Below are positions 1 to 64,000 of a stretch of 64,000 nt of DNA, piece after piece. The DNA lies in assembly GCA_937923175.1 (NCBI GenBank), contig CALALB010000009.1, positions 1 through 64,000 on the forward strand, read 5' to 3'. The position numbers and the translations under genes were made by a program. The stretch's first letter is position 1; every line of letters starts with the position of its first letter. Source of the DNA: an uncultured Chromatiaceae bacterium. Its GTDB lineage: Bacteria; Pseudomonadota; Gammaproteobacteria; Chromatiales; Chromatiaceae. Under the pieces are notes generated by a model, which made no database searches, was not told where the DNA came from, and worked only from the letters and a program-made list of their open reading frames with translations.

Positions 1-216
1 AGCGGCAACTTTGGCTATAACGCCGCCACGGGTGAGTTCGGCGATATGATGGCCATGGGCGTGCTCGACCCGACCAAGGTTACCCGCACCGCCCTGCAAA
101 ACGCCGCCTCGGTCGCCGGCCTCATGATCACCACCGAGGCCCTGGTCGCCGAGGAACCCAAGGAAGAAGAAACGCCGGCGCCTGCAAGCAGCGGGATGGG
201 CGACACGGGGATGTAA
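1..216 (+). CDS. groEL: Chaperonin GroEL, C-terminal fragment (5' end outside window)
   Basis: Open frame from base 1: [57 protein letters not shown]...GMGDTGM*, the hallmark GroEL C-terminus; TAA at 214-216. Confidence 0.95.
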
Positions 217-255
217 TGCCCGCAAGCCCGCCTGGATGAGCAGGTACTCAAACCC

Positions 256-284
256 CAACCCCCCCTAAGGCGGGGGTTTTTTGT
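256..284 (+). terminator. Rho-independent terminator downstream of groEL
   Basis: aaccccccctaaggcgggggttttttg: GC-rich stem followed by a T tract, just after the groEL stop. Confidence 0.75.
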
Positions 285-303
285 TGCTTAGGGCGTTTGA
301 TAA

Positions 304-335
304 ATCCATTGGATTGAACCGGTTTGAGTCAATCC
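304..335. promoter_or_regulatory. Palindrome cluster upstream of soeA
   Basis: ATCCATTGGAT (304-314) overlapping GGATTGA-N11-TCAATCC (311-335), with AACCGGTT in the spacer; 30-80 bp before the soeA start. Confidence 0.35.
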
Positions 336-363
336 GGACTGGCGATTACAATCGCCGCTGTGT

Positions 364-3279
364 TTGTCTGGATTACAGGACACCCTAATGCAGGACCCCG
401 CAAGTCACCTGGATGGCTACACCGAGATCAAAGAGACTACCTGCTATATGTGCGCCTGCCGGTGCGGTATCCGCGTGCATCTGCGCGACGGCGAGGTACG
501 CTATATCGACGGAAATCCCAAGCATCCGCTCAATCAGGGGGTCATCTGCGCCAAGGGCAGCTCTGGGATTATGAAGCAATATTCTCCCGCGCGCCTGACC
601 CGGCCGCTTCGCCGCAAGCCAGGTGCCAAACGGGGGGAGGGTGCCTTTGAGCCGATCTCTTGGGACGAGGCCTTCGCTATCCTCACCGAACGTCTCAGCC
701 GGCTACGCGCCGAGGATCCCAAAGGATTCGCGCTCTTTACGGGGCGCGATCAGATGCAGGCCTTAACTGGACTCTTTGCCAAACAGTTTGGCACCCCCAA
801 TTATGCGGCGCACGGGGGCTTTTGCTCGGTCAATATGGCCGCCGGGCTGATTTATACGATCGGGGGGTCGTTTTGGGAGTTTGGGGGGCCAGACCTCGAG
901 CATGCCAAGCTGTTTGTGATGATCGGCACCGCCGAGGATCATCACTCAAATCCCCTGAAGATCGCGATCTCTAGGTTTAAACGCCGCGGCGGGCGCTTCA
1001 TCGCCATCAATCCGATCCGCACTGGCTATGCCGCGATCGCCGATGAATGGGTGCCGATCAAACCGGGGACCGATGGAGCGCTCCTGTTGGCAATCGCCCA
1101 TGAGCTCTTGGTTAAGGGGCTATTCGATCGGGATTTCTTGATCCGCTACACCAATGCTGCGGAACTGGTAATCGACGACCCAAGCCGCGCCGATCACGGG
1201 CTCTTTTATCGCGCAGAGATGCACGTCGAAAACGATTGCGTCGATCCTCAAAACAAGCTGTGGTGGGATCGTGCGATCAATGGGCCGATCAGCACCCATA
1301 CCCCCGGGGCTGAGCCGCGTTTGACTGGGCGTTATGTGTTGCCCGATGGCACCCCAGTGAAACCCGCCTTCCAGTTACTTAAGGAACGGCTGGAGCAATA
1401 TCCGCCCGAATGGGCTGCGCCGATTACAGGGATTGCAGCCGATACCATTCGCCGTTTGGCCCATGAGATGGGGGTAACGGCGCGCGATCATCGGATCGAG
1501 CTTCCCATCAAATGGACCGATTGTTGGGACGAGGAGCATGAATCGGTCACTGGTAACCCGGTCGCCTTTCATGCCATGCGCGGCCTGGCTGCCCATTCGA
1601 ATGGCTTTCAGACCATCCGCGCCCTAGGCGTGCTGATGACCCTGCTTGGCACCATCGATCGGCCGGGTGGGTTTCGCCATCGCGCACCCTTCCCTCGCCC
1701 GATCCCCCCTTGCCCAAAGCCGCCAGCGGGCGCCGAGGCCGTTCAGCCCAACACCCCCCTGGAGGGGATGCCCTTGGGCTGGCCAGCGCGTCCCGAGCAT
1801 CTCTTCGTCGATGAACAGGGCGAGGCGCTGCGCATCGACAAGGCCTTCTCCTGGGAATACCCGTTGGCAGTGCATGGGCTGATGCACGCTGTCATCACCA
1901 ATGCCTGGCGCGGCGATCCCTATCCCATCGACACCCTATTGTTATTCATGGCCAATATGGCCTGGAACTCGACCATGAATACGGTCGAGGTCCGCAAGAT
2001 GTTGGCCGATCAACACCCGAACGGCGAATACAGGATCCCTTTTTTGGTGGTCTGTGACACCTTTGCCTCAGAGACCGTGGCCTTTGCCGACCTGGTGTTG
2101 CCGGATACGACCTATCTCGAGCGCCATGATGTGCTCTCGATGCTCGATCGTCCGATCTCTGAATTCGATGGCCCGGTAGATGCCGTGCGCGTCCCTGTTC
2201 TGCCGCCCAAAGGCGAATGCAAGCCATTTCAGGAGGTCCTGATCGAGCTTGGCTGGCGTTTGGGGTTGCCCGCATTTACCAATCCGGATGGCAGCCGCAA
2301 ATATCGCGATTACCCTGACTTTATCATCAATTATGAGACCTCCCCGGGCTCAGGGATCGGCTTTTTGGCTGGTTGGCGGGGTAAGAATGGCGATCAGGTG
2401 CTCAAAGGCGAGCCCAATCCGCGTCAATGGGACATATATGCCCAAAACGGCTGTGTTTTTCATCATAAGCTGCCGCCGAGTTATCAATATATGCGCAATT
2501 GGAATCAGGGTTATCTCCACTGGGCGCGGGCGCATGGTCTGATCCGCTATACCGAACCGATCCTGATCCATCTCTATTCTGAGGTTTTGCAGCGTTTCCG
2601 GCTGGCTGCCCAGGGTAAATGGCCGGGGCGGAGACCGCCAGAACGGTTGCGCAAACGGGTCGAGACCTATTTCGATCCCCTGCCTTTTTATTACGAACCC
2701 TTAGAATGGCAATTGATCGACACCCAGAAATACCCACTGCGGGCGCTCACCCAGCGCCCGATGGCCATGTATCATTCCTGGGATAGCCAAAACGCCTGGT
2801 TAAGGCAGATCCACAGCCATAATTATCTCTTCATGAATCCTAAAATGGCGCAGGCCAATGGGCTTGAGGACGGCGATTGGATCTGGGTCGAGTCGCCCTG
2901 GGGCAAGGTGCGCTGTATGTGCCGGTTTTCCGAGGCCGTAGAGCCTGGGACGGTTTGGACCTGGAACGCCATCGGCAAGGCCGCCGGCGCCTGGGGCCTT
3001 GCCCCTGATGCCGATGAGGCGCGTAAGGGGTTTTTGTTGAATCATCTGATCGCCGAGGAACTTCCCGCTCATGAGTCAGCCGCGCATCCGGCCAACGGCG
3101 ATCCAGTGACTGGTCAGGCAGCCTGGTTCGATGTGCGCGTGCGGGTATATAAGGCGGCTGCCAATGAGCCCAAGGTTACTGCCCCTCAATTTAAGCCCAT
3201 GCCGCGTCTACCTGGTCAAGAGCCCAAACGCGGCAAATGGCAGGCCTATGTCGCAGGTCTATTCGGAAAGAATCCATGA
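364..3279 (+). CDS. soeA: Sulfite dehydrogenase (SoeABC-type) molybdopterin catalytic subunit; ATG alternative start at 388
   Basis: 971 aa; N-terminal CYMCACRCGIRVHL...GVICAKGSSGIMKQYSPARLTRPL [4Fe-4S]/Mo-bisMGD motifs; no Tat signal; followed by FeS and NrfD-like genes. Confidence 0.85.
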   Translation: MSGLQDTLMQDPASHLDGYTEIKETTCYMCACRCGIRVHLRDGEVRYIDGNPKHPLNQGVICAKGSSGIMKQYSPARLTRPLRRKPGAKRGEGAFEPISWDEAFAILTERLSRLRAEDPKGFALFTGRDQMQALTGLFAKQFGTPNYAAHGGFCSVNMAAGLIYTIGGSFWEFGGPDLEHAKLFVMIGTAEDHHSNPLKIAISRFKRRGGRFIAINPIRTGYAAIADEWVPIKPGTDGALLLAIAHELLVKGLFDRDFLIRYTNAAELVIDDPSRADHGLFYRAEMHVENDCVDPQNKLWWDRAINGPISTHTPGAEPRLTGRYVLPDGTPVKPAFQLLKERLEQYPPEWAAPITGIAADTIRRLAHEMGVTARDHRIELPIKWTDCWDEEHESVTGNPVAFHAMRGLAAHSNGFQTIRALGVLMTLLGTIDRPGGFRHRAPFPRPIPPCPKPPAGAEAVQPNTPLEGMPLGWPARPEHLFVDEQGEALRIDKAFSWEYPLAVHGLMHAVITNAWRGDPYPIDTLLLFMANMAWNSTMNTVEVRKMLADQHPNGEYRIPFLVVCDTFASETVAFADLVLPDTTYLERHDVLSMLDRPISEFDGPVDAVRVPVLPPKGECKPFQEVLIELGWRLGLPAFTNPDGSRKYRDYPDFIINYETSPGSGIGFLAGWRGKNGDQVLKGEPNPRQWDIYAQNGCVFHHKLPPSYQYMRNWNQGYLHWARAHGLIRYTEPILIHLYSEVLQRFRLAAQGKWPGRRPPERLRKRVETYFDPLPFYYEPLEWQLIDTQKYPLRALTQRPMAMYHSWDSQNAWLRQIHSHNYLFMNPKMAQANGLEDGDWIWVESPWGKVRCMCRFSEAVEPGTVWTWNAIGKAAGAWGLAPDADEARKGFLLNHLIAEELPAHESAAHPANGDPVTGQAAWFDVRVRVYKAAANEPKVTAPQFKPMPRLPGQEPKRGKWQAYVAGLFGKNP

Positions 3280-4007
3280 CCCAGCTGGCGCTTGTCATCG
3301 ACCTCAATGTCTGCGTGGGCTGTCATGCCTGTGTGACCTCATGCAAGGAATGGAATACCTCAGGCTGGGCAGGTCCTTTGACGGATTACAACCCCTATGA
3401 GGGCTCGCCGCGCGGGACCTTTTTCAATCGGGTCCAGACCTTCGAGGTGGGAACCTTCCCCAATACCGAGACGATTCATTTCCCTAAAAGCTGTCTGCAT
3501 TGCGAGGAGCCGCCCTGCGTGCCTGTCTGTCCCACCGGTGCCTCATATAAGCGCCCAGACAATGGGGTGGTGCTCGTCGATTACGATAAATGCATCGGCT
3601 GTAAATATTGCTCCTGGGCCTGCCCTTATGGGGCGCGCGAGCTCGACGAACAGCAAAAGGTGATGAAGAAATGCACCCTTTGTATCGACCGCATCACTGA
3701 CGAGAGTCTCCCTGAACGCGAACGCAAACCCGCCTGTGTCCTGGCCTGTCCGACCAATGCGCGCCTGTTCGGTGATATCCATGACCCGGATTCAGAGGTT
3801 TCAGTGGCGATCCGCGAGCGCGGCGGCTATCAACTCATGCCCGAATGGGGCACCAAGCCGGCCAATCACTATCTACCGCGGCGCAAGACCCAGCTCCATA
3901 TCCGGCCGGATGAGCTCACCCGCGTCGATAACCCCTGGCGCAAGGAAGACATCACGCCCTATACCGGCGAGGAAAGCATCGACGATGTGGCCTGGGCAGC
4001 AATCTGA
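3276..4007 (+). CDS. soeB: Sulfite dehydrogenase iron-sulfur subunit
   Basis: MTQLALVIDLNVCVGCHACVTSCKEWN... with multiple 4Fe-4S cysteine clusters; ATGA overlap with soeA stop. Confidence 0.85.
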   Translation: MTQLALVIDLNVCVGCHACVTSCKEWNTSGWAGPLTDYNPYEGSPRGTFFNRVQTFEVGTFPNTETIHFPKSCLHCEEPPCVPVCPTGASYKRPDNGVVLVDYDKCIGCKYCSWACPYGARELDEQQKVMKKCTLCIDRITDESLPERERKPACVLACPTNARLFGDIHDPDSEVSVAIRERGGYQLMPEWGTKPANHYLPRRKTQLHIRPDELTRVDNPWRKEDITPYTGEESIDDVAWAAI

Positions 4008-4058
4008 TCGGTTCTTGGGGGCGATGGCCCCTGCAACGGTCGGGGAGGCCGGGGCAAT

Positions 4059-4159
4059 CCGGAATCCAGAGCCACTGGACCCATCATGCCGGGTTGAGGG
4101 GGGGGAAGGGTCAGGGTGCTGGAGCACTGATGGTCTCGGTAGGGTACGCAACCCCTACC
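4059..4159. repeat. REP-like intergenic element between soeB and soeC, plus hairpin at 4138-4159
   Basis: CCGGAATCCAGAgccaCTGGACCC resembles the element at 60.03-60.12 kb; GGTAGGG-tacgcaac-CCCTACC hairpin. Confidence 0.45.
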
Positions 4160-4197
4160 TTCAATGATATTGCAGTCAATCTATCTAGATCCCGATT

Positions 4198-5175
4198 ATG
4201 CACCCAGCCTTATCCGTGATTCTCTTGACGACAGCGATCGGCGCCGGCCAGGGATTATTTTTGGCGATGATCACTGGCCAGCTTTATGCCATCGCCCATT
4301 TCCTGCCGGTCCAGGAGGGTCAGTTTTATGCCTTTGGGAGCTTGCTGGCGCTTGCCTTTTTGCTCGCCGGGCTTGGGGCGTCCTTTTTCCATCTAGGGCA
4401 TCCTGAGCGGGCCTGGCGCGCGATCGCCATGTGGCGAACCTCCTGGCTATCGCGTGAGGTGATCGTCTTGCCACTGGTCATGATCTTGGCCCTTGCCTAC
4501 GGCAGCGCCCATGCCTTCGGCTGGACGCGCCCCTTGTTTCAGATCGGCGAGTCACTCCAGGTTGATTTGAGCCTATTGCTTGGTATAGCAGGGACGATTG
4601 CGACCTTGGCCCTGTTTGTCTGTACCGCCATGATCTATGCCGCGGTGCGCTTCTTACAGGAGTGGCACACCCCTTTGACGGTCAGTAATTTTTTGTTTTT
4701 GGGCACCGCCTCGGGGTTTATGCTCGCCGCCGCCTATTCAGCCTATCTCGGAAATCCCCTGGTGACCTTTTATGGTACCTGGTCAGTGATCCTGACCCTC
4801 GTCGGGTTTATCTCGCGTTTCCTGCATCTGCGGCGCAATGATCGTTTAAAACCCAAAAGTACCCTCCAAACCGCGATCGGCATCCGGCACACCCAGATCG
4901 TCCAAAAGGCCCAGGGCGCAACCGGCGGGAGTTTTAATACCGGCGAGTTTTTTCATGGTCAGAACCCAAGGCTGGTGTATGCCCTGCGTTATCTCTATCT
5001 GACCCTGATCTTTCCGATCCCTGTGCTCTTGATCGGGCTGTCCTATGTCATCACCTCGCCCCGCCTGCCGATCCTTGCCTTTGGGATCCAGTTTTTGGGA
5101 CTGATGGTCGAACGCTGGGCCTTTTTTGCTGAGGCGCGCCATCCGCAAAACCTGTATTACCAATCGGTCGCTTGA
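4198..5175 (+). CDS. soeC: Sulfite dehydrogenase membrane anchor (DmsC/NrfD-like)
   Basis: 325 aa polytopic membrane protein following soeAB on the same strand. Confidence 0.8.
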   Translation: MHPALSVILLTTAIGAGQGLFLAMITGQLYAIAHFLPVQEGQFYAFGSLLALAFLLAGLGASFFHLGHPERAWRAIAMWRTSWLSREVIVLPLVMILALAYGSAHAFGWTRPLFQIGESLQVDLSLLLGIAGTIATLALFVCTAMIYAAVRFLQEWHTPLTVSNFLFLGTASGFMLAAAYSAYLGNPLVTFYGTWSVILTLVGFISRFLHLRRNDRLKPKSTLQTAIGIRHTQIVQKAQGATGGSFNTGEFFHGQNPRLVYALRYLYLTLIFPIPVLLIGLSYVITSPRLPILAFGIQFLGLMVERWAFFAEARHPQNLYYQSVA

Positions 5176-5657
5176 GATAATCCCTCCGGCCATTTAACCG
5201 GCTGGGGCTGACAATCCTCAGCCAGGATCTGCTCTAGACCGAATGGGTTGGCGGTGGGAAAGGTTACAGGCGGCAGGCAGCTCTCTTTATGGGCTCGCCT
5301 GACCGCATCTGGTAGACCAGCGGCGATGACCTCAGGCAAAGCCTGCCCGCAAGCTGGGTGGCCTGCAAGTTGCCCGATTTGCCCACTGTACCAGAGCCCA
5401 TGGAGCTGTGCCTGGCGCCTCAGGCGCTGGATACTGATGATCCATTGAAGTTAAGTCGATGCGCCGGCAGCGCGGTCAGGCGGCCATGCAACTCGGGTGC
5501 TCGCTATAGCCCAAGGCCTCAAACCCCGCGCTCAGGTGCCTAAGATCAAGGTCGTCGAAGCGCCGCGCCCGCCTAAGCTTTGCTAAGCCGCTTGGCTCAA
5601 GCGCCATGATTGGTCTCATACCGCCTGGCAGGTTCATTCATGGCAAACTCCTGTGGG

Positions 5658-7742
5658 TCATTGTGCCTCGGTTCCCTCGGACGTGCAGCCCTCGGGCCGA
5701 AAACAATGGCTCAGCTGGGACGGTCCTGGTGGCCAGAGCCCCTTGATCCGATTGGTTGCCTCAGGGCCAGAAAAGACCAGATAGCTATAGCGTCCATAAT
5801 GCGGCACCTTGCGCGCCAGAACCGGCAAGGCCTCGGGTAAACGAGTGGCCAGCCAAGCGAGAGGTTGCCCCTTGCGCATACCGACCAGGACGAGGCTCTC
5901 TCGCCCTGGATCAATCGCACCCTGGGGAAGGTCCAGCCGGCCCTGGGCGATATCCGGCCCAAGGCCCCCTGTCTCCTCAGCAAATACCGATAGATATCGA
6001 TTCTCCCACCCGAATAGCCAGACTGCGCGCTCGGCTGGAAGCTGGTTGAGCGCCCTATCCTCAGCGATCCCCCAGCCGGGATGGGTCGCAGCCCAGGATT
6101 CGGCCAAGGCACGATACTGGGTCTTTAAGGGCTCGGGTGCAGCCGCCGGGATGAGGAGCAACCCCCCTTCGGCACCGAGGATCGCGCTCAGGGTTGCCGG
6201 CCATTCCCCTGGGGTAAGGGCGCGAAAAAGCTCACAGTCTGGATCGAGGGTAAGGCGAAGCGGGGCCTGGTCGAGTGCTAGGTCAAGCTTACTTGTCCGG
6301 GTGCTCCCTTCGATCCAGTGCCTCAGCCGCTCACCCGACCCAAACTCGATTACGACTGGGATGGTCAGGGGAAAGGGCGGTTCGGATTGGATTTGGTCGA
6401 TCTGGGCGCTGAGCCGGTAACCTGCGGCAAAGGGCTCAAGGTGGACCTCAGTAAGCGCCAAATACGGCGCGCCGGGGCGTTCGATCCAGGCGTTGAAAAA
6501 ATCAGCGAGACTCTGACCGCTGACGTCCTCGAACGCCCGCCTAAGCTCGCCATAGCTGGCAATCCGAAAGCGATGCTCGGTATAAAAACGCCTCAGAGCC
6601 GCAAAAAACAGCTCATCCCCGAGCAGGCGGCGCAGCATGTGCCAGACCATGGACGCCTTGCCATAGCCGAGGGCCTGGGTGGCTGGGCTATGGCGCTGGA
6701 TAAACTGATCGAGGGGCAGGTCATGAGCCGACTGGACATAATCGGCATACTCTTTCAGGATCCCGCAGCGCAGCTCCCGACCGCGACCAGCCCGTTCGGC
6801 AAGCCAATAGTCGGCGAGATAATGGGTTAGCCCCTCGCTCCAGTTGCCTGAGCGATAGTCTACATAGACCCCATTGCCCCACCAGTTATGCAGGATCTCA
6901 TGGGGATAAGAGGTCTCCAGGATAAAGGGGAGACGGATCACCCGGGGTCCAAGCAGGGTGAATGAGGGCATCCCATAACCGGATTCCCAGAAATTCTCGA
7001 CCAATGCGAACTTGGCATATGGATAAGGCCCGATGAGTCCGGAATAGAGCCTAAGAAACTCAAGGGTCGCGGCGAGATAGCGCTCGGCCAGCCCGGGATC
7101 GGGCGCGCGCAGGTAGACCTCGGCGGCAAGGCCCTGAGCGAATCGGCGATAGATGGCAAACCGCCCGGCTACCAAATAAAGATCCTCCTGCGGCTGGGTC
7201 TCGCGCCAATGCGCCCGTCCGGTTTCGGGGTCGGTTTCCCCTCCACCTTGGGAGACTGCAACCCAACCCTTGGGCAATTCGACGCTAAGATCCAGGGCCT
7301 GGAGGCTGTCTGGGATGCGCGGATACCAGCCGCTTGCGCCATCCAAAAAGACTCCTTCCGGTCCGATGGTTCCAAGCGATTGATGACTGGTACGGCCGAG
7401 CCCCTCGCTGGTCTGCGCTAAGGGGTGGCGGATGATGCCGCGGTAGGTTAGGACCAGCTCGCCTGGTCCCGCTGAGGTAAGCCGATAGGCGCTCAGCTGT
7501 CCCTCAGTCCTGATGAACGTCAAACGGCCTTCGCCCTCGGCGACCTGGGGCGCAAGCCCTTGATGGAGGAGCACAAGCCAGTCGGTTCGATCAGCGGGCA
7601 GCCTTAACCGATCCCTAGCCTCGATCAGTCCTTCGGCTGGATCGAGACGAATCTCAAGCTGATGGGCGATGAGCGCCGCGGCAAGCGCGGGCTCAGCCAG
7701 CCAGGCGAGCGCTAAACATAAGCCGAGCACAAGATGTCTCAT
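5658..7742 (-). CDS. M1-family metallopeptidase with signal peptide
   Basis: MRHLVLGLCLALAWLAEPALA signal; zinc motif HEILHNWW(G)N with downstream NWSEGLTHYLADYW glutamate. Confidence 0.85.
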   Translation of the reverse strand: MRHLVLGLCLALAWLAEPALAAALIAHQLEIRLDPAEGLIEARDRLRLPADRTDWLVLLHQGLAPQVAEGEGRLTFIRTEGQLSAYRLTSAGPGELVLTYRGIIRHPLAQTSEGLGRTSHQSLGTIGPEGVFLDGASGWYPRIPDSLQALDLSVELPKGWVAVSQGGGETDPETGRAHWRETQPQEDLYLVAGRFAIYRRFAQGLAAEVYLRAPDPGLAERYLAATLEFLRLYSGLIGPYPYAKFALVENFWESGYGMPSFTLLGPRVIRLPFILETSYPHEILHNWWGNGVYVDYRSGNWSEGLTHYLADYWLAERAGRGRELRCGILKEYADYVQSAHDLPLDQFIQRHSPATQALGYGKASMVWHMLRRLLGDELFFAALRRFYTEHRFRIASYGELRRAFEDVSGQSLADFFNAWIERPGAPYLALTEVHLEPFAAGYRLSAQIDQIQSEPPFPLTIPVVIEFGSGERLRHWIEGSTRTSKLDLALDQAPLRLTLDPDCELFRALTPGEWPATLSAILGAEGGLLLIPAAAPEPLKTQYRALAESWAATHPGWGIAEDRALNQLPAERAVWLFGWENRYLSVFAEETGGLGPDIAQGRLDLPQGAIDPGRESLVLVGMRKGQPLAWLATRLPEALPVLARKVPHYGRYSYLVFSGPEATNRIKGLWPPGPSQLSHCFRPEGCTSEGTEAQ

Positions 7743-7859
7743 GATTGTTTCCTGAGCGACGAAAAACCGAGGCGGGCGGGTCATCTTTGCGTCATGATGA
7801 GTCCTTTGATGCCGCCGCGCGACCCCAAGACGATCGTCATGACCATGTGAGGAGCCTTC

Positions 7860-9014
7860 ATGCAGCATCCGCGTCTTAGCTTTATCCTACTCACCTCGAT
7901 CGCTGTCTCTAGCTGGGCCCAGACCGAGTCCAGCCGCTTAGGTGGGCTAGACCAGAGCAGTCTGCACCCGACCTGGGTGGTCGAGAGCGCCCAATTAAAC
8001 CCACTCGATGCGCTGATTCCGCGTCTATGCGACCGGCAAGTGGTCTTCATCGGCGAGCAGCACGACCGCTATGAGGATCATCTGACCCAAGCGGCTATTA
8101 TCCAGGGCCTGCAGCACTGCGGCAGACCCTTAGCGATCGGGATGGAGATGTTCCAGCAGCCATATCAGGAGGCGCTCGATGATTACAGGGCGGGGCGGAT
8201 CGATGAATCCGAGCTTTTGCGCCGCACTGAGTATTTTGACCGTTGGCGTTTCGATTATCGGCTCTATCGCCCAATCCTTGCCCTTGCCCGCGCTCACGGC
8301 ATCCCCCTCATCGCGCTGAATCTATCGGCTGAGCTTACCCGCAAGGTCGGCGACAGAGGGATCGCGGGTCTAAGTCCAGAGGAGCGCGTCCAGCTACCTG
8401 AGATCGACCGTTCCGATCCGGATTATCGCGCCCGTCTCCAGGAGGTCTTCCAGCGTCACCCTGCCGAGCAGCAGCGCAATTTTGAGCATTTTTTCGAGGT
8501 GCAGCTCCTCTGGGATGAGGGCATGGCCGAGCGCGCTGCACGTTATCTTGCCGAGCACCCAGATCACCTGATGGTGGTACTCAGCGGCAGCGGCCATCTC
8601 GAGTTTGGCCAGGGTATCCCAAAACGCCTAGCGCGGCGTTTGCCAGTGAGGATGGCGATCCTGCTCAATGGCAGCGAGCGCCGCTTAGATCCCGGGGTTG
8701 CCGATCTCTTTTTTTATCCTCCATCCATTGCCCTTCCATCCGCTGGTAAGCTGGGTGTACAGCTTGCCGACCGACCTGATTCCAAAGGCGGAATGGTCAT
8801 CCAGGGATTGACTGAGGACAGCGGGGCCCAGGCAGCAGGTCTAAAGGCCGGCGATCGGCTGCTTCGGATCGATGGACAGCTGATCCGCGACTATACCGAT
8901 GTGCGATTGGCCCTGCTCGATGCCCGGCCCGGCCAGCGGGTGCAGGTAGATTTGGCCCGCTCAGCCCTGCTTGGGGCGGATGAATACCTGACCCTCGAGG
9001 TCGAGCTGCGCTGA
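7860..9014 (+). CDS. ChaN-like iron/heme-regulated protein with C-terminal PDZ domain
   Basis: VVFIGEQHDRYEDHLTQ...IGMEMFQQPYQEALDDY ChaN-like core; C-terminal AAGLKAGDRLLRIDGQLIRDYTDVR PDZ-like segment. Confidence 0.75.
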   Translation: MQHPRLSFILLTSIAVSSWAQTESSRLGGLDQSSLHPTWVVESAQLNPLDALIPRLCDRQVVFIGEQHDRYEDHLTQAAIIQGLQHCGRPLAIGMEMFQQPYQEALDDYRAGRIDESELLRRTEYFDRWRFDYRLYRPILALARAHGIPLIALNLSAELTRKVGDRGIAGLSPEERVQLPEIDRSDPDYRARLQEVFQRHPAEQQRNFEHFFEVQLLWDEGMAERAARYLAEHPDHLMVVLSGSGHLEFGQGIPKRLARRLPVRMAILLNGSERRLDPGVADLFFYPPSIALPSAGKLGVQLADRPDSKGGMVIQGLTEDSGAQAAGLKAGDRLLRIDGQLIRDYTDVRLALLDARPGQRVQVDLARSALLGADEYLTLEVELR

Positions 9015-9035
9015 ACCCTTGAAGCGAGAGGGCGC

Positions 9036-9470
9036 TTAGCGGACCCAGTCGATCAGATTCAGGATCGGTTCGGCATCCTTGCCTGGGCCGATGACCCGCC
9101 CCCGCACGCTCTCGCCAGCACGAGCGACGCTTTCGCGATCGCCGGTGATCAGGGGATGCCAAGGGGGCAGGGGTTTACCCTCGGCCAGACGCCGATAGGC
9201 GCAGGTCTCGGGCAACCAGTTCGGCCAAGCAAGCGTCTTGGGGTCGAGCTGAATGCAGTCCGGCATCAGCCGGGCGCGTTCGGCATAACGGCGGCAGCGC
9301 GCGGTCTCAAGATCCAGGAGGGCGCAGGCGACACGCGAATAGATGATCCGCCCCGTCTCTTCATCCTCAAACTTTTCCAGACAGCATTTGCCGCAGCCAT
9401 CGCATAGCGACTCCCATTGTTCGGGGGTCAGTTCATCCAGGGGGGTGGTCTGCCAAAAATCTGGGTTCAT
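9036..9470 (-). CDS. YcgN/UPF0260-family cysteine-cluster protein
   Basis: FWQTTPLDELTPEQWESLCDGCGKCCLEKFEDEETG typical of the family. Confidence 0.85.
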   Translation of the reverse strand: MNPDFWQTTPLDELTPEQWESLCDGCGKCCLEKFEDEETGRIIYSRVACALLDLETARCRRYAERARLMPDCIQLDPKTLAWPNWLPETCAYRRLAEGKPLPPWHPLITGDRESVARAGESVRGRVIGPGKDAEPILNLIDWVR

Positions 9471-9566
9471 GGGCGCCGGATGGATGATTGATGGGAATGG
9501 GTTTTCAGGCTATCAAATCAACCGACTGGCCTGCTATGATCGCCTCCAGCTCGTATCCGTCAGACA

Positions 9567-10109
9567 GTGTCCATGAAACCTGTGCGCACTGACCACTATG
9601 GCCTGTTGGAGACCCCCCTTGGCAGTCTGGGTTTGCGATGGCGGGATGGGGCTCTAGTTGCGATCGATCTTGATCCAGATCCAGCCAATGCCTGGAGCGA
9701 GCCGAGGCGGCCGCCCACGGCGATTGTGGGTCAGCTGACCGACTATTTTCTCAACCCGCAGACGCACTTTGATTTTCCTCTCCTGCTGAGGGGAACCCCT
9801 TTCCAGCAGCGGCTCTGGGGCATACTCCAAACCATCCCCCCAGGCGAAACCCGCACCTATGGCGAGCTGGCGCTGTCGCTTGGGAGTTCAGCGCGTGCTG
9901 TCGGCCAGGCCTGCCGGGCCAATCCCTGCCCCATTGTGATCCCCTGTCATCGGGTGGTGGGGCGCAATGGTTTGGGTGGATTTTCCGGCGGGCGCTGTAG
10001 GCGGCGTCTTGCCATCAAGCGCTGGCTGTTGCGCCATGAGGGCTGGTCAGACGGGAGGCTCGAGCCCCCAGAAGCGGGCGAGGGTTGGCGTGAGTCCTCG
10101 TTTGATTGA
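9567..10109 (+). CDS. ogt: Methylated-DNA--[protein]-cysteine S-methyltransferase
   Basis: Active-site motif NPCPIVIPCHRVVGRNGLGGFSGG; LLRGTPFQQRLWGILQTIPPGETRTYGELA. Confidence 0.9.
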   Translation: MSMKPVRTDHYGLLETPLGSLGLRWRDGALVAIDLDPDPANAWSEPRRPPTAIVGQLTDYFLNPQTHFDFPLLLRGTPFQQRLWGILQTIPPGETRTYGELALSLGSSARAVGQACRANPCPIVIPCHRVVGRNGLGGFSGGRCRRRLAIKRWLLRHEGWSDGRLEPPEAGEGWRESSFD

Positions 10110-10113
10110 ACAC

Positions 10114-11007
10114 ATGGATGACCAATCGCTGATCGAGGGATTCGCCGATATGCTCTGGATGGAGCGGGGTTTGAGCCAGAATACCCTGGCGGCCTATCAA
10201 GCCGATCTGCGCGACCTTGCCCAATGGTTACGGACGACACGCGGATATGGTTTGCTTGCCGCTGAACGCGCCGATCTGCTCGCTTATCTGGCAAGTCTGT
10301 CCGTCCAGGGTTATCGGGCGCGCTCCAGCGCGCGGCGGCTGTCCTCTCTGCGTCAGTTCTATCGCCATCTCCATCGCCGTGGATTGATCACTTTGGATCC
10401 ATCTGCCCGCATCGACTCGCCCAAGCTGGGGCGGCAGCTCCCGGATACCCTAACCGAGGCAGAGGTCGAGGCGCTGTTGCAGGCGCCTGATGTGGCCGAT
10501 GCGGAGGGTCAGCGCGACCGCACCATGCTCGAGGTCCTATATGCCACCGGGCTGCGGGTGAGCGAGTTGGTCAATCTCAGGGCTGGGCAGCTCAGTCTAA
10601 ACCAAGGCGTGGTGCGGATCATCGGTAAGGGTGGACGCGAGCGCTTGGTACCGCTCGGCGAGGAGGCATTGGCCTGGTTGCTTGCTTATCTGCGCTCACC
10701 CCGCCAGGAGATCCTCAGCGGGCGAACCAGCGAGTTTTTATTCCCGACCCGCCGCCGCGATCGCATGACCCGCCAGGGTTTCTGGTTGCTGATCAAGCGC
10801 TATGCATTACAGGCGGGGATTGGGAAACCGCTCTCCCCCCATACCTTGCGTCATGCCTTCGCCACCCATCTACTCAACCACGGTGCGGATCTGCGGGTCG
10901 TGCAACTTTTACTCGGTCATAGCGACCTCTCGACGACTCAAATCTATACCCATGTCGCCCGCGAGCGACTGAAAACGCTCCATGCCCAGCATCATCCCCG
11001 GGGTTGA
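10114..11007 (+). CDS. xerD: Site-specific tyrosine recombinase XerD
   Basis: Start at MDDQSLIEGFADMLWMERGLSQNTLAAYQADL; HTLRHAFATHLLNHGADLRVVQLLLGHSDLSTTQIYTHV; followed by dsbC as in other gammaproteobacteria. Confidence 0.93.
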   Translation: MDDQSLIEGFADMLWMERGLSQNTLAAYQADLRDLAQWLRTTRGYGLLAAERADLLAYLASLSVQGYRARSSARRLSSLRQFYRHLHRRGLITLDPSARIDSPKLGRQLPDTLTEAEVEALLQAPDVADAEGQRDRTMLEVLYATGLRVSELVNLRAGQLSLNQGVVRIIGKGGRERLVPLGEEALAWLLAYLRSPRQEILSGRTSEFLFPTRRRDRMTRQGFWLLIKRYALQAGIGKPLSPHTLRHAFATHLLNHGADLRVVQLLLGHSDLSTTQIYTHVARERLKTLHAQHHPRG

Positions 11008-11120
11008 TGCTCAATCATCATGGCCCCAGATCCTTGCCGAATAGGTTAAGATTCAATCATCCCTTGCCCGAAACCAACTCTTTGTCCCAATAAGAGAGCG
11101 TCCCTCTAGGTCTCATTGCC

Positions 11121-11858
11121 ATGCCCAAGATCCATCGTTTTGTTCCATTCTCGTTTGCCCTGATGCTTGCTGCTGGCTCGGTGCTGGCTGCCCCCCCGGA
11201 GGACAGGGTCCGCGCGGCGCTCAAGGAGGTTGCCCCCGATCTGAAGATCACCAGCATCACACCCTCACCGATCAAGGATCTATATGAGGTCATGGCCGGG
11301 GCCGAGGTGCTTTATATCACCGCCGATGGTCGGCATTTTGTCAGCGGGCATATCGTCGATCTGCAAACCCGTACCGATCTGACCGAAAGGCGCCTGGCCT
11401 CGGCCCGCAAATTGCTGATCGATGCTGTCGGCGAGGACAAGATGATCATCTTTGGTGATCAGAGTGCCAAACACACCTTGACCGTGTTCACCGATATCGA
11501 ATGCGGTTATTGTCGCAAGCTGCATCGCCAAATCGACGATTATCTCAAGGAGGGGATGCGGGTGCGTTATCTCTTTTTCCCGCGCGCCGGTAAGGGGAGT
11601 CCGTCATTCGACGAAGCGGTATCGGTGTGGTGTGCCGGGGATGCTGAGGCACGCCGCACGGCCCTGACCCGCGCCAAGGCCGGCGAGAGGATCGAATCCA
11701 AAACCTGCGACAATCCGGTCGAGACCCATATGGCGCTCGGGATGGATCTCGGTGTGCGCGGAACGCCGGCGATCATCACGGAGACAGGTGAGCTCATCCC
11801 GGGGTATGTCGAGCCGCGGCGTCTGGCAGCTCAGCTCAATGCGCAAAGCGGCGGTTAG
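11121..11858 (+). CDS. dsbC: Thiol:disulfide interchange protein DsbC
   Basis: Signal peptide; TVFTDIECGYCRKLHRQIDDYLKEGMRVRYLFFPRAG (CGYC); directly after xerD. Confidence 0.93.
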   Translation: MPKIHRFVPFSFALMLAAGSVLAAPPEDRVRAALKEVAPDLKITSITPSPIKDLYEVMAGAEVLYITADGRHFVSGHIVDLQTRTDLTERRLASARKLLIDAVGEDKMIIFGDQSAKHTLTVFTDIECGYCRKLHRQIDDYLKEGMRVRYLFFPRAGKGSPSFDEAVSVWCAGDAEARRTALTRAKAGERIESKTCDNPVETHMALGMDLGVRGTPAIITETGELIPGYVEPRRLAAQLNAQSGG

Positions 11859-11879
11859 CCCGATGGTCTATAAGCCAGC

Positions 11880-12665
11880 ATGACCCAGTCCAAACCCTTG
11901 AGTGCCTTCGCCCTCGATTTTGTCTGGCGCACAGATCAGGGGCGCGTGCGTCAGCGCAACGAGGACGCTATCTTGGTGCGCCCTGAATTAGGGTTGATCG
12001 TGGTGGCAGACGGGATCGGCGGCTCGATGGCTGGGCATGTCGCGAGCCGTTTGGCGGCCGAGACCATTGCCGAGCGTCTCGGCCGCGGCCCAGCGCTGAG
12101 GGACAATGCTGAACAATGGTGTCTATATCTTCAGACCGCGGTGGAAGAGGCCAATATCGCGATCCTGCGCTATGCCAAGGAGCATAGCGATTGCGCAGGG
12201 ATGGGCACGACGGTCGTAACCGGGATCCTTGGCTGGGAATGGCTGGCGTTTGCCTATGTGGGGGATTCGCGTCTTTATCGGCTGCGCGCTGAGAACCTGA
12301 CCCAGCTTTCCCGCGATCATTCATTCATCCAAGAGGTCGTGGATCAGGGCTTTTTCGATACACGCGAGGATGCCCGGCGCTATGGTATCAGCGACAACAT
12401 CCTCACCCGCGCCCTGGGTTCCTTGCCCAGCGTGGCCGTCTCTGTGGAGACCGTTGAGATCGCGACAGGTGATGTATTTCTATTTTGCACCGATGGTCTG
12501 ACCGGCATGGTCCCAGACGATTGGCTCCGTCAGATCCTGATTGCCGCTGAGTCAGAGACGCTATCAGTGGCTGCCGATGCCCTGGTGCAGCTCGCCAATG
12601 AACAAGGCGGGACGGATAACATCACCCTTGCCCTGGTGCGCGTTGGCGAACGCCTCTCGGATTGA
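11880..12665 (+). CDS. PP2C-family serine/threonine phosphatase
   Basis: TDQGRVRQRNEDAILV...VVADGIGGSMAGHVAS...GDSRLYRLR...GGTDNITLALV metal-binding motifs. Confidence 0.9.
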   Translation: MTQSKPLSAFALDFVWRTDQGRVRQRNEDAILVRPELGLIVVADGIGGSMAGHVASRLAAETIAERLGRGPALRDNAEQWCLYLQTAVEEANIAILRYAKEHSDCAGMGTTVVTGILGWEWLAFAYVGDSRLYRLRAENLTQLSRDHSFIQEVVDQGFFDTREDARRYGISDNILTRALGSLPSVAVSVETVEIATGDVFLFCTDGLTGMVPDDWLRQILIAAESETLSVAADALVQLANEQGGTDNITLALVRVGERLSD

Positions 12666-12823
12666 GTGCGCCAGGGGCGTCCTTGCCTGGAGTTGGACGC
12701 GTAGATACTTAGGCAATGGCCTCGATCTGATCAGGCGGCCTTTCAGCAAAGACCGGCATTTCGCTATAAGGCGGGCCCTGATGTCCCTGGCTGAGGTCAG
12801 CAAAGGCCTTCAGTTCTAGGTTC

Positions 12824-13009
12824 TCATCGCCTGAGCTGGGGCATAGCCTTCAGGAAACCTTCTCGTGCTAGGTTAAGATGACAGCCGGCGCAATGGTGAT
12901 AGAGTGCCTTGCCGCAGCCGGACTCAAACAGCGGACGGTTCTGGTTTCTAGATCCGCAGTCCAACATCAGGGCGTTGAGCAAGGGGACAGCCGTATATCC
13001 TACCTTCAT
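12824..13009 (-). CDS. Candidate small Cys/His-rich protein with CAGCH motif
   Basis: MKVGYTAVPLLNALMLDCGSRNQNRPLFESGCGKALYHHCAGCHLNLAREGFLKAMPQLRR*; ORF only, family not recognised. Confidence 0.3.
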   Translation of the reverse strand: MKVGYTAVPLLNALMLDCGSRNQNRPLFESGCGKALYHHCAGCHLNLAREGFLKAMPQLRR

Positions 13010-13028
13010 CTTGCCATAACTCCATCCC

Positions 13029-13796
13029 ATGCGCGTTGACCGATCGACCAGGTTGTTCATTGTTTTGGCGGGCTTTTTTATCTGTAACGCCCTGATCGCT
13101 GAATTCTTAGGGGTCAAGATCTTTGCGCTTGAGGAAACCCTTGGTCTTCAGCCCTTTAACTGGAATCTGTTTGGCCAGTCTGGCTCCTTAAGCTTTACCG
13201 CAGGCGTGTTGCTCTGGCCGGTGGTGTTCATCATGACCGACATCATCAATGAGTATTACGGCCGACGCGGGGTGCAGTTTTTGTCTTATCTGACAGTCGG
13301 CCTGATCCTGTATGCCTTTGCCTTTGCCTATCTCGCGATCGCCTTAGAGCCGGCCGAATGGTGGGTTGGTATCCAGGGCAATGAGGGTGTGCCCGATATG
13401 CAAGCGGCGTTTAAGGCCATTTTCGGTCAAGGGATGTGGATTATCATCGGCTCGGTGGCTGCCTTTCTCATCGGTCAACTCATTGATGTAACAATCTTTC
13501 ATCGCATTCGCCGGTTGACCGGTGAACGCTATATCTGGGCGCGGGCGACCGGTTCGACCCTGATTTCCCAATTCATCGATAGCTTTGTGGTCCTGTATAT
13601 TGCATTCGTGATCGGTCCCCAGCACTGGCCGATTGCCTTGTTTCTCGCTGTCGGCACGGTCAACTATCTCTACAAGTTTATAGTCGCCATCGCCCTAACA
13701 CCCCTGATCTACTTGGGCCACGCTGTCATCGAGCGCTATCTGGGTCCAGAACTGGCCCATGAGCTGCGCACAGTGGCAGCTGCAGCAGGGCGATAG
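13029..13796 (+). CDS. Queuosine precursor transporter (YhhQ/VUT family)
   Basis: FNWNLFGQSGSLSFTAGVLLWPVVFIMTDIINEYYGRRGVQF signature; multi-TM protein. Confidence 0.88.
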   Translation: MRVDRSTRLFIVLAGFFICNALIAEFLGVKIFALEETLGLQPFNWNLFGQSGSLSFTAGVLLWPVVFIMTDIINEYYGRRGVQFLSYLTVGLILYAFAFAYLAIALEPAEWWVGIQGNEGVPDMQAAFKAIFGQGMWIIIGSVAAFLIGQLIDVTIFHRIRRLTGERYIWARATGSTLISQFIDSFVVLYIAFVIGPQHWPIALFLAVGTVNYLYKFIVAIALTPLIYLGHAVIERYLGPELAHELRTVAAAAGR

Positions 13797-13905
13797 ACAG
13801 GCTCTGACCGGTTGCGCGGCGAGCTCAGCGATGGTTGGGCAATCGCTTGCGGATTGAGGATTCGCCGGGGTGACGGCTTTTTCGCGAGAGTACTCGGCAC
13901 TGGGC

Positions 13906-14748
13906 TCAATAACCCAGAGCCTCGCGCTGAGGCTGCTCGGCATAGCCGTCCAGATAACCGACCTGGGTCTCGAGATGGCCCTCGGGATACAGGGTCAGCA
14001 GGCGCCAGCCAGGAGGCCTATCATCGAGGGCAAACAGCGGGCTTGCAGGCCTAAATTGCAGGCAGGTCGAGGGTGTCCCAAGGAGTAGGCAATCGCCAGA
14101 CTGCGCTGCGAATGCCTGGTGGATATGACCGAATAGGATGGCCTTGATCTGGGGGTAGCGGTCGCACAGGGCCAGCAGCGCTGCGCCATTGGCGATCCCG
14201 ATCCCATCGAGCCATGGACTACCCACAGCGGTCGGCTGGTGATGGACCGCGAACAAGGTTGGTGATCCCTCACCGCTGAGCAGTTCGTCGAGTTGGGTCA
14301 GCTGAGCGGGGCTTAAAGCACCCCCATCCTCCCCGGCAATCCGCGAATCGAGCAGGATCAGATTCCAACCGCCCAGCCTGCGCAAGGCGACGGGCGCTAC
14401 CGCGGCACAACCGAGCTGTTGGGTCATCAGCTCGGGTAGATCGTGATTGCCTGGGATGCAGGCGCAGGGCAGGCCGGTTCTGCTCAGGGTTTCATGGAGA
14501 TAGCGATAGGCTGCCGCGCTTTCATCATGGACCAGATCGCCGGTAATCAGCAGGATGTCCGGCGCAAGCGCGCTCACCTGAGCCAAAACCGCCTCAAAAC
14601 TGCGGCGCGTTGTAATCCCGAGCAGCTGACCTGCCGGATCGGCAAACAGATGGGTGTCGCTCAACTGAATAAGACGGATTGGCCTCGCGGATCGCATCGA
14701 GAGAAACCGGCGCCAGCTGGATAATAGGACGGCCCTGGAGGCTGACAT
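13906..14748 (-). CDS. cpdA: 3',5'-cyclic-AMP phosphodiesterase
   Basis: IQLSDTHLF...LLITGDLVHD...CIPGNHD...FGHIHQAF calcineurin-like metallophosphoesterase motifs. Confidence 0.88.
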   Translation of the reverse strand: MSASRAVLLSSWRRFLSMRSARPIRLIQLSDTHLFADPAGQLLGITTRRSFEAVLAQVSALAPDILLITGDLVHDESAAAYRYLHETLSRTGLPCACIPGNHDLPELMTQQLGCAAVAPVALRRLGGWNLILLDSRIAGEDGGALSPAQLTQLDELLSGEGSPTLFAVHHQPTAVGSPWLDGIGIANGAALLALCDRYPQIKAILFGHIHQAFAAQSGDCLLLGTPSTCLQFRPASPLFALDDRPPGWRLLTLYPEGHLETQVGYLDGYAEQPQREALGY

Positions 14749-14870
14749 GGGAGCACTCTGGATCCTCTTAAACTAGGTATCCCTGCTGATCCAGGCTAGC
14801 ACGGGGGACTACTGCAAACGATGAAGCCGTTCACAAAGTTGTACGCTGTCAGGTAGACAGCGGCCTTGTT

Positions 14871-16421
14871 CTAGATACCGACGATGAGCCTCTGACCCGG
14901 ACGGATCTGGTTGTCCTTCGGACCAAGCCTGTTGAGCCGCCGCAGCTCTTCGACCGAGATACCGTTCTTGACCGCGACGCGATAGAGCGTCTCTTCTGGC
15001 TGGACGATGTGATAGCGCACCCGGGCGTCTGCTGTGACCGGTTTGGATGGATTTGCCGGTTTGGTCTTTGTCTCGGCCTGGAGAGGGATCTTGGATGGGG
15101 GCATGGCCGAGTTGCTCAGTGGTTTGCCTTTGCCATCAGCCTTACCGACCGTTGCTTGGGCACCGGCTAGGATAGCTCTAGGTTCGGTACGCACTGAGGC
15201 AGTGGGTACAGGCGGCGGCAGGCTGGCGATCCGGCGCGTCGTCCCTTCCGGCAGCCAGACGGTTGTTCCGGCTGGCAGAAACGAATCCCCTTGGGTGACC
15301 GGTTTCCGCCAATGCAGGTTCAAGGCAATCAGGCCTTCCCGGGGGACGCCATAGTGTCGAGCCAGGTGCTCAACGGGCATGCCCTGCGGCAGGCGGATAC
15401 GATCATGCCGCCAGGGTTGCTCATAGCGAATCCCCTCGGGAAAATAGCGGTTGGGGTGGGTCGCCACCTCACGCGCCGCGATAAATTCCGCATAAAAATT
15501 ACGGGAGGCAAAGCCAAACGCTGGGCCCTTGTAGGATTTGACGATCCGCCCAATATCATTGCCATATTGGGCCTTGGCATTGACCATGCCGCCCTGGCCA
15601 TGGTTATAGGCGGTAATCGCCAACGGCCAACTCCCTAGACGGCGATAGGCATCGGCGAGATAACGCGCCGCTGCCTCGGCGGCCAGAATGGGATCGAACC
15701 GCTCATCCACCTGGTCATTGATATTGATCTGATAGTGGCGTCCGGTCTCCGGCATAAGCTGCCAGATCCCGCCGGCACCTGCGCTCGAACGCGCATCGAT
15801 CTGGAATGAAGACTCGACGTGCGGCAGCAAGGCGAGATCCTCGGGTACCCCATGGCGGCGCATGATGTCGCGGAAGATCTGGTCATAGCGACCGCTAATC
15901 TCCAAGCCGCGTTTAAATTTTTCGCGAATACCGCGCTGGGCGCGCACCCGTTCGGAGGCACCATAGAACGCGCTCAAGCCCCCAACGCGCTCGAATTTGC
16001 CGAGCAGTGCCTTGTCCTCCGCGCTCAAGGGCTGTTGGGCGCGCACGCGCTGTTCCAAGTCAGCGAGCCGCCGCCGATAGTCCGCTAGTCGCCCTTGCAA
16101 CCACTCCTGTTGTTCGGGGGTATAGCTGGCCGCGATCGGTCCAGGGAGTCGGGCGACCTCATAGAGCACGCCCAGATGCTCTGCGTCATGGATGGCGACC
16201 TCGCCCCGTCCCCAGACGCTATAGACCTGGCGCCAAAATTTGACATTATCCTCGAGCTCGGGCGGTAGGGGGAAGATCCTGGAATCGCCATATTCGCGCC
16301 CGGGGAGCCGACCGGAGTCGGTCGGCGCTTGCGGTCCAGTCGCACAACCTGCCATCAGCAGTAAACCAGCAGCGATGGGCGCAGCTAGAACAAGCCGACT
16401 GGTACGGACAACTGGTGACAT
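14871..16421 (-). CDS. mltD: Membrane-bound lytic murein transglycosylase D (LysM)
   Basis: Lipobox LLLMAGCATG; VPEDLALLPHVESSFQIDARSSAGAGGIWQLMPETGRHY SLT motif; C-terminal LysM. Confidence 0.9.
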   Translation of the reverse strand: MSPVVRTSRLVLAAPIAAGLLLMAGCATGPQAPTDSGRLPGREYGDSRIFPLPPELEDNVKFWRQVYSVWGRGEVAIHDAEHLGVLYEVARLPGPIAASYTPEQQEWLQGRLADYRRRLADLEQRVRAQQPLSAEDKALLGKFERVGGLSAFYGASERVRAQRGIREKFKRGLEISGRYDQIFRDIMRRHGVPEDLALLPHVESSFQIDARSSAGAGGIWQLMPETGRHYQININDQVDERFDPILAAEAAARYLADAYRRLGSWPLAITAYNHGQGGMVNAKAQYGNDIGRIVKSYKGPAFGFASRNFYAEFIAAREVATHPNRYFPEGIRYEQPWRHDRIRLPQGMPVEHLARHYGVPREGLIALNLHWRKPVTQGDSFLPAGTTVWLPEGTTRRIASLPPPVPTASVRTEPRAILAGAQATVGKADGKGKPLSNSAMPPSKIPLQAETKTKPANPSKPVTADARVRYHIVQPEETLYRVAVKNGISVEELRRLNRLGPKDNQIRPGQRLIVGI

Positions 16422-16546
16422 AGCTAATCAATTCCCCCTGAAAAATCTTTGACCTAGGCGGAAAAGCTCACATATTGCCTTAAGTGTTGCCGAGGTGCTG
16501 CCCTTTTGCAAGCCCGCCAAGGACTTGATGGGCATACGCCTCAAAT

Positions 16547-17143
16547 TCAGGGCGCGCCCAATGGACAATGGCCAAAGGTCTCAAGTAGGGGTATCAATCT
16601 CAGCAAGGGCAGGCCGATCAGCGCCGTGGGGTCATCGCCTTCCAGACGGGTGAAGAGGGCAATTCCCAGACCCTCGGATTTGAAACTGCCAGCACAATCA
16701 TAGGGGTGTTCGCGATCGACATAGCCCTCGATCTGGGCCCGGCTGAGGGTACGGAAATGCACGCAAAAGGGCTCAACAAAGGTATGGGCTCGCTGGCGAC
16801 GGCCATCGAAGAGACATACACCTGTCTGAAAGGTCAGCATGCGTCCCGAGGCGCGTTCTAATTGGGCGATGGCAGCATCCCGACCGCCTGGCTTACCGAG
16901 GATCTCGCCATCGAGACAGGCGACCTGATCCGACCCGATGACCAACGCCTCCGGACGCCGCTGAGCGACGGCGCGCGCCTTAAGCTCAGCCAGCCTTTGG
17001 ACCAGCGCCGCTGGGTCTTCGCCCGGCAGGGGGCATTCATCAATCCTTGGCGACTCGACCGTAAAAATCAATCCGAGGCGCTCGAGCAAGGCGCGCCGAT
17101 AGGGCGAGGTCGAGGCGAGGATCAGCGGCTGGGGGCTGGTCAT
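16547..17143 (-). CDS. Maf-family nucleotide pyrophosphatase
   Basis: MTSPQPLILASTSPYRRALLERLGL; VIGSDQVACLDGEILGKPG; YDCAGSFKSEGLGIALF. Confidence 0.92.
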   Translation of the reverse strand: MTSPQPLILASTSPYRRALLERLGLIFTVESPRIDECPLPGEDPAALVQRLAELKARAVAQRRPEALVIGSDQVACLDGEILGKPGGRDAAIAQLERASGRMLTFQTGVCLFDGRRQRAHTFVEPFCVHFRTLSRAQIEGYVDREHPYDCAGSFKSEGLGIALFTRLEGDDPTALIGLPLLRLIPLLETFGHCPLGAP

Positions 17144-17144
17144 C

Positions 17145-18161
17145 TCATTGGCCCTGGGGTTCGCGGTGACCGCCGAATCGATAGCGCAGCGCCGACAACA
17201 GGCGATTGGCAAAGTTGCCCTCGTCGCGCGAGCTGAAGCGTTCATAGAGGGCGGTGGTGAGCAAAGGGGTAGGGGTACCGCTCTCGATCGCGGCAAGCGC
17301 CGTCCAGCGGCCCTCGCCTGAATCAGCGACCCGACCGGTAAACGCATTGAGCGTTGGATCCTCGTATAAGGCCTGGGCAGTGAGGTCGAGCAGCCAGGAT
17401 GCGATAACGCTGCCGCGCCGCCACAGCTCGGCGATCTCAGCCAAGGGCAGATCGTATTGATAATGCTCGGGGTGAGCTAGGGGCGCGGTCTCGGCATCGC
17501 GCGGGCGGTCGGTGCGCCCTACCCCCGCATGGCGTAAAAGATTGAGACCCTCGGCATAGGCGCCCATTAGGGCATATTCGATGCCATTGTGGACCATCTT
17601 GACGAAATGGCCAGCGCCTATGGGTCCGCAATGCAGATAACCCTGCTCAGCTGGGCTCAGTGGACCGGTACGACCGGGGGTCCGAGGGATGGATCCAGCA
17701 CCTGGGGCAAGGGCGGCAAAGATCGGCTCCAGCCGGGCAACGATCTGAGCCTCGCCGCCGATCATCAGACAATAACCGCGCTCCAGTCCCCACACCCCGC
17801 CGCTCGTCCCGCAATCGACCAGATGGATCCCGAATGGATGCAGACGCTCGGCATGCGCCAGGTCATCGCGATAATGCGAGTTGCCGCCATCGATGATGGC
17901 ATCGCCTGGCTCCAGGTGCGGGATCAATGCCTCGATGAGCTCCCCGACTGCCGCTGCCGGGATCATCAGCCATACATGGCGAGGCGGTCGCAAGGCGGTG
18001 CGCCAATCGGCCAGATCATGGATAGCGCTGGCCCCTGCCTCGACCAAGGCCTGGGTCTTAACCGGATCGCGATGATAGACGACGCATTCATGCCCAGCGC
18101 GCAATAATCGCCGCACCATATTGGCGCCCATGCGCCCTAGCCCGATCATACCAATCTGCAT
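17145..18161 (-). CDS. gnd: 6-phosphogluconate dehydrogenase, decarboxylating (short form)
   Basis: MQIGMIGLGRMGANMVRRLLRAGHECVVY; VDCGTSGGVWGLERGYCLMIGG; GHFVKMVHNGIEYALMGAYAEG. Confidence 0.9.
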   Translation of the reverse strand: MQIGMIGLGRMGANMVRRLLRAGHECVVYHRDPVKTQALVEAGASAIHDLADWRTALRPPRHVWLMIPAAAVGELIEALIPHLEPGDAIIDGGNSHYRDDLAHAERLHPFGIHLVDCGTSGGVWGLERGYCLMIGGEAQIVARLEPIFAALAPGAGSIPRTPGRTGPLSPAEQGYLHCGPIGAGHFVKMVHNGIEYALMGAYAEGLNLLRHAGVGRTDRPRDAETAPLAHPEHYQYDLPLAEIAELWRRGSVIASWLLDLTAQALYEDPTLNAFTGRVADSGEGRWTALAAIESGTPTPLLTTALYERFSSRDEGNFANRLLSALRYRFGGHREPQGQ

Positions 18162-18181
18162 CGCTCTTACCTTTTTTGAAT

Positions 18182-20266
18182 TCAGAAGACGCGTGACTCT
18201 AGTACGACCACCGCATGCCCGCCGATCTCGTAAAGATCGCCATGCGCCAGCGGGACCTGTCGTTCGGGTGGGACGATAATCCCACCGTCCGGCCAGGTAT
18301 CTATGGCCAGACACCACTGCTGCCCCGGGATCACCGGTAAGGCAAAGCGCTGAGCGATGGATTCCATGTTCAGCATGATATGAAGCGCCGGCTCATCGGG
18401 GCTGCGCCCAGCCAGAGTCCAGGCGAGGGTGCGCCGCGTCGGGTCATCCCAACCCGGATCATAAAGCCTTGTCCCATGCCAGCTAACATCAGGCTGCTCT
18501 TGGCCCGGTTCGGGCTGGCCGGTCAAAAAACGGTCGCGGCGCAAGGCTGGATGACGGCGCCGGAAGGCAATCAGCCCTTGCACAAAGGTGAGCATCTGGC
18601 CCTCGCGCTCGATAGCGCTCCAATCGAACCAGGACAGTTCATTGTCTTGGCAATAGGTATTGTTGTTGCCCTGTTTGCTATGGAGTATCTCATCCCCGGA
18701 CAGCAACATAGGCACCCCTTGGCTGAGCATCAAGAGCGCCATGAAATTGCGGCATTGCCGATGGCGCAACTGGATGACCTCAGGATCAGAGGTCGGACCT
18801 TCCCAACCGCAATTCCAGCTTAGATTATGATTATGACCGTCCCGGTTGTTTTCACCATTGGCCTCATTGTGTTTGCGGTTATAGCTGACCAGATCATGCA
18901 GGGTAAAGCCGTCGTGGCAGGTGATGAAGTTGATCGAATTGGTCGGCAGGCGATGGCGCTGCTCGTACATATCGCTTGAGCCGGCAATGCGGGTCGCAAC
19001 CTCAGGGACCAACCCCGGGTCGCCGCGCACGAAGCTTCTGATCACATCGCGATAACGACCATTCCACTCGGCCCAACGATACCCAGGAAAATCCCCGACC
19101 TGATAGAGCCCGGCGGCATCCCAGGCCTCAGCGATGAGATGGGCCTGTCTAAGTGCGGGCGACAGCTCGATCGACCAAAGCACGGGGGCATGGCGCTGCG
19201 GCGAGCCATCCTCGCCGCGCGCCAAGGCACTGGCCAGATCGAAACGAAAGCCATCGACATGCATCTCCTGGACCCAATACAGCAGGGCATCGATCAAAAA
19301 ACGCGTGACCAATGGGTGATTGCAATTGAGGGTATTGCCGCAGCCGGTATAGTCGCGGTAGCGGCTGGGGTCTCGGGGATCCAGGTGATAAAAGATCTCG
19401 TTGCCTAGACCTTTGAAATGGATGACTGGGCCATCCTCACCGCCTTCAGCCGTGTGATTAAACACCACATCCAGGATGACCCCGATCCCGGCGCGATGCA
19501 ATGCCTTGACCATATCGCGAAACTCATCGCGTGCCCGGGCGGGTTCAACGGCAAACCCTGGGTGCGGGGCAAAAAAGCTATGCGTGCTATAGCCCCAGTA
19601 ATTCTCCAGACCCAGACGGGCCGTAGTGGGAGGGACATCCTGGGGATCAAAGGCCATGACCGGCATCAGCTCGACATGGGTGATCCCAAGTGCCTGGAGA
19701 TAAGGGATCTTGTCGATCAAACCGAGAAAGGTCCCGGGGTAGGCGACACCCGATGAAGGATGGCGGGTAAAGCCCCTGACGTGGAGCTCATAGATGATCG
19801 ATTCATGAAGGGGGATAAAGAGCGGGCGATCGCCCTCCCAGTCATACTCGTCGCGCACCACCTGGGCGCGGATCGCGGTGGCGACATTATCCCCGGGTTG
19901 GCAGGCCGCAGCGCGGTTCCAGAGTCGATCGCTGACCGTTGTGGCCCAGGGATCGAGCAAGACCTTACTACCATCCAGCCGGCTGCCCAGTGCGCCCTGA
20001 GGGTTACCGCCCCAGGCCCGCCAGTTGTAAAAGATCCCGTCGGCTAGATCGCTGACAAAGACATGCCAAAACACAAAGGTCCGATTGATTCGGGGATCCA
20101 GCGGAATGATGGCAAATGGCTCGGGGCTGTCGGCCTGCTCGAATAGCAAGAGCTCAACCCGTTCGGCATGACGCGACATCACGCAAAAATTAACGCCCCC
20201 CTCCATGACCCTGGCTCCGGGTATATCCCAGCGGCCCGGTTTGACCCGGTCACTCAGCGAGCGCAT
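18182..20266 (-). CDS. glgX: Glycogen debranching enzyme
   Basis: GH13 motifs: VILDVVFNHTAEGG, VDGFRFDLASALARG, LIAEAWDAAGLYQVGDFPG; NFITCHDGFTLHDLVSYNRKHNEANGENNRDG. Confidence 0.92.
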   Translation of the reverse strand: MRSLSDRVKPGRWDIPGARVMEGGVNFCVMSRHAERVELLLFEQADSPEPFAIIPLDPRINRTFVFWHVFVSDLADGIFYNWRAWGGNPQGALGSRLDGSKVLLDPWATTVSDRLWNRAAACQPGDNVATAIRAQVVRDEYDWEGDRPLFIPLHESIIYELHVRGFTRHPSSGVAYPGTFLGLIDKIPYLQALGITHVELMPVMAFDPQDVPPTTARLGLENYWGYSTHSFFAPHPGFAVEPARARDEFRDMVKALHRAGIGVILDVVFNHTAEGGEDGPVIHFKGLGNEIFYHLDPRDPSRYRDYTGCGNTLNCNHPLVTRFLIDALLYWVQEMHVDGFRFDLASALARGEDGSPQRHAPVLWSIELSPALRQAHLIAEAWDAAGLYQVGDFPGYRWAEWNGRYRDVIRSFVRGDPGLVPEVATRIAGSSDMYEQRHRLPTNSINFITCHDGFTLHDLVSYNRKHNEANGENNRDGHNHNLSWNCGWEGPTSDPEVIQLRHRQCRNFMALLMLSQGVPMLLSGDEILHSKQGNNNTYCQDNELSWFDWSAIEREGQMLTFVQGLIAFRRRHPALRRDRFLTGQPEPGQEQPDVSWHGTRLYDPGWDDPTRRTLAWTLAGRSPDEPALHIMLNMESIAQRFALPVIPGQQWCLAIDTWPDGGIIVPPERQVPLAHGDLYEIGGHAVVVLESRVF

Positions 20267-20550
20267 CGGCGATCCTCCGGCTGTTAACAACGGCCCAACC
20301 AGCTTGGGACCTCAAATACCCGCGCCCCTTGCCCAATCGATGGGGCAGGATTGCCTCGGGATGGTCGGACTGAGTTACACCTAAGCATAGCTCAGCCAGC
20401 CATCCCTGCTCCGCATGGCTCTAGGAGTTACCGGAGATGATCCGCACCCATAGGGTCGCTCCCTGCCGAATCGATCAGGCCTAGCTGGCCGAGCCATTGA
20501 CCCAAGCCGAGGTCCATGAGTTGGGGGCTGGTTTGCGCCAGGGCGCCTGC

Positions 20551-21519
20551 CTAATCCGACATCGAAAAACGCTCAGGTTGGCGTTGGAGACGCAGCGCCG
20601 AATAGCCATAGACTGCGTCATGGATCGCTTGCAACAGATAGACCTCGCGCAAAGCAGCAAAGGATAGGGTGTTTGCGAGATGGGTGTCGGTAAACAGCAG
20701 GCGTTCAAACAAGGGATCCGTCTGCTCAGGATCGCCCCAGGCGGTCATGAGGACGCTCAGCCATTCCGGATATTCGCACTCGAGGGTCGAGCAGGCTGCA
20801 GGCGGCGCCTGTACCCTAACCGGCACCGGCAGTAAAAAGGTATCAGGGGGTGCGGCTTGGTTAGATTTGGGCTGATAACTGCCTCGCCTAAACCAGTTTG
20901 CCCAATGGCTCAGGGCAGAGGGCGGATGTTCAAAGGCCAAGAACAGCAAATAGCCCTGTTGTTGCGGAAAACAGCCGCGGATCAACCCCCGAAGGATCAG
21001 GCGCTTTGCCGCCGGGCTATCAAGGATACGCACAGCCACAGACTGGCCTGGGGTGAGAGGGTGCTCTGACTGAAGAAATAGCCGATTGGCGGGCAGACCC
21101 TCCAACAGATCCGACCAGCGGTCAACCGTGGGGGCGATGATCTCCAGGCACCAACAGAGCGGCTTGGGGGAAATCTGCCAGACTGGGTCGCTGGTTGCGA
21201 TCTGCGCCAGCAATTTTCCTAGACGCTGTTGCTCGGTCAGACTCAGCTCGATAAAACGCAGGGCGATCAGCTGCGTTTGCCCGACTGACTCCCGGCGCAG
21301 GATCCGGGCAAACAGGGACAGAGGTGTTTCCTGGTTTGGAGGCAGGAGTTGCAGCACAACCTGATCTGCTGAACCTGACCAGGTCTGCTCAAGCTGACCC
21401 AGCGCCCCTCCCCAGGAAAGATCCAAGACTGTCAGCTTGAGCCCTAAGGGTTCAGAGGGAACATAAAGTAGTGCAGGCAGCCGGACATGCAGCCGCGCCT
21501 GGGTCCGCTGATCTTTCAC
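20551..21519 (-). CDS. PilZ-domain-like protein; in-frame 40-codon extension after UAG (20428-20550)
   Basis: RTQARLHVRLPALLYVPSEPLGLKLTVLDLSWGGALGQL resembles the PilZ RxxxR...D/NxSxxG pattern. Confidence 0.5.
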   Translation of the reverse strand: MKDQRTQARLHVRLPALLYVPSEPLGLKLTVLDLSWGGALGQLEQTWSGSADQVVLQLLPPNQETPLSLFARILRRESVGQTQLIALRFIELSLTEQQRLGKLLAQIATSDPVWQISPKPLCWCLEIIAPTVDRWSDLLEGLPANRLFLQSEHPLTPGQSVAVRILDSPAAKRLILRGLIRGCFPQQQGYLLFLAFEHPPSALSHWANWFRRGSYQPKSNQAAPPDTFLLPVPVRVQAPPAACSTLECEYPEWLSVLMTAWGDPEQTDPLFERLLFTDTHLANTLSFAALREVYLLQAIHDAVYGYSALRLQRQPERFSMSD

Positions 21520-21705
21520 CGAATTCGTTTACGCGGTCTCTACGGGGGTGGACTCGATCTAATTTAATGTCATTATCCTAACCAATCACTGCTCTGTCTC
21601 GGCGAGCCAATACCTGGGGTATTGATCGCCGCCGAACGGCCGGCAGCGCGACCTCGGGAGGTCCCCCAACTATTTGACCTTTAGTAAATCTTGGTCCAAT
21701 TGCCG

Positions 21706-22827
21706 TCAACCCGCGAGCAGTTTGTCCAGGATTTGAAGGGCGCGTTCTATAGCCTCGATGGGGGTATAAAAATGCGGCGAAAAACGCAGCCCATCGCCGC
21801 GCTGGGCGCATAGGACACCCCGACGCATCAGCCCCGCATAAAGCTCGGATGAAGGGCGTCCAGGGACGCGAAAGCTGATGATCCCGGCGCGGCGCTCGGG
21901 CGCGCGGTGGGTCAGGAGCTCGAAACCGCGTCGATCGAGCAGATTAATGAGATGATCGGTGCGTCTCTGCAGACGCTGCCAGATCTCGTCTAGACCGACC
22001 TCAGCCAGCAATGACAGACTCGCCTCAAGGGCATGGGCGCCCAGCAGATTCGGGCTTCCGCACTCGAAACGCCGCCCATCCAAGGCAGGTTGCCACTCGG
22101 TCTGCTCGAAGGCAGCGGCATGCTCGACCATATGCCAGCCGAATTCGGTCAATCTCAACCGGGGACGCAGCTCGGGGCGGACATACAAAAGACCCAGACC
22201 TTCGGGGCCCAACAACCATTTATGCCCATCGGCGACGACGAAATCAGCCGGATAACGGCCAAGATCAAAGGGGACCGCCCCCAGACCCTGGATGGCATCG
22301 ACACATAGCAGGATCCCCTGCTGCCGGCACCAGCTCCCAAGCCGGGCCAGATCGAGCCGCAGGCCAGCGGCATACTGGACCCAGCTCACTGCAATCAGGC
22401 GGGTTGAGGCGTCGCACAAGGCCATGAGCTCTGACTCGGGATCGGCGCATCGCTCTAGATCCAGGGCACGCCAGACTACTCCCCGGTCGGCCAGCGCCTG
22501 CCAGACGATCCGGTTGGAGGGAAACTCCTGGGCGATCCCGACGATGCTATCGCCGGCTTGCCAGCTGAGCCCCTGGGCGATGAGCGACAGCCCCTCGGAG
22601 GTGTTCTTGACCAGGGCGATATCGGTTGGCGCGGCCCCGATCAGTCCAGCCAGACGCGCGCGCAGGCGCTGTTCGATCTCAAGCCAGGCCGGATAATGCA
22701 ATGAACCCCAGCGGGCATTCTCCTCGGCAAAACGTCTGACTGCCGCGAGCGTGCGCCTCGGCCAGGGTCCGACCGCAGCATGGTTGAGATGACAGATCCC
22801 TGGGTCGAGTAAAAACTCCTCGTCCAT
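21706..22827 (-). CDS. Class V aminotransferase / cysteine desulfurase-like PLP enzyme
   Basis: GICHLNHAAVGPWPRRTLAAVR...LCVDAIQGLGAVPFDLGRYPADFVVADGHKWLLGPEGLGLLYV (PLP lysine). Confidence 0.88.
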   Translation of the reverse strand: MDEEFLLDPGICHLNHAAVGPWPRRTLAAVRRFAEENARWGSLHYPAWLEIEQRLRARLAGLIGAAPTDIALVKNTSEGLSLIAQGLSWQAGDSIVGIAQEFPSNRIVWQALADRGVVWRALDLERCADPESELMALCDASTRLIAVSWVQYAAGLRLDLARLGSWCRQQGILLCVDAIQGLGAVPFDLGRYPADFVVADGHKWLLGPEGLGLLYVRPELRPRLRLTEFGWHMVEHAAAFEQTEWQPALDGRRFECGSPNLLGAHALEASLSLLAEVGLDEIWQRLQRRTDHLINLLDRRGFELLTHRAPERRAGIISFRVPGRPSSELYAGLMRRGVLCAQRGDGLRFSPHFYTPIEAIERALQILDKLLAG

Positions 22828-22833
22828 GAGTCC

Positions 22834-24063
22834 CTAGGCCGGTGCGGCGCTCTGGGGCTGAGCCGCTGGCGCTGGCGGTTGAGCCGGTGCAGTCCCCTGT
22901 GGGGTGGGGGCTGGCAGCTGCTGATCAGGACCAGCGGCTGGCTGTTGGGACGCTGGGGCAACGGTTTCTGCCGGTTTCGGCGCTGGCTGGGGTATCTCGG
23001 CTTGGACGGGTTGGACTGGTGCGGCAGACGAGGTGGCCGGGGCAGGCACACCCGAGGCCGCTTGGGGTGCCTGTTGAGTCTCTGGCGAGGTGGCAGGCAC
23101 CGGCTGGGGGGCGCCAGGTGCTGGCGCAGTCTGCTGGGTTTCTGGATTGACCGGGGCCGGCGCGGTGGGCTGATTGGTCGCAGCGACCTCTGGCCCTAAC
23201 GAAACAGGGGGCTGGGGCACGGGGGCTGGGGCAGACTCAGCGGGTTTGGGCTCGGCAGTCGAGGGGTTCTGAGCTGCAGGCAACGTATGCGCGGCGCTTG
23301 GGATCTTGGCAGAGGTATTCGCGGCCAGGCGCGCGGCCTGGGCGCGCTGTTGCGCAAGATATTCGCTATAGCTTGGCCCCTTGCCCTCAATGGTGACGGG
23401 TGTGCCGGTCGAGACATGTTTAAAGACCACTGGCGCGATCTTGGCCGGCAGCCGGATACAGCCATGCGAGGCGGGGCGACCAGGGCTAGGGATGGGGCCG
23501 GCATGCAGACCGATGCCATCCCCGGTCAAACGCAGATAAAAGGGCATATGGACGCCTTCAAAACGCGCCCCTTCCGGGATGGGGTCGCGCCCGACCTTGG
23601 CATTGGCGCGCAGCACCTGACCTTTTTGGCCATAGATCTTGCCATAGAGGTTCGAGCGTTTGTTCTCGATCTTTTCGGTGATCTGGAAGCGTCCAATTGG
23701 GGTCGGATATTTGGGAACACCGGTGGCCACCGTAGTCCAGCCGATCTCGGTCTCGCCGGAATAAAAGCGCGCCCTTTGGTCATCGGTATTGATCACGATG
23801 CGGGTGATCGGTTGACCTGTGCCCTTCCACTCATACAAGGGCGTCTTGAGCGGTTTATCGGGCTCCTTGGGGGGCTCTGCGGCTGCACCCGGCAGGGGGG
23901 CAGGGCGGATCTCCTCGACAATCGGCGGCTGCGCCTGTGCCTCGGGTTTGGCAGCAAAACGGGCCAGGTCCGCGCAGCCCATCAATCCAGAGATGATCAA
24001 TGCGCTCGCGCTGATCCTAAGGATCGGCGAGGGCCATACCGAGGATCCAGAGTGAATGATCAT
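22834..24063 (-). CDS. L,D-transpeptidase (YkuD) putative lipoprotein with Pro/Ala/Gln-rich C-terminal tail
   Basis: Lipobox ISGLMGC; GIGLHAGPIPSPGRPASHGCIRLP active-site motif; ~160-residue PAQ-rich tail. Confidence 0.88.
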   Translation of the reverse strand: MIIHSGSSVWPSPILRISASALIISGLMGCADLARFAAKPEAQAQPPIVEEIRPAPLPGAAAEPPKEPDKPLKTPLYEWKGTGQPITRIVINTDDQRARFYSGETEIGWTTVATGVPKYPTPIGRFQITEKIENKRSNLYGKIYGQKGQVLRANAKVGRDPIPEGARFEGVHMPFYLRLTGDGIGLHAGPIPSPGRPASHGCIRLPAKIAPVVFKHVSTGTPVTIEGKGPSYSEYLAQQRAQAARLAANTSAKIPSAAHTLPAAQNPSTAEPKPAESAPAPVPQPPVSLGPEVAATNQPTAPAPVNPETQQTAPAPGAPQPVPATSPETQQAPQAASGVPAPATSSAAPVQPVQAEIPQPAPKPAETVAPASQQPAAGPDQQLPAPTPQGTAPAQPPAPAAQPQSAAPA

Positions 24064-24459
24064 GGGTCAGGAAACCAGTCTTTAGAATGGCGCAATCGGT
24101 TTTTGCATCGACATATGATCATGAACAGCGCGCGCCTGCCTTGCAAGGGTGCGATGAGCACAGCGAGGGATTGGGTGCTAAGCAGCGCCATGATCGCCTG
24201 GCCATGATTTTTAAAGATCAGGCTCTAAGCGGACCCAGCGGTTTCCCCCAGATGGGGGCGCCTGATGCAGCTGAGCAGGTGCCAGAAGAGGCTTGGGCAG
24301 GGGTGCAACATGATTTGCAGATCCTCCAGCGATAGGGCTTGGAGTGAAGAAATCGGGACGGCCTTAGCCTTGACCAAATCCCTGCCTCTGACTCTACAAT
24401 CCCGAAATTTGGCCATTGGCGGTTGAACGCAGCGCACTCGCATTGTATTGGGTTTGGCG

Positions 24460-25558
24460 ATGTCTGATATCAATTCATTATTCAATCAGATCGATGACCT
24501 TAGGGGACGCCTGGAGTCCCTCAGGGGGTATCTTTAACTACGCCGAGTCCAAGGATCGGCTCACCGAGGTCATGCGCGAGCTCGAGGAGCCGGCGCTCTG
24601 GAATGACCCCGAACGCGCCCAGTCACTGGGGCGCGAGCGGGCGCGGCTTGAGTCGGTGGTGCTGAAGATCGATCGGCTCAGCACAGCGCTTGCCGAGACA
24701 GAGGATCTCTTGCGGCTGGCTGCCGAAGAATCCGATGCAGCGACCATTAGCGCACTGGCCGCCGAGCTCAAGGGCCATGAGGCTGAGGTTGCAAACCTTG
24801 AATTTCGCCGGATGTTCTCGGGCGAGATGGATGCCTGCAATGCCTTTCTCGACATCCAGGCCGGATCAGGCGGCACCGAGGCCCAGGACTGGGCCGAGAT
24901 GCTGTTGCGCATGTATCTGCGCTGGGGCGAGCGCAAGGGATTCAAGACCGAGCTGCTCGAGGTCTCGCCGGGCGAGGTAGCTGGCATCAAATCGGCGACC
25001 GTCAGGTTTGAGGGCGACTATGCCTTCGGTTGGCTGCGCACCGAGATCGGGGTCCATCGGCTGGTGCGCAAATCGCCCTTTGATTCGGGCAACCGTCGGC
25101 ATACCTCCTTTGCTGCAGTCTTTGTGTCGCCCGAGATCGATGATTCGATCGAGATCGAGATCAACCCAGCGGATCTCAGGATCGATGTCTATCGCGCCTC
25201 AGGCGCTGGTGGTCAGCATGTCAACCGCACTGAGTCTGCGGTGCGCATCACCCATCTGCCGACCGGGATTGTGGTCCAGTGCCAAAACGATCGCTCCCAG
25301 CATAAAAACCGCGAGCAGGCGATGAAACAACTGCGCGCCAAGCTCTATGAGCTTGAGATGCAGAAACGGCGCGCCAGCCAGCAGGCCCTGGAGGAGAGCA
25401 AGGCCGACATCGGCTGGGGTAGCCAGATCCGCTCCTATGTCCTGGACCAGTCGCGGATCAAGGACCTGCGCACTGGTGTCGAGATCGCCAATACCCAGGC
25501 CGTGCTCGACGGCAACCTCGATCCATTCATCGAGGCGAGCCTGAAAGGCGGGTTGTAG
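24460..25558 (+). CDS. prfB: Peptide chain release factor 2, programmed +1 frameshift: join(24460..24534,24536..25558)
   Basis: Zero frame [25 protein letters not shown] then +1 frame [35 protein letters not shown]...; [22 protein letters not shown]; internal SD AGGGGG plus CTT TAA C. Confidence 0.96.
24523..24538 (+). promoter_or_regulatory. RF2 recoding site with UAA instead of UGA
   Basis: AGGGGGTATCTTTAAC; compare the E. coli arrangement AGGGGGTATCTTTGAC. Confidence 0.92.
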
Positions 25559-25610
25559 GCATGCATTGGATAGCCGAATGGTTTTGGATTCAAACTAGGG
25601 CATCTGCCGG

Positions 25611-27146
25611 ATGAATGAAGAATCTCTCGTTGACCTGATTGGTCCCCAGGCCGAAGACCCAAATCGCCTGATCGCCCAGCGGCACGCCAAACTCGCCCGG
25701 TTGCGGGCCCAAGGACCTGCCTTTCCCAATGACTTTCGCCGCGATGCGCTGGCCGGTGAGCTTCATAACCGCTATGACACTCTAGAAAAGGACGTGCTCG
25801 AGAGGCGCGCCATCCCGGTGAGGCTGGCTGGTCGCCTGATGAGCCGGCGGATCATGGGCAAGGCAAGCTTTGCGCACCTGCAGGATATGTCGGGACGCAT
25901 CCAAATCTTCGTGCAGCGCGAGGGGATAGGTGAGGAGGCCTATGAGTTCTTCAAGCGCGAGCTCGACCTGGGCGATATCCTGGGGGTTTCGGGTCGGCTT
26001 TTTAAAACCAAGACGGGCGAATTGTCGGTGCGCTGCGAGCAGGTGCGCCTGCTCGTGAAGTCATTGCGTCCCCTGCCGGAAAAGTTTCATGGACTTGCTG
26101 ATACCGAGACCTGCTATCGCCAGCGTTATCTGGACCTGATCGTCAACCCAGAGACGCGCGCCCTTTTCCAGATGCGCAGTGCGATCGTGCGCTTCGTCCG
26201 CCAGTATCTGGATGCGCGCGGTTATCTCGAGGTCGAGACCCCCATGATGCAGGCTATCCCGGGCGGTGCAGTGGCCCGTCCATTCATCACCCATCACAAT
26301 GCCCTCGACATGCCACTCTTTTTGCGTATCGCCCCTGAACTCTATCTCAAGCGCCTGGTGGTCGGTGGATTCGAGAAGGTCTATGAGCTCAATCGCAACT
26401 TTAGGAACGAAGGGCTCTCGACCCGGCATAATCCCGAGTTCACCATGCTCGAGTTCTATGAGGCATACGCAGACTATCAGGATCTCATGGACATGACCGA
26501 GGACCTTTTGCGCCAGCTGGCCCTTGCGGTTTTGGGCACTACCCAGATCAGCTATCAGGGCCAGACCTATGACCTGGCCCGTCCCTTTGCCCGCTTGAGC
26601 GTGCGCGAGGCCCTGGTGCGTTTCAACCCCCAGCTTGATTCAGATGATCTCGATAAACCCGAGCAGCTGCGTGCCTTTCTTGAGCGATGCGGCATCAAGA
26701 CCCAGGGCGACTGGGGGATAGGTAAGCTGCAATACGAACTCTTTGAGCAGACGGTCGAGGAACGGCTTTTGGAGCCGACCTTTGTCACCGCCTATCCGAC
26801 CGAGGTCTCACCCCTGGCGCGGCGCAATGATCAGGACCCCCAGGTCACCGATCGCTTTGAGCTTTTCATCGGGGGGCGCGAGATCGCGAATGGTTTCTCC
26901 GAGCTCAATGACCCAGAGGATCAGGCCGAGCGTTTTCGCGCCCAGGCAGCAGCAAAGGCAGCCGGTGACCCAGAGGCCATGTATTACGATGCCGACTATA
27001 TCCGGGCGCTCGAATATGGTCTGCCGCCAACCGCAGGCGAGGGGATTGGGATCGACCGACTGGTGATGCTCTTTACCGACTCGCCCTCGATTCGCGATGT
27101 CTTGCTCTTCCCGCATCTGCGTCCCGAATCCAAACCCTCTGGCTAG
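25611..27146 (+). CDS. lysS: Lysyl-tRNA synthetase (class II)
   Basis: [84 protein letters not shown]; follows prfB. Confidence 0.96.
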
Positions 27147-27162
27147 GCGGGCGACAGGTGGC

Positions 27163-28218
27163 CTAGTCGGCAAATCCATAGGGTGGCTGATGCAAGCGCA
27201 AGGTGGGTCCGTCCATGCCGAGCCGCACCTCGCCCGCCTCAGCCGCGGCGATCTCGACGACGACTAAGAGGAGAAAGCGCCCAGCGGCAACCGGGCAGAC
27301 ATCGACCACCCAGCCGTCGGTCTGCTGGGAGGTGCTTGCCGGCGCAAAGAGCTCATCGCCGGGTTGGGGCGAGAGACTGGATTCGACCTCGGCAAGATAC
27401 ATACGCCTTTTCAGACGCCCGAGAAACTGCATCCGCGCCACGACCTCCTGGCCCGTATAACAACCCTTGTGGAAGCTCACCCCATCAAGGCGCTGGAGAT
27501 TGAGCATCTGGGGGACAAAGAGCTCAGTGGTGCGATCATAGACATTCGGCAAACCCGCCTCGAGGTCAAGGCAACGCCAATCGACTGCCGAGGCGGGTGC
27601 TGCCTGAGCTGCAAGTGCCTCCCACAGGGCGCTGATCTCAGCAAAGGGGCCCAGGATTTCCAGGCGCGGGGTTGCACCTGGTATACGAATGAGGGACAGG
27701 CTGTCATAGCGGCTAAGACCATGAGCGCGTTCGGGGACGGGTAATCCCTGAGCGACCACCAGTTCGGTGGCCTGAGCGCCAGCGATGCCGATCCTGACCA
27801 AGGCATCACTCGCGTCCTCAAGACTGACCTTAGAACGCAACACAAAGCGTTTGAGCCGCTCCAGGACTGGGGGGATGCGTTCGCGCGGTGCCTGAAGATA
27901 GAAGGTCTCGCCCAGGCGTATGGCCCGAAACAAGGCGATCACCCGGCCCTTATGGCTGCAATGGGCGGTTAGATGGGTATGGTGGTCGGATAGTTCGCGG
28001 ACATCATTGGTCAATTGTCCCTGGAGAAACCCTGCTGCCTCTGGTCCTGCGGCTGCGATCATCCCGAGATGGGAGAGATCGAAGAGCTGGCAGCTGGTTG
28101 CCGCCTGGGGAGGGGGGAAATGGACAATGCCGGCCTCATCGATCGAGGCACCAAACCGCGCCGTGAGAAAATCGCACCATTGATGCATCATGAGCCTTAT
28201 CACCTTGCAGAGCAGCAC
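27163..28218 (-). CDS. ygfZ: Folate-binding protein YgfZ
   Basis: GCVT-like; signature SFHKGCYTGQEVVARMQFLGRLKRRMY. Confidence 0.88.
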   Translation of the reverse strand: MLLCKVIRLMMHQWCDFLTARFGASIDEAGIVHFPPPQAATSCQLFDLSHLGMIAAAGPEAAGFLQGQLTNDVRELSDHHTHLTAHCSHKGRVIALFRAIRLGETFYLQAPRERIPPVLERLKRFVLRSKVSLEDASDALVRIGIAGAQATELVVAQGLPVPERAHGLSRYDSLSLIRIPGATPRLEILGPFAEISALWEALAAQAAPASAVDWRCLDLEAGLPNVYDRTTELFVPQMLNLQRLDGVSFHKGCYTGQEVVARMQFLGRLKRRMYLAEVESSLSPQPGDELFAPASTSQQTDGWVVDVCPVAAGRFLLLVVVEIAAAEAGEVRLGMDGPTLRLHQPPYGFAD

Positions 28219-28262
28219 AGATCGCTGCTCAGTATGCCATGTTCACCTGGAGATAGAAGCAT

Positions 28263-30092
28263 TTGGCCACAGATCAAGCGATATTGCCCCTTGAGAGTCT
28301 GGTTTTGTACAAGGTCAAACCAGCGCGTGTGATTGGGCTCGGCGATAAGATCGAGATTGAGCTCGAGGGTGGCGAGACCAAGCGTGTGCGACCTAAGGAT
28401 ATCGTCCTCCTGCATCCGGGGCCGGTGCATAGCCTCAGCGAGCTGGTACCGCTCGATGGCGAGTTGGATGCGGCCTGGGAATTGCTGGAAGGCAGCGAAA
28501 CGACCCTGCGCGATCTCGCCGAGCTCCTCTTCAACGACTATACACCGGCAAGCGCCTGGGCGACCTGGCAGCGGGTGGCGGAAGGTCTCGCCTTTGTCGG
28601 GACACCCGAATCCATCCAGGTACGCCCACGCGCTGTGGTCGAGCGTGAACAGGCCGAACGCGCCGCCAAGGTCTCTGCTGAACGCGCCTGGCGTGACTTT
28701 TTGGAACGCATGCAGCAGGCGCGCCTTTTGCCGGAGGATCAGGCGCGTCTGGTCGAGGTCGAGCGTCTGGCGCTGGGCTTAAGCGAACATAGCCGTATTC
28801 TTGAGGCGCTCGGCTATCCCGAGACGCCGGAAGGCGCCCATCGCACCCTGATCCAGGTTGGCTATTGGCCGGAACGCTACAATCCCTACCCTACCCGCTG
28901 TGGTGTCCCGCAGGCGGATCCTGAGCTGCCCCTCCCTGAACCAAGGGATGAGGATCGGCTGGATCTCACCGAGCTTGCCGCCTATGCCATCGACGATGAG
29001 GGCAATCAGGACCCAGATGATGCCATCAGTATCGAGGATGACCGCCTGTGGGTCCATGTCGCTGATGTCGCTGCCCTGGTGGGGCCAGATAGCCCAATCG
29101 AGCGCGAGGCCCGCACCCGCGGCGCCAATCTGTATCTGCCCGAAGGGGTGATCAATATGCTGCCAGCGGGGGTCACTGAACAGCTGGGGTTGGGTCTGCA
29201 ACCGATCTCGCCGGCCCTATCCTTTGCCATGCGCTGCGATCCGGCGGGCAATCTCCATGACATCGAGGTCCATCGTACCTGGGTGCGGGTGATCCGGTTA
29301 AGCTATGCCGAGGTTGAAACACGCCTGGATGAGACGCCTTTTGCGCAGATGCGCGTACTCACCGAGCGCTATCGGGCGCGGCGTTTTGCTATGGGTGCAG
29401 GCCAGCTCAATTTGCCTGAGGTGAGCGTGCGTCTGGATCAGGACGGCCGTATCCAGATCCGTCCTTTGCCCCCGCTTCTGAGCCGTGAGCTGGTCACCGA
29501 TGCCATGCTCATGGCCGGTGAGGCCGCAGCGCGTTTTTGTCTCGAGCGCGCCATCCCCATTCCCTTTGCTGTCCAGCCTCCGCCTGATGGCAATGAGCTG
29601 GGGACGGATCTCGCGAGCATGCATGCCAGACGACGCAACTTTAAGCCGACCCGGCTTGTGCTCGAACCCGACCGTCATGCAGGTCTAGGGCTTGATCTTT
29701 ATACCCGCGCCACCAGCCCCTTACGGCGTTATTCAGATCTGCTGGTCCATCAACAGATCCGCGCCTGGCTTACTGGAGGTCCGTTGCTCGCTCAAGCCCA
29801 GGTGGTGGAGCGTATCGGCGAGGCCGAGCTAGGTGCAGCCAATGCCCGCCGTTGCGAGCGGCTCGCCAACCAGCACTGGAAGCTGGTGTATCTCAAGGAA
29901 AATCCCAATTGGCGCGGTGAGGGTATCGTGGTGGATCTGGAGGAGCGCCGCGCCATCGTGCTGGTGCCTGCCTTAGCCCTGGAGGCACGGGTCCGCTTGC
30001 GCGAGGGCGCGGCGCTCAATCAGGTGGTCCGGCTTGCCGTCAACGAGGTTGATCTGCCTGAGCTAAACGTCAGCTTCCGCCCGCTTGGCTAA
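28263..30092 (+). CDS. RNB-domain exoribonuclease (RNase II family), TTG start
   Basis: AIDDEGNQDPDDAISIEDDRLWVHVADVAALVGPDSPIEREARTRGANLYLPEGVINMLP; YTRATSPLRRYSDLLVHQQIRAWL. Confidence 0.9.
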   Translation: MATDQAILPLESLVLYKVKPARVIGLGDKIEIELEGGETKRVRPKDIVLLHPGPVHSLSELVPLDGELDAAWELLEGSETTLRDLAELLFNDYTPASAWATWQRVAEGLAFVGTPESIQVRPRAVVEREQAERAAKVSAERAWRDFLERMQQARLLPEDQARLVEVERLALGLSEHSRILEALGYPETPEGAHRTLIQVGYWPERYNPYPTRCGVPQADPELPLPEPRDEDRLDLTELAAYAIDDEGNQDPDDAISIEDDRLWVHVADVAALVGPDSPIEREARTRGANLYLPEGVINMLPAGVTEQLGLGLQPISPALSFAMRCDPAGNLHDIEVHRTWVRVIRLSYAEVETRLDETPFAQMRVLTERYRARRFAMGAGQLNLPEVSVRLDQDGRIQIRPLPPLLSRELVTDAMLMAGEAAARFCLERAIPIPFAVQPPPDGNELGTDLASMHARRRNFKPTRLVLEPDRHAGLGLDLYTRATSPLRRYSDLLVHQQIRAWLTGGPLLAQAQVVERIGEAELGAANARRCERLANQHWKLVYLKENPNWRGEGIVVDLEERRAIVLVPALALEARVRLREGAALNQVVRLAVNEVDLPELNVSFRPLG

Positions 30093-30647
30093 GGCCTGGA
30101 TCCCCCAGGCGCGGACCTCGCCGGTATCGAGATGCACAAAGTCTGAGCGCCGATAGTAGCCGACCCCACCGCGCCCAAGTTCCAACGCCGCCTCGCAGAG
30201 AAGACGGGTGGAGAGATCGGATAGGCGGACATCGACTGCCTGGCCGCGGATATGCAGGCTGTTTTTGGCCACTCCGCTTGAGGTTTTGCGCAAGCGGGCG
30301 TTGGTTTCGGGCGAACGATAGGCGCTGATGATTTCAAAACGGGCGTCTGGATCGCCCAGAGAGACCTTCAAGTCATAGAGCAGGTCGAACAGGCGGGGAT
30401 CGATCGTTCTGACCTCGCCGGTCCGATAGTCGCGAAAGAGATGATTGAGTCGCTGAAGCGCCGCCTGTTGGTAGATGTCGCCGATACGATAGGTGAGGGT
30501 GACAACCTCGTCGGTATGCAGATGGCGGAAGGACAGGATACGCGGACGCCCAAGGGGTGCCGAGGCGCGGCTGGTGAAGAACGGAAAGGCGGCAGCAGGC
30601 GTCGCGACAACAGACAGGATGGACCCTAGAAAATAACGTCGATTCAT
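30063..30647 (-). CDS. YcbK-like DUF882 / M15-family periplasmic protein
   Basis: Exported N-terminus MNRRYFLGSILSVVATPAAA; EIISAYRSPETNARLRKTSSGVAKNSLHIRGQAVDVRL. Confidence 0.85.
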   Translation of the reverse strand: MNRRYFLGSILSVVATPAAAFPFFTSRASAPLGRPRILSFRHLHTDEVVTLTYRIGDIYQQAALQRLNHLFRDYRTGEVRTIDPRLFDLLYDLKVSLGDPDARFEIISAYRSPETNARLRKTSSGVAKNSLHIRGQAVDVRLSDLSTRLLCEAALELGRGGVGYYRRSDFVHLDTGEVRAWGIQALAKRAEADV

Positions 30648-30975
30648 GTTCCCCCCGGTACATTATGACGTTAATCACGGTTGCGCGCCTGATTATAATG
30701 ATCTAAACCGCTCAGGCAAATAAAAAATTTCAGCAATATCATATTTGTTTGTTTCTAAAGTACGACACTAATAACCAATCATAAATGTTGAGATTATAAG
30801 AGAGAAATCTGGGAGGAGTCATTCATGGTTTGCTGATTGTCAGTGCGGTTTTTGCCAAAGAATGGCATGAACAATGGGGAGCGATTCCAAATCTGGGGAT
30901 GATTTCGCGATTTAGATGGTCTATGCTTTCCGAGGACTGTCACCCCTCGGAGGATCACTGCGGATGGATGAGACA

Positions 30976-31662
30976 ATGCGCCTTACCTGGTTGCTCAGCG
31001 CCCTGGCGCTCTTCGTCCCAGGGCTACTCAGGGCCGATATCTATAAGTACGTCGATGCCTCAGGACAGGTCTATTTCACCGATACACCGCTCCAGGGCAA
31101 TCGCTATCGGCTCGAATGGCAACGCGAGGCCAGCAAAATAGCCCCCGCCTCTTTAGGCGCGGTGCGCCCGCAGACCGGGATCATTGCTCAGGGGCGGGTC
31201 CTGACGAGCCGACCGATAGAACCGCTGCCCCAATCCCAGGCCGAGCGGCGAGCGCTCTATCATCCCCTGATCCTGGCCAACGCCCGACGCTATGGTCTAT
31301 CGCCAGGACTGCTCCATGCCATCATCCGCGCCGAGTCGGCCTACAATCCTCAGGCCGTTTCGCCCAAAGGCGCCCACGGGCTGATGCAGCTGATGCCTAT
31401 GACCTCAGCCCGCTACGGGGTGCGCGATCCCTTTGATCCGGCCGAGAATATCCGCGGCGGCGCGGCCTATCTGCGCGATCTGCTCGATCTCTTCGACCAG
31501 GATGTCAAACTAGCGCTGGCCGGCTATAACGCCGGTGAGGGGGCCGTGCTCAAATATGGGCGCCAGATCCCACCCTATGATGAGACCCAGGAGTATATCC
31601 GCCGGGTATTACGTTTTTACCTGGACGAACGCCCCGCCAGCCTCGTCTTGACGGCGCGCTAG
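30976..31662 (+). CDS. Lytic transglycosylase (SLT) with N-terminal DUF4124-like segment
   Basis: ADIYKYVDASGQVYFTDTPLQGN; LLHAIIRAESAYNPQAVSPKGAHGLMQLMPMTSARYGV...LALAGYNAGEGAV. Confidence 0.88.
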   Translation: MRLTWLLSALALFVPGLLRADIYKYVDASGQVYFTDTPLQGNRYRLEWQREASKIAPASLGAVRPQTGIIAQGRVLTSRPIEPLPQSQAERRALYHPLILANARRYGLSPGLLHAIIRAESAYNPQAVSPKGAHGLMQLMPMTSARYGVRDPFDPAENIRGGAAYLRDLLDLFDQDVKLALAGYNAGEGAVLKYGRQIPPYDETQEYIRRVLRFYLDERPASLVLTAR

Positions 31663-31665
31663 AGG

Positions 31666-31884
31666 CTAGTCCTCGCCAATGACCCGGGGATCGCGCGGGG
31701 TTGAGAGCAGATGCTCGGCCTCGCCCTGCTGACGAGCAAAGATCAGCCGATACTCAACCCCTGTCCCTGGCGGTTCATTACGCCGGCGCTCGCGCACGAT
31801 CTCGCGGGCGCGCTGATAGTGCTCGACCGTATCGAGATGCTCGAGCTGGCATGGCGGGGTGATCTTGTAAACGAAATATGGCAT
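31666..31884 (-). CDS. Conserved-looking small hypothetical protein
   Basis: MPYFVYKITPPCQLEHLDTVEHYQRAREIVRERRRNEPPGTGVEYRLIFA; intact ORF between genes. Confidence 0.6.
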   Translation of the reverse strand: MPYFVYKITPPCQLEHLDTVEHYQRAREIVRERRRNEPPGTGVEYRLIFARQQGEAEHLLSTPRDPRVIGED

Positions 31885-31941
31885 TGCGTGCGTGTCTCTC
31901 GGCTCTGGGTTGGAAGATTGACCAGGTTGTTCGCCGGTTAT

Positions 31942-32796
31942 TCAGCGGAGGTTACGTTTATAGCTGGGAACCTCGGCGTTGCGCGCCTTAGAGATATTGG
32001 CAAACTCTAGGGTGACGCTCGCCAGTTCAACCCCTTTAAAGTCGGTATTGGTGAGATTGGCGCGATGCAGGATCGAGCCACCGAGGGTGGCATTGCTCAG
32101 GTCCGCATCGGTCAGATTGGCCTGGCGGAAGTTGGCATCCTGTGCAAGGATCCTGCATAGGCGCGCCCCGGTGAGGTTGGCAGCCTCCAGATTGGCCAGG
32201 TTCAGCACGGTAAAGCCGTCCGCGGTGGTGCTGGTGAGATCGGCCTGGCTCAGATTGGCGCGAACCAGGTTGGCGTCATTGAGATGCGAATCGCGCAGAT
32301 CCGCGCCGGTCAGATTGGCCTCGCGCAGATTGGCCTGGATGAACAGCACCTTGATTGCCTTGATGTGGCTAAGATCGCTGCCATAGAGGTCGGTACGGCG
32401 CAAATCGGCATAGCTGAGATCGGCACCGCGCAGATTGGCATAGCGTACCTCGACCCCGCGTAGATCTGCCCGCACCAAACGGGCATTGGCGAGATTGGCA
32501 TGATTGAGCATGGCGGCATGGGCGCGCTGCTCGGCCCCCAGACGTGCCCGGCTCAGATCAGCATTGCTGAGGTCGGCGGCGCGCAATTGGGCACCGACCA
32601 GCAATGCCTCGGCGAGAAGGGCACCGCTCAAACAGGCCCCATCCAGATCGCTGCCAGACAGATTGGCCCAACGTAGATCCAGACCGCTGAGATCGGCGCC
32701 GCTGAGTTGCATCTCCCGCAGATCGGCACCCACCAGCGAATCAGCATCGACGCGCTCCAGGACGGCGCCGGTTGTGCGATGCTTGATCTCGATCAT
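31942..32796 (-). CDS. Pentapeptide-repeat protein
   Basis: Tandem A(D/N)LxX repeats over nearly the whole 284 aa (ADLSGLDLRWANLSGSDLDGACLSG...). Confidence 0.93.
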   Translation of the reverse strand: MIEIKHRTTGAVLERVDADSLVGADLREMQLSGADLSGLDLRWANLSGSDLDGACLSGALLAEALLVGAQLRAADLSNADLSRARLGAEQRAHAAMLNHANLANARLVRADLRGVEVRYANLRGADLSYADLRRTDLYGSDLSHIKAIKVLFIQANLREANLTGADLRDSHLNDANLVRANLSQADLTSTTADGFTVLNLANLEAANLTGARLCRILAQDANFRQANLTDADLSNATLGGSILHRANLTNTDFKGVELASVTLEFANISKARNAEVPSYKRNLR

Positions 32797-32871
32797 GCCA
32801 GACTCCTCCAGGGGTGTGATGATTTTGAAAAATCAAGAAATCTAGCTAGATCCATCTATCCGAACTATAGC

Positions 32872-33924
32872 ATGGTGATCTGCTTCAATGACTTAGCCAG
32901 CCAGCTCGCCAGAGGCCTGGCGCCCGTTTATCTGGTCTGGGGCGAGGAACCCTGGCAGTTTCACGAGGCTGCGCGCATGGTGCGCGCAGCAGCGTGCCAT
33001 GCCGGTTTTGCTGAACGCGAGGTTTTGGACACGGCAGAGCAGTTTCAATGGGGCCAGTTGAGTGCTGCAGCAAACAGTCTGTCGCTCTTTGCGGCGCGCC
33101 GGCTGATCGAGCTGCGCCTGACCACCAGCCGGATCGATGCGGCCGGGGCAAACGCCATTTGCGCCTATTGTGAACGTCTTCCAGCCGATACGCTGCTCCT
33201 GATCCTGGCCCCCGGTTTGGAACGCCAGGTCCTGCAATCCAACTGGGCCAGGCGCATCGAGACCATCGGGGTGGTCGTCCAGGTCTGGCCGCTGAAGGGT
33301 GTAGCCCTTGAGCAGTGGCTCAGTCGAGGTTTAAAGGAAGGCGGATTTCAGCCTGGGCCGGGGGTTGTTGAGTTCTTAGCCGAACACTGTGAGGGCAATC
33401 TCCTTGCCGCGGCCCAAGAGATCGCCAAGCTGCGTCTGCTGAGAGACCCAGGGTTTTTGAGGCTCGATGATCTCTTGGGACAGATCGCCGACAGCAGCCG
33501 CTTTGATCCCTTTGCCTTGACGGAGGCAGCACTCAGGGGAGACCGGGCGCGTACCTTTCATATCCTGGAGGTCCTGCGCGCCGAGGGTACAGCTGAGGCC
33601 ATCATCCTCTGGGCGCTCGCCCGTGAGCTGCGCATGCTCGCAGCGGTCCGCCAGGCCCAGGCGCAGCGCCTGCCGCTGGAACAGGTATGGGAGGCGCACC
33701 GGGTCCCGCGGATGCGCCAGCCGCTCATCCTCGAGGCCCTTAAACGTCTGACCCTTGAACACCTCCAGGAACTCCTGCGCCAATGCGCCTGCGCCGATCG
33801 GGTGATTAAAGGGGTCAGTCCCGGCGACCCCTGGCATCGGCTTGCGGCGATCGCAGATGCCTTAAGCGGCGGTCCGCTGTGGGGGGTGGTTACCAATCCT
33901 GACCCTATCTCCACCGGCTGTTAA
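32872..33924 (+). CDS. holA: DNA polymerase III subunit delta
   Basis: LARGLAPVYLVWGEEPWQFHEAARMVRAAACHAGFAEREVLDT; EFLAEHCEGNLLAAAQEIAKLRLL; length and architecture fit HolA. Confidence 0.9.
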   Translation: MVICFNDLASQLARGLAPVYLVWGEEPWQFHEAARMVRAAACHAGFAEREVLDTAEQFQWGQLSAAANSLSLFAARRLIELRLTTSRIDAAGANAICAYCERLPADTLLLILAPGLERQVLQSNWARRIETIGVVVQVWPLKGVALEQWLSRGLKEGGFQPGPGVVEFLAEHCEGNLLAAAQEIAKLRLLRDPGFLRLDDLLGQIADSSRFDPFALTEAALRGDRARTFHILEVLRAEGTAEAIILWALARELRMLAAVRQAQAQRLPLEQVWEAHRVPRMRQPLILEALKRLTLEHLQELLRQCACADRVIKGVSPGDPWHRLAAIADALSGGPLWGVVTNPDPISTGC

Positions 33925-33971
33925 AAACCGGCGGGATAGACGGGCCGCCGGCCGAGGGATGGCCAATCTGA

Positions 33972-35420
33972 CTAGCGGCGCGACAGGATAATCAACTGAT
34001 CGCCACGCTGGATATGCAGGCTATAAAGCCCTTTGGAGGCACGCAGGATGGCACCGATGTCGCGCAGCCTGCCAAGGCGCTGACCATTGATTTGGAGCAG
34101 GCGGTCGCCCTCGCGCAGTCCAGCCTGCCAGGCGGGACTGTCGCGTTCGACGGTTCCGACCGGAACACCCGGCACCCCTGAGCTGGTATCGAGTTCACCG
34201 AGCAAGGCGCCCGCAAGCTCAGGCGCAATCCGCTCGCCCGGGACATAGTTGCGATAAGGATCGGCAACCCGGGCAGCGAGACGCTTGGGCCGGCCATCGC
34301 GCAGGATATCCAGGGCAATCGACTCGCCGACCCGCAGCAAACCGAATTGATTGCGCAGATCCGCAGCCCCGCGCACCGGTTTATCGTTGAGCCTTAGGAT
34401 CACATCCCCGGGACGTACGCCGGCCTCCTCGGCCGCCGAGCCCGGTTGCACCGTGGTCACCAGGGCCCCTTCGGCATGGGTAAGATTCAGGGCGCTGGCG
34501 AGATCCTCGGTCAGATCCTGCACCGCGATCCCAAGCAACCCGCGCCGCACCGTCCCATGCTGGACGAGCTGTTCCATGATGGCGCGTGCCATATTTGCCG
34601 GGATGGCAAAACCGATGCCGATATTGCCGCCCCCTGGGGCGAGGATCGCGGTATTCATGCCGACCAGTTCGCCCTTGAGGTTGACCAGAGGTCCACCTGA
34701 ATTACCCGGGTTGATCGAGGCATCGGTTTGGATGAAGTTCTCATAGCCTTCGATACCCAATCCAGTGCGCCCTAAACCGCTGACGATCCCAGAGGTGACG
34801 GTCTGACGTAGACCGAATGGATTGCCGATTGCGACCACAAAATCGCCAACCCGCAGCTGATCGGAATCGGCGAAGGTCAAATCGGTCAGGTTATCAGCTG
34901 GGATCCTTAAGACCGCCACATCGGTCTCGGGGTCGCCACCGATCAACCGCGCCTCCAGGACCCGCCCATCATGGAGGGTGACCCGGATCTCGTCGGCCTT
35001 GGCGATGACATGATGATTGGTCAGGACCAGACCGCGTTTGGCATCGACGATGATCCCCGAGCCCAGGCTGCTGCGCTGTTGGCGTTGATTGGGGATATCA
35101 AAGAAATGCCGAAAGAAGGGATCGCGCAGCAGAGGGTGTTCCGTGGCCTCGATACGGGTTATGGTTGAAATATTGACCACCGCGGGCATCACCCGTTCGA
35201 GCATCGGGGCGAGGCTCGGCAGGGCCTGACCCTCGACGCTGGGCGGCAGCGCCGCCCAGCCTACCATCGTCCATAACAGGGCAAGCAATCCAGGGATCAG
35301 GCCCAAATAGGCAAGGATCTGACCAGCTCCCCACCCTCGGCAAAACCAGCGGGATCTCGTATCTAGAGCAGGGGACGCCTGAAGGGGGCGGTGAGCCGCT
35401 TGGATCTGTTTTGGCATCAT
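33972..35420 (-). CDS. DegP/DegQ-family periplasmic serine endoprotease (two PDZ domains)
   Basis: SSLGSGIIVDAKRGLVLTNHHVI; FIQTDASINPGNSGGPLVNLKGELVGMNTAI; PDZ segments. Confidence 0.93.
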   Translation of the reverse strand: MMPKQIQAAHRPLQASPALDTRSRWFCRGWGAGQILAYLGLIPGLLALLWTMVGWAALPPSVEGQALPSLAPMLERVMPAVVNISTITRIEATEHPLLRDPFFRHFFDIPNQRQQRSSLGSGIIVDAKRGLVLTNHHVIAKADEIRVTLHDGRVLEARLIGGDPETDVAVLRIPADNLTDLTFADSDQLRVGDFVVAIGNPFGLRQTVTSGIVSGLGRTGLGIEGYENFIQTDASINPGNSGGPLVNLKGELVGMNTAILAPGGGNIGIGFAIPANMARAIMEQLVQHGTVRRGLLGIAVQDLTEDLASALNLTHAEGALVTTVQPGSAAEEAGVRPGDVILRLNDKPVRGAADLRNQFGLLRVGESIALDILRDGRPKRLAARVADPYRNYVPGERIAPELAGALLGELDTSSGVPGVPVGTVERDSPAWQAGLREGDRLLQINGQRLGRLRDIGAILRASKGLYSLHIQRGDQLIILSRR

Positions 35421-35537
35421 GGCAATTCCATTGGCTTTTGTGGATTTGGGCCAAGGCTAACCAGCCTTCATCGGCCCGCGCAAGATTTTGCCTGAGGATG
35501 CACCAAGGTTCCCAGCCGATCGATGCCAAAGCTGGGG

Positions 35538-36200
35538 TTATCTATCCTGGCGCAAGCGGTCGCTTAGGTTGTTTAGATCCGCAGGCGTATTGAGATTGGC
35601 AAAGGCAGCGGCCTGGTCGGTGCAATCGGCCAGGGCCAAGGAATGGCACCTAAACCAATCCTCCGCGCGCCGTCCGCCCTGTTCCAGATACTCGGCAAGA
35701 TCATCGGCGAGCATTACTGGCAACAGGGCATGGAGCCATTGAATCCGCTGGCCGTCATGGACCAGGGCCAGATCGCCCCCCTGTTCGGCCAAGGCCTTGG
35801 TGAGGCGGACCGCCAGATCCGGCGGTAAACAGGGCGCATCACAGGGTACAACCAGGACCCAAGGGGTTAGGGCAGCGCGCAGGCCAGCAAGGATACCGGC
35901 CAAGGGACCTGGATGTTCGGGTAGAGGATCGGTCACAACCGGATAACCCAGGGATCGATAGCGATCCAGGTTGCGATTGGCGCTGATGAGGATGGCGCCT
36001 GTCTGGGGTTCAAGCGCGGCAAGCGTCCAGGCAATGAGGGGGTGGCCGCCGATCTCCAGGAGGCCCTTGTCGATCCCGCCCAGACGCCTGCCCCGCCCGC
36101 CGGCAAGGATCAGGGCAGTCAGCTGCTCGATGGTCGGCTGAATTCTGCCAGCCTTGGCTAATAGGGGATGAGTTGGGTCGGCGGAATGGCTCGGTTGCAT
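35538..36200 (-). CDS. mobA: Molybdenum cofactor guanylyltransferase
   Basis: LTALILAGGRGRRLGGIDKGLLEIGGHPLIAWTL; WVLVVPCDAPCLPPDLAVRL. Confidence 0.9.
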   Translation of the reverse strand: MQPSHSADPTHPLLAKAGRIQPTIEQLTALILAGGRGRRLGGIDKGLLEIGGHPLIAWTLAALEPQTGAILISANRNLDRYRSLGYPVVTDPLPEHPGPLAGILAGLRAALTPWVLVVPCDAPCLPPDLAVRLTKALAEQGGDLALVHDGQRIQWLHALLPVMLADDLAEYLEQGGRRAEDWFRCHSLALADCTDQAAAFANLNTPADLNNLSDRLRQDR

Positions 36201-36305
36201 CGGTGATGTCTCGAAACGGCGAGCTGCCTGATTGTGGCTGGACTCATCTTGGCTCAGGGGTGCTGATCCGCTAGCATGCCGGATAATCGGCTGGGCTCGC
36301 TTCGT

Positions 36306-37889
36306 TTAACCATTTGCCTCAGCCTTGGCAGCCTTGCTGTTGCCCTGTTCAGTCCGCTTGTCGCCACATGGCCAATAACCGGTGCGCGGTTGCGGCGGTG
36401 TCTTCAGGGCCTCAGCCATGGTCTCGCAGATGGTGCGCAAGACCTTGATGCGGGCGTGGCGTTTGTCATTACCCTCGATGAGGGTCCAGGCGGCATATTG
36501 GGTGCTGGTCCGGGCGATCATCTCATTGACCGCCTCCTGATAAAGCGGCCATTTCTCGCGGTTGCGCCAGTCCTCATCGGTGATCTTATAGCGCTTATAG
36601 GGCACGGACTCGCGTTCGCGAAAACGCTGGAGCTGCTCATCCAGACTGATCTGGAGCCAAAACTTAAGCAGGATGATGCCGCTATCGACGAGCTGTTCCT
36701 CGAAACGGTTGATCTCGGAATAGGCGCGGCGCCATTCAGCCGGTTTGGCAAAGCCCTCGACCCGTTCGACCAACACCCGCCCATACCAGGAGCGGTCATA
36801 GATGGTCATGCGTCCGGCGCGCGGGATATGACGCCAAAAACGCCAGAGATAATGATGCGCTCGTTCCTCGTCGGTCGGGGCGGCGACCGGAATGGCGCGA
36901 TAAAGCCTGGCATCCACCGCCTGGGCGATTCGCCGGATGGTCCCGCCCTTGCCGCTAGCATCCATCCCTTCGAAGACCAGGACCGTAGAGCGTCTTTTGT
37001 TATAGGCAGCCCAGGCCAATTCGTTGAGCTCGGCCTGGTAATGTTTGAGCAGTCTCTTGTAATCCTCGGCCGGTAGGCCTTGTTCCAGATCAAGCCGATC
37101 GAGCAGGGTGATCTGGGCGCTGGTGCTGGCCGGTAATTCGAGGGCATCGGCTGCTGTTTCATGGGTCGTCCCCCCACTGGCCTCGGCAAGACGCGCCCGC
37201 ATGACATGGAGCAGGGTTTTGCCGACGGTAAGATCTCGATAGCGCCGGTCGGCGGCCTCGATCAGATACCAAGGGGCACAACCGCGGTCGGTATGCCGGA
37301 TCACCCGTTCAGCCACCCGTTCGAAGGCGGCATAGTGCTCGGAGAACCGGCTCTTTTCTGGCAGCATCTTCCAACGGCTGCGGTCATCGCGGGCGAGTTC
37401 CTTGAGCCTGGTCTTTTGATCGGCCTCGGACATATGGAACCAAAACTTGACGATCAGCGCCCCGTCCTCGACCAGCATCTGTTCGAACTCGATGATCCGG
37501 TTGAGCTCGGCGTCTAATTCAGCGTCGTTACACAGGCCGCGGAAACGATGTTCGATGGGGGCCTGATACCATCCTCCGAATAGGATGGCGATCTCGCCGC
37601 GCGCCGGCAGCGCCCGCCAAAAACGCCAGTAGCGGGGGCGTTCGCGTTCCTCGTCGGACTCGTCCCAAAAGGCGAAGGTCTGGACCCCGCGGGTATCCAG
37701 CCACTCGTGCAGCCGGTTGACCACCTCGCCTTTGCCTGCCCCCTCGACCCCAGCGATCAGGACGATCAGCGGGATCTGGGAACCCCTGAGCTCGCGTTGC
37801 ACCACCAGGAGCTGGGTGCGTAGTTCCTCTTGCTGCTCCTTATATTCTTCCTTGCTGACTGAACGCCCGACCTTGGTTGCCTCAAACAT
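36306..37889 (-). CDS. pap: Polyphosphate:AMP phosphotransferase (tandem PPK2 domains)
   Basis: Two PPK2 modules: VLIAGVEGAGKGEVVNRLHEWLD...PRYWRFWRALP and LVFEGMDASGKGGTIRRIAQ...YLWRFWRHIPRAGRMTIYDRSWYGRVLVERVEG. Confidence 0.88.
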   Translation of the reverse strand: MFEATKVGRSVSKEEYKEQQEELRTQLLVVQRELRGSQIPLIVLIAGVEGAGKGEVVNRLHEWLDTRGVQTFAFWDESDEERERPRYWRFWRALPARGEIAILFGGWYQAPIEHRFRGLCNDAELDAELNRIIEFEQMLVEDGALIVKFWFHMSEADQKTRLKELARDDRSRWKMLPEKSRFSEHYAAFERVAERVIRHTDRGCAPWYLIEAADRRYRDLTVGKTLLHVMRARLAEASGGTTHETAADALELPASTSAQITLLDRLDLEQGLPAEDYKRLLKHYQAELNELAWAAYNKRRSTVLVFEGMDASGKGGTIRRIAQAVDARLYRAIPVAAPTDEERAHHYLWRFWRHIPRAGRMTIYDRSWYGRVLVERVEGFAKPAEWRRAYSEINRFEEQLVDSGIILLKFWLQISLDEQLQRFRERESVPYKRYKITDEDWRNREKWPLYQEAVNEMIARTSTQYAAWTLIEGNDKRHARIKVLRTICETMAEALKTPPQPRTGYWPCGDKRTEQGNSKAAKAEANG

Positions 37890-38139
37890 CGCTCGTTGAC
37901 CCCTTATTCAGGATTGCCCCAGGCCTTAAGGCTATCTGGGTTATCAGTCTGGTGAAAGCCTGAGGCTATGGAGGGCGAGCGGATCTCAGGATCCCTCACC
38001 GGCTTTAGGTCAGAGGCGATGACGGAATGCGCCGCCATGACGCATGATGAGGTTTCTCGATGTACCCGAGGATAGGGTCGGGACAGCGGGTGTATCGACC
38101 CAGGCGCAAGCACCCTGATCCCTGGCAGTCCCGCGGAAG

Positions 38140-38153
38140 TTGATGCATATCAT
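38140..38153. promoter_or_regulatory. FNR/ANR-like box upstream of the Tat-exported molybdoenzyme operon
   Basis: TTGATGCATATCAT versus consensus TTGATNNNNATCAA (one mismatch), ~140 bp before ATG 38294. Confidence 0.5.
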
Positions 38154-38293
38154 TCAATTGCCATCTTTTGGTGGACCAACTGTGGGCCTTTCCCTTAAGT
38201 TTTCTGCTGGCCTCTGCATGCCAGCTGTAGCGTGCAAGAACAAAGATCCGTGGCCAAGAACCCGGTATCCACCATCTGCGGAGGATTGACTGC

Positions 38294-41068
38294 ATGGCTT
38301 GGACCCTTCCCCGCCTGTCGCGCCGGGCCTTTTTAAAAGGCACAAGTCTAGGTGCGGCAGGGCTAACCCTATTGGCGCCCACATCTCCATTCCCCAAAGA
38401 GACCGCGGCCAAGGAGGAGGTCAAGGAGGAGGTCTATTACAGCATCTGTAATTTTTGCTCATCCCTGTGCAATCTCCAGGTGACGACCCGCACCCATCAA
38501 GGCGATAAACGGGTGGTCAAGCTCGATGGCAATCCCCATTCGACCCTTAATCGCGGCAAGATCTGCGCGCGCGGTCAGGCGGGCCTGCGTCAGGTTTATG
38601 ACACTGACCGCATCAAGACCCCCTTGATCCGGGTCAAGGGCAGCAAACGCGGCGACTATGCCTTTCGCCCCGCCAGCTGGGAAGAGGCCTATGCCTATAT
38701 TGCCCAAAAGGTCCAGGAGTCAGGGATCAAGCCCTGGGAGTGGACCATGGTGGGAGGATGGACCTCCTGCGTGTTCTATATGAACTGGGCTGTGCCCTTT
38801 GCGATGGCCAATGAGATCCCAAATATCGTCGCCTCGCCCATGCAGCATTGTGTGACCACCGGGCATCTGGGGACGGATGTGGTGACCGGCAATTTCAATA
38901 TCCACGATGAGGTGCTGCCGGATTTCGATAACGCCAAATATATCCTCTTGGTTGCCAATAATGCCTCGATCGGGGCGGTCTCGACCTGCCGTATGGTGCG
39001 CTTTGCCCAGGGCCGCAAGAAGGGTGCCAAGATCGTGGCGCTGGACCCCCGCCGTTCCGAGACCGCGGCCAAGGCCGATGAATGGATCCGGATCAGGCCG
39101 GGGACGGATTTGGCCTTTTTGCTCGCCATGATGCGTATCCTGATGAGCGAGGGGCTGTATGACGGCGATTTCCTGCGCCGTCATACCAATATGCCCTTCT
39201 TGGCCTATCGCGATGAGTCAGGTGAGCTGAGATTATTCACCGACCCCGAGGGCCGGCCCCAGGTGTTGGTGGAAGGGACAAACCAGGTGCGGGTATTGCC
39301 GAGCTTTACCAATGACAATCAGCGCGATCTCGATGGTCAGAGTCTGACCCCTGCCCTGAGCACGCCCAAGGGGTTCAGCTCGGATGGCCGGGCGGTCATG
39401 ACGGTCTTCGAGGCCCAGCTTCAGGAGCTTGCCCCCTATACGCCCGAATGGGCCGCCGACATCACGGGTATCCCAGCCAAGGATATCCGGCGCATTGCCT
39501 ATGAGTTCGGCACCACCCGCCCGGCGATCATCGACCCAGGTTGGCATGGGGCGCGTTATGGCAATGTGATGATGCTGCGGCGGGTCCAGGCGATGATTCA
39601 GGCCCTAACTGGGGGGATCGACCGCATCGGCGGCTGGATCAATTCCGGCGAGGTGCATCACAAGGCCGCTCATATGTATGAGGCCATGGAACACGGCTAC
39701 GAGATGGGCTCGCCCTTGGCGACGCTCACGGGCATGGCCTTTGCCAAGATGGTGATCAGTGCCCTGTCCAAGGGCGAAAACTTCTCGCATGGTCATCCTG
39801 GCTGGACCTGGGTTTGGAATGCGCAAGAGCGTGAGTCTGGGCGCTTTAATGTCGCCCTACCGGTGATGACCGATTCGGGCCTTAAGGAATCGGTCGAGGG
39901 ACGGGTCAGGTTCAAGGGTGAGCCCTATTGCACCCGGGCGTTCTTGATCAATGCCTCAAACCCGGTGCGTCATTATTACCCGGACAGCCGCTGGAAAGAG
40001 ATCCTGGCCCATGACAACGTCGAGCTGGTGATTCTGATCGATGTCCTGCCCTCGGACACAGCGCTCTATGCCGATGTCATCCTGCCCAATACCGCCTATC
40101 TCGAACGCGATGAGCCGACGCTTTATGGCAATGGCGTTAATCATGATCTGGCGCTCACCACCCGCTATGCCGCCATCCCGCCGCTCTACGACACCGAGGA
40201 GGCGGCGGATATCCTGCTCAAGATGACCGAGATCATCTCGGGCAATACCGACGCCTTCCATGAGTGGGTCGAGAAACTGACCGGGCTGAAGGCCGAACCC
40301 ATCAAGGCCGCGCTCGAACGCAATCGCCAGACCCTAAAGAAGGGGGCCTATCAACAGGCCTGCCGTGAGGTCGCCTTCGCCCAGACGGCCGATCGCCTTG
40401 GGGTGACCCCGCAGCATATCGACGAGGTATTGCGCGCCAAAGGGGTCTATCATGAGCTCGACCGCGATCAGGTATTGGCGAGATACGCCATGCCTGCCAA
40501 GCTGCCAGTCCCCACCGAAAGCGGTCGGATCGAATTTTACTCAACCCTGATGCGTCAGTTACGCGACGCCGGCCATACCGAACCCAACTTCAGCGTTCTT
40601 GCGACCTATATCCCCGCGCGTCTGCGCTCGGGGGCGCCGCAAGAGATTAACGCGCCCCTGGCCAAGGACGAGTTCTATTTTACCTATGGCAAGACGCCGA
40701 CCGTCTCGCACGGATCCACCAATAGCAACAATCCAGTGCTGGCAGCGATCAATGAGTTCAAGACGGATGTCTATAAGGGGGTGTGGATTCATCCCAGCCG
40801 CGCCCAGGCCCTGGGGATCCGCATGGGTGATCGCATCCAGATCACCAATACCCAATCCGGGCAAAGGGCTACCGGGCATGCCTATATCACCCGCCTGATC
40901 CATCCGGATGTGCTCTTTGTCTATAGCTCGTTTGGGGTCGAAAACAAAGCGCTGTCGCGCACCCATGGCGAGGGCACGGCGACCAGCAAGCTGATCCCTT
41001 ATCAGATCGAACCTGTGGTTGCCGGTTTTCGCTCGCAGGAATTCACCGTGCGGGTAAGTCGGCTCTGA
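38294..41068 (+). CDS. Tat-exported CISM-family molybdopterin oxidoreductase (Psr/Phs/Arx-like), substrate unknown
   Basis: Twin-arginine signal LSRRAFLKGTSLGAAGLTLLA; YYSICNFCSSLCNLQVTTR [4Fe-4S]; C-terminal VENKALSRTHGEGTATSKLIPYQIEPVVAGFRSQEFTVRV. Confidence 0.88.
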   Translation: MAWTLPRLSRRAFLKGTSLGAAGLTLLAPTSPFPKETAAKEEVKEEVYYSICNFCSSLCNLQVTTRTHQGDKRVVKLDGNPHSTLNRGKICARGQAGLRQVYDTDRIKTPLIRVKGSKRGDYAFRPASWEEAYAYIAQKVQESGIKPWEWTMVGGWTSCVFYMNWAVPFAMANEIPNIVASPMQHCVTTGHLGTDVVTGNFNIHDEVLPDFDNAKYILLVANNASIGAVSTCRMVRFAQGRKKGAKIVALDPRRSETAAKADEWIRIRPGTDLAFLLAMMRILMSEGLYDGDFLRRHTNMPFLAYRDESGELRLFTDPEGRPQVLVEGTNQVRVLPSFTNDNQRDLDGQSLTPALSTPKGFSSDGRAVMTVFEAQLQELAPYTPEWAADITGIPAKDIRRIAYEFGTTRPAIIDPGWHGARYGNVMMLRRVQAMIQALTGGIDRIGGWINSGEVHHKAAHMYEAMEHGYEMGSPLATLTGMAFAKMVISALSKGENFSHGHPGWTWVWNAQERESGRFNVALPVMTDSGLKESVEGRVRFKGEPYCTRAFLINASNPVRHYYPDSRWKEILAHDNVELVILIDVLPSDTALYADVILPNTAYLERDEPTLYGNGVNHDLALTTRYAAIPPLYDTEEAADILLKMTEIISGNTDAFHEWVEKLTGLKAEPIKAALERNRQTLKKGAYQQACREVAFAQTADRLGVTPQHIDEVLRAKGVYHELDRDQVLARYAMPAKLPVPTESGRIEFYSTLMRQLRDAGHTEPNFSVLATYIPARLRSGAPQEINAPLAKDEFYFTYGKTPTVSHGSTNSNNPVLAAINEFKTDVYKGVWIHPSRAQALGIRMGDRIQITNTQSGQRATGHAYITRLIHPDVLFVYSSFGVENKALSRTHGEGTATSKLIPYQIEPVVAGFRSQEFTVRVSRL

Positions 41069-41082
41069 CGGAGGGGTGCATA

Positions 41083-41700
41083 ATGACACACTATGCCATG
41101 GTCATCGATCTCAATACCTGCGTCGGCTGCAATGCCTGTATGGCCGCCTGTGCCATGGAAAACCAGACCCCGGTCTGGGATAAAAACAAATGGCGCACCT
41201 ATGTCCATGACAAGGAGATCGGTCTGGGTTCGGACGTGCACCGGCGTTTCTTCCCGAGACTCTGTAACCACTGCGACAACCCCCCGTGCATGACGGTCTG
41301 TCCGAGCGGAGCCACCTATAAGAAGCCGAATGGGATTGTGATGGTCGATCAGGATCTGTGCATGGGTTGTCGCGCCTGTGCCATGGCCTGCCCCTATCAT
41401 GCCCGGGTCGAGGTCACTTGGCAGGATGTCAAGGAGGGGCAAAAGTTCTATGGCTCAGATTATCGGCGCCGCCGCCCGAGCGTGGATAAATGCTCGTTTT
41501 GCGAGCACCGGGTCGAACAGGGGCTCAAACCTGCCTGTGTCGAGACCTGTGTTGGGTCGGCGCGCCTGTTTGGCGACCTCGATGATCCAGAGGATCCCAT
41601 CGCCCAGATCGTCGCCAGCGGGGTGGCCCGACCGCTGATGCCGCATATCGGTACCCGACCCAATGTCTATTACATCGATGATATCCGCTGGAGGGGCTAA
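41083..41700 (+). CDS. CISM iron-sulfur subunit (PsrB/DmsB-like)
   Basis: YAMVIDLNTCVGCNACMAACAMENQTP...CNHCDNPPCMTVCPSGATYKK...CMGCRACAMACPYHAR. Confidence 0.92.
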   Translation: MTHYAMVIDLNTCVGCNACMAACAMENQTPVWDKNKWRTYVHDKEIGLGSDVHRRFFPRLCNHCDNPPCMTVCPSGATYKKPNGIVMVDQDLCMGCRACAMACPYHARVEVTWQDVKEGQKFYGSDYRRRRPSVDKCSFCEHRVEQGLKPACVETCVGSARLFGDLDDPEDPIAQIVASGVARPLMPHIGTRPNVYYIDDIRWRG

Positions 41701-41703
41701 GCC

Positions 41704-42663
41704 ATGGACGTCCATATGACCTATGCGACTCAGGAGATCTGGACCTGGTGGCTGGCGATCTATCTCTATTTCGGCGGCCTGGGGGCAGCGACCCTGGCAG
41801 TGACCTTTCTGACCGATATGTATCTCAAGCCGGATCGCGGGCTCGTGATCTGGGGTGCAGGCGCAGGCGTAATCCTCTTGGCTCTCGGCTCAATGATGCT
41901 CTTTGGGCATCTGCTTGACAAGCTGGCGGTCATCCATGTGCTGAGTCCGTTGGTGTTATTCAAAAAGCCAGACGCCTGGATCGCCTGGGGGACCCAGTTC
42001 ATCATCTGGATGATGGTCTGGGGGGTGCTCTATGCCTTGCCCTATGTGCGCGAGACCGAGTTTGCGCGCCAGGTCCCGGTCATACGCAATCTGATCGATC
42101 GCTCATTTGTGATTGGGATCGCCAATCTCGTCAAACGCTTTCGGCGGTCAGTGGGGTGGCTTGCGGTCATCAATGGGGTCGGGGTTGCGGTTTATACCGG
42201 CCTGTTATTGCAATCCTTCCCCGCGGTCGCCCTGTGGCACAACCCGGCGGTGCCCTTGCTCTTTACCATCTCGGCCTTTTCAACGGCAATGGCCTTTTTG
42301 ATCCTATTGATGTACACCCTGTTGAAGGATCAGGCCGACGAGCATGTGCGGGTCCTGTATGAGCGCATCGACCTGGTGCTGATCGCCGCCGAGCTGGTGG
42401 TTTTGTTTTCGCTTTATCAATATCTCAAGAATGGTTCGGAATCGGCGGTGCGTTCGCTTGAGCTGCTGTGGAATGACTATGGATGGGTTGTGGGCTTTAT
42501 CGGTTTCGGTTTGATCGTGCCCTTCCTCTTGGAGCTCAAAGGGGTTATCCGCGGCTGGGGGGGGCGCCTGCCGATCCTCACCGCCTCGGTTTTGGTTCTG
42601 ATGGGCGGCTATCTGTTGCGGCATTATTTCATGTATGCCGGGGTGTATGCCTATCCGTGGTGA
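41704..42663 (+). CDS. NrfD/PsrC-family membrane subunit
   Basis: IWTWWLAIYLYFGGLGAATLAVTFLTD; NGVGVAVYTGLLLQSFPAVALWHNPAVPLLFTISAFSTAMAF. Confidence 0.9.
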   Translation: MDVHMTYATQEIWTWWLAIYLYFGGLGAATLAVTFLTDMYLKPDRGLVIWGAGAGVILLALGSMMLFGHLLDKLAVIHVLSPLVLFKKPDAWIAWGTQFIIWMMVWGVLYALPYVRETEFARQVPVIRNLIDRSFVIGIANLVKRFRRSVGWLAVINGVGVAVYTGLLLQSFPAVALWHNPAVPLLFTISAFSTAMAFLILLMYTLLKDQADEHVRVLYERIDLVLIAAELVVLFSLYQYLKNGSESAVRSLELLWNDYGWVVGFIGFGLIVPFLLELKGVIRGWGGRLPILTASVLVLMGGYLLRHYFMYAGVYAYPW

Positions 42664-42670
42664 GTTCAGG

Positions 42671-42689
42671 GGCGGGCCCAAGGCCCGCC
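42671..42689 (+). other. Perfect GC-rich hairpin between NrfD-like and TorD-like genes
   Basis: GGCGGGC-CCAAG-GCCCGCC, no T tract. Confidence 0.6.
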
Positions 42690-42830
42690 GCCTGTCAGAC
42701 CTGGGCAGGGGCCGTCTGTATCCCAGGATGCAGACAGGGGTGATGGGCACTGTGGATATTCGCCCTTCAAGCTGCAAGGACTCAGGGCGGTTGCCTTGCT
42801 GGCGCTTATGGCGGCTATATTCCTGAATCT

Positions 42831-43442
42831 GTGGTCATGCCCCCTAATCCTAATATCGACCCCGCCCATCTGCGCCGTTTGGCGCTATTGCTGGCGCTTC
42901 CTGACCCCGATGCCTTGGGGGTGCTGAATGACCTGACCGCTCATGAACCCTGGCTTGCTGAGCCCATTACTGAACTTGCGGTCTATACCCTCGAAGAATG
43001 GCAGGCCGAATTCAATCGCCTCTTTGTCGCAGGCTATCCCCATACACCCTGTCCGCCCTATGAATCGGCCTATCGCGAGGGATGGATGAACGGTAGGTCT
43101 ATCCAATCCTTGGCTGAACTCTATGGTCGCGCCGGTCTGGTGGCTCAGGCCATGCCTGCCGACTATCTGGGCACCCAGCTTGAATTTGCTGCCTATCTTT
43201 GGGAAGGCGCCTCTATTCAGCTGGACATGGCCAAAACGGCTGGCCATGCCGATGGCCCATCGCTATCCCCAGCGCAGGCTACCGATCCCCAGGCATGCGC
43301 AGCTGCGCTCTGGGAGGAACATCTTTGTCAATGGCTGCCGCGTTTCGCCCAGGATCTCCAGATCCATGCCCGGCTACTCCTCTATCAGCGGCTCGGCGAG
43401 CAGCTGGCTGAGCTTTGCGCAGGATGTGAGCATGACGGCTGA
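42831..43442 (+). CDS. TorD/DmsD-like molybdoenzyme maturation chaperone
   Basis: LRRLALLLALPDPDALGVL...EWQAEFNRLFVAGYPHTPCPPYESAYREGWMNG (TorD-family LFxG...PPYES pattern). Confidence 0.85.
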   Translation: MVMPPNPNIDPAHLRRLALLLALPDPDALGVLNDLTAHEPWLAEPITELAVYTLEEWQAEFNRLFVAGYPHTPCPPYESAYREGWMNGRSIQSLAELYGRAGLVAQAMPADYLGTQLEFAAYLWEGASIQLDMAKTAGHADGPSLSPAQATDPQACAAALWEEHLCQWLPRFAQDLQIHARLLLYQRLGEQLAELCAGCEHDG

Positions 43443-44004
43443 ACCGTTTTGGCAGATCCAGCAGGATCTTGCGGATGATCAGGCGCTCATTGAACGGATC
43501 ATCGCAGTCCACGCCGAGATCCTGAACGGCCAGTTGGCCGCTGATCCCATGCTCAATCCCAACCTGCCCATTGAGGTCCGGGCCCTGCGCCGGATCGAGG
43601 AATGGCGGGTGTTGTTGCTTCTAACCCCCTGGATGCTCGGGCGTCTCTTTTTCCCCGACCGGGCGCCGGCATTTGCTCTCCCCCCCGGGTGGTCGGCCCA
43701 GGAACGGCAGGGTGCAGACTATCAAATACTCGGACCCCGCGTGCGCTTTGAGCTACTCGGTCAACCCCAGCAGGCCCATCTCGGTTATCTCGAATGGCTA
43801 GGGCATTATCTCCTGCAGCCCATTTGTCTCAATATGGAGCCCTATCCAGATGCTGAGGCGGTCTTTGCGGCCTGGGCTGAGGTCATCCGGGTGCGCGACG
43901 AAAATATGGAGGCCATGCGCCGCGCTTGTCCCATCCAGCGCGAGATCTCGAGACGAGAGCTCCTGGGTGTTTGCAGCCAGGCGATCAGGGGGAAATCCAA
44001 ATAG
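43432..44004 (+). CDS. HybE/HupJ-like ([NiFe]-hydrogenase assembly chaperone family) protein
   Basis: NPNLPIEVRALRRIEEWRVLLLLTPWMLGRLFFP resembles HybE ...ITPWMLSAVIFP; C-terminal SRRELLG motif; overlaps the TorD-like gene. Confidence 0.65.
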   Translation: MTAEPFWQIQQDLADDQALIERIIAVHAEILNGQLAADPMLNPNLPIEVRALRRIEEWRVLLLLTPWMLGRLFFPDRAPAFALPPGWSAQERQGADYQILGPRVRFELLGQPQQAHLGYLEWLGHYLLQPICLNMEPYPDAEAVFAAWAEVIRVRDENMEAMRRACPIQREISRRELLGVCSQAIRGKSK

Positions 44005-44037
44005 CCATTCCCGCGACACCCCGGTCCCCTGGCGAGT

Positions 44038-44409
44038 TCATAACCATTTTGGCCCTAGGATCAGCGCCCAAACCACCAGACACAGGGCGATGCTGGCAAA
44101 GACCGCGGCTGAGGCGATGTCCTTGGCGCGCCCCGAGAGCTCATGGCGCTCCAGACCCACCCGATCGACATTGGCCTCGATGGCCGAATTCAGCAACTCG
44201 ACGATGGGTACGATCAACAGACTGCCGACCAGGAGGGCGCGTTCGACTGGTGTCTCGCCCAGCCATAACCCCAAGGGCACGAGCAGGATCAGGAGAAAAA
44301 CCTCCTGGCGGAAGGCCTCTTCGAGCTCAAAGCAGGCCTTCAGGCCTTTCATCGAATACCCAAAGGCATAGATCACCCGCCGCCAGCCGCGGACATTGCG
44401 GTTAGCCAT
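44038..44409 (-). CDS. dgkA: Diacylglycerol kinase
   Basis: [70 protein letters not shown]. Confidence 0.93.
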
Positions 44410-45874
44410 GGGAACCCTCGCCGACGGTCGGCCGCCAGGCGAGATCGAGCTGGCGCGCGGCATGGACCTCGTCGAGTCGGCTGACGGGTAAATGGTGAGG
44501 GGCGTTGTGCAGAAGCTCGGGATTTTCCACACACTCGCGCCGGATAGCGATCAATGCCTCAGCGAGGCCGTCGAGGGTCTGTTTGCTTTCTGTCTCGGTC
44601 GGCTCGATCAAGAGACACTCGGGGACCAGGAGTGGGAAATAGGTGGTCGGGGCATGATAGCCATAATCCAAAAGACGCTTGGCGACATCCGCAGTGCTCA
44701 CCCCGAACGCCCTGGCCTCGGGTTTGAGGGTGAGGATGAATTCATGGCTCGCCCGGCGGGTGGGATAGGCAAGGGTAAAGCCGGCAGATCTCAGACGCGC
44801 CAGCAGATAATTGGCATTGAGCGTGGCAAACTCAGCGACCCGGCTTAAACCCTGGCGCCCCAATAAACGGGCATAGACATAGGCGCGCAAGAGGATCCCG
44901 ATATTGCCGCCGAATGCGGTCAGCCGACCGATGCTCTGGGGTCGGTCGGATTCGGTCAGCCAGCGATAGCCGTCATCCGCAGTGCGCTCGACCAAGGGGA
45001 CGGGCAGATAGGGTGCAAGCTGTGCCCGTACCCCTACTGGACCTGCCCCTGGTCCGCCGCCGCCATGGGGGGTGGCAAAGGTCTTATGCAGGTTGACATG
45101 GACGATGTCGAAGCCCATGTCTGCCGGGCGCACCTGACCCAAAATCCCGTTGAGATTGGCCCCATCGTAATAAAGCAGACCTCCTGCGCCATGGACCGCC
45201 TCGGCGATTGCCCGGATGTTGCGCTCAAAGACCCCGAGGGTGCTCGGGTTGGTCAGCATGATCCCGGCGGTCTTCGGCCCAAGCGCCGACCGAAGGGCAG
45301 CAAGATCGACATCGCCATCCGGACCTGTCGGGATCTCGCGTACCTGGAAACCGGCCATAGCCGCCGAGGCCGGATTGGTCCCATGGGCGGCATCTGGGAT
45401 CAAGATCTCGGTGCGCTGACTCTCTCCGCGCCCGCGATGATAGGCGCGGATCATTAGGACCCCTGCAAGCTCGCCCTGGGCGCCTGCCGCCGGGGCCAGG
45501 GAAACCGCGTCCATCCCAGTGACTGCCTTGAGGATCTCCTGGAGCTCATAGAGACAGGCCAAAAGCCCTTGCCCCTGCTCAGCTGGTGCTAAGGGATGGC
45601 GGCTTAGAAATGCAGGGAGCATGGCGAGCGCATGACAGACCCTGGGGTTGTATTTCATGGTGCACGAGCCCAGGGGATAACAATGGGTGTCGATCGAAAA
45701 ATTCTTTTGCGAAAGACCCGTGTAATGGCGCATCACCTCCAGCTCCGAGACCTCAGGCAGGGCAGGCCGCTGAGTACGGCATAGATGCGAAGGGAGGTCG
45801 GGCAGTTTAGGGGTTTGCAGCGGCGCCTGCGTAGGGGCGCGGCGCCCTGGCCGAGAGCGTTCTTGGATCAGCAT
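44402..45874 (-). CDS. gcvPB: Glycine dehydrogenase (decarboxylating) subunit 2
   Basis: [40 protein letters not shown] (PLP lysine). Confidence 0.95.
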
Positions 45875-45898
45875 GAGGGTACAGTCAACGATTTGGGG

Positions 45899-47272
45899 TT
45901 AGCTCTGACTGGCAAGGATTGCCTGTAGACATTGGGCATAGCGCTCGATCTCCTCAGGGGTGCGCAGCTCGGTCGCGCAGACCAGGATGGCTGCCCCAAG
46001 TTCCGGATAGTCCGGATTCAGATCGAATCCGCCGAGGATTCCCTCTGCAGCCAATGTCTCTAGGACGACTGGCACTGCAACAGGCAGATGCAACACCCTC
46101 TCATGGAAACAGGGGCCGGTGAAACAGGGCCCAACCCCAGGGATGGCGGATAGTCGCTCAGCAAGCAAGCTAGTATTGGCACAGCAGGCCGCTGCCACCC
46201 GGGCCAGGCCCTCGGCGCCCAAAAGCGCAAGATAAATGGTCGCAGCGGTGACCATGAGCCCCTGGTTGGTGCAGATATTCGAGGTCGCCTTGCCGCGCCG
46301 GATATGCTGCTCGCGGGCCTGGAGCGTCAGGGTAAATCCGCTCCGCCCAGCGCGATCGATGGTCCGCCCGGCGATCCGCCCGGGGAGCTGTCTAACATGT
46401 CCCAGCTTGCAGCACATAAAACCCGCATAGGGGCCGCCGGAGGACAGCGGCATCCCCAGGGGCTGGGCCTCGCCACAGGCGATATCAGCACCTCTGTTTC
46501 CCCATTCGCCCGGGGGTTTCAGCAAGGCCAGGCTCAGCGGATTGACCACAGCGATGACCAGGGCCTGATGGGCATGCGCCCAGTCGGTGAGGGCATCGAC
46601 CTCCTCGAGAACCCCAAAGAAGTTCGGCTGGTTGATGACCACGGCTGCGCATTCCTCGATGCCTGTCGCTGCCAGGGCCTCGACCTGGGTTTGCCCGGTC
46701 TTTCGGTCATAGGGAATCTCGATCAGTTCGATCCCTTGGGGTTCGGTCAGGGTGCGCACGACCCGCCGATAGGCCGGATGCAAGGCACGGGGGATCAGGA
46801 TCTGGTCTGAGCGGGTCTGGCGATTGGCGCGCACCGCCATGAGCACGGCCTCAGCCAAGGCCGAGGCCCCGTCATACAGCGAGGCATTGGCCGCATCCAG
46901 TCCAGTGAGCGCAACCATCATCGACTGGAACTCATAGAGCACCTGGAGCGTTCCCTGGCTCGCCTCGGCCTGATAGGGGGTATAGGCGCTGTAAAACTCC
47001 CCACGGCTGGCGAGCTGCCAAACGACCGCGGGGATATGATGCTCATAGGCGCCAGCGCCGATGAAATTGATCAGGGGCTGGTCGGCGCGGGCACGTGCCT
47101 GCATGAGTTGGGTGACCTCGAGCTCAGACAGGGCCTCTGGGACCCCTGCGAGACCTTTCAGGCGCAACTCCGCAGGGATTTCGTCAAACAGTTCCTCGAT
47201 CGAGGAGACACCGATGGTAGCCAGCATCTCGATGATCTCCTCTGGGGTATGGGGGATAAAGGGCATGCGCAA
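45899..47272 (-). CDS. gcvPA: Glycine dehydrogenase (decarboxylating) subunit 1
   Basis: [72 protein letters not shown]. Confidence 0.95.
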
Positions 47273-47290
47273 GGGCCCTGTTGTTAGTGG

Positions 47291-47683
47291 TTAGGATTCA
47301 TCCGCGATGAGCTGGGCATAGGCCGTAGACTCTAACAGGCTATCTAGGGCATGAGGGTCGTCTGGCTGCAGGCGCAGGATCCAGCCCTCATCATAGGGGC
47401 TATTGTTGATGGCCTCGGGCGTATCGCGCAGCGCTGCATTGACCGCAATCACCTCGCCGGCGACCGGGGCATAGAGATCCGAGGCCGCCTTGACCGATTC
47501 AATCACAGCACAGGGTTCGTCGGCAGCCAACTTGCGCCCGCACTCGGGTAGCTCGACGAACACGATATCGCCGAGCGCATCCTGGGCATGATCGGTGATC
47601 CCCACGGTAATGGTCCCATCGTCCTCTAGGCGGGCCCATTCATGGGTTTTGGAATATCTGAGATCAGTCGGCAGCTCGTTCAT
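47291..47683 (-). CDS. gcvH: Glycine cleavage system H protein
   Basis: LRYSKTHEWARLEDDGTITVGITDHAQDALGDIVFVELPECG...ESVKAASDLYAPVAGEV (lipoyl lysine). Confidence 0.96.
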   Translation of the reverse strand: MNELPTDLRYSKTHEWARLEDDGTITVGITDHAQDALGDIVFVELPECGRKLAADEPCAVIESVKAASDLYAPVAGEVIAVNAALRDTPEAINNSPYDEGWILRLQPDDPHALDSLLESTAYAQLIADES

Positions 47684-47790
47684 GGGTCATCCATTGCGGT
47701 TTGGGTTTGACAGAAAGGCGCCCAGCTGAGGCGGCCGGCCTGCCGAAACCAGCAGCCAGCCGCTTGTCCCAAGGGCCGCCGGTTTGGCGC

Positions 47791-48882
47791 TCAAAGCTCG
47801 AGCAAAATCCGGCCGTGGCGTACCAGGGGCGGCTTGACGATCTGGGCAGGTAGGCGTTTGCCGCGGATCTCGACGGCACAGTCTGGGCCACTGGAGGGCG
47901 CAACGCGGGCCAAGGCGATCGAGCGATTGAGTGTGGGTGCGAAACCGCCTGAGGTGATGATCCCGATCGCCTGATCCTCTGCCCAAACCCGCTGGCCAGC
48001 CCGCATGACCCCATCTACCAGTAACACCAGGCCGACGAATGCCCAGCGTCTGGGGGCAATGCGTTGCGCCTCGAGCGTCGGCCGCCCGATGAATGCGCGC
48101 TCGGCAGGCTCCCAGGCGATGGTCCATTCCAAGCCGCAATCAAAGGGCGTGGTTGTCTCATCCATATCCTGCCCATAGAGATTCAAACCGGCCTCAAGAC
48201 GCAGGGTATCGCGCGCCCCCAGGCCGCAGGGCTGGATCCCGGCGGCGTGCAATGAGCGCCACAGCTCGGTCGCGTCGGTCGCTGGCAGTATGATCTCGAG
48301 GCCATCCTCGCCTGTATAGCCCGTTCGTCCCACCAGCCAGGAACCGCACTGGGTAGCGCTGAATGGCTCTAGCTCGGCGGCAAAAGAGGCAATCTCTGGT
48401 GGCAGACACCCCAGGGCCAGGGCGCGCGCCTGGGGCCCTTGAACCGCGATCATCGCTAGCTCATCCCGGTGTCTGATCTCTACATCCCCCCCCTGGGCGT
48501 GTTCTCTAAGCCAGGCGAAATCCTTGGCAGTGGTTGCAGCATTGACCACCAGCCGATAGCTCCCAGGGCCGCGCAGATAGACGATCAGATCATCGAGGAT
48601 ACCGCCCGACTCGTTCAGTAGACAGGTATACAGCGCCTTGCCTACAGTTTTCAGCTTGGCGACATCATTGGCAAGCAGTCGGCGGAGCAAGGGCTTGGCA
48701 TCCGGCCCATCGACATCGATCTGCCCCATGTGCGAGACATCGAACATCCCCGCGTTCCGACGCACCGCCTGATGTTCATCGAGCTGTGAACCATAATGCA
48801 GCGGCATCTCCCAACCGGCGAAGGTGACGAAACGGGCATTGAGTCGATGGTGTTCAGGATATAGGGGTGTACGCAAGGCCAT
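47791..48882 (-). CDS. gcvT: Glycine cleavage system T protein (aminomethyltransferase)
   Basis: MALRTPLYPEHHRLNARFVTFAGWEMPLHYGSQLDEHQAVRRNAGMFDVSHMGQI. Confidence 0.95.
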   Translation of the reverse strand: MALRTPLYPEHHRLNARFVTFAGWEMPLHYGSQLDEHQAVRRNAGMFDVSHMGQIDVDGPDAKPLLRRLLANDVAKLKTVGKALYTCLLNESGGILDDLIVYLRGPGSYRLVVNAATTAKDFAWLREHAQGGDVEIRHRDELAMIAVQGPQARALALGCLPPEIASFAAELEPFSATQCGSWLVGRTGYTGEDGLEIILPATDATELWRSLHAAGIQPCGLGARDTLRLEAGLNLYGQDMDETTTPFDCGLEWTIAWEPAERAFIGRPTLEAQRIAPRRWAFVGLVLLVDGVMRAGQRVWAEDQAIGIITSGGFAPTLNRSIALARVAPSSGPDCAVEIRGKRLPAQIVKPPLVRHGRILLEL

Positions 48883-49057
48883 GCGGCTCTCCTTACACAT
48901 CAAGGGATTGCCTTAGCCGGATGGCGCAGGCAAGTACAGAGATCCGGCAACGCGCTGGATGGACAGGGAAACAGGGGCCCCTCCCCTTGCCCCTTGTATC
49001 AGGCGCAACCGACCTTTAGGGCATTCACTATAAGACGACGGCCCTGACTCTGACCAG

Positions 49058-49588
49058 TCAGGCTTCCGGGCCCGGGCTGCGCCGGCGAAAACTCAGGCCC
49101 CCGCAGGCAGCGCACGGCGGGATGCGTCCAATCTTACTGAAATGGATCTCGGCCCCGCAGCGGTCACAGATCAGGGTCCCTGGGCCGGTGATCTCTCCGG
49201 CCTGATACAGGCTCAGGCGCCGCGTTGTCTCGGCCCATTGAGCCAACTGCAGGCTGGTTTGATCGGCGACCAGCTTGAACATCTCGGCCAGGCGCCGTTC
49301 CATCAACTCCAGATCGAAGCGCCACCAGGCGCGCAGATCCTGGCCGGTCTCGACGATATACTGCGCTGCGTCCTCAATGTCGCGCTGGAGATAGTCCGAG
49401 ATCCTTTGCGCCTCCTCGCGGGTCAGCTCACCCAGCTCGATCATCCGTTCGCGCGCGCGATCAAGAGCCTCGCGCAGCCGAGGTACGGATTCCTGCTGGG
49501 CCTTCTCGAGGGCCTCATGGGTCCAGTTGAGCATGCGTTCATAGGCTGCGACTAGACGGTCGGGGGGGGCTTGCTGTTCTTTGGTCAT
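49058..49588 (-). CDS. Zinc-ribbon-containing protein (DUF1451-like)
   Basis: Coiled N-terminus; C-terminal GPGTLICDRCGAEIHFSKIGRIPPCAACGGLSFRRR. Confidence 0.8.
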   Translation of the reverse strand: MTKEQQAPPDRLVAAYERMLNWTHEALEKAQQESVPRLREALDRARERMIELGELTREEAQRISDYLQRDIEDAAQYIVETGQDLRAWWRFDLELMERRLAEMFKLVADQTSLQLAQWAETTRRLSLYQAGEITGPGTLICDRCGAEIHFSKIGRIPPCAACGGLSFRRRSPGPEA

Positions 49589-49719
49589 GGACCGGCTCCA
49601 ATCGGCGATCAACTCGGGAATTTAGGATAGCAAAGGTCTCTCGGTTATCCTTAATCGATCCAAGGATGCCTGTGAAGGGCGTTGATCAGTGTTGTTGATG
49701 ATTTAGACCAGGCGCGCTT

Positions 49720-52275
49720 ATGCATACCCATTATGATCCCCATGCTATCGAGGCCGAGGCCCAGCGTTATTGGGAGGAACGGCAGTCGTTTCGGGCCGTC
49801 GAGGACCCGAACCGGGAGAAGTTTTATTGTCTCTCCATGTTCCCCTATCCCTCGGGGCGGCTGCACATGGGGCATGTGCGCAATTACACCATCGGCGATG
49901 TCATCGCCCGCTATCAGCGCATGCTCGGCAAAAATGTCTTGCAGCCGATGGGTTGGGATGCCTTCGGCCTGCCGGCTGAGAATGCCGCCATCCAGCACGG
50001 CATCCCCCCCTCGCAATGGACGCGCGCCAATATCGCCTATATGAAGGCGCAGCTCAAACGCCTGGGATTTGGCTATGACTGGGATCGGGAGCTCACCACC
50101 TGCGAGCCGGACTATTACCGCTGGGAGCAATGGCTGTTTACCCGCATGCTCGAGAAAGGGCTAGCCTATCGCGCCAAGGCCTTGGTCAACTGGGATCCGG
50201 TCGATCAAACGGTCCTGGCCAATGAACAGGTGATCGATGGGCGCGGCTGGCGCTCGGGCGCCTTGGTCGAGAAACGCGAGATCGAACAATGGTTTGTGCG
50301 CATCACCGACTATGCCCAGGAACTTTTGGACGCTCTGGATCAACTGACCGGCTGGTCAGAGCGGGTGCGGACCATGCAGCGCAACTGGATCGGCCGCTCC
50401 GAGGGCGTCTATATGGAGTTCGGTGTCGAGGGTTCAGAGGAACGGCTTAGGATCTATACCACCCGTCCAGATACGGTCATGGGGGTGACCTATGTCGCGA
50501 TCGCAGCCGAGCACCCGCTGGCGCGGCGTCTAGCCGCCCAGGATCCTCAGCTTGCAGACTTCATCGAGGCATGCCGGCAAGGTGGGGTTGCCGAGGCCGA
50601 GATCGAGACCCTCGAGAAAAAGGGTTATCCGCTGGGCATCCAGGCGATCCATCCGATCACTGAGGAGCCAGTCCCCATCTATGCCGCCAATTTCGTGCTG
50701 ATGGGCTATGGCACAGGTGCGGTCATGGCCGTCCCGGCCCATGACCAGCGCGACTGGGAGTTCGCCGAGCGCTATGGGATCCCCAAGAAACAGGTGATCC
50801 GTTCGGCTGATGACAGCCCCTGCGGGATCGAGCACGGGGCCTATACCGTCAAGGGTATTCTCTTTAATTCAGGCCCTTTCGATGGGCTCACCTCGGATGA
50901 GGCATTTACCGCTATCGCCGACTGGCTGCAGGCGCGCGGCAAGGGTGGCAGGATGATCAATTTCCGGCTGCGCGACTGGGGGGTATCGCGCCAGCGCTAT
51001 TGGGGTTGTCCGATCCCAGTGATCTATACCCCAGAGGGTGGGGTCCGGCCGGAGACCGAGCTTCCCGTCCGTCTGCCTGAGGATGTAGTCGTCGATGGCT
51101 CGGGTTCGCCGCTCAAACGCATGCCTGAGTTTTATCAGCTCCCCAATGGGGAGGTCCGCGAGACCGATACCTTCGATACCTTTTTTGAATCGAGCTGGTA
51201 TTACGCCCGATTCTGTTCGCCGGATTGCCAGACCGCCATGCTCGATAAGCGCGCCCGCTATTGGTTGCCGGTTGACCAATATATCGGCGGGATCGAGCAT
51301 GCCGTCCTGCATCTGCTTTATGCGCGTTTCTTCCACAAGGTGATGCGCGATGCGGGCCTGGTCGATTGCGATGAGCCCTTCGTGAATCTACTCACCCAAG
51401 GCATGGTGGTGGCCGAGACCTGGTATCGCGAGGATGGGCAAGGGCATCGGCAGTGGTTTAACCCTGCTGATGTCGAGATCGAGCGGGATGATAAAGGCCG
51501 GATCCTCAGCGCCCGTCTGAAATCAGACGGTCAGCCCGTCTATTTCGGCGGAATCGAGAAGATGTCCAAATCCAAAAATAACGGCGTCGATCCCCAGGCG
51601 CTTATCGAGCGTTATGGCGCTGATACAGTCAGGCTCTATATCATCTTTGCCGCCCCCCCTGAGCAATCGCTGGAATGGAGCGATGAGGGGGTGGAAGGTG
51701 CCTTCCGCTTCATCCGCAGGCTATGGAACCTGGCCATGGCCGAGGTCGGGGCGATCCAGAGCGCGCCTGAGCCGGTCGAACTGGATGCGGCGGCGCGTAA
51801 CGCCAGGCGCGAGATCCATACCGCGCTCAATAAGGCCCTGTATGACTATCAACGCCAGCAATTCAATACTGTGGTCTCGGCCTGCATGAGCATCGTCAAT
51901 GCGCTCTATCGTCTTGAACCCAGCCCAGCGCGCCCAGCCGTTCTCCGCGAGGGTTTAAGCATCGTGCTGCGGCTTTTGGCCCCCATCGCCCCCCATGTCA
52001 CCCATCATCTGTGGCGGGCGCTCGGGTTTGGTGAGGATATTCTGAGAGCCAGCTGGCCCAGGGTTGATGAAGAGGCACTCAAACAGGAGCTGATCGAATA
52101 TGTCGTCCAGGTCAATGGCAAGCTCCGCGGCAATATCCGCGTACCTGCAGCGGCTACTCAGGAGCAGATCCAGGCGCTTGCCATTGCCGATCCCCAGATC
52201 GCCAAATGCATCGGCGATCGGCCGATCCGCAAGGCGATCCTGGTCCCCGGCAAGCTGCTGAACCTGGTGGTCTAG
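49720..52275 (+). CDS. leuS: Leucyl-tRNA synthetase
   Basis: [35 protein letters not shown]; 851 aa. Confidence 0.97.
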
Positions 52276-52279
52276 CCCC

Positions 52280-52771
52280 TTGCGGCGGCGCACCTTCAGT
52301 GGGGTCGTTGGCGCGCTGGCTTGGCTGAGTGGCTGTGGCTTTCGCTTGCGCGCTCGCGCCGAGATCCCCCTGCAGTATCGCCCGGTCTCGATCGAGGCGC
52401 CGGCGGGGTCCGCAGTGGCGCCCATCATCCGCGCGCGTTTGCTGACCACTGGGGTTACGATCAGCGAGGATCCGGCAGCGGCCCGCCTGCGGCTGCATCT
52501 ATCCGGGGAACGGCGCGCTGCGCGGGTTGCGGCTGTGGATCTCAACGGCAAGACCCTGGCTTGGGAGCTACATGATCTGATCGACTTCGAGGCCTTGGGA
52601 CCGGATGGCAAGGTACTTCTACCGCGTCAGACCCTGGACATCAGCCGTATCTTCGATAATCCAGATATCGAGGTGCTCGGCAAACAGCTGGAACAGGCGC
52701 AGATCTATGAGGATCTAGCTGCTGAGCTTGCCGATCGCATCCTGATGCGTCTCCGAGCGGCATTGCCTTAG
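52280..52771 (+). CDS. lptE: LPS assembly lipoprotein LptE (TTG start)
   Basis: Lipobox WLSGCGFRLRARAEIPLQYRPVSIEAP; immediately downstream of leuS. Confidence 0.85.
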   Translation: MRRRTFSGVVGALAWLSGCGFRLRARAEIPLQYRPVSIEAPAGSAVAPIIRARLLTTGVTISEDPAAARLRLHLSGERRAARVAAVDLNGKTLAWELHDLIDFEALGPDGKVLLPRQTLDISRIFDNPDIEVLGKQLEQAQIYEDLAAELADRILMRLRAALP

Positions 52772-53580
52772 GCGTCAAGGCCCAGACAGCGCTGCCAGTC
52801 CTGCAGGAGCGCGGTATTGGCAGCGGCCACGGCCAGACAGGGTTCCAGGCTGACCCCCTGTCTGGGGGTCAGCCGATCTAGCGCCAGTTGCCGGGCCACT
52901 GCCCCTGACTCCTCAGCGATCAGACGGCCGGCGGCATAGTCCCAGAGCCTTTGACCGCCGTGCAGATAGAGGTGAAAGCGCCCCGCGCCCAGCCAGCACC
53001 ACTCGAGCGCCACCGCCCCCAGATTGCGCTGTGACCCGAAACAGCGCTGGCGGCTCAGGCGCAGGATCTGCGCCTCGGGCAGGCGTTTCAGATCGACGAC
53101 GGCCACACAATTCTCGAGCCTGCTGGCGGCGGCACAGGCACGGATCGCCTGGCCGTTCAGCAGGGCGCCCTGACCGCGCACCGCGGTGAAGCATTCATCC
53201 CGGACTGGATCGAGGACGACGCCGAGCACGACCTGATCGCGCTCGATCAGGGCCAGCGAGATGGCGAAAACCGGGAAGCCAGCGGCATAGTTCGTGGTGC
53301 CGTCTAATGGATCGAGCACCCACAGTAGACCCTCGGTCTCCTGGAGCAGGGCGGATTGCTCAGCGCCGCTCATCTCCTCGCTGAGCAGGGGGATATTGGG
53401 AAAGTCGCGTGCCAGGGCCTCGGCCAGATAGTCTTGGGCCGCGAGATCAGCAGCGGTCATCAGGCTGCCATCGGCCTTACGCTGCCCCCGGATTCCTGGC
53501 CAGCGGGGCAGGAGGACGGTTGCAGCGGTTTGGCGCAGCAAACGGGCGACATAGTCGGCTTCGGATTTCATCGGTGCCAC
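52768..53580 (-). CDS. Inositol monophosphatase family protein
   Basis: WVLDPLDGTTNYAAGFPVFAISLAL; LWDYAAGRLIAEESGA. Confidence 0.9.
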   Translation of the reverse strand: MAPMKSEADYVARLLRQTAATVLLPRWPGIRGQRKADGSLMTAADLAAQDYLAEALARDFPNIPLLSEEMSGAEQSALLQETEGLLWVLDPLDGTTNYAAGFPVFAISLALIERDQVVLGVVLDPVRDECFTAVRGQGALLNGQAIRACAAASRLENCVAVVDLKRLPEAQILRLSRQRCFGSQRNLGAVALEWCWLGAGRFHLYLHGGQRLWDYAAGRLIAEESGAVARQLALDRLTPRQGVSLEPCLAVAAANTALLQDWQRCLGLDA

Positions 53581-53638
53581 GCGAGCTCAAGCGCTCGGGA
53601 TATAATATTAAATCTGGCATATCGCAGCGGAGCCCAAT

Positions 53639-55153
53639 GTGACCCCCCTACAACCTGTTATCCTCTCCGGCGGTGCCGGCACTCGGTTGTGGCCGCTGTC
53701 GCGCGAGGCCTATCCCAAGCAGTTCCTGCCCCTGACCGGTCAGCATAGCATGCTCCAGGAGACCGTCTGCCGCCTGGACGGGCTAACCCAGGAACATCCA
53801 GACCAAGCGCTCGACCTGCGTGACCCCCTGGTCGTCTGCAATGAGGGCCATCGCTTTTTGGTTGCCGAGCAGCTGCGTCTGATCAACCGCCGCCCGCTAG
53901 CCATCGTCCTTGAGCCCAGGGGCCGAAACACGGCGCCTGCCCTGACGCTTGCGGCCCATGTTGCCCTGCGCGCTGGCGATGACCCAGTGCTTTTGGTGAT
54001 GCCGGCCGATCATTGTATCCGCGATGCCCGGGCCTTCCGCACCGCGGTCGCCGCTGCCTCTCTATTGGCGGCTGAGGGGGCAGTGGTAACCTTTGGGATC
54101 CTGCCCTCCAAGCCCGAAACCGGTTACGGCTATATCCGGCGGGGCAGACCGCTCGATCGGGGCGATCTGATGGTCGGCGCCTTTCAGCTTGCTGGCTTTG
54201 TCGAAAAGCCCGATGCTGCTACTGCCGATACCTATCTGGCCTGCGGCGACTATCTCTGGAACAGCGGTCTATTTGTCCTGCGCGCCTCGGTCTGGTTGGG
54301 TCTCATCGAGCGCTTTCGAACCGACATCGCCCAGGCGGTTGCCCGCGCTATCGAAACCGCCAGGCAGGATGGCGAATTCCTGCGTTTGGACACCGAGATC
54401 TTCAGTGCATGTCCTCCAGATTCGATCGACTATGCGGTCATGGAGCCCTTGGCGAGGCTGGCCCAACAGGAGGAAGAGAGAGTAAACCTTCCGCCTCCCC
54501 TGGTCATGCCGCTTGAGGTCGGCTGGTCGGACGTCGGGGCCTGGTCGGCGCTCTGGGAGGTGCGCGAGCAGGATGAAAGCGGCAATGTGCTCGATGGCGA
54601 TGCCTTCGTCCATCATGCCCAGGATAATCTCCTGATCGCCAAGCACCGCATGGTGGCGGCCATCGGCGTCAAGGATCTCATCGTGGTCGAGACGGCCGAT
54701 GCGGTCCTGGTGGCCAGCAAGGACGCCGCCCAGGAGGTCAAGGCGGTGACCCAATTCCTGCAGAGCCAGCAGCGCGAGGAACATATCCAGCATCAATGCG
54801 TCCATCGACCCTGGGGCGAGTATGAATCGATCCGCCGCGGGACGCGCTATCAGGTCAAGCGCCTGACCGTCAAGCCTGGTGAGTCCTTGTCGCTCCAGAT
54901 GCATCATCATCGCGCCGAGCATTGGATCATCGTCTCGGGGACGGCGCGGGTAACCCGCGGCGATGAGACCTTTTTGCTCACCGAGAACCAATCGACCTAT
55001 ATCCCTGTTGGGGTCAAGCATCGCCTCGAAAACCCCGGGCGCATCCCGCTTGAGCTGATCGAGGTCCAATCGGGCAGCTATCTCGGCGAGGATGACATCC
55101 TGAGATTTGAGGATCGCTACAATCGCGACCCAAGCGAGCCGGCTCGGGGTTGA
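53639..55153 (+). CDS. Mannose-1-phosphate guanylyltransferase/mannose-6-phosphate isomerase (GTG start)
   Basis: VILSGGAGTRLWPLSREAYPKQFLPL; FVEKPDAATADTYLACGDYLWNSGLFVL; cupin C-terminus RPWGEYESIRRGTRYQVKRLTVKPGESLSLQMHHHRAEHWIIVSGTA. Confidence 0.94.
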   Translation: MTPLQPVILSGGAGTRLWPLSREAYPKQFLPLTGQHSMLQETVCRLDGLTQEHPDQALDLRDPLVVCNEGHRFLVAEQLRLINRRPLAIVLEPRGRNTAPALTLAAHVALRAGDDPVLLVMPADHCIRDARAFRTAVAAASLLAAEGAVVTFGILPSKPETGYGYIRRGRPLDRGDLMVGAFQLAGFVEKPDAATADTYLACGDYLWNSGLFVLRASVWLGLIERFRTDIAQAVARAIETARQDGEFLRLDTEIFSACPPDSIDYAVMEPLARLAQQEEERVNLPPPLVMPLEVGWSDVGAWSALWEVREQDESGNVLDGDAFVHHAQDNLLIAKHRMVAAIGVKDLIVVETADAVLVASKDAAQEVKAVTQFLQSQQREEHIQHQCVHRPWGEYESIRRGTRYQVKRLTVKPGESLSLQMHHHRAEHWIIVSGTARVTRGDETFLLTENQSTYIPVGVKHRLENPGRIPLELIEVQSGSYLGEDDILRFEDRYNRDPSEPARG

Positions 55154-55338
55154 ACCTGATTTTCGCGCGGCCTGGAGGTTGGCTTGGTCAGGGTTAGCTA
55201 AGAGCCCCTAACTCCATCCCGGGCGATCTGATGCCGGTCTCCCTGCTGGCGACATCCCAGTTATCTCTTCCCTGGGTCAGCAATGGGTCGGCAGGCGCTC
55301 CTCTGAGTCAAACCTGTTTGTAAAGACGGTTTAACACC

Positions 55339-56430
55339 ATGGGATTTCAATGCGGCATCGTCGGTCTGCCCAATGTCGGCAAATCGACCCTCTTCAATGC
55401 CTTAACCCGGGCGGCCATCGCCGCCGAGAACTATCCCTTTTGCACCATCGATCCTAATGTCGGCGTGGTACCCATGCCTGACCCTCGGCTGGATGCCATC
55501 GCCGCGATCGTCAAGCCCCAGCGGGTGATTCCAACCAGCATGCGGTTCGTCGATATCGCAGGTCTGGTTGCAGGTGCCTCCAAGGGCGAGGGGTTAGGCA
55601 ATCGATTCTTGGCCCATATCCGCGAGACCGATGCCATCGCCCAGGTGGTGCGCTGTTTCGAGAACCCGGATGTGGTGCACGTCGCCGGTCGAGTCGATCC
55701 CAGCCGCGATATCGAGGTGATCAATACCGAGCTTGCCTTGGCTGATCTAGAGACGGTCGCCAGGGCCCTCGAGCGGGCCCAGCGGGCGGCCAAGAGCGGC
55801 GATAAACAGGCCATTTGGCGCAAGGAGCTTTTGGAGAGGGTCCATTCTGGACTCGATCAGGGCCGGCCAGTCCGCGCCCTGGCTCTAGACCCTGAGGAAG
55901 GCGCTGGGCTGCGCGATCTCTTTCTGTTGACCGCCAAACCGACTCTGTATATCGCCAATGTCGCCGAGGATGGGTTTGTCGACAATCCCTTGCTGGCGCA
56001 GGTGCAGGCGCTCGCTCGGGCGGAAGGTGCGGAGGTCGTGCCCATCTGCGCGGCGATTGAGGCTGAACTCACCGAATTGGACGATGCCGCGCGCGCCGAG
56101 TTTTTGGCCGAGCTCGGGTTCGAAGAACCTGGTCTTGATCGCCTGATCCGCGCCGGTTATCGATTGTTGGGTCTTGAGACCTTTTTTACCGCCGGCCCCA
56201 AGGAGGTACGCGCCTGGACCATCCCCGCCCAGACCAAGGCACCCCAGGCGGCGGGGGTCATCCATTCGGACTTCGAGCGCGGCTTCATCCGCGCCGAGGT
56301 GATCGGCTTTGAGGACTTTATTGCCTATGGCGGCGAGCAAGGGGCGCGCGAGGCAGGCAAATTGCGCTCTGAAGGCAAGGATTATGTCGTCCAGGATGGG
56401 GATATCATCCATTTCCGGTTCAATGTCTAA
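55339..56430 (+). CDS. ychF: Redox-regulated ATPase YchF
   Basis: [21 protein letters not shown]...[21 protein letters not shown]. Confidence 0.96.
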
Positions 56431-56564
56431 AATCATCATCCTTGACCGCCTGGGATGATGCCGTTAATTTCAAAATCCTTTAAACGGCTCGTCTGCGCGC
56501 CTAAATGACCTGAGTCGTTGGTCACCTGGGCGGGGGTCAGCGAGCAGGCAGAGGGGGCTTTAAG

Positions 56565-58316
56565 GTGTCAACGGGGCAAACGCAACCCATCATGTTGAGC
56601 GGGGCCGAAATCGTCGTCCAGGCGCTGGTGGACGAGGGTGTGGAGTTCATCTTCGGCTATCCGGGCGGTGCGGTCCTGCATATCTATGATGCCCTGTTTC
56701 GGCAGGGCTCACTGCGCCATATCCTGGTTCGCCATGAACAGGGGGCAGCGCATGCAGCCGATGGCTATGCCCGGGCCACCGGCAAGTGCGGGGTCTGTTT
56801 GGTCACCTCGGGTCCGGGTGCGACCAATACGGTTACCGGTATTGCCACCGCCTATATGGACTCGATCCCTTTGGTGGTTATCACTGGCCAGGTGCCAACC
56901 CCGGTGATCGGCAGCGATGCCTTCCAGGAGGTCGATACGGTTGGTATTACCCGACCCTGTGTCAAACATAATTTTCTCGTCAAGGACGTGCGCGATCTGG
57001 CCTTGACGATCCGCAAGGCGTTCCATATCGCCACGACCGGTCGGCCGGGCCCGGTTGTGATCGACATCCCTAAAGATGTCACCGACCCCAATGTCAAGGT
57101 CCCCTATATCTATCCGCGCGAGATCCGCATGCGCTCCTATAACCCGGTCGAGAAGGGTCATCCGGGTCAGATCAAAAGGGCCGTTGAGCTCATGCTTCAG
57201 GCGCGCCGCCCGATCTTTTATACCGGCGGCGGGGTGATCCTCGGCAATGGTTCAGAGCAGCTGCGCGCCCTGGTGAAAGAGACGGGCTTTCCGATCACCA
57301 GCACCCTGATGGGTCTGGGCGCCTATCCCATGAGCGATCCCCAGTTCCTGGGGATGCTGGGGATGCACGGGACCTATGAGGCCAACATGGCCATGCATGA
57401 GTGTGATCTCTTGATCGCGGTGGGCGCCCGTTTCGACGATCGGGTCACCGGTAAGCTCGAGCATTTCTGCCCCCACGCCCAGATCATCCATATCGATGTC
57501 GATCCCTCTTCGATCGCCAAGAACGTGCGCGTCGATGTCCCCATCGTCGGTCAGGTAGCGAGTGTCTTAAGCGATATACTGCGGGTCTATCGCGAGCAGC
57601 GCGCCCACCTCCAGCCCCCCTCGCTCGCTGACTGGTGGGCCAAGATCCAGGACTGGCGGGCGCTGGAGTGTTTGCGATACCCAGACTCAGAGACCATCAT
57701 CAAGCCCCAATTTGCTGTTGAGACGCTCTACAAGGTCACCCAGGGTGATCTGTATCTGACCTCGGATGTCGGTCAGCATCAGATGTTCGCCGCCCAGTTC
57801 TATCGCTTTGACCAACCGCGGCGCTGGATCAACTCAGGTGGGCTAGGCACCATGGGCTATGGGTTGCCAGCGGCGATGGGCGTACAATTGGCCTATCCAG
57901 ATGCCCAGGTGGCCTGTATCTCGGGTGAGGCAAGTATCCTGATGTGTATCCAGGAGCTTGCGACCTGTAAACAATATGATCTGCCCATCAAGATTATCCT
58001 CCTGAACAACGGCTATATGGGTATGGTACGCCAGTGGCAGGAACTCTTTTACGAGAGCCGGTATTCGCATTCCTATGTCGATGCCCTGCCGGATTTCGTC
58101 AAGCTCGCCGAGAGTTTCGGTCATATCGGGATGCGCGTCGAACGTCCCGCCGAACTCGAGGAGGCGATGCGCTCGGCCTTTGCCATGCGCGATCGGCTGG
58201 TCTTCATGGATATCGTCGTCGACCCGGCCGAGAATGTCTATCCCATGATCGCCGCCGGTAAGGGGCAGCATGAGATGCAGCTCTCACCGCATCATGCCGA
58301 CCGCGAACTGGCCTAA
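56565..58316 (+). CDS. ilvB: Acetolactate synthase large subunit (biosynthetic)
   Basis: MLSGAEIVVQALVDEGVEFIFGYPGGAVLHIYDALF...HEQGAAHAADGYARATGK; ilvN and ilvC follow. Confidence 0.95.
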   Translation: MSTGQTQPIMLSGAEIVVQALVDEGVEFIFGYPGGAVLHIYDALFRQGSLRHILVRHEQGAAHAADGYARATGKCGVCLVTSGPGATNTVTGIATAYMDSIPLVVITGQVPTPVIGSDAFQEVDTVGITRPCVKHNFLVKDVRDLALTIRKAFHIATTGRPGPVVIDIPKDVTDPNVKVPYIYPREIRMRSYNPVEKGHPGQIKRAVELMLQARRPIFYTGGGVILGNGSEQLRALVKETGFPITSTLMGLGAYPMSDPQFLGMLGMHGTYEANMAMHECDLLIAVGARFDDRVTGKLEHFCPHAQIIHIDVDPSSIAKNVRVDVPIVGQVASVLSDILRVYREQRAHLQPPSLADWWAKIQDWRALECLRYPDSETIIKPQFAVETLYKVTQGDLYLTSDVGQHQMFAAQFYRFDQPRRWINSGGLGTMGYGLPAAMGVQLAYPDAQVACISGEASILMCIQELATCKQYDLPIKIILLNNGYMGMVRQWQELFYESRYSHSYVDALPDFVKLAESFGHIGMRVERPAELEEAMRSAFAMRDRLVFMDIVVDPAENVYPMIAAGKGQHEMQLSPHHADRELA

Positions 58317-58352
58317 TCTCCCGCGCAACCGAATCGATCCGAGACCTATCTC

Positions 58353-58844
58353 ATGAGACATATCATCGCCGTGTTGCTGGAGAACGAGGCTGGGGCGCTA
58401 TCGCGCGTTGCCGGACTCTTTTCGGCCCGTGGCTATAACATCGAATCGCTCACGGTGGCCCCAACCGAGGATCCGACCCTCTCGCGCATGACCCTGGTCA
58501 CCATTGGCAATGACGAGGTCATCGAACAGATCAAGAAACAGCTCAATAAGCTCATCGATACCGTGAAGCTGGTCGAGCTGACCGAGGGTGAGCATATCGA
58601 GCGCGAGATGATGATGGTCAAGGTGCGGGCCGAGCGCCAGGATCGCGAGGAATTGAAGCGTCTGGTCGATATCTTTCGCGCCAAGATCATCGACGTGAGC
58701 GAGATTAGCTATGTCATCGAGCTGACCGGTCATTCGGGCAAGCTCGATGCCTTCCTCAACGCCTTGCCCAAGGGGTTAATCATCGAGGTCGTCCGTTCAG
58801 GCCCAACCGCTATCGCGCGCGGGCCGAAGGGCCTGACCCTATAG
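58353..58844 (+). CDS. ilvN: Acetolactate synthase small subunit
   Basis: MRHIIAVLLENEAGALSRVAGLFSARGYNIESLTVAPTEDPTLSRMT. Confidence 0.95.
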   Translation: MRHIIAVLLENEAGALSRVAGLFSARGYNIESLTVAPTEDPTLSRMTLVTIGNDEVIEQIKKQLNKLIDTVKLVELTEGEHIEREMMMVKVRAERQDREELKRLVDIFRAKIIDVSEISYVIELTGHSGKLDAFLNALPKGLIIEVVRSGPTAIARGPKGLTL

Positions 58845-59930
<1,086 letters not shown>

Positions 59931-60030
59931 CCCCTGGGCCTGGGGGGTTGCTTGCCCCGGCCTTCACCGGGGTGACGGGGGGGAAATCCTGCGAGGTGAG
60001 GGGGTGGTGTCATTCCGGTGCCCTTTTTTC

Positions 60031-60120
60031 GTCATTCCGGCGCAAGCCGGAATCCAGAAGGAACCCTCGGCAGCGCCAGGGATTCTCTGGACCCCGCCCC
60101 GACTTGCCGTCGGGGTGAGC
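60031..60120. repeat. REP-like intergenic palindromic element
   Basis: GTCATTCCGGCGCAAGCCGGAATCCAGA...CTCTGGACCCCGCCCCGACTTGCCGTCGGGG: paired inverted arms typical of REP/BIME-type repeats. Confidence 0.65.
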
Positions 60121-60220
60121 CCGGCCTTTTCCCCAGGGTGTCGGCGGGCGACCCTACCAGGGTCAGGAGGATATTGGATGGATGATTGCCCGCCGCGCCG
60201 GACCCTAGAGGGGATATCGC

Positions 60221-60643
60221 ATGTCAGCTCAACCACCGAGCGAGCCGCTCTATTTCGATTGGCCGGTACGCGTCTATTATGAGGATACCGACGCTGCCGG
60301 GGTGGTCTTCTATGCCAATTATCTGCGTTTCATGGAGCGCGGGCGTACCGAATGGCTGCGCGCACTCGGTTTCGAGCAGGATGTGTTGCGCGCGCAAGAG
60401 GGTGTGCTCTTTGCGGTTACAGCGATCGAGCTGGTTTATCTAGCCCCCGCCCGCTTCAATGACCTCCTGACGGTGCGCTCTCGGCTGATCCGCAAGGGTG
60501 GCGCCAGCCTCGAATTTGAGCAGCTGGTTATCCGCTGGGCCGATCGCGCGGCTTGTTGTCAGGGTCGGGTCAGGGTAGCCTGTCTCGATGCCGTAAGCCT
60601 GCGCCCGCGCCGGCTGCCAGGGTCATTGCTGTCTGTGCTTTAA
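60221..60643 (+). CDS. ybgC: Tol-Pal-associated acyl-CoA thioesterase
   Basis: VRVYYEDTDAAGVVFYANYLRFMERGRTEWLRALGF; directly upstream of tolQ. Confidence 0.93.
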   Translation: MSAQPPSEPLYFDWPVRVYYEDTDAAGVVFYANYLRFMERGRTEWLRALGFEQDVLRAQEGVLFAVTAIELVYLAPARFNDLLTVRSRLIRKGGASLEFEQLVIRWADRAACCQGRVRVACLDAVSLRPRRLPGSLLSVL

Positions 60644-60721
60644 AGCCCGGGCGAACCCTGAGTTGAACAGCCCCTGGTTAACTGTCTTTGGCTGGGCATT
60701 GATCTAACCCAAGCGAAACGC

Positions 60722-61396
60722 ATGAACGCCGAATTGTCGATCCTAAACCTGGTTCTTCAGGCCAGCCCGGTTGTCCAGCTAGTGCTGGCCCTGCTTATCC
60801 TTGCCTCGCTCGTCTCTTGGACCCTCATCCTAGACCGGGCCCAGGTGTTGGGCCGTGCCCGTCGATTAGCTGAGCGTTTCGAGGATCGGTTTTGGTCAGG
60901 GGATGATCTGGCGGCACTCTATAAAGAACTCAGCCAGGATAAGCGGGCCAATCAGGGCCTGAGCGCGATCTTCCGGGCCGGATTCAAAGATTTCGTGCGT
61001 CTGCGCAAGGTCGAGGATAATGATTTACTTACGGTGCTGCAGGGGACGGAGCGGGCGATGCGGGTGGCCTTGAGCCGCGAGATGGATCGTCTGGAGGCGC
61101 ATCTGCCGATGCTTGCGACCATAGGTTCAGTCAGCCCCTATGTGGGGCTATTCGGCACGGTCTGGGGGATCATGCAGTCATTCCATACCTTGGGCAGGAT
61201 GGAGCAGGCAACCCTGGCAGCGGTTGCGCCCGGGATCGCTGAGGCCCTGGTTGCCACCGCCATCGGTCTGTTCGCTGCGATCCCAGCGGTCGTTGCCTAT
61301 AACCGCTATGCGAGCCAGGTCGAGCGGCTCAATAACCGCTACGAGGAGTTTGTCGAGGAGTTTATGAACCTGCTCCAGCGCCAGGGGCGGTGTTGA
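60722..61396 (+). CDS. tolQ: Tol-Pal system protein TolQ
   Basis: LPMLATIGSVSPYVGLFGTVWGIMQSFHTLG; neighbourhood. Confidence 0.95.
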   Translation: MNAELSILNLVLQASPVVQLVLALLILASLVSWTLILDRAQVLGRARRLAERFEDRFWSGDDLAALYKELSQDKRANQGLSAIFRAGFKDFVRLRKVEDNDLLTVLQGTERAMRVALSREMDRLEAHLPMLATIGSVSPYVGLFGTVWGIMQSFHTLGRMEQATLAAVAPGIAEALVATAIGLFAAIPAVVAYNRYASQVERLNNRYEEFVEEFMNLLQRQGRC

Positions 61397-61848
61397 ACAG
61401 GGGTTTAAGGGTGATCCGCCATCGCCGCAACCGCCGCCGGCTCATGGCCGAGATCAATGTCGTGCCCTATATCGATGTCATGCTGGTGCTCCTGGTCATC
61501 TTCATGGTGACTGCACCCTTGATCACCACTGGGGTGAGGGTCGATCTGCCCAAGGTGACTGCAGGTCCGATCCCGGAGGCGGCGACTGCGCCGGCAGTGA
61601 TCAGCATCGATCGATCCGGCCAATATTATCTCGATATAGGCGAGGACCGCGCTCAGCCGGCAAGCGAGGAGATGCTCTATGATCGGCTGCGGCTTGTTTT
61701 GGGCTACCGCCCCACAACCCCAGTCTTGGTGCGGGGCGATGCGGCGGTCGACTATGGTCGGGTGGTACTGGCAATGTCCATCGCCCAGCAGGCTGGAGCT
61801 ACCGAGATTGGACTCATCACCCTTCCGCTAGCCCCTCAAACCCGATGA
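61390..61848 (+). CDS. tolR: Tol-Pal system protein TolR
   Basis: MAEINVVPYIDVMLVLLVIFMVTAPLITTGVRVDLP. Confidence 0.95.
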   Translation: MLNRGLRVIRHRRNRRRLMAEINVVPYIDVMLVLLVIFMVTAPLITTGVRVDLPKVTAGPIPEAATAPAVISIDRSGQYYLDIGEDRAQPASEEMLYDRLRLVLGYRPTTPVLVRGDAAVDYGRVVLAMSIAQQAGATEIGLITLPLAPQTR

Positions 61849-62936
61849 TTTGGGAAGACCTGCGCGTCGAACGCCAGGCCTTTTATGGCTCGCTCGCGCT
61901 GCATCTTATCCTGGCGCTCCTGCTCTTGCTGGGTGCAAACCCCTTTCGCTCGGCTAGCGAGCGGGATCAGGGCATTCGGCCGATTCAGGCCCATTTGGTC
62001 GCTGAAACGATCGGCCCTAACCCAGAGAAGGGCCCCTCGCCCATGCCAGAGGTCCCAGTGGATCAGGGCGCCGGGCAAGGGAGACCAGAGTCATCGCCCC
62101 CAGCGCTGTCCCAAGCAGCCGAGCAGCCAGCCCAGGCTGAGCCCCTGCCCGAGGCGATAGGCCCTGCGCAAGAGGAGTCAGGCGGGCGCCTGCAAGCCGA
62201 GGCCGAGCGTCTAGCCGCTGAGGAGCAGGCGCGGCTGGAGGCTGAGGAGAGGGCCAGGCGTCAGGCTGAGACCGAACGGCACCGCGCTGAACAACAGGCC
62301 CGAGAGGAACGGGTGCGTCGGCAGGCGGAGCGCGAGGCGCGCGAACGCGCCGAGGCTGAACGTCGCCGCCAGGCCGAGGAGCGGGCCCGCCTCCAAGACA
62401 GGGCCGAGCGGCAACGATTACAAGAAGAGGCCGAGCGTCTAGCCGCTGAGGAACAGGCGCGACTGGAGGCCGAGCTAGCCCAGGCCCGTCAGCGCCAGCT
62501 CGCCGAGGAATCCAAACGCCTGGCCGAGATCGAGGAACGCCGCCTCGCCGAAGAGCAGCGGCGATTGGCAGGACAGGTCCAGCCGCCGTACCCTCAGTCT
62601 CAGGCTGAACCCCAGACCCCCAGGCAGACGGGGGGAGCGCCCTTTGCTCAGGACCTCAGCGAGGCCCAGCGCTATATTCCGATCATCCGCGAACGCGTCC
62701 GTCAGTTTTGGGAACGCCCAGTGGCGAGCGGGGCAGGACTGTCGGCTGTGGTCAGGGTGCGCCTACTGCCGGGTGGCGAGGTGATACCGGGCAGCGTTCA
62801 GATCGTTAAGAGCAGCGGGCAGACGGCCTTCGACCAGTCGGTCATCGCTGCCGTCTATCGGGCCTCGCCCTTGCCGGTACCTGCGGGTGCGGCCTTTGCC
62901 CCTTTTCGCGAGTTTGATTTGACCTTTCGCCCTTGA
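61845..62936 (+). CDS. tolA: Cell envelope integrity protein TolA
   Basis: TM anchor, long Ala/Glu/Arg/Gln-rich coiled-coil, TolA-like C-terminus; ATGA overlap with tolR. Confidence 0.9.
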   Translation: MIWEDLRVERQAFYGSLALHLILALLLLLGANPFRSASERDQGIRPIQAHLVAETIGPNPEKGPSPMPEVPVDQGAGQGRPESSPPALSQAAEQPAQAEPLPEAIGPAQEESGGRLQAEAERLAAEEQARLEAEERARRQAETERHRAEQQAREERVRRQAEREARERAEAERRRQAEERARLQDRAERQRLQEEAERLAAEEQARLEAELAQARQRQLAEESKRLAEIEERRLAEEQRRLAGQVQPPYPQSQAEPQTPRQTGGAPFAQDLSEAQRYIPIIRERVRQFWERPVASGAGLSAVVRVRLLPGGEVIPGSVQIVKSSGQTAFDQSVIAAVYRASPLPVPAGAAFAPFREFDLTFRP

Positions 62937-62970
62937 TTCTCCGAGTCAGACGACTCAAATCATCTTTACA

Positions 62971-64000
62971 ATGAGCATGCTGATGATGCGCCTTGTCGCC
63001 CCTTTGGCAGTCCTGATCCCTGATTATCGGTATGGGCGAGCGCTGATTGCGGCCCTCCTTTTCCTGGGCTTGCCGTCCCTTTGGGCTCAGCCCCGTCTCA
63101 ATATCGAGGTCAGTGGTGGTACTGAAATGGCCCAGCCGATTGCCATCGTCCCGTTCGGGCTGTCCGAGGACCAGTCCCCGCAGGTCGATCTCGCTGCGAT
63201 CATCGCCGCCGATCTTGCCCGCACCGGACGATTCAGACCCCTGGCGACCCGCGACCTGCTTGATCGCCCGACCCGGCGCGAGGAGGTCGATTTTCGTGAC
63301 TGGAGCCTGCTGGGGGCGAATAATCTGGCCATCGGGCGTATCGAGCCGGCAGCCGGCGGGTATCAGGTTAGCTTTGCCCTCTTCGATGTCTTCAGGGCCA
63401 CAGAGATTGCCAATGGGACCCTGACCAGCACCGCTAGCGGTCTACGTCAGACGGCCCATCGGATCGCTGATGAGATCTATGAACGCCTGACTGGACAACC
63501 AGGGGTCGCCTCGACCCGGATCGCCTATGTGAGCAGTCGCGACAGCAGCCCTGATCCTGAGATCAGTCTGCGGGTCGCCGATGCGGATGGCTCCAATCCC
63601 CAAACCATCGTTTCCGCGGCTGAACCGATCCTGTCGCCGGCCTGGTCGCCGGATGGCCGCAGGCTTGCCTATGTCTCGTTTGAGAATAAACGCCCGGCGA
63701 TCTATATCCAGGAGCTTGCCACTGGCAGACGCGAGCTGGTCGCGAGTTATCCTGGGATCAATGGCTCGCCGGCCTTCTCGCCGGATGGCGGGCGGCTGGC
63801 GATGACCCTCTCCAAGGATGGCAACCCCGAGATCTATGTTCTGGATCTGGCCAGCGGTGCCCTCAGGCGTCTGACCGATCATTTTGCGATCGATACCGAA
63901 CCAACCTGGTCGCCGGATGGTCAATGGATCGCCTTTACCTCGGATCGCGCAGGCACTCCCCAGATCTATCGGATGCCAGCCAATGGCGGTCCGGCTGAGC
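62971..64000 (+). CDS. tolB: Tol-Pal system beta-propeller TolB (partial, runs off window; absent from supplied ORF track)
   Basis: My translation: RLNIEVSGGTEMAQPIAIVPFG...ILSPAWSPDGRRLAYVSFENKRPAIYIQELATGRRELVASYPGINGSPAFSPDGGRLAM...; no stop before 64000. Confidence 0.93.
   Translation, partial: MSMLMMRLVAPLAVLIPDYRYGRALIAALLFLGLPSLWAQPRLNIEVSGGTEMAQPIAIVPFGLSEDQSPQVDLAAIIAADLARTGRFRPLATRDLLDRPTRREEVDFRDWSLLGANNLAIGRIEPAAGGYQVSFALFDVFRATEIANGTLTSTASGLRQTAHRIADEIYERLTGQPGVASTRIAYVSSRDSSPDPEISLRVADADGSNPQTIVSAAEPILSPAWSPDGRRLAYVSFENKRPAIYIQELATGRRELVASYPGINGSPAFSPDGGRLAMTLSKDGNPEIYVLDLASGALRRLTDHFAIDTEPTWSPDGQWIAFTSDRAGTPQIYRMPANGGPAE

Follow-up and report, generated by a model that had tools for sequence, protein, structure and literature searches.

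The window, a 64,000-nucleotide stretch from the genome of an uncultured Chromatiaceae bacterium, contains the RF2 gene prfB at positions 24460-25558 of the plus strand, followed directly 3' and on the same strand by an ORF (25611..27146) whose translation was assigned by eye to the lysS-like lysyl-tRNA synthetases; prfB followed by lysS is the usual arrangement. The gene is divided between two reading frames. ORF1 (24460..24537, plus strand), as read from the sequence and its translation, is a short zero-frame ORF of 25 codons ending at an in-frame UAA stop, which is codon 26. ORF2 (24536..25558, plus strand; stop codon at 25556-25558) codes in the +1 frame for the 340 amino acids of the RF2 body. 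In a profile search its product matched TIGR00020 with a score of 503 bits (cut-off, 370), and it contains both the SPF codon-recognition motif and the GGQ motif, which identified it as an RF2 protein.

The junction of the two ORFs contains the elements of a programmed +1 frameshift site, all of them on the plus strand. An internal Shine-Dalgarno-like stimulator, AGGGGG (24523..24528), which is near-invariant in relatives and has a computed anti-Shine-Dalgarno duplex of -10.7 kcal/mol, is located 3 nt 5' of the slip codon, the intervening codon being TAT (24529-24531). It is followed by the slippery sequence CTT_T (24532..24535, with CTT at 24532-24534), also present in relatives, on which tRNA-Leu would slip +1, and by the zero-frame stop UAA (24535-24537) and a C at 24538, where the canonical site has UGA C. 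The complete cassette, AGGGGG-TAT-CTT-TAA-C (24523-24538), differs from the textbook site solely in the middle base of the stop codon, which can still be read by RF2 but is not the RF2-exclusive UGA. These results confirmed to the base the first-pass annotation, which had described a prfB programmed frameshift with a UAA stop and RF2 in the +1 frame, and had considered the internal Shine-Dalgarno and the slip codon to match the classical site: the middle base of the stop was the only canonical element missing. One G-to-A substitution, turning UGA into UAA, separates the locus from a standard prfB programmed +1 frameshift cassette.

Alternatively, translation of RF2 might start within the +1 frame, with the site being bypassed. 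This frame is open for 48 codons upstream, and it holds three candidate starts (TTG 24416, TTG 24443, and ATG 24494). A Shine-Dalgarno sequence was sought at these three codons and none was found, the best duplex being -1.5 kcal/mol or weaker; ATG 24460 showed the best anti-Shine-Dalgarno duplex among the candidate starts (-3.1 kcal/mol). Moreover, the equivalent +1-frame stretch of the sister species (G004; see below) contains no start codon, and the entire cassette is conserved. Judging from these sequence features, there is most likely no plausible start bypassing the frameshift, and we attach very little probability to this explanation.

The distribution of TAA at this site was analyzed in related genomes. 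Within the genus, the sister species G004, assembled as one contig, has an identical TAA site, and six other congeners have TGA. Thus, the conservation of CTTTAAC in close relatives, a point raised in the first-pass annotation, holds for the sister species and breaks down in the other six. In the order, the TGA-or-TAA motif was detected in 191 of 210 genomes, and five of these 191, from four genera, have TAA: the window genome (G000), G004, and one species in each of three other genera, which by identity of the surrounding DNA match Thiocapsa imhoffii, Candidatus Thiodictyon intracellulare, and Thiospirillum jenense. Since the assembly of the window genome is a draft of 96 contigs, the A at 24536 could be thought to be a sequencing or assembly error. 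However, the identical base occurs in G004, an independent genome assembled as a single contig, and in three further genera; because the same TAA motif starts prfB in all of them, chance and base-calling error were excluded, and an assembly error retains next to no probability. Two other drafts, G075 and G131, contain two copies each of the prfB frameshift motif on separate contigs, possibly reflecting contaminating DNA, a mixture of strains, or the duplication of contig ends.

A maximum-likelihood tree was built from 32 RF2 genes. The window genome and G004 formed a 100/100 clade beside the TGA congeners, and four independent TGA-to-TAA changes were needed, all of them forced by well-supported branches. 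As far as can be judged from these RF2 sequences, the topology requires no fewer than four origins of TAA in the family. When a strict TAA pattern was run against the genome collection, 20 matches were obtained, 12 of which were genuine prfB starts from several lineages: Gammaproteobacteria (Legionella, Marinospirillum, Serratia symbiotica, and others), Neisseriaceae, Comamonadaceae, and a Sumerlaeia bin. The remaining eight lacked a GGQ domain and were discarded as chance matches. Another sample, drawn separately from across the phylum, comprised 60 prfB starts, of which 45 had the frameshift, two of these 45 with TAA. The rarity of UAA at this site, stated in the first-pass annotation, was borne out by the five cases among 191 in the order and by published data: Prince, Lin and Feaga (mBio 2025; PMC12421855) divide 8,164 motif-bearing genomes into TGA (98.6%) and TAA (1.4%) with no TAG, report the TAA cases to be scattered across phyla yet retained within species, and note one non-TGA sequence in earlier small surveys. 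Other deviations from the canonical site were also observed. At loci L086 (genome G312) and L127 (G037), the base after the TGA of the prfB frameshift site is G or A, not C, and the residue after the shift is Glu. Loci L096 and L101 (G239 and G243), viewed beside L092-L099, have an in-frame prfB without frameshift in which the sequence at the old site (RGHL, KGHL) is still like that of frameshifting relatives; these are possible recent losses.

Stop-codon usage was compared between genomes with each type of site. Long ORFs were taken, with a crude ORF caller, from samples of 100-148 kb (the window and loci L129-L148). In the TAA-site genomes G000 and G004, 30% and 29% of them end in TAA, compared with 17% and 7% in the two TGA-site congeners sampled (pooled Fisher p 0.0007); the comparison represents one phylogenetic contrast. 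We take this only as a lead: the prfB site may have been taken along as the lineage as a whole drifted from TGA to TAA.

The window genome contains genes for RF1, RF3, and PrmC, and its RF1 has the GGQ and PET motifs. RF1 was likewise intact, with both motifs, in all five TAA species, and loss of RF1 was therefore rejected as the reason why UAA is tolerated. The RF2 encoded in the window contains the motif YRASGAGGQ, with Ala at the residue equivalent to position 246 of E. coli RF2 (Ala246 type). A kinetic study of the prfB shift site was reportedly carried out by Liao et al. in 2008. In E. coli, Ala246 RF2 shares UAA decoding with RF1 (PMC5373646), and the amount of RF2 is about five times that of RF1 (PMC4989110). 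With UAG as the stop, assays of CUU_U frameshifting have given values consistent with the UGA ones (PMC5009743). For a native CUUUAA prfB site, our literature search found no frameshifting measurement.

Based on the arrangement of the locus, we propose, with a probability of about 0.72, that full-length RF2 needs the +1 shift and that the UAA site would act as a blunted sensor, driven mostly by RF2, of a weighted sum of RF2 and RF1. The ribosome would pause at UAA, and only ribosomes that slip on CUU_U ahead of release-factor action would yield full-length RF2, with a predicted length of 365 aa and the junction ...RGYL-NYAESK. Frameshifting would be in competition with termination, to which both RF2 and RF1 contribute. 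UAA being a codon for RF1 too, the site would gauge both factors and not RF2 alone, as the codon specificities of the two factors lead one to expect. The loop would probably be mostly RF2-driven, since RF2 is usually more abundant than RF1 and is here of the UAA-competent Ala246 type. Lower basal frameshifting and a weaker induction upon a drop in RF2 would be expected, and the maximum response would be lower, since termination by RF1 would continue as RF2 declines. The variant would be old enough to be common to two sister species, and tolerated rather than newly functional. A bolder proposal, which we advance tentatively and with considerable doubt, is that the change from UGA to UAA rewired RF2 synthesis in such a way that RF1 represses RF2 production, the site being a natural two-factor homeostat of total UAA-terminating capacity kept since before the split of the sister species.

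Two other views of regulation have to be weighed against the blunted sensor. The UAA site could be indifferent to which release factor acts, if either factor alone saturates termination; prfB would then be effectively constitutive, with a low fixed shift rate and no response to RF2. This would agree with data from B. subtilis in Lalanne et al. (PMC8073009), in which UAA stops show no queues under depletion of RF1 or RF2, and the replacement of UGA by UAA at the RF2-sensitive rsbV abolished its response to depletion of either factor, so that regulation here could vanish entirely rather than be blunted. However, frameshifting is a kinetic competition that requires no queue, and termination is weakened by the C at +4. 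In addition, the two sister species, although diverged, have the remainder of the cassette in fully conserved form; this is a weak argument, since that remainder is also needed simply for making RF2. A complete loss of the response to RF2 thus seems unlikely to us. At the other extreme, UAA could be functionally equal to UGA, with RF2 carrying out nearly all termination at UAA and autoregulation being unchanged. This is the position of Prince et al. (PMC12421855), who argue that TAA sites stay RF2-regulated because RF2 reads UAA well, and the Ala246 type of the present RF2 is in its favor. Against it, RF1 is present and intact, and TAA is rare and confined to a species pair at most in the order, which suggests that the change is not neutral.

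The protein sequence also bears on this equivalence. After the shift, the A-site codon is formed by the last two bases of the stop plus C, UGA C giving GAC (Asp) and UAA C giving AAC (Asn), and because stop bases are reused in this way, stop identity and residue 26 are locked together. Counted by eye, residue 26 of 15 non-frameshifting prfB genes was Asp in nine, Asn in four, and Gln in two. Asn is thus common in non-frameshifting RF2s (4/15) versus frameshifting ones (2/45, both TAA; Fisher p 0.03) in this sample of 60 prfB genes, which is small and made up of species that are not phylogenetically independent. A protein constraint on Asp26 was consequently insufficient as the whole reason for TGA conservation and, Asn being acceptable to the RF2 protein, the rarity of TAA suggests that the stop itself is under selection. 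This counts further against UAA and UGA being equivalent, which we consider quite improbable. Reasoning from the genetic code, the absence of TAG is weaker evidence for RF2 exclusivity or autoregulation than claimed, because going from TGA to TAG needs two substitutions, either via TAA or via TGG, which is not a stop; TAG C would give Ser. A search for TAG versions in the order gave one pattern match, in G202, which is not prfB; the same genome also matches the TGA/TAA motif, and that match is not TAA.

In the textbook feedback loop of prfB, the stop codon acts as the sensor, and the repeated occurrence of natural UAA versions beside close TGA relatives provides a ready comparison on the need for an RF2-exclusive stop. 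For such sites, Prince et al. (PMC12421855) and Lalanne et al. (PMC8073009) lead to opposite predictions. Since the Asp/Asn coupling confounds stop identity with protein sequence at a single base, surveys of stop identity should control for it.

The site shares with canonical prfB (E. coli, AGGGGG UAU CUU UGA C) the internal Shine-Dalgarno, its spacing, CUU_U, the stop at codon 26, the C at +4, and an RF2 body in the +1 frame; it differs in the UAA stop, which RF1 can also read, and in having Asn, not Asp, as the first residue after the shift. With respect to the published TAA motifs (PMC12421855), there is no difference in kind: those are likewise CTTTAA within an otherwise canonical motif, and phylogenetically scattered. 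The UAA variant at prfB is therefore not new, and the present site is one more instance of a documented rare variant.
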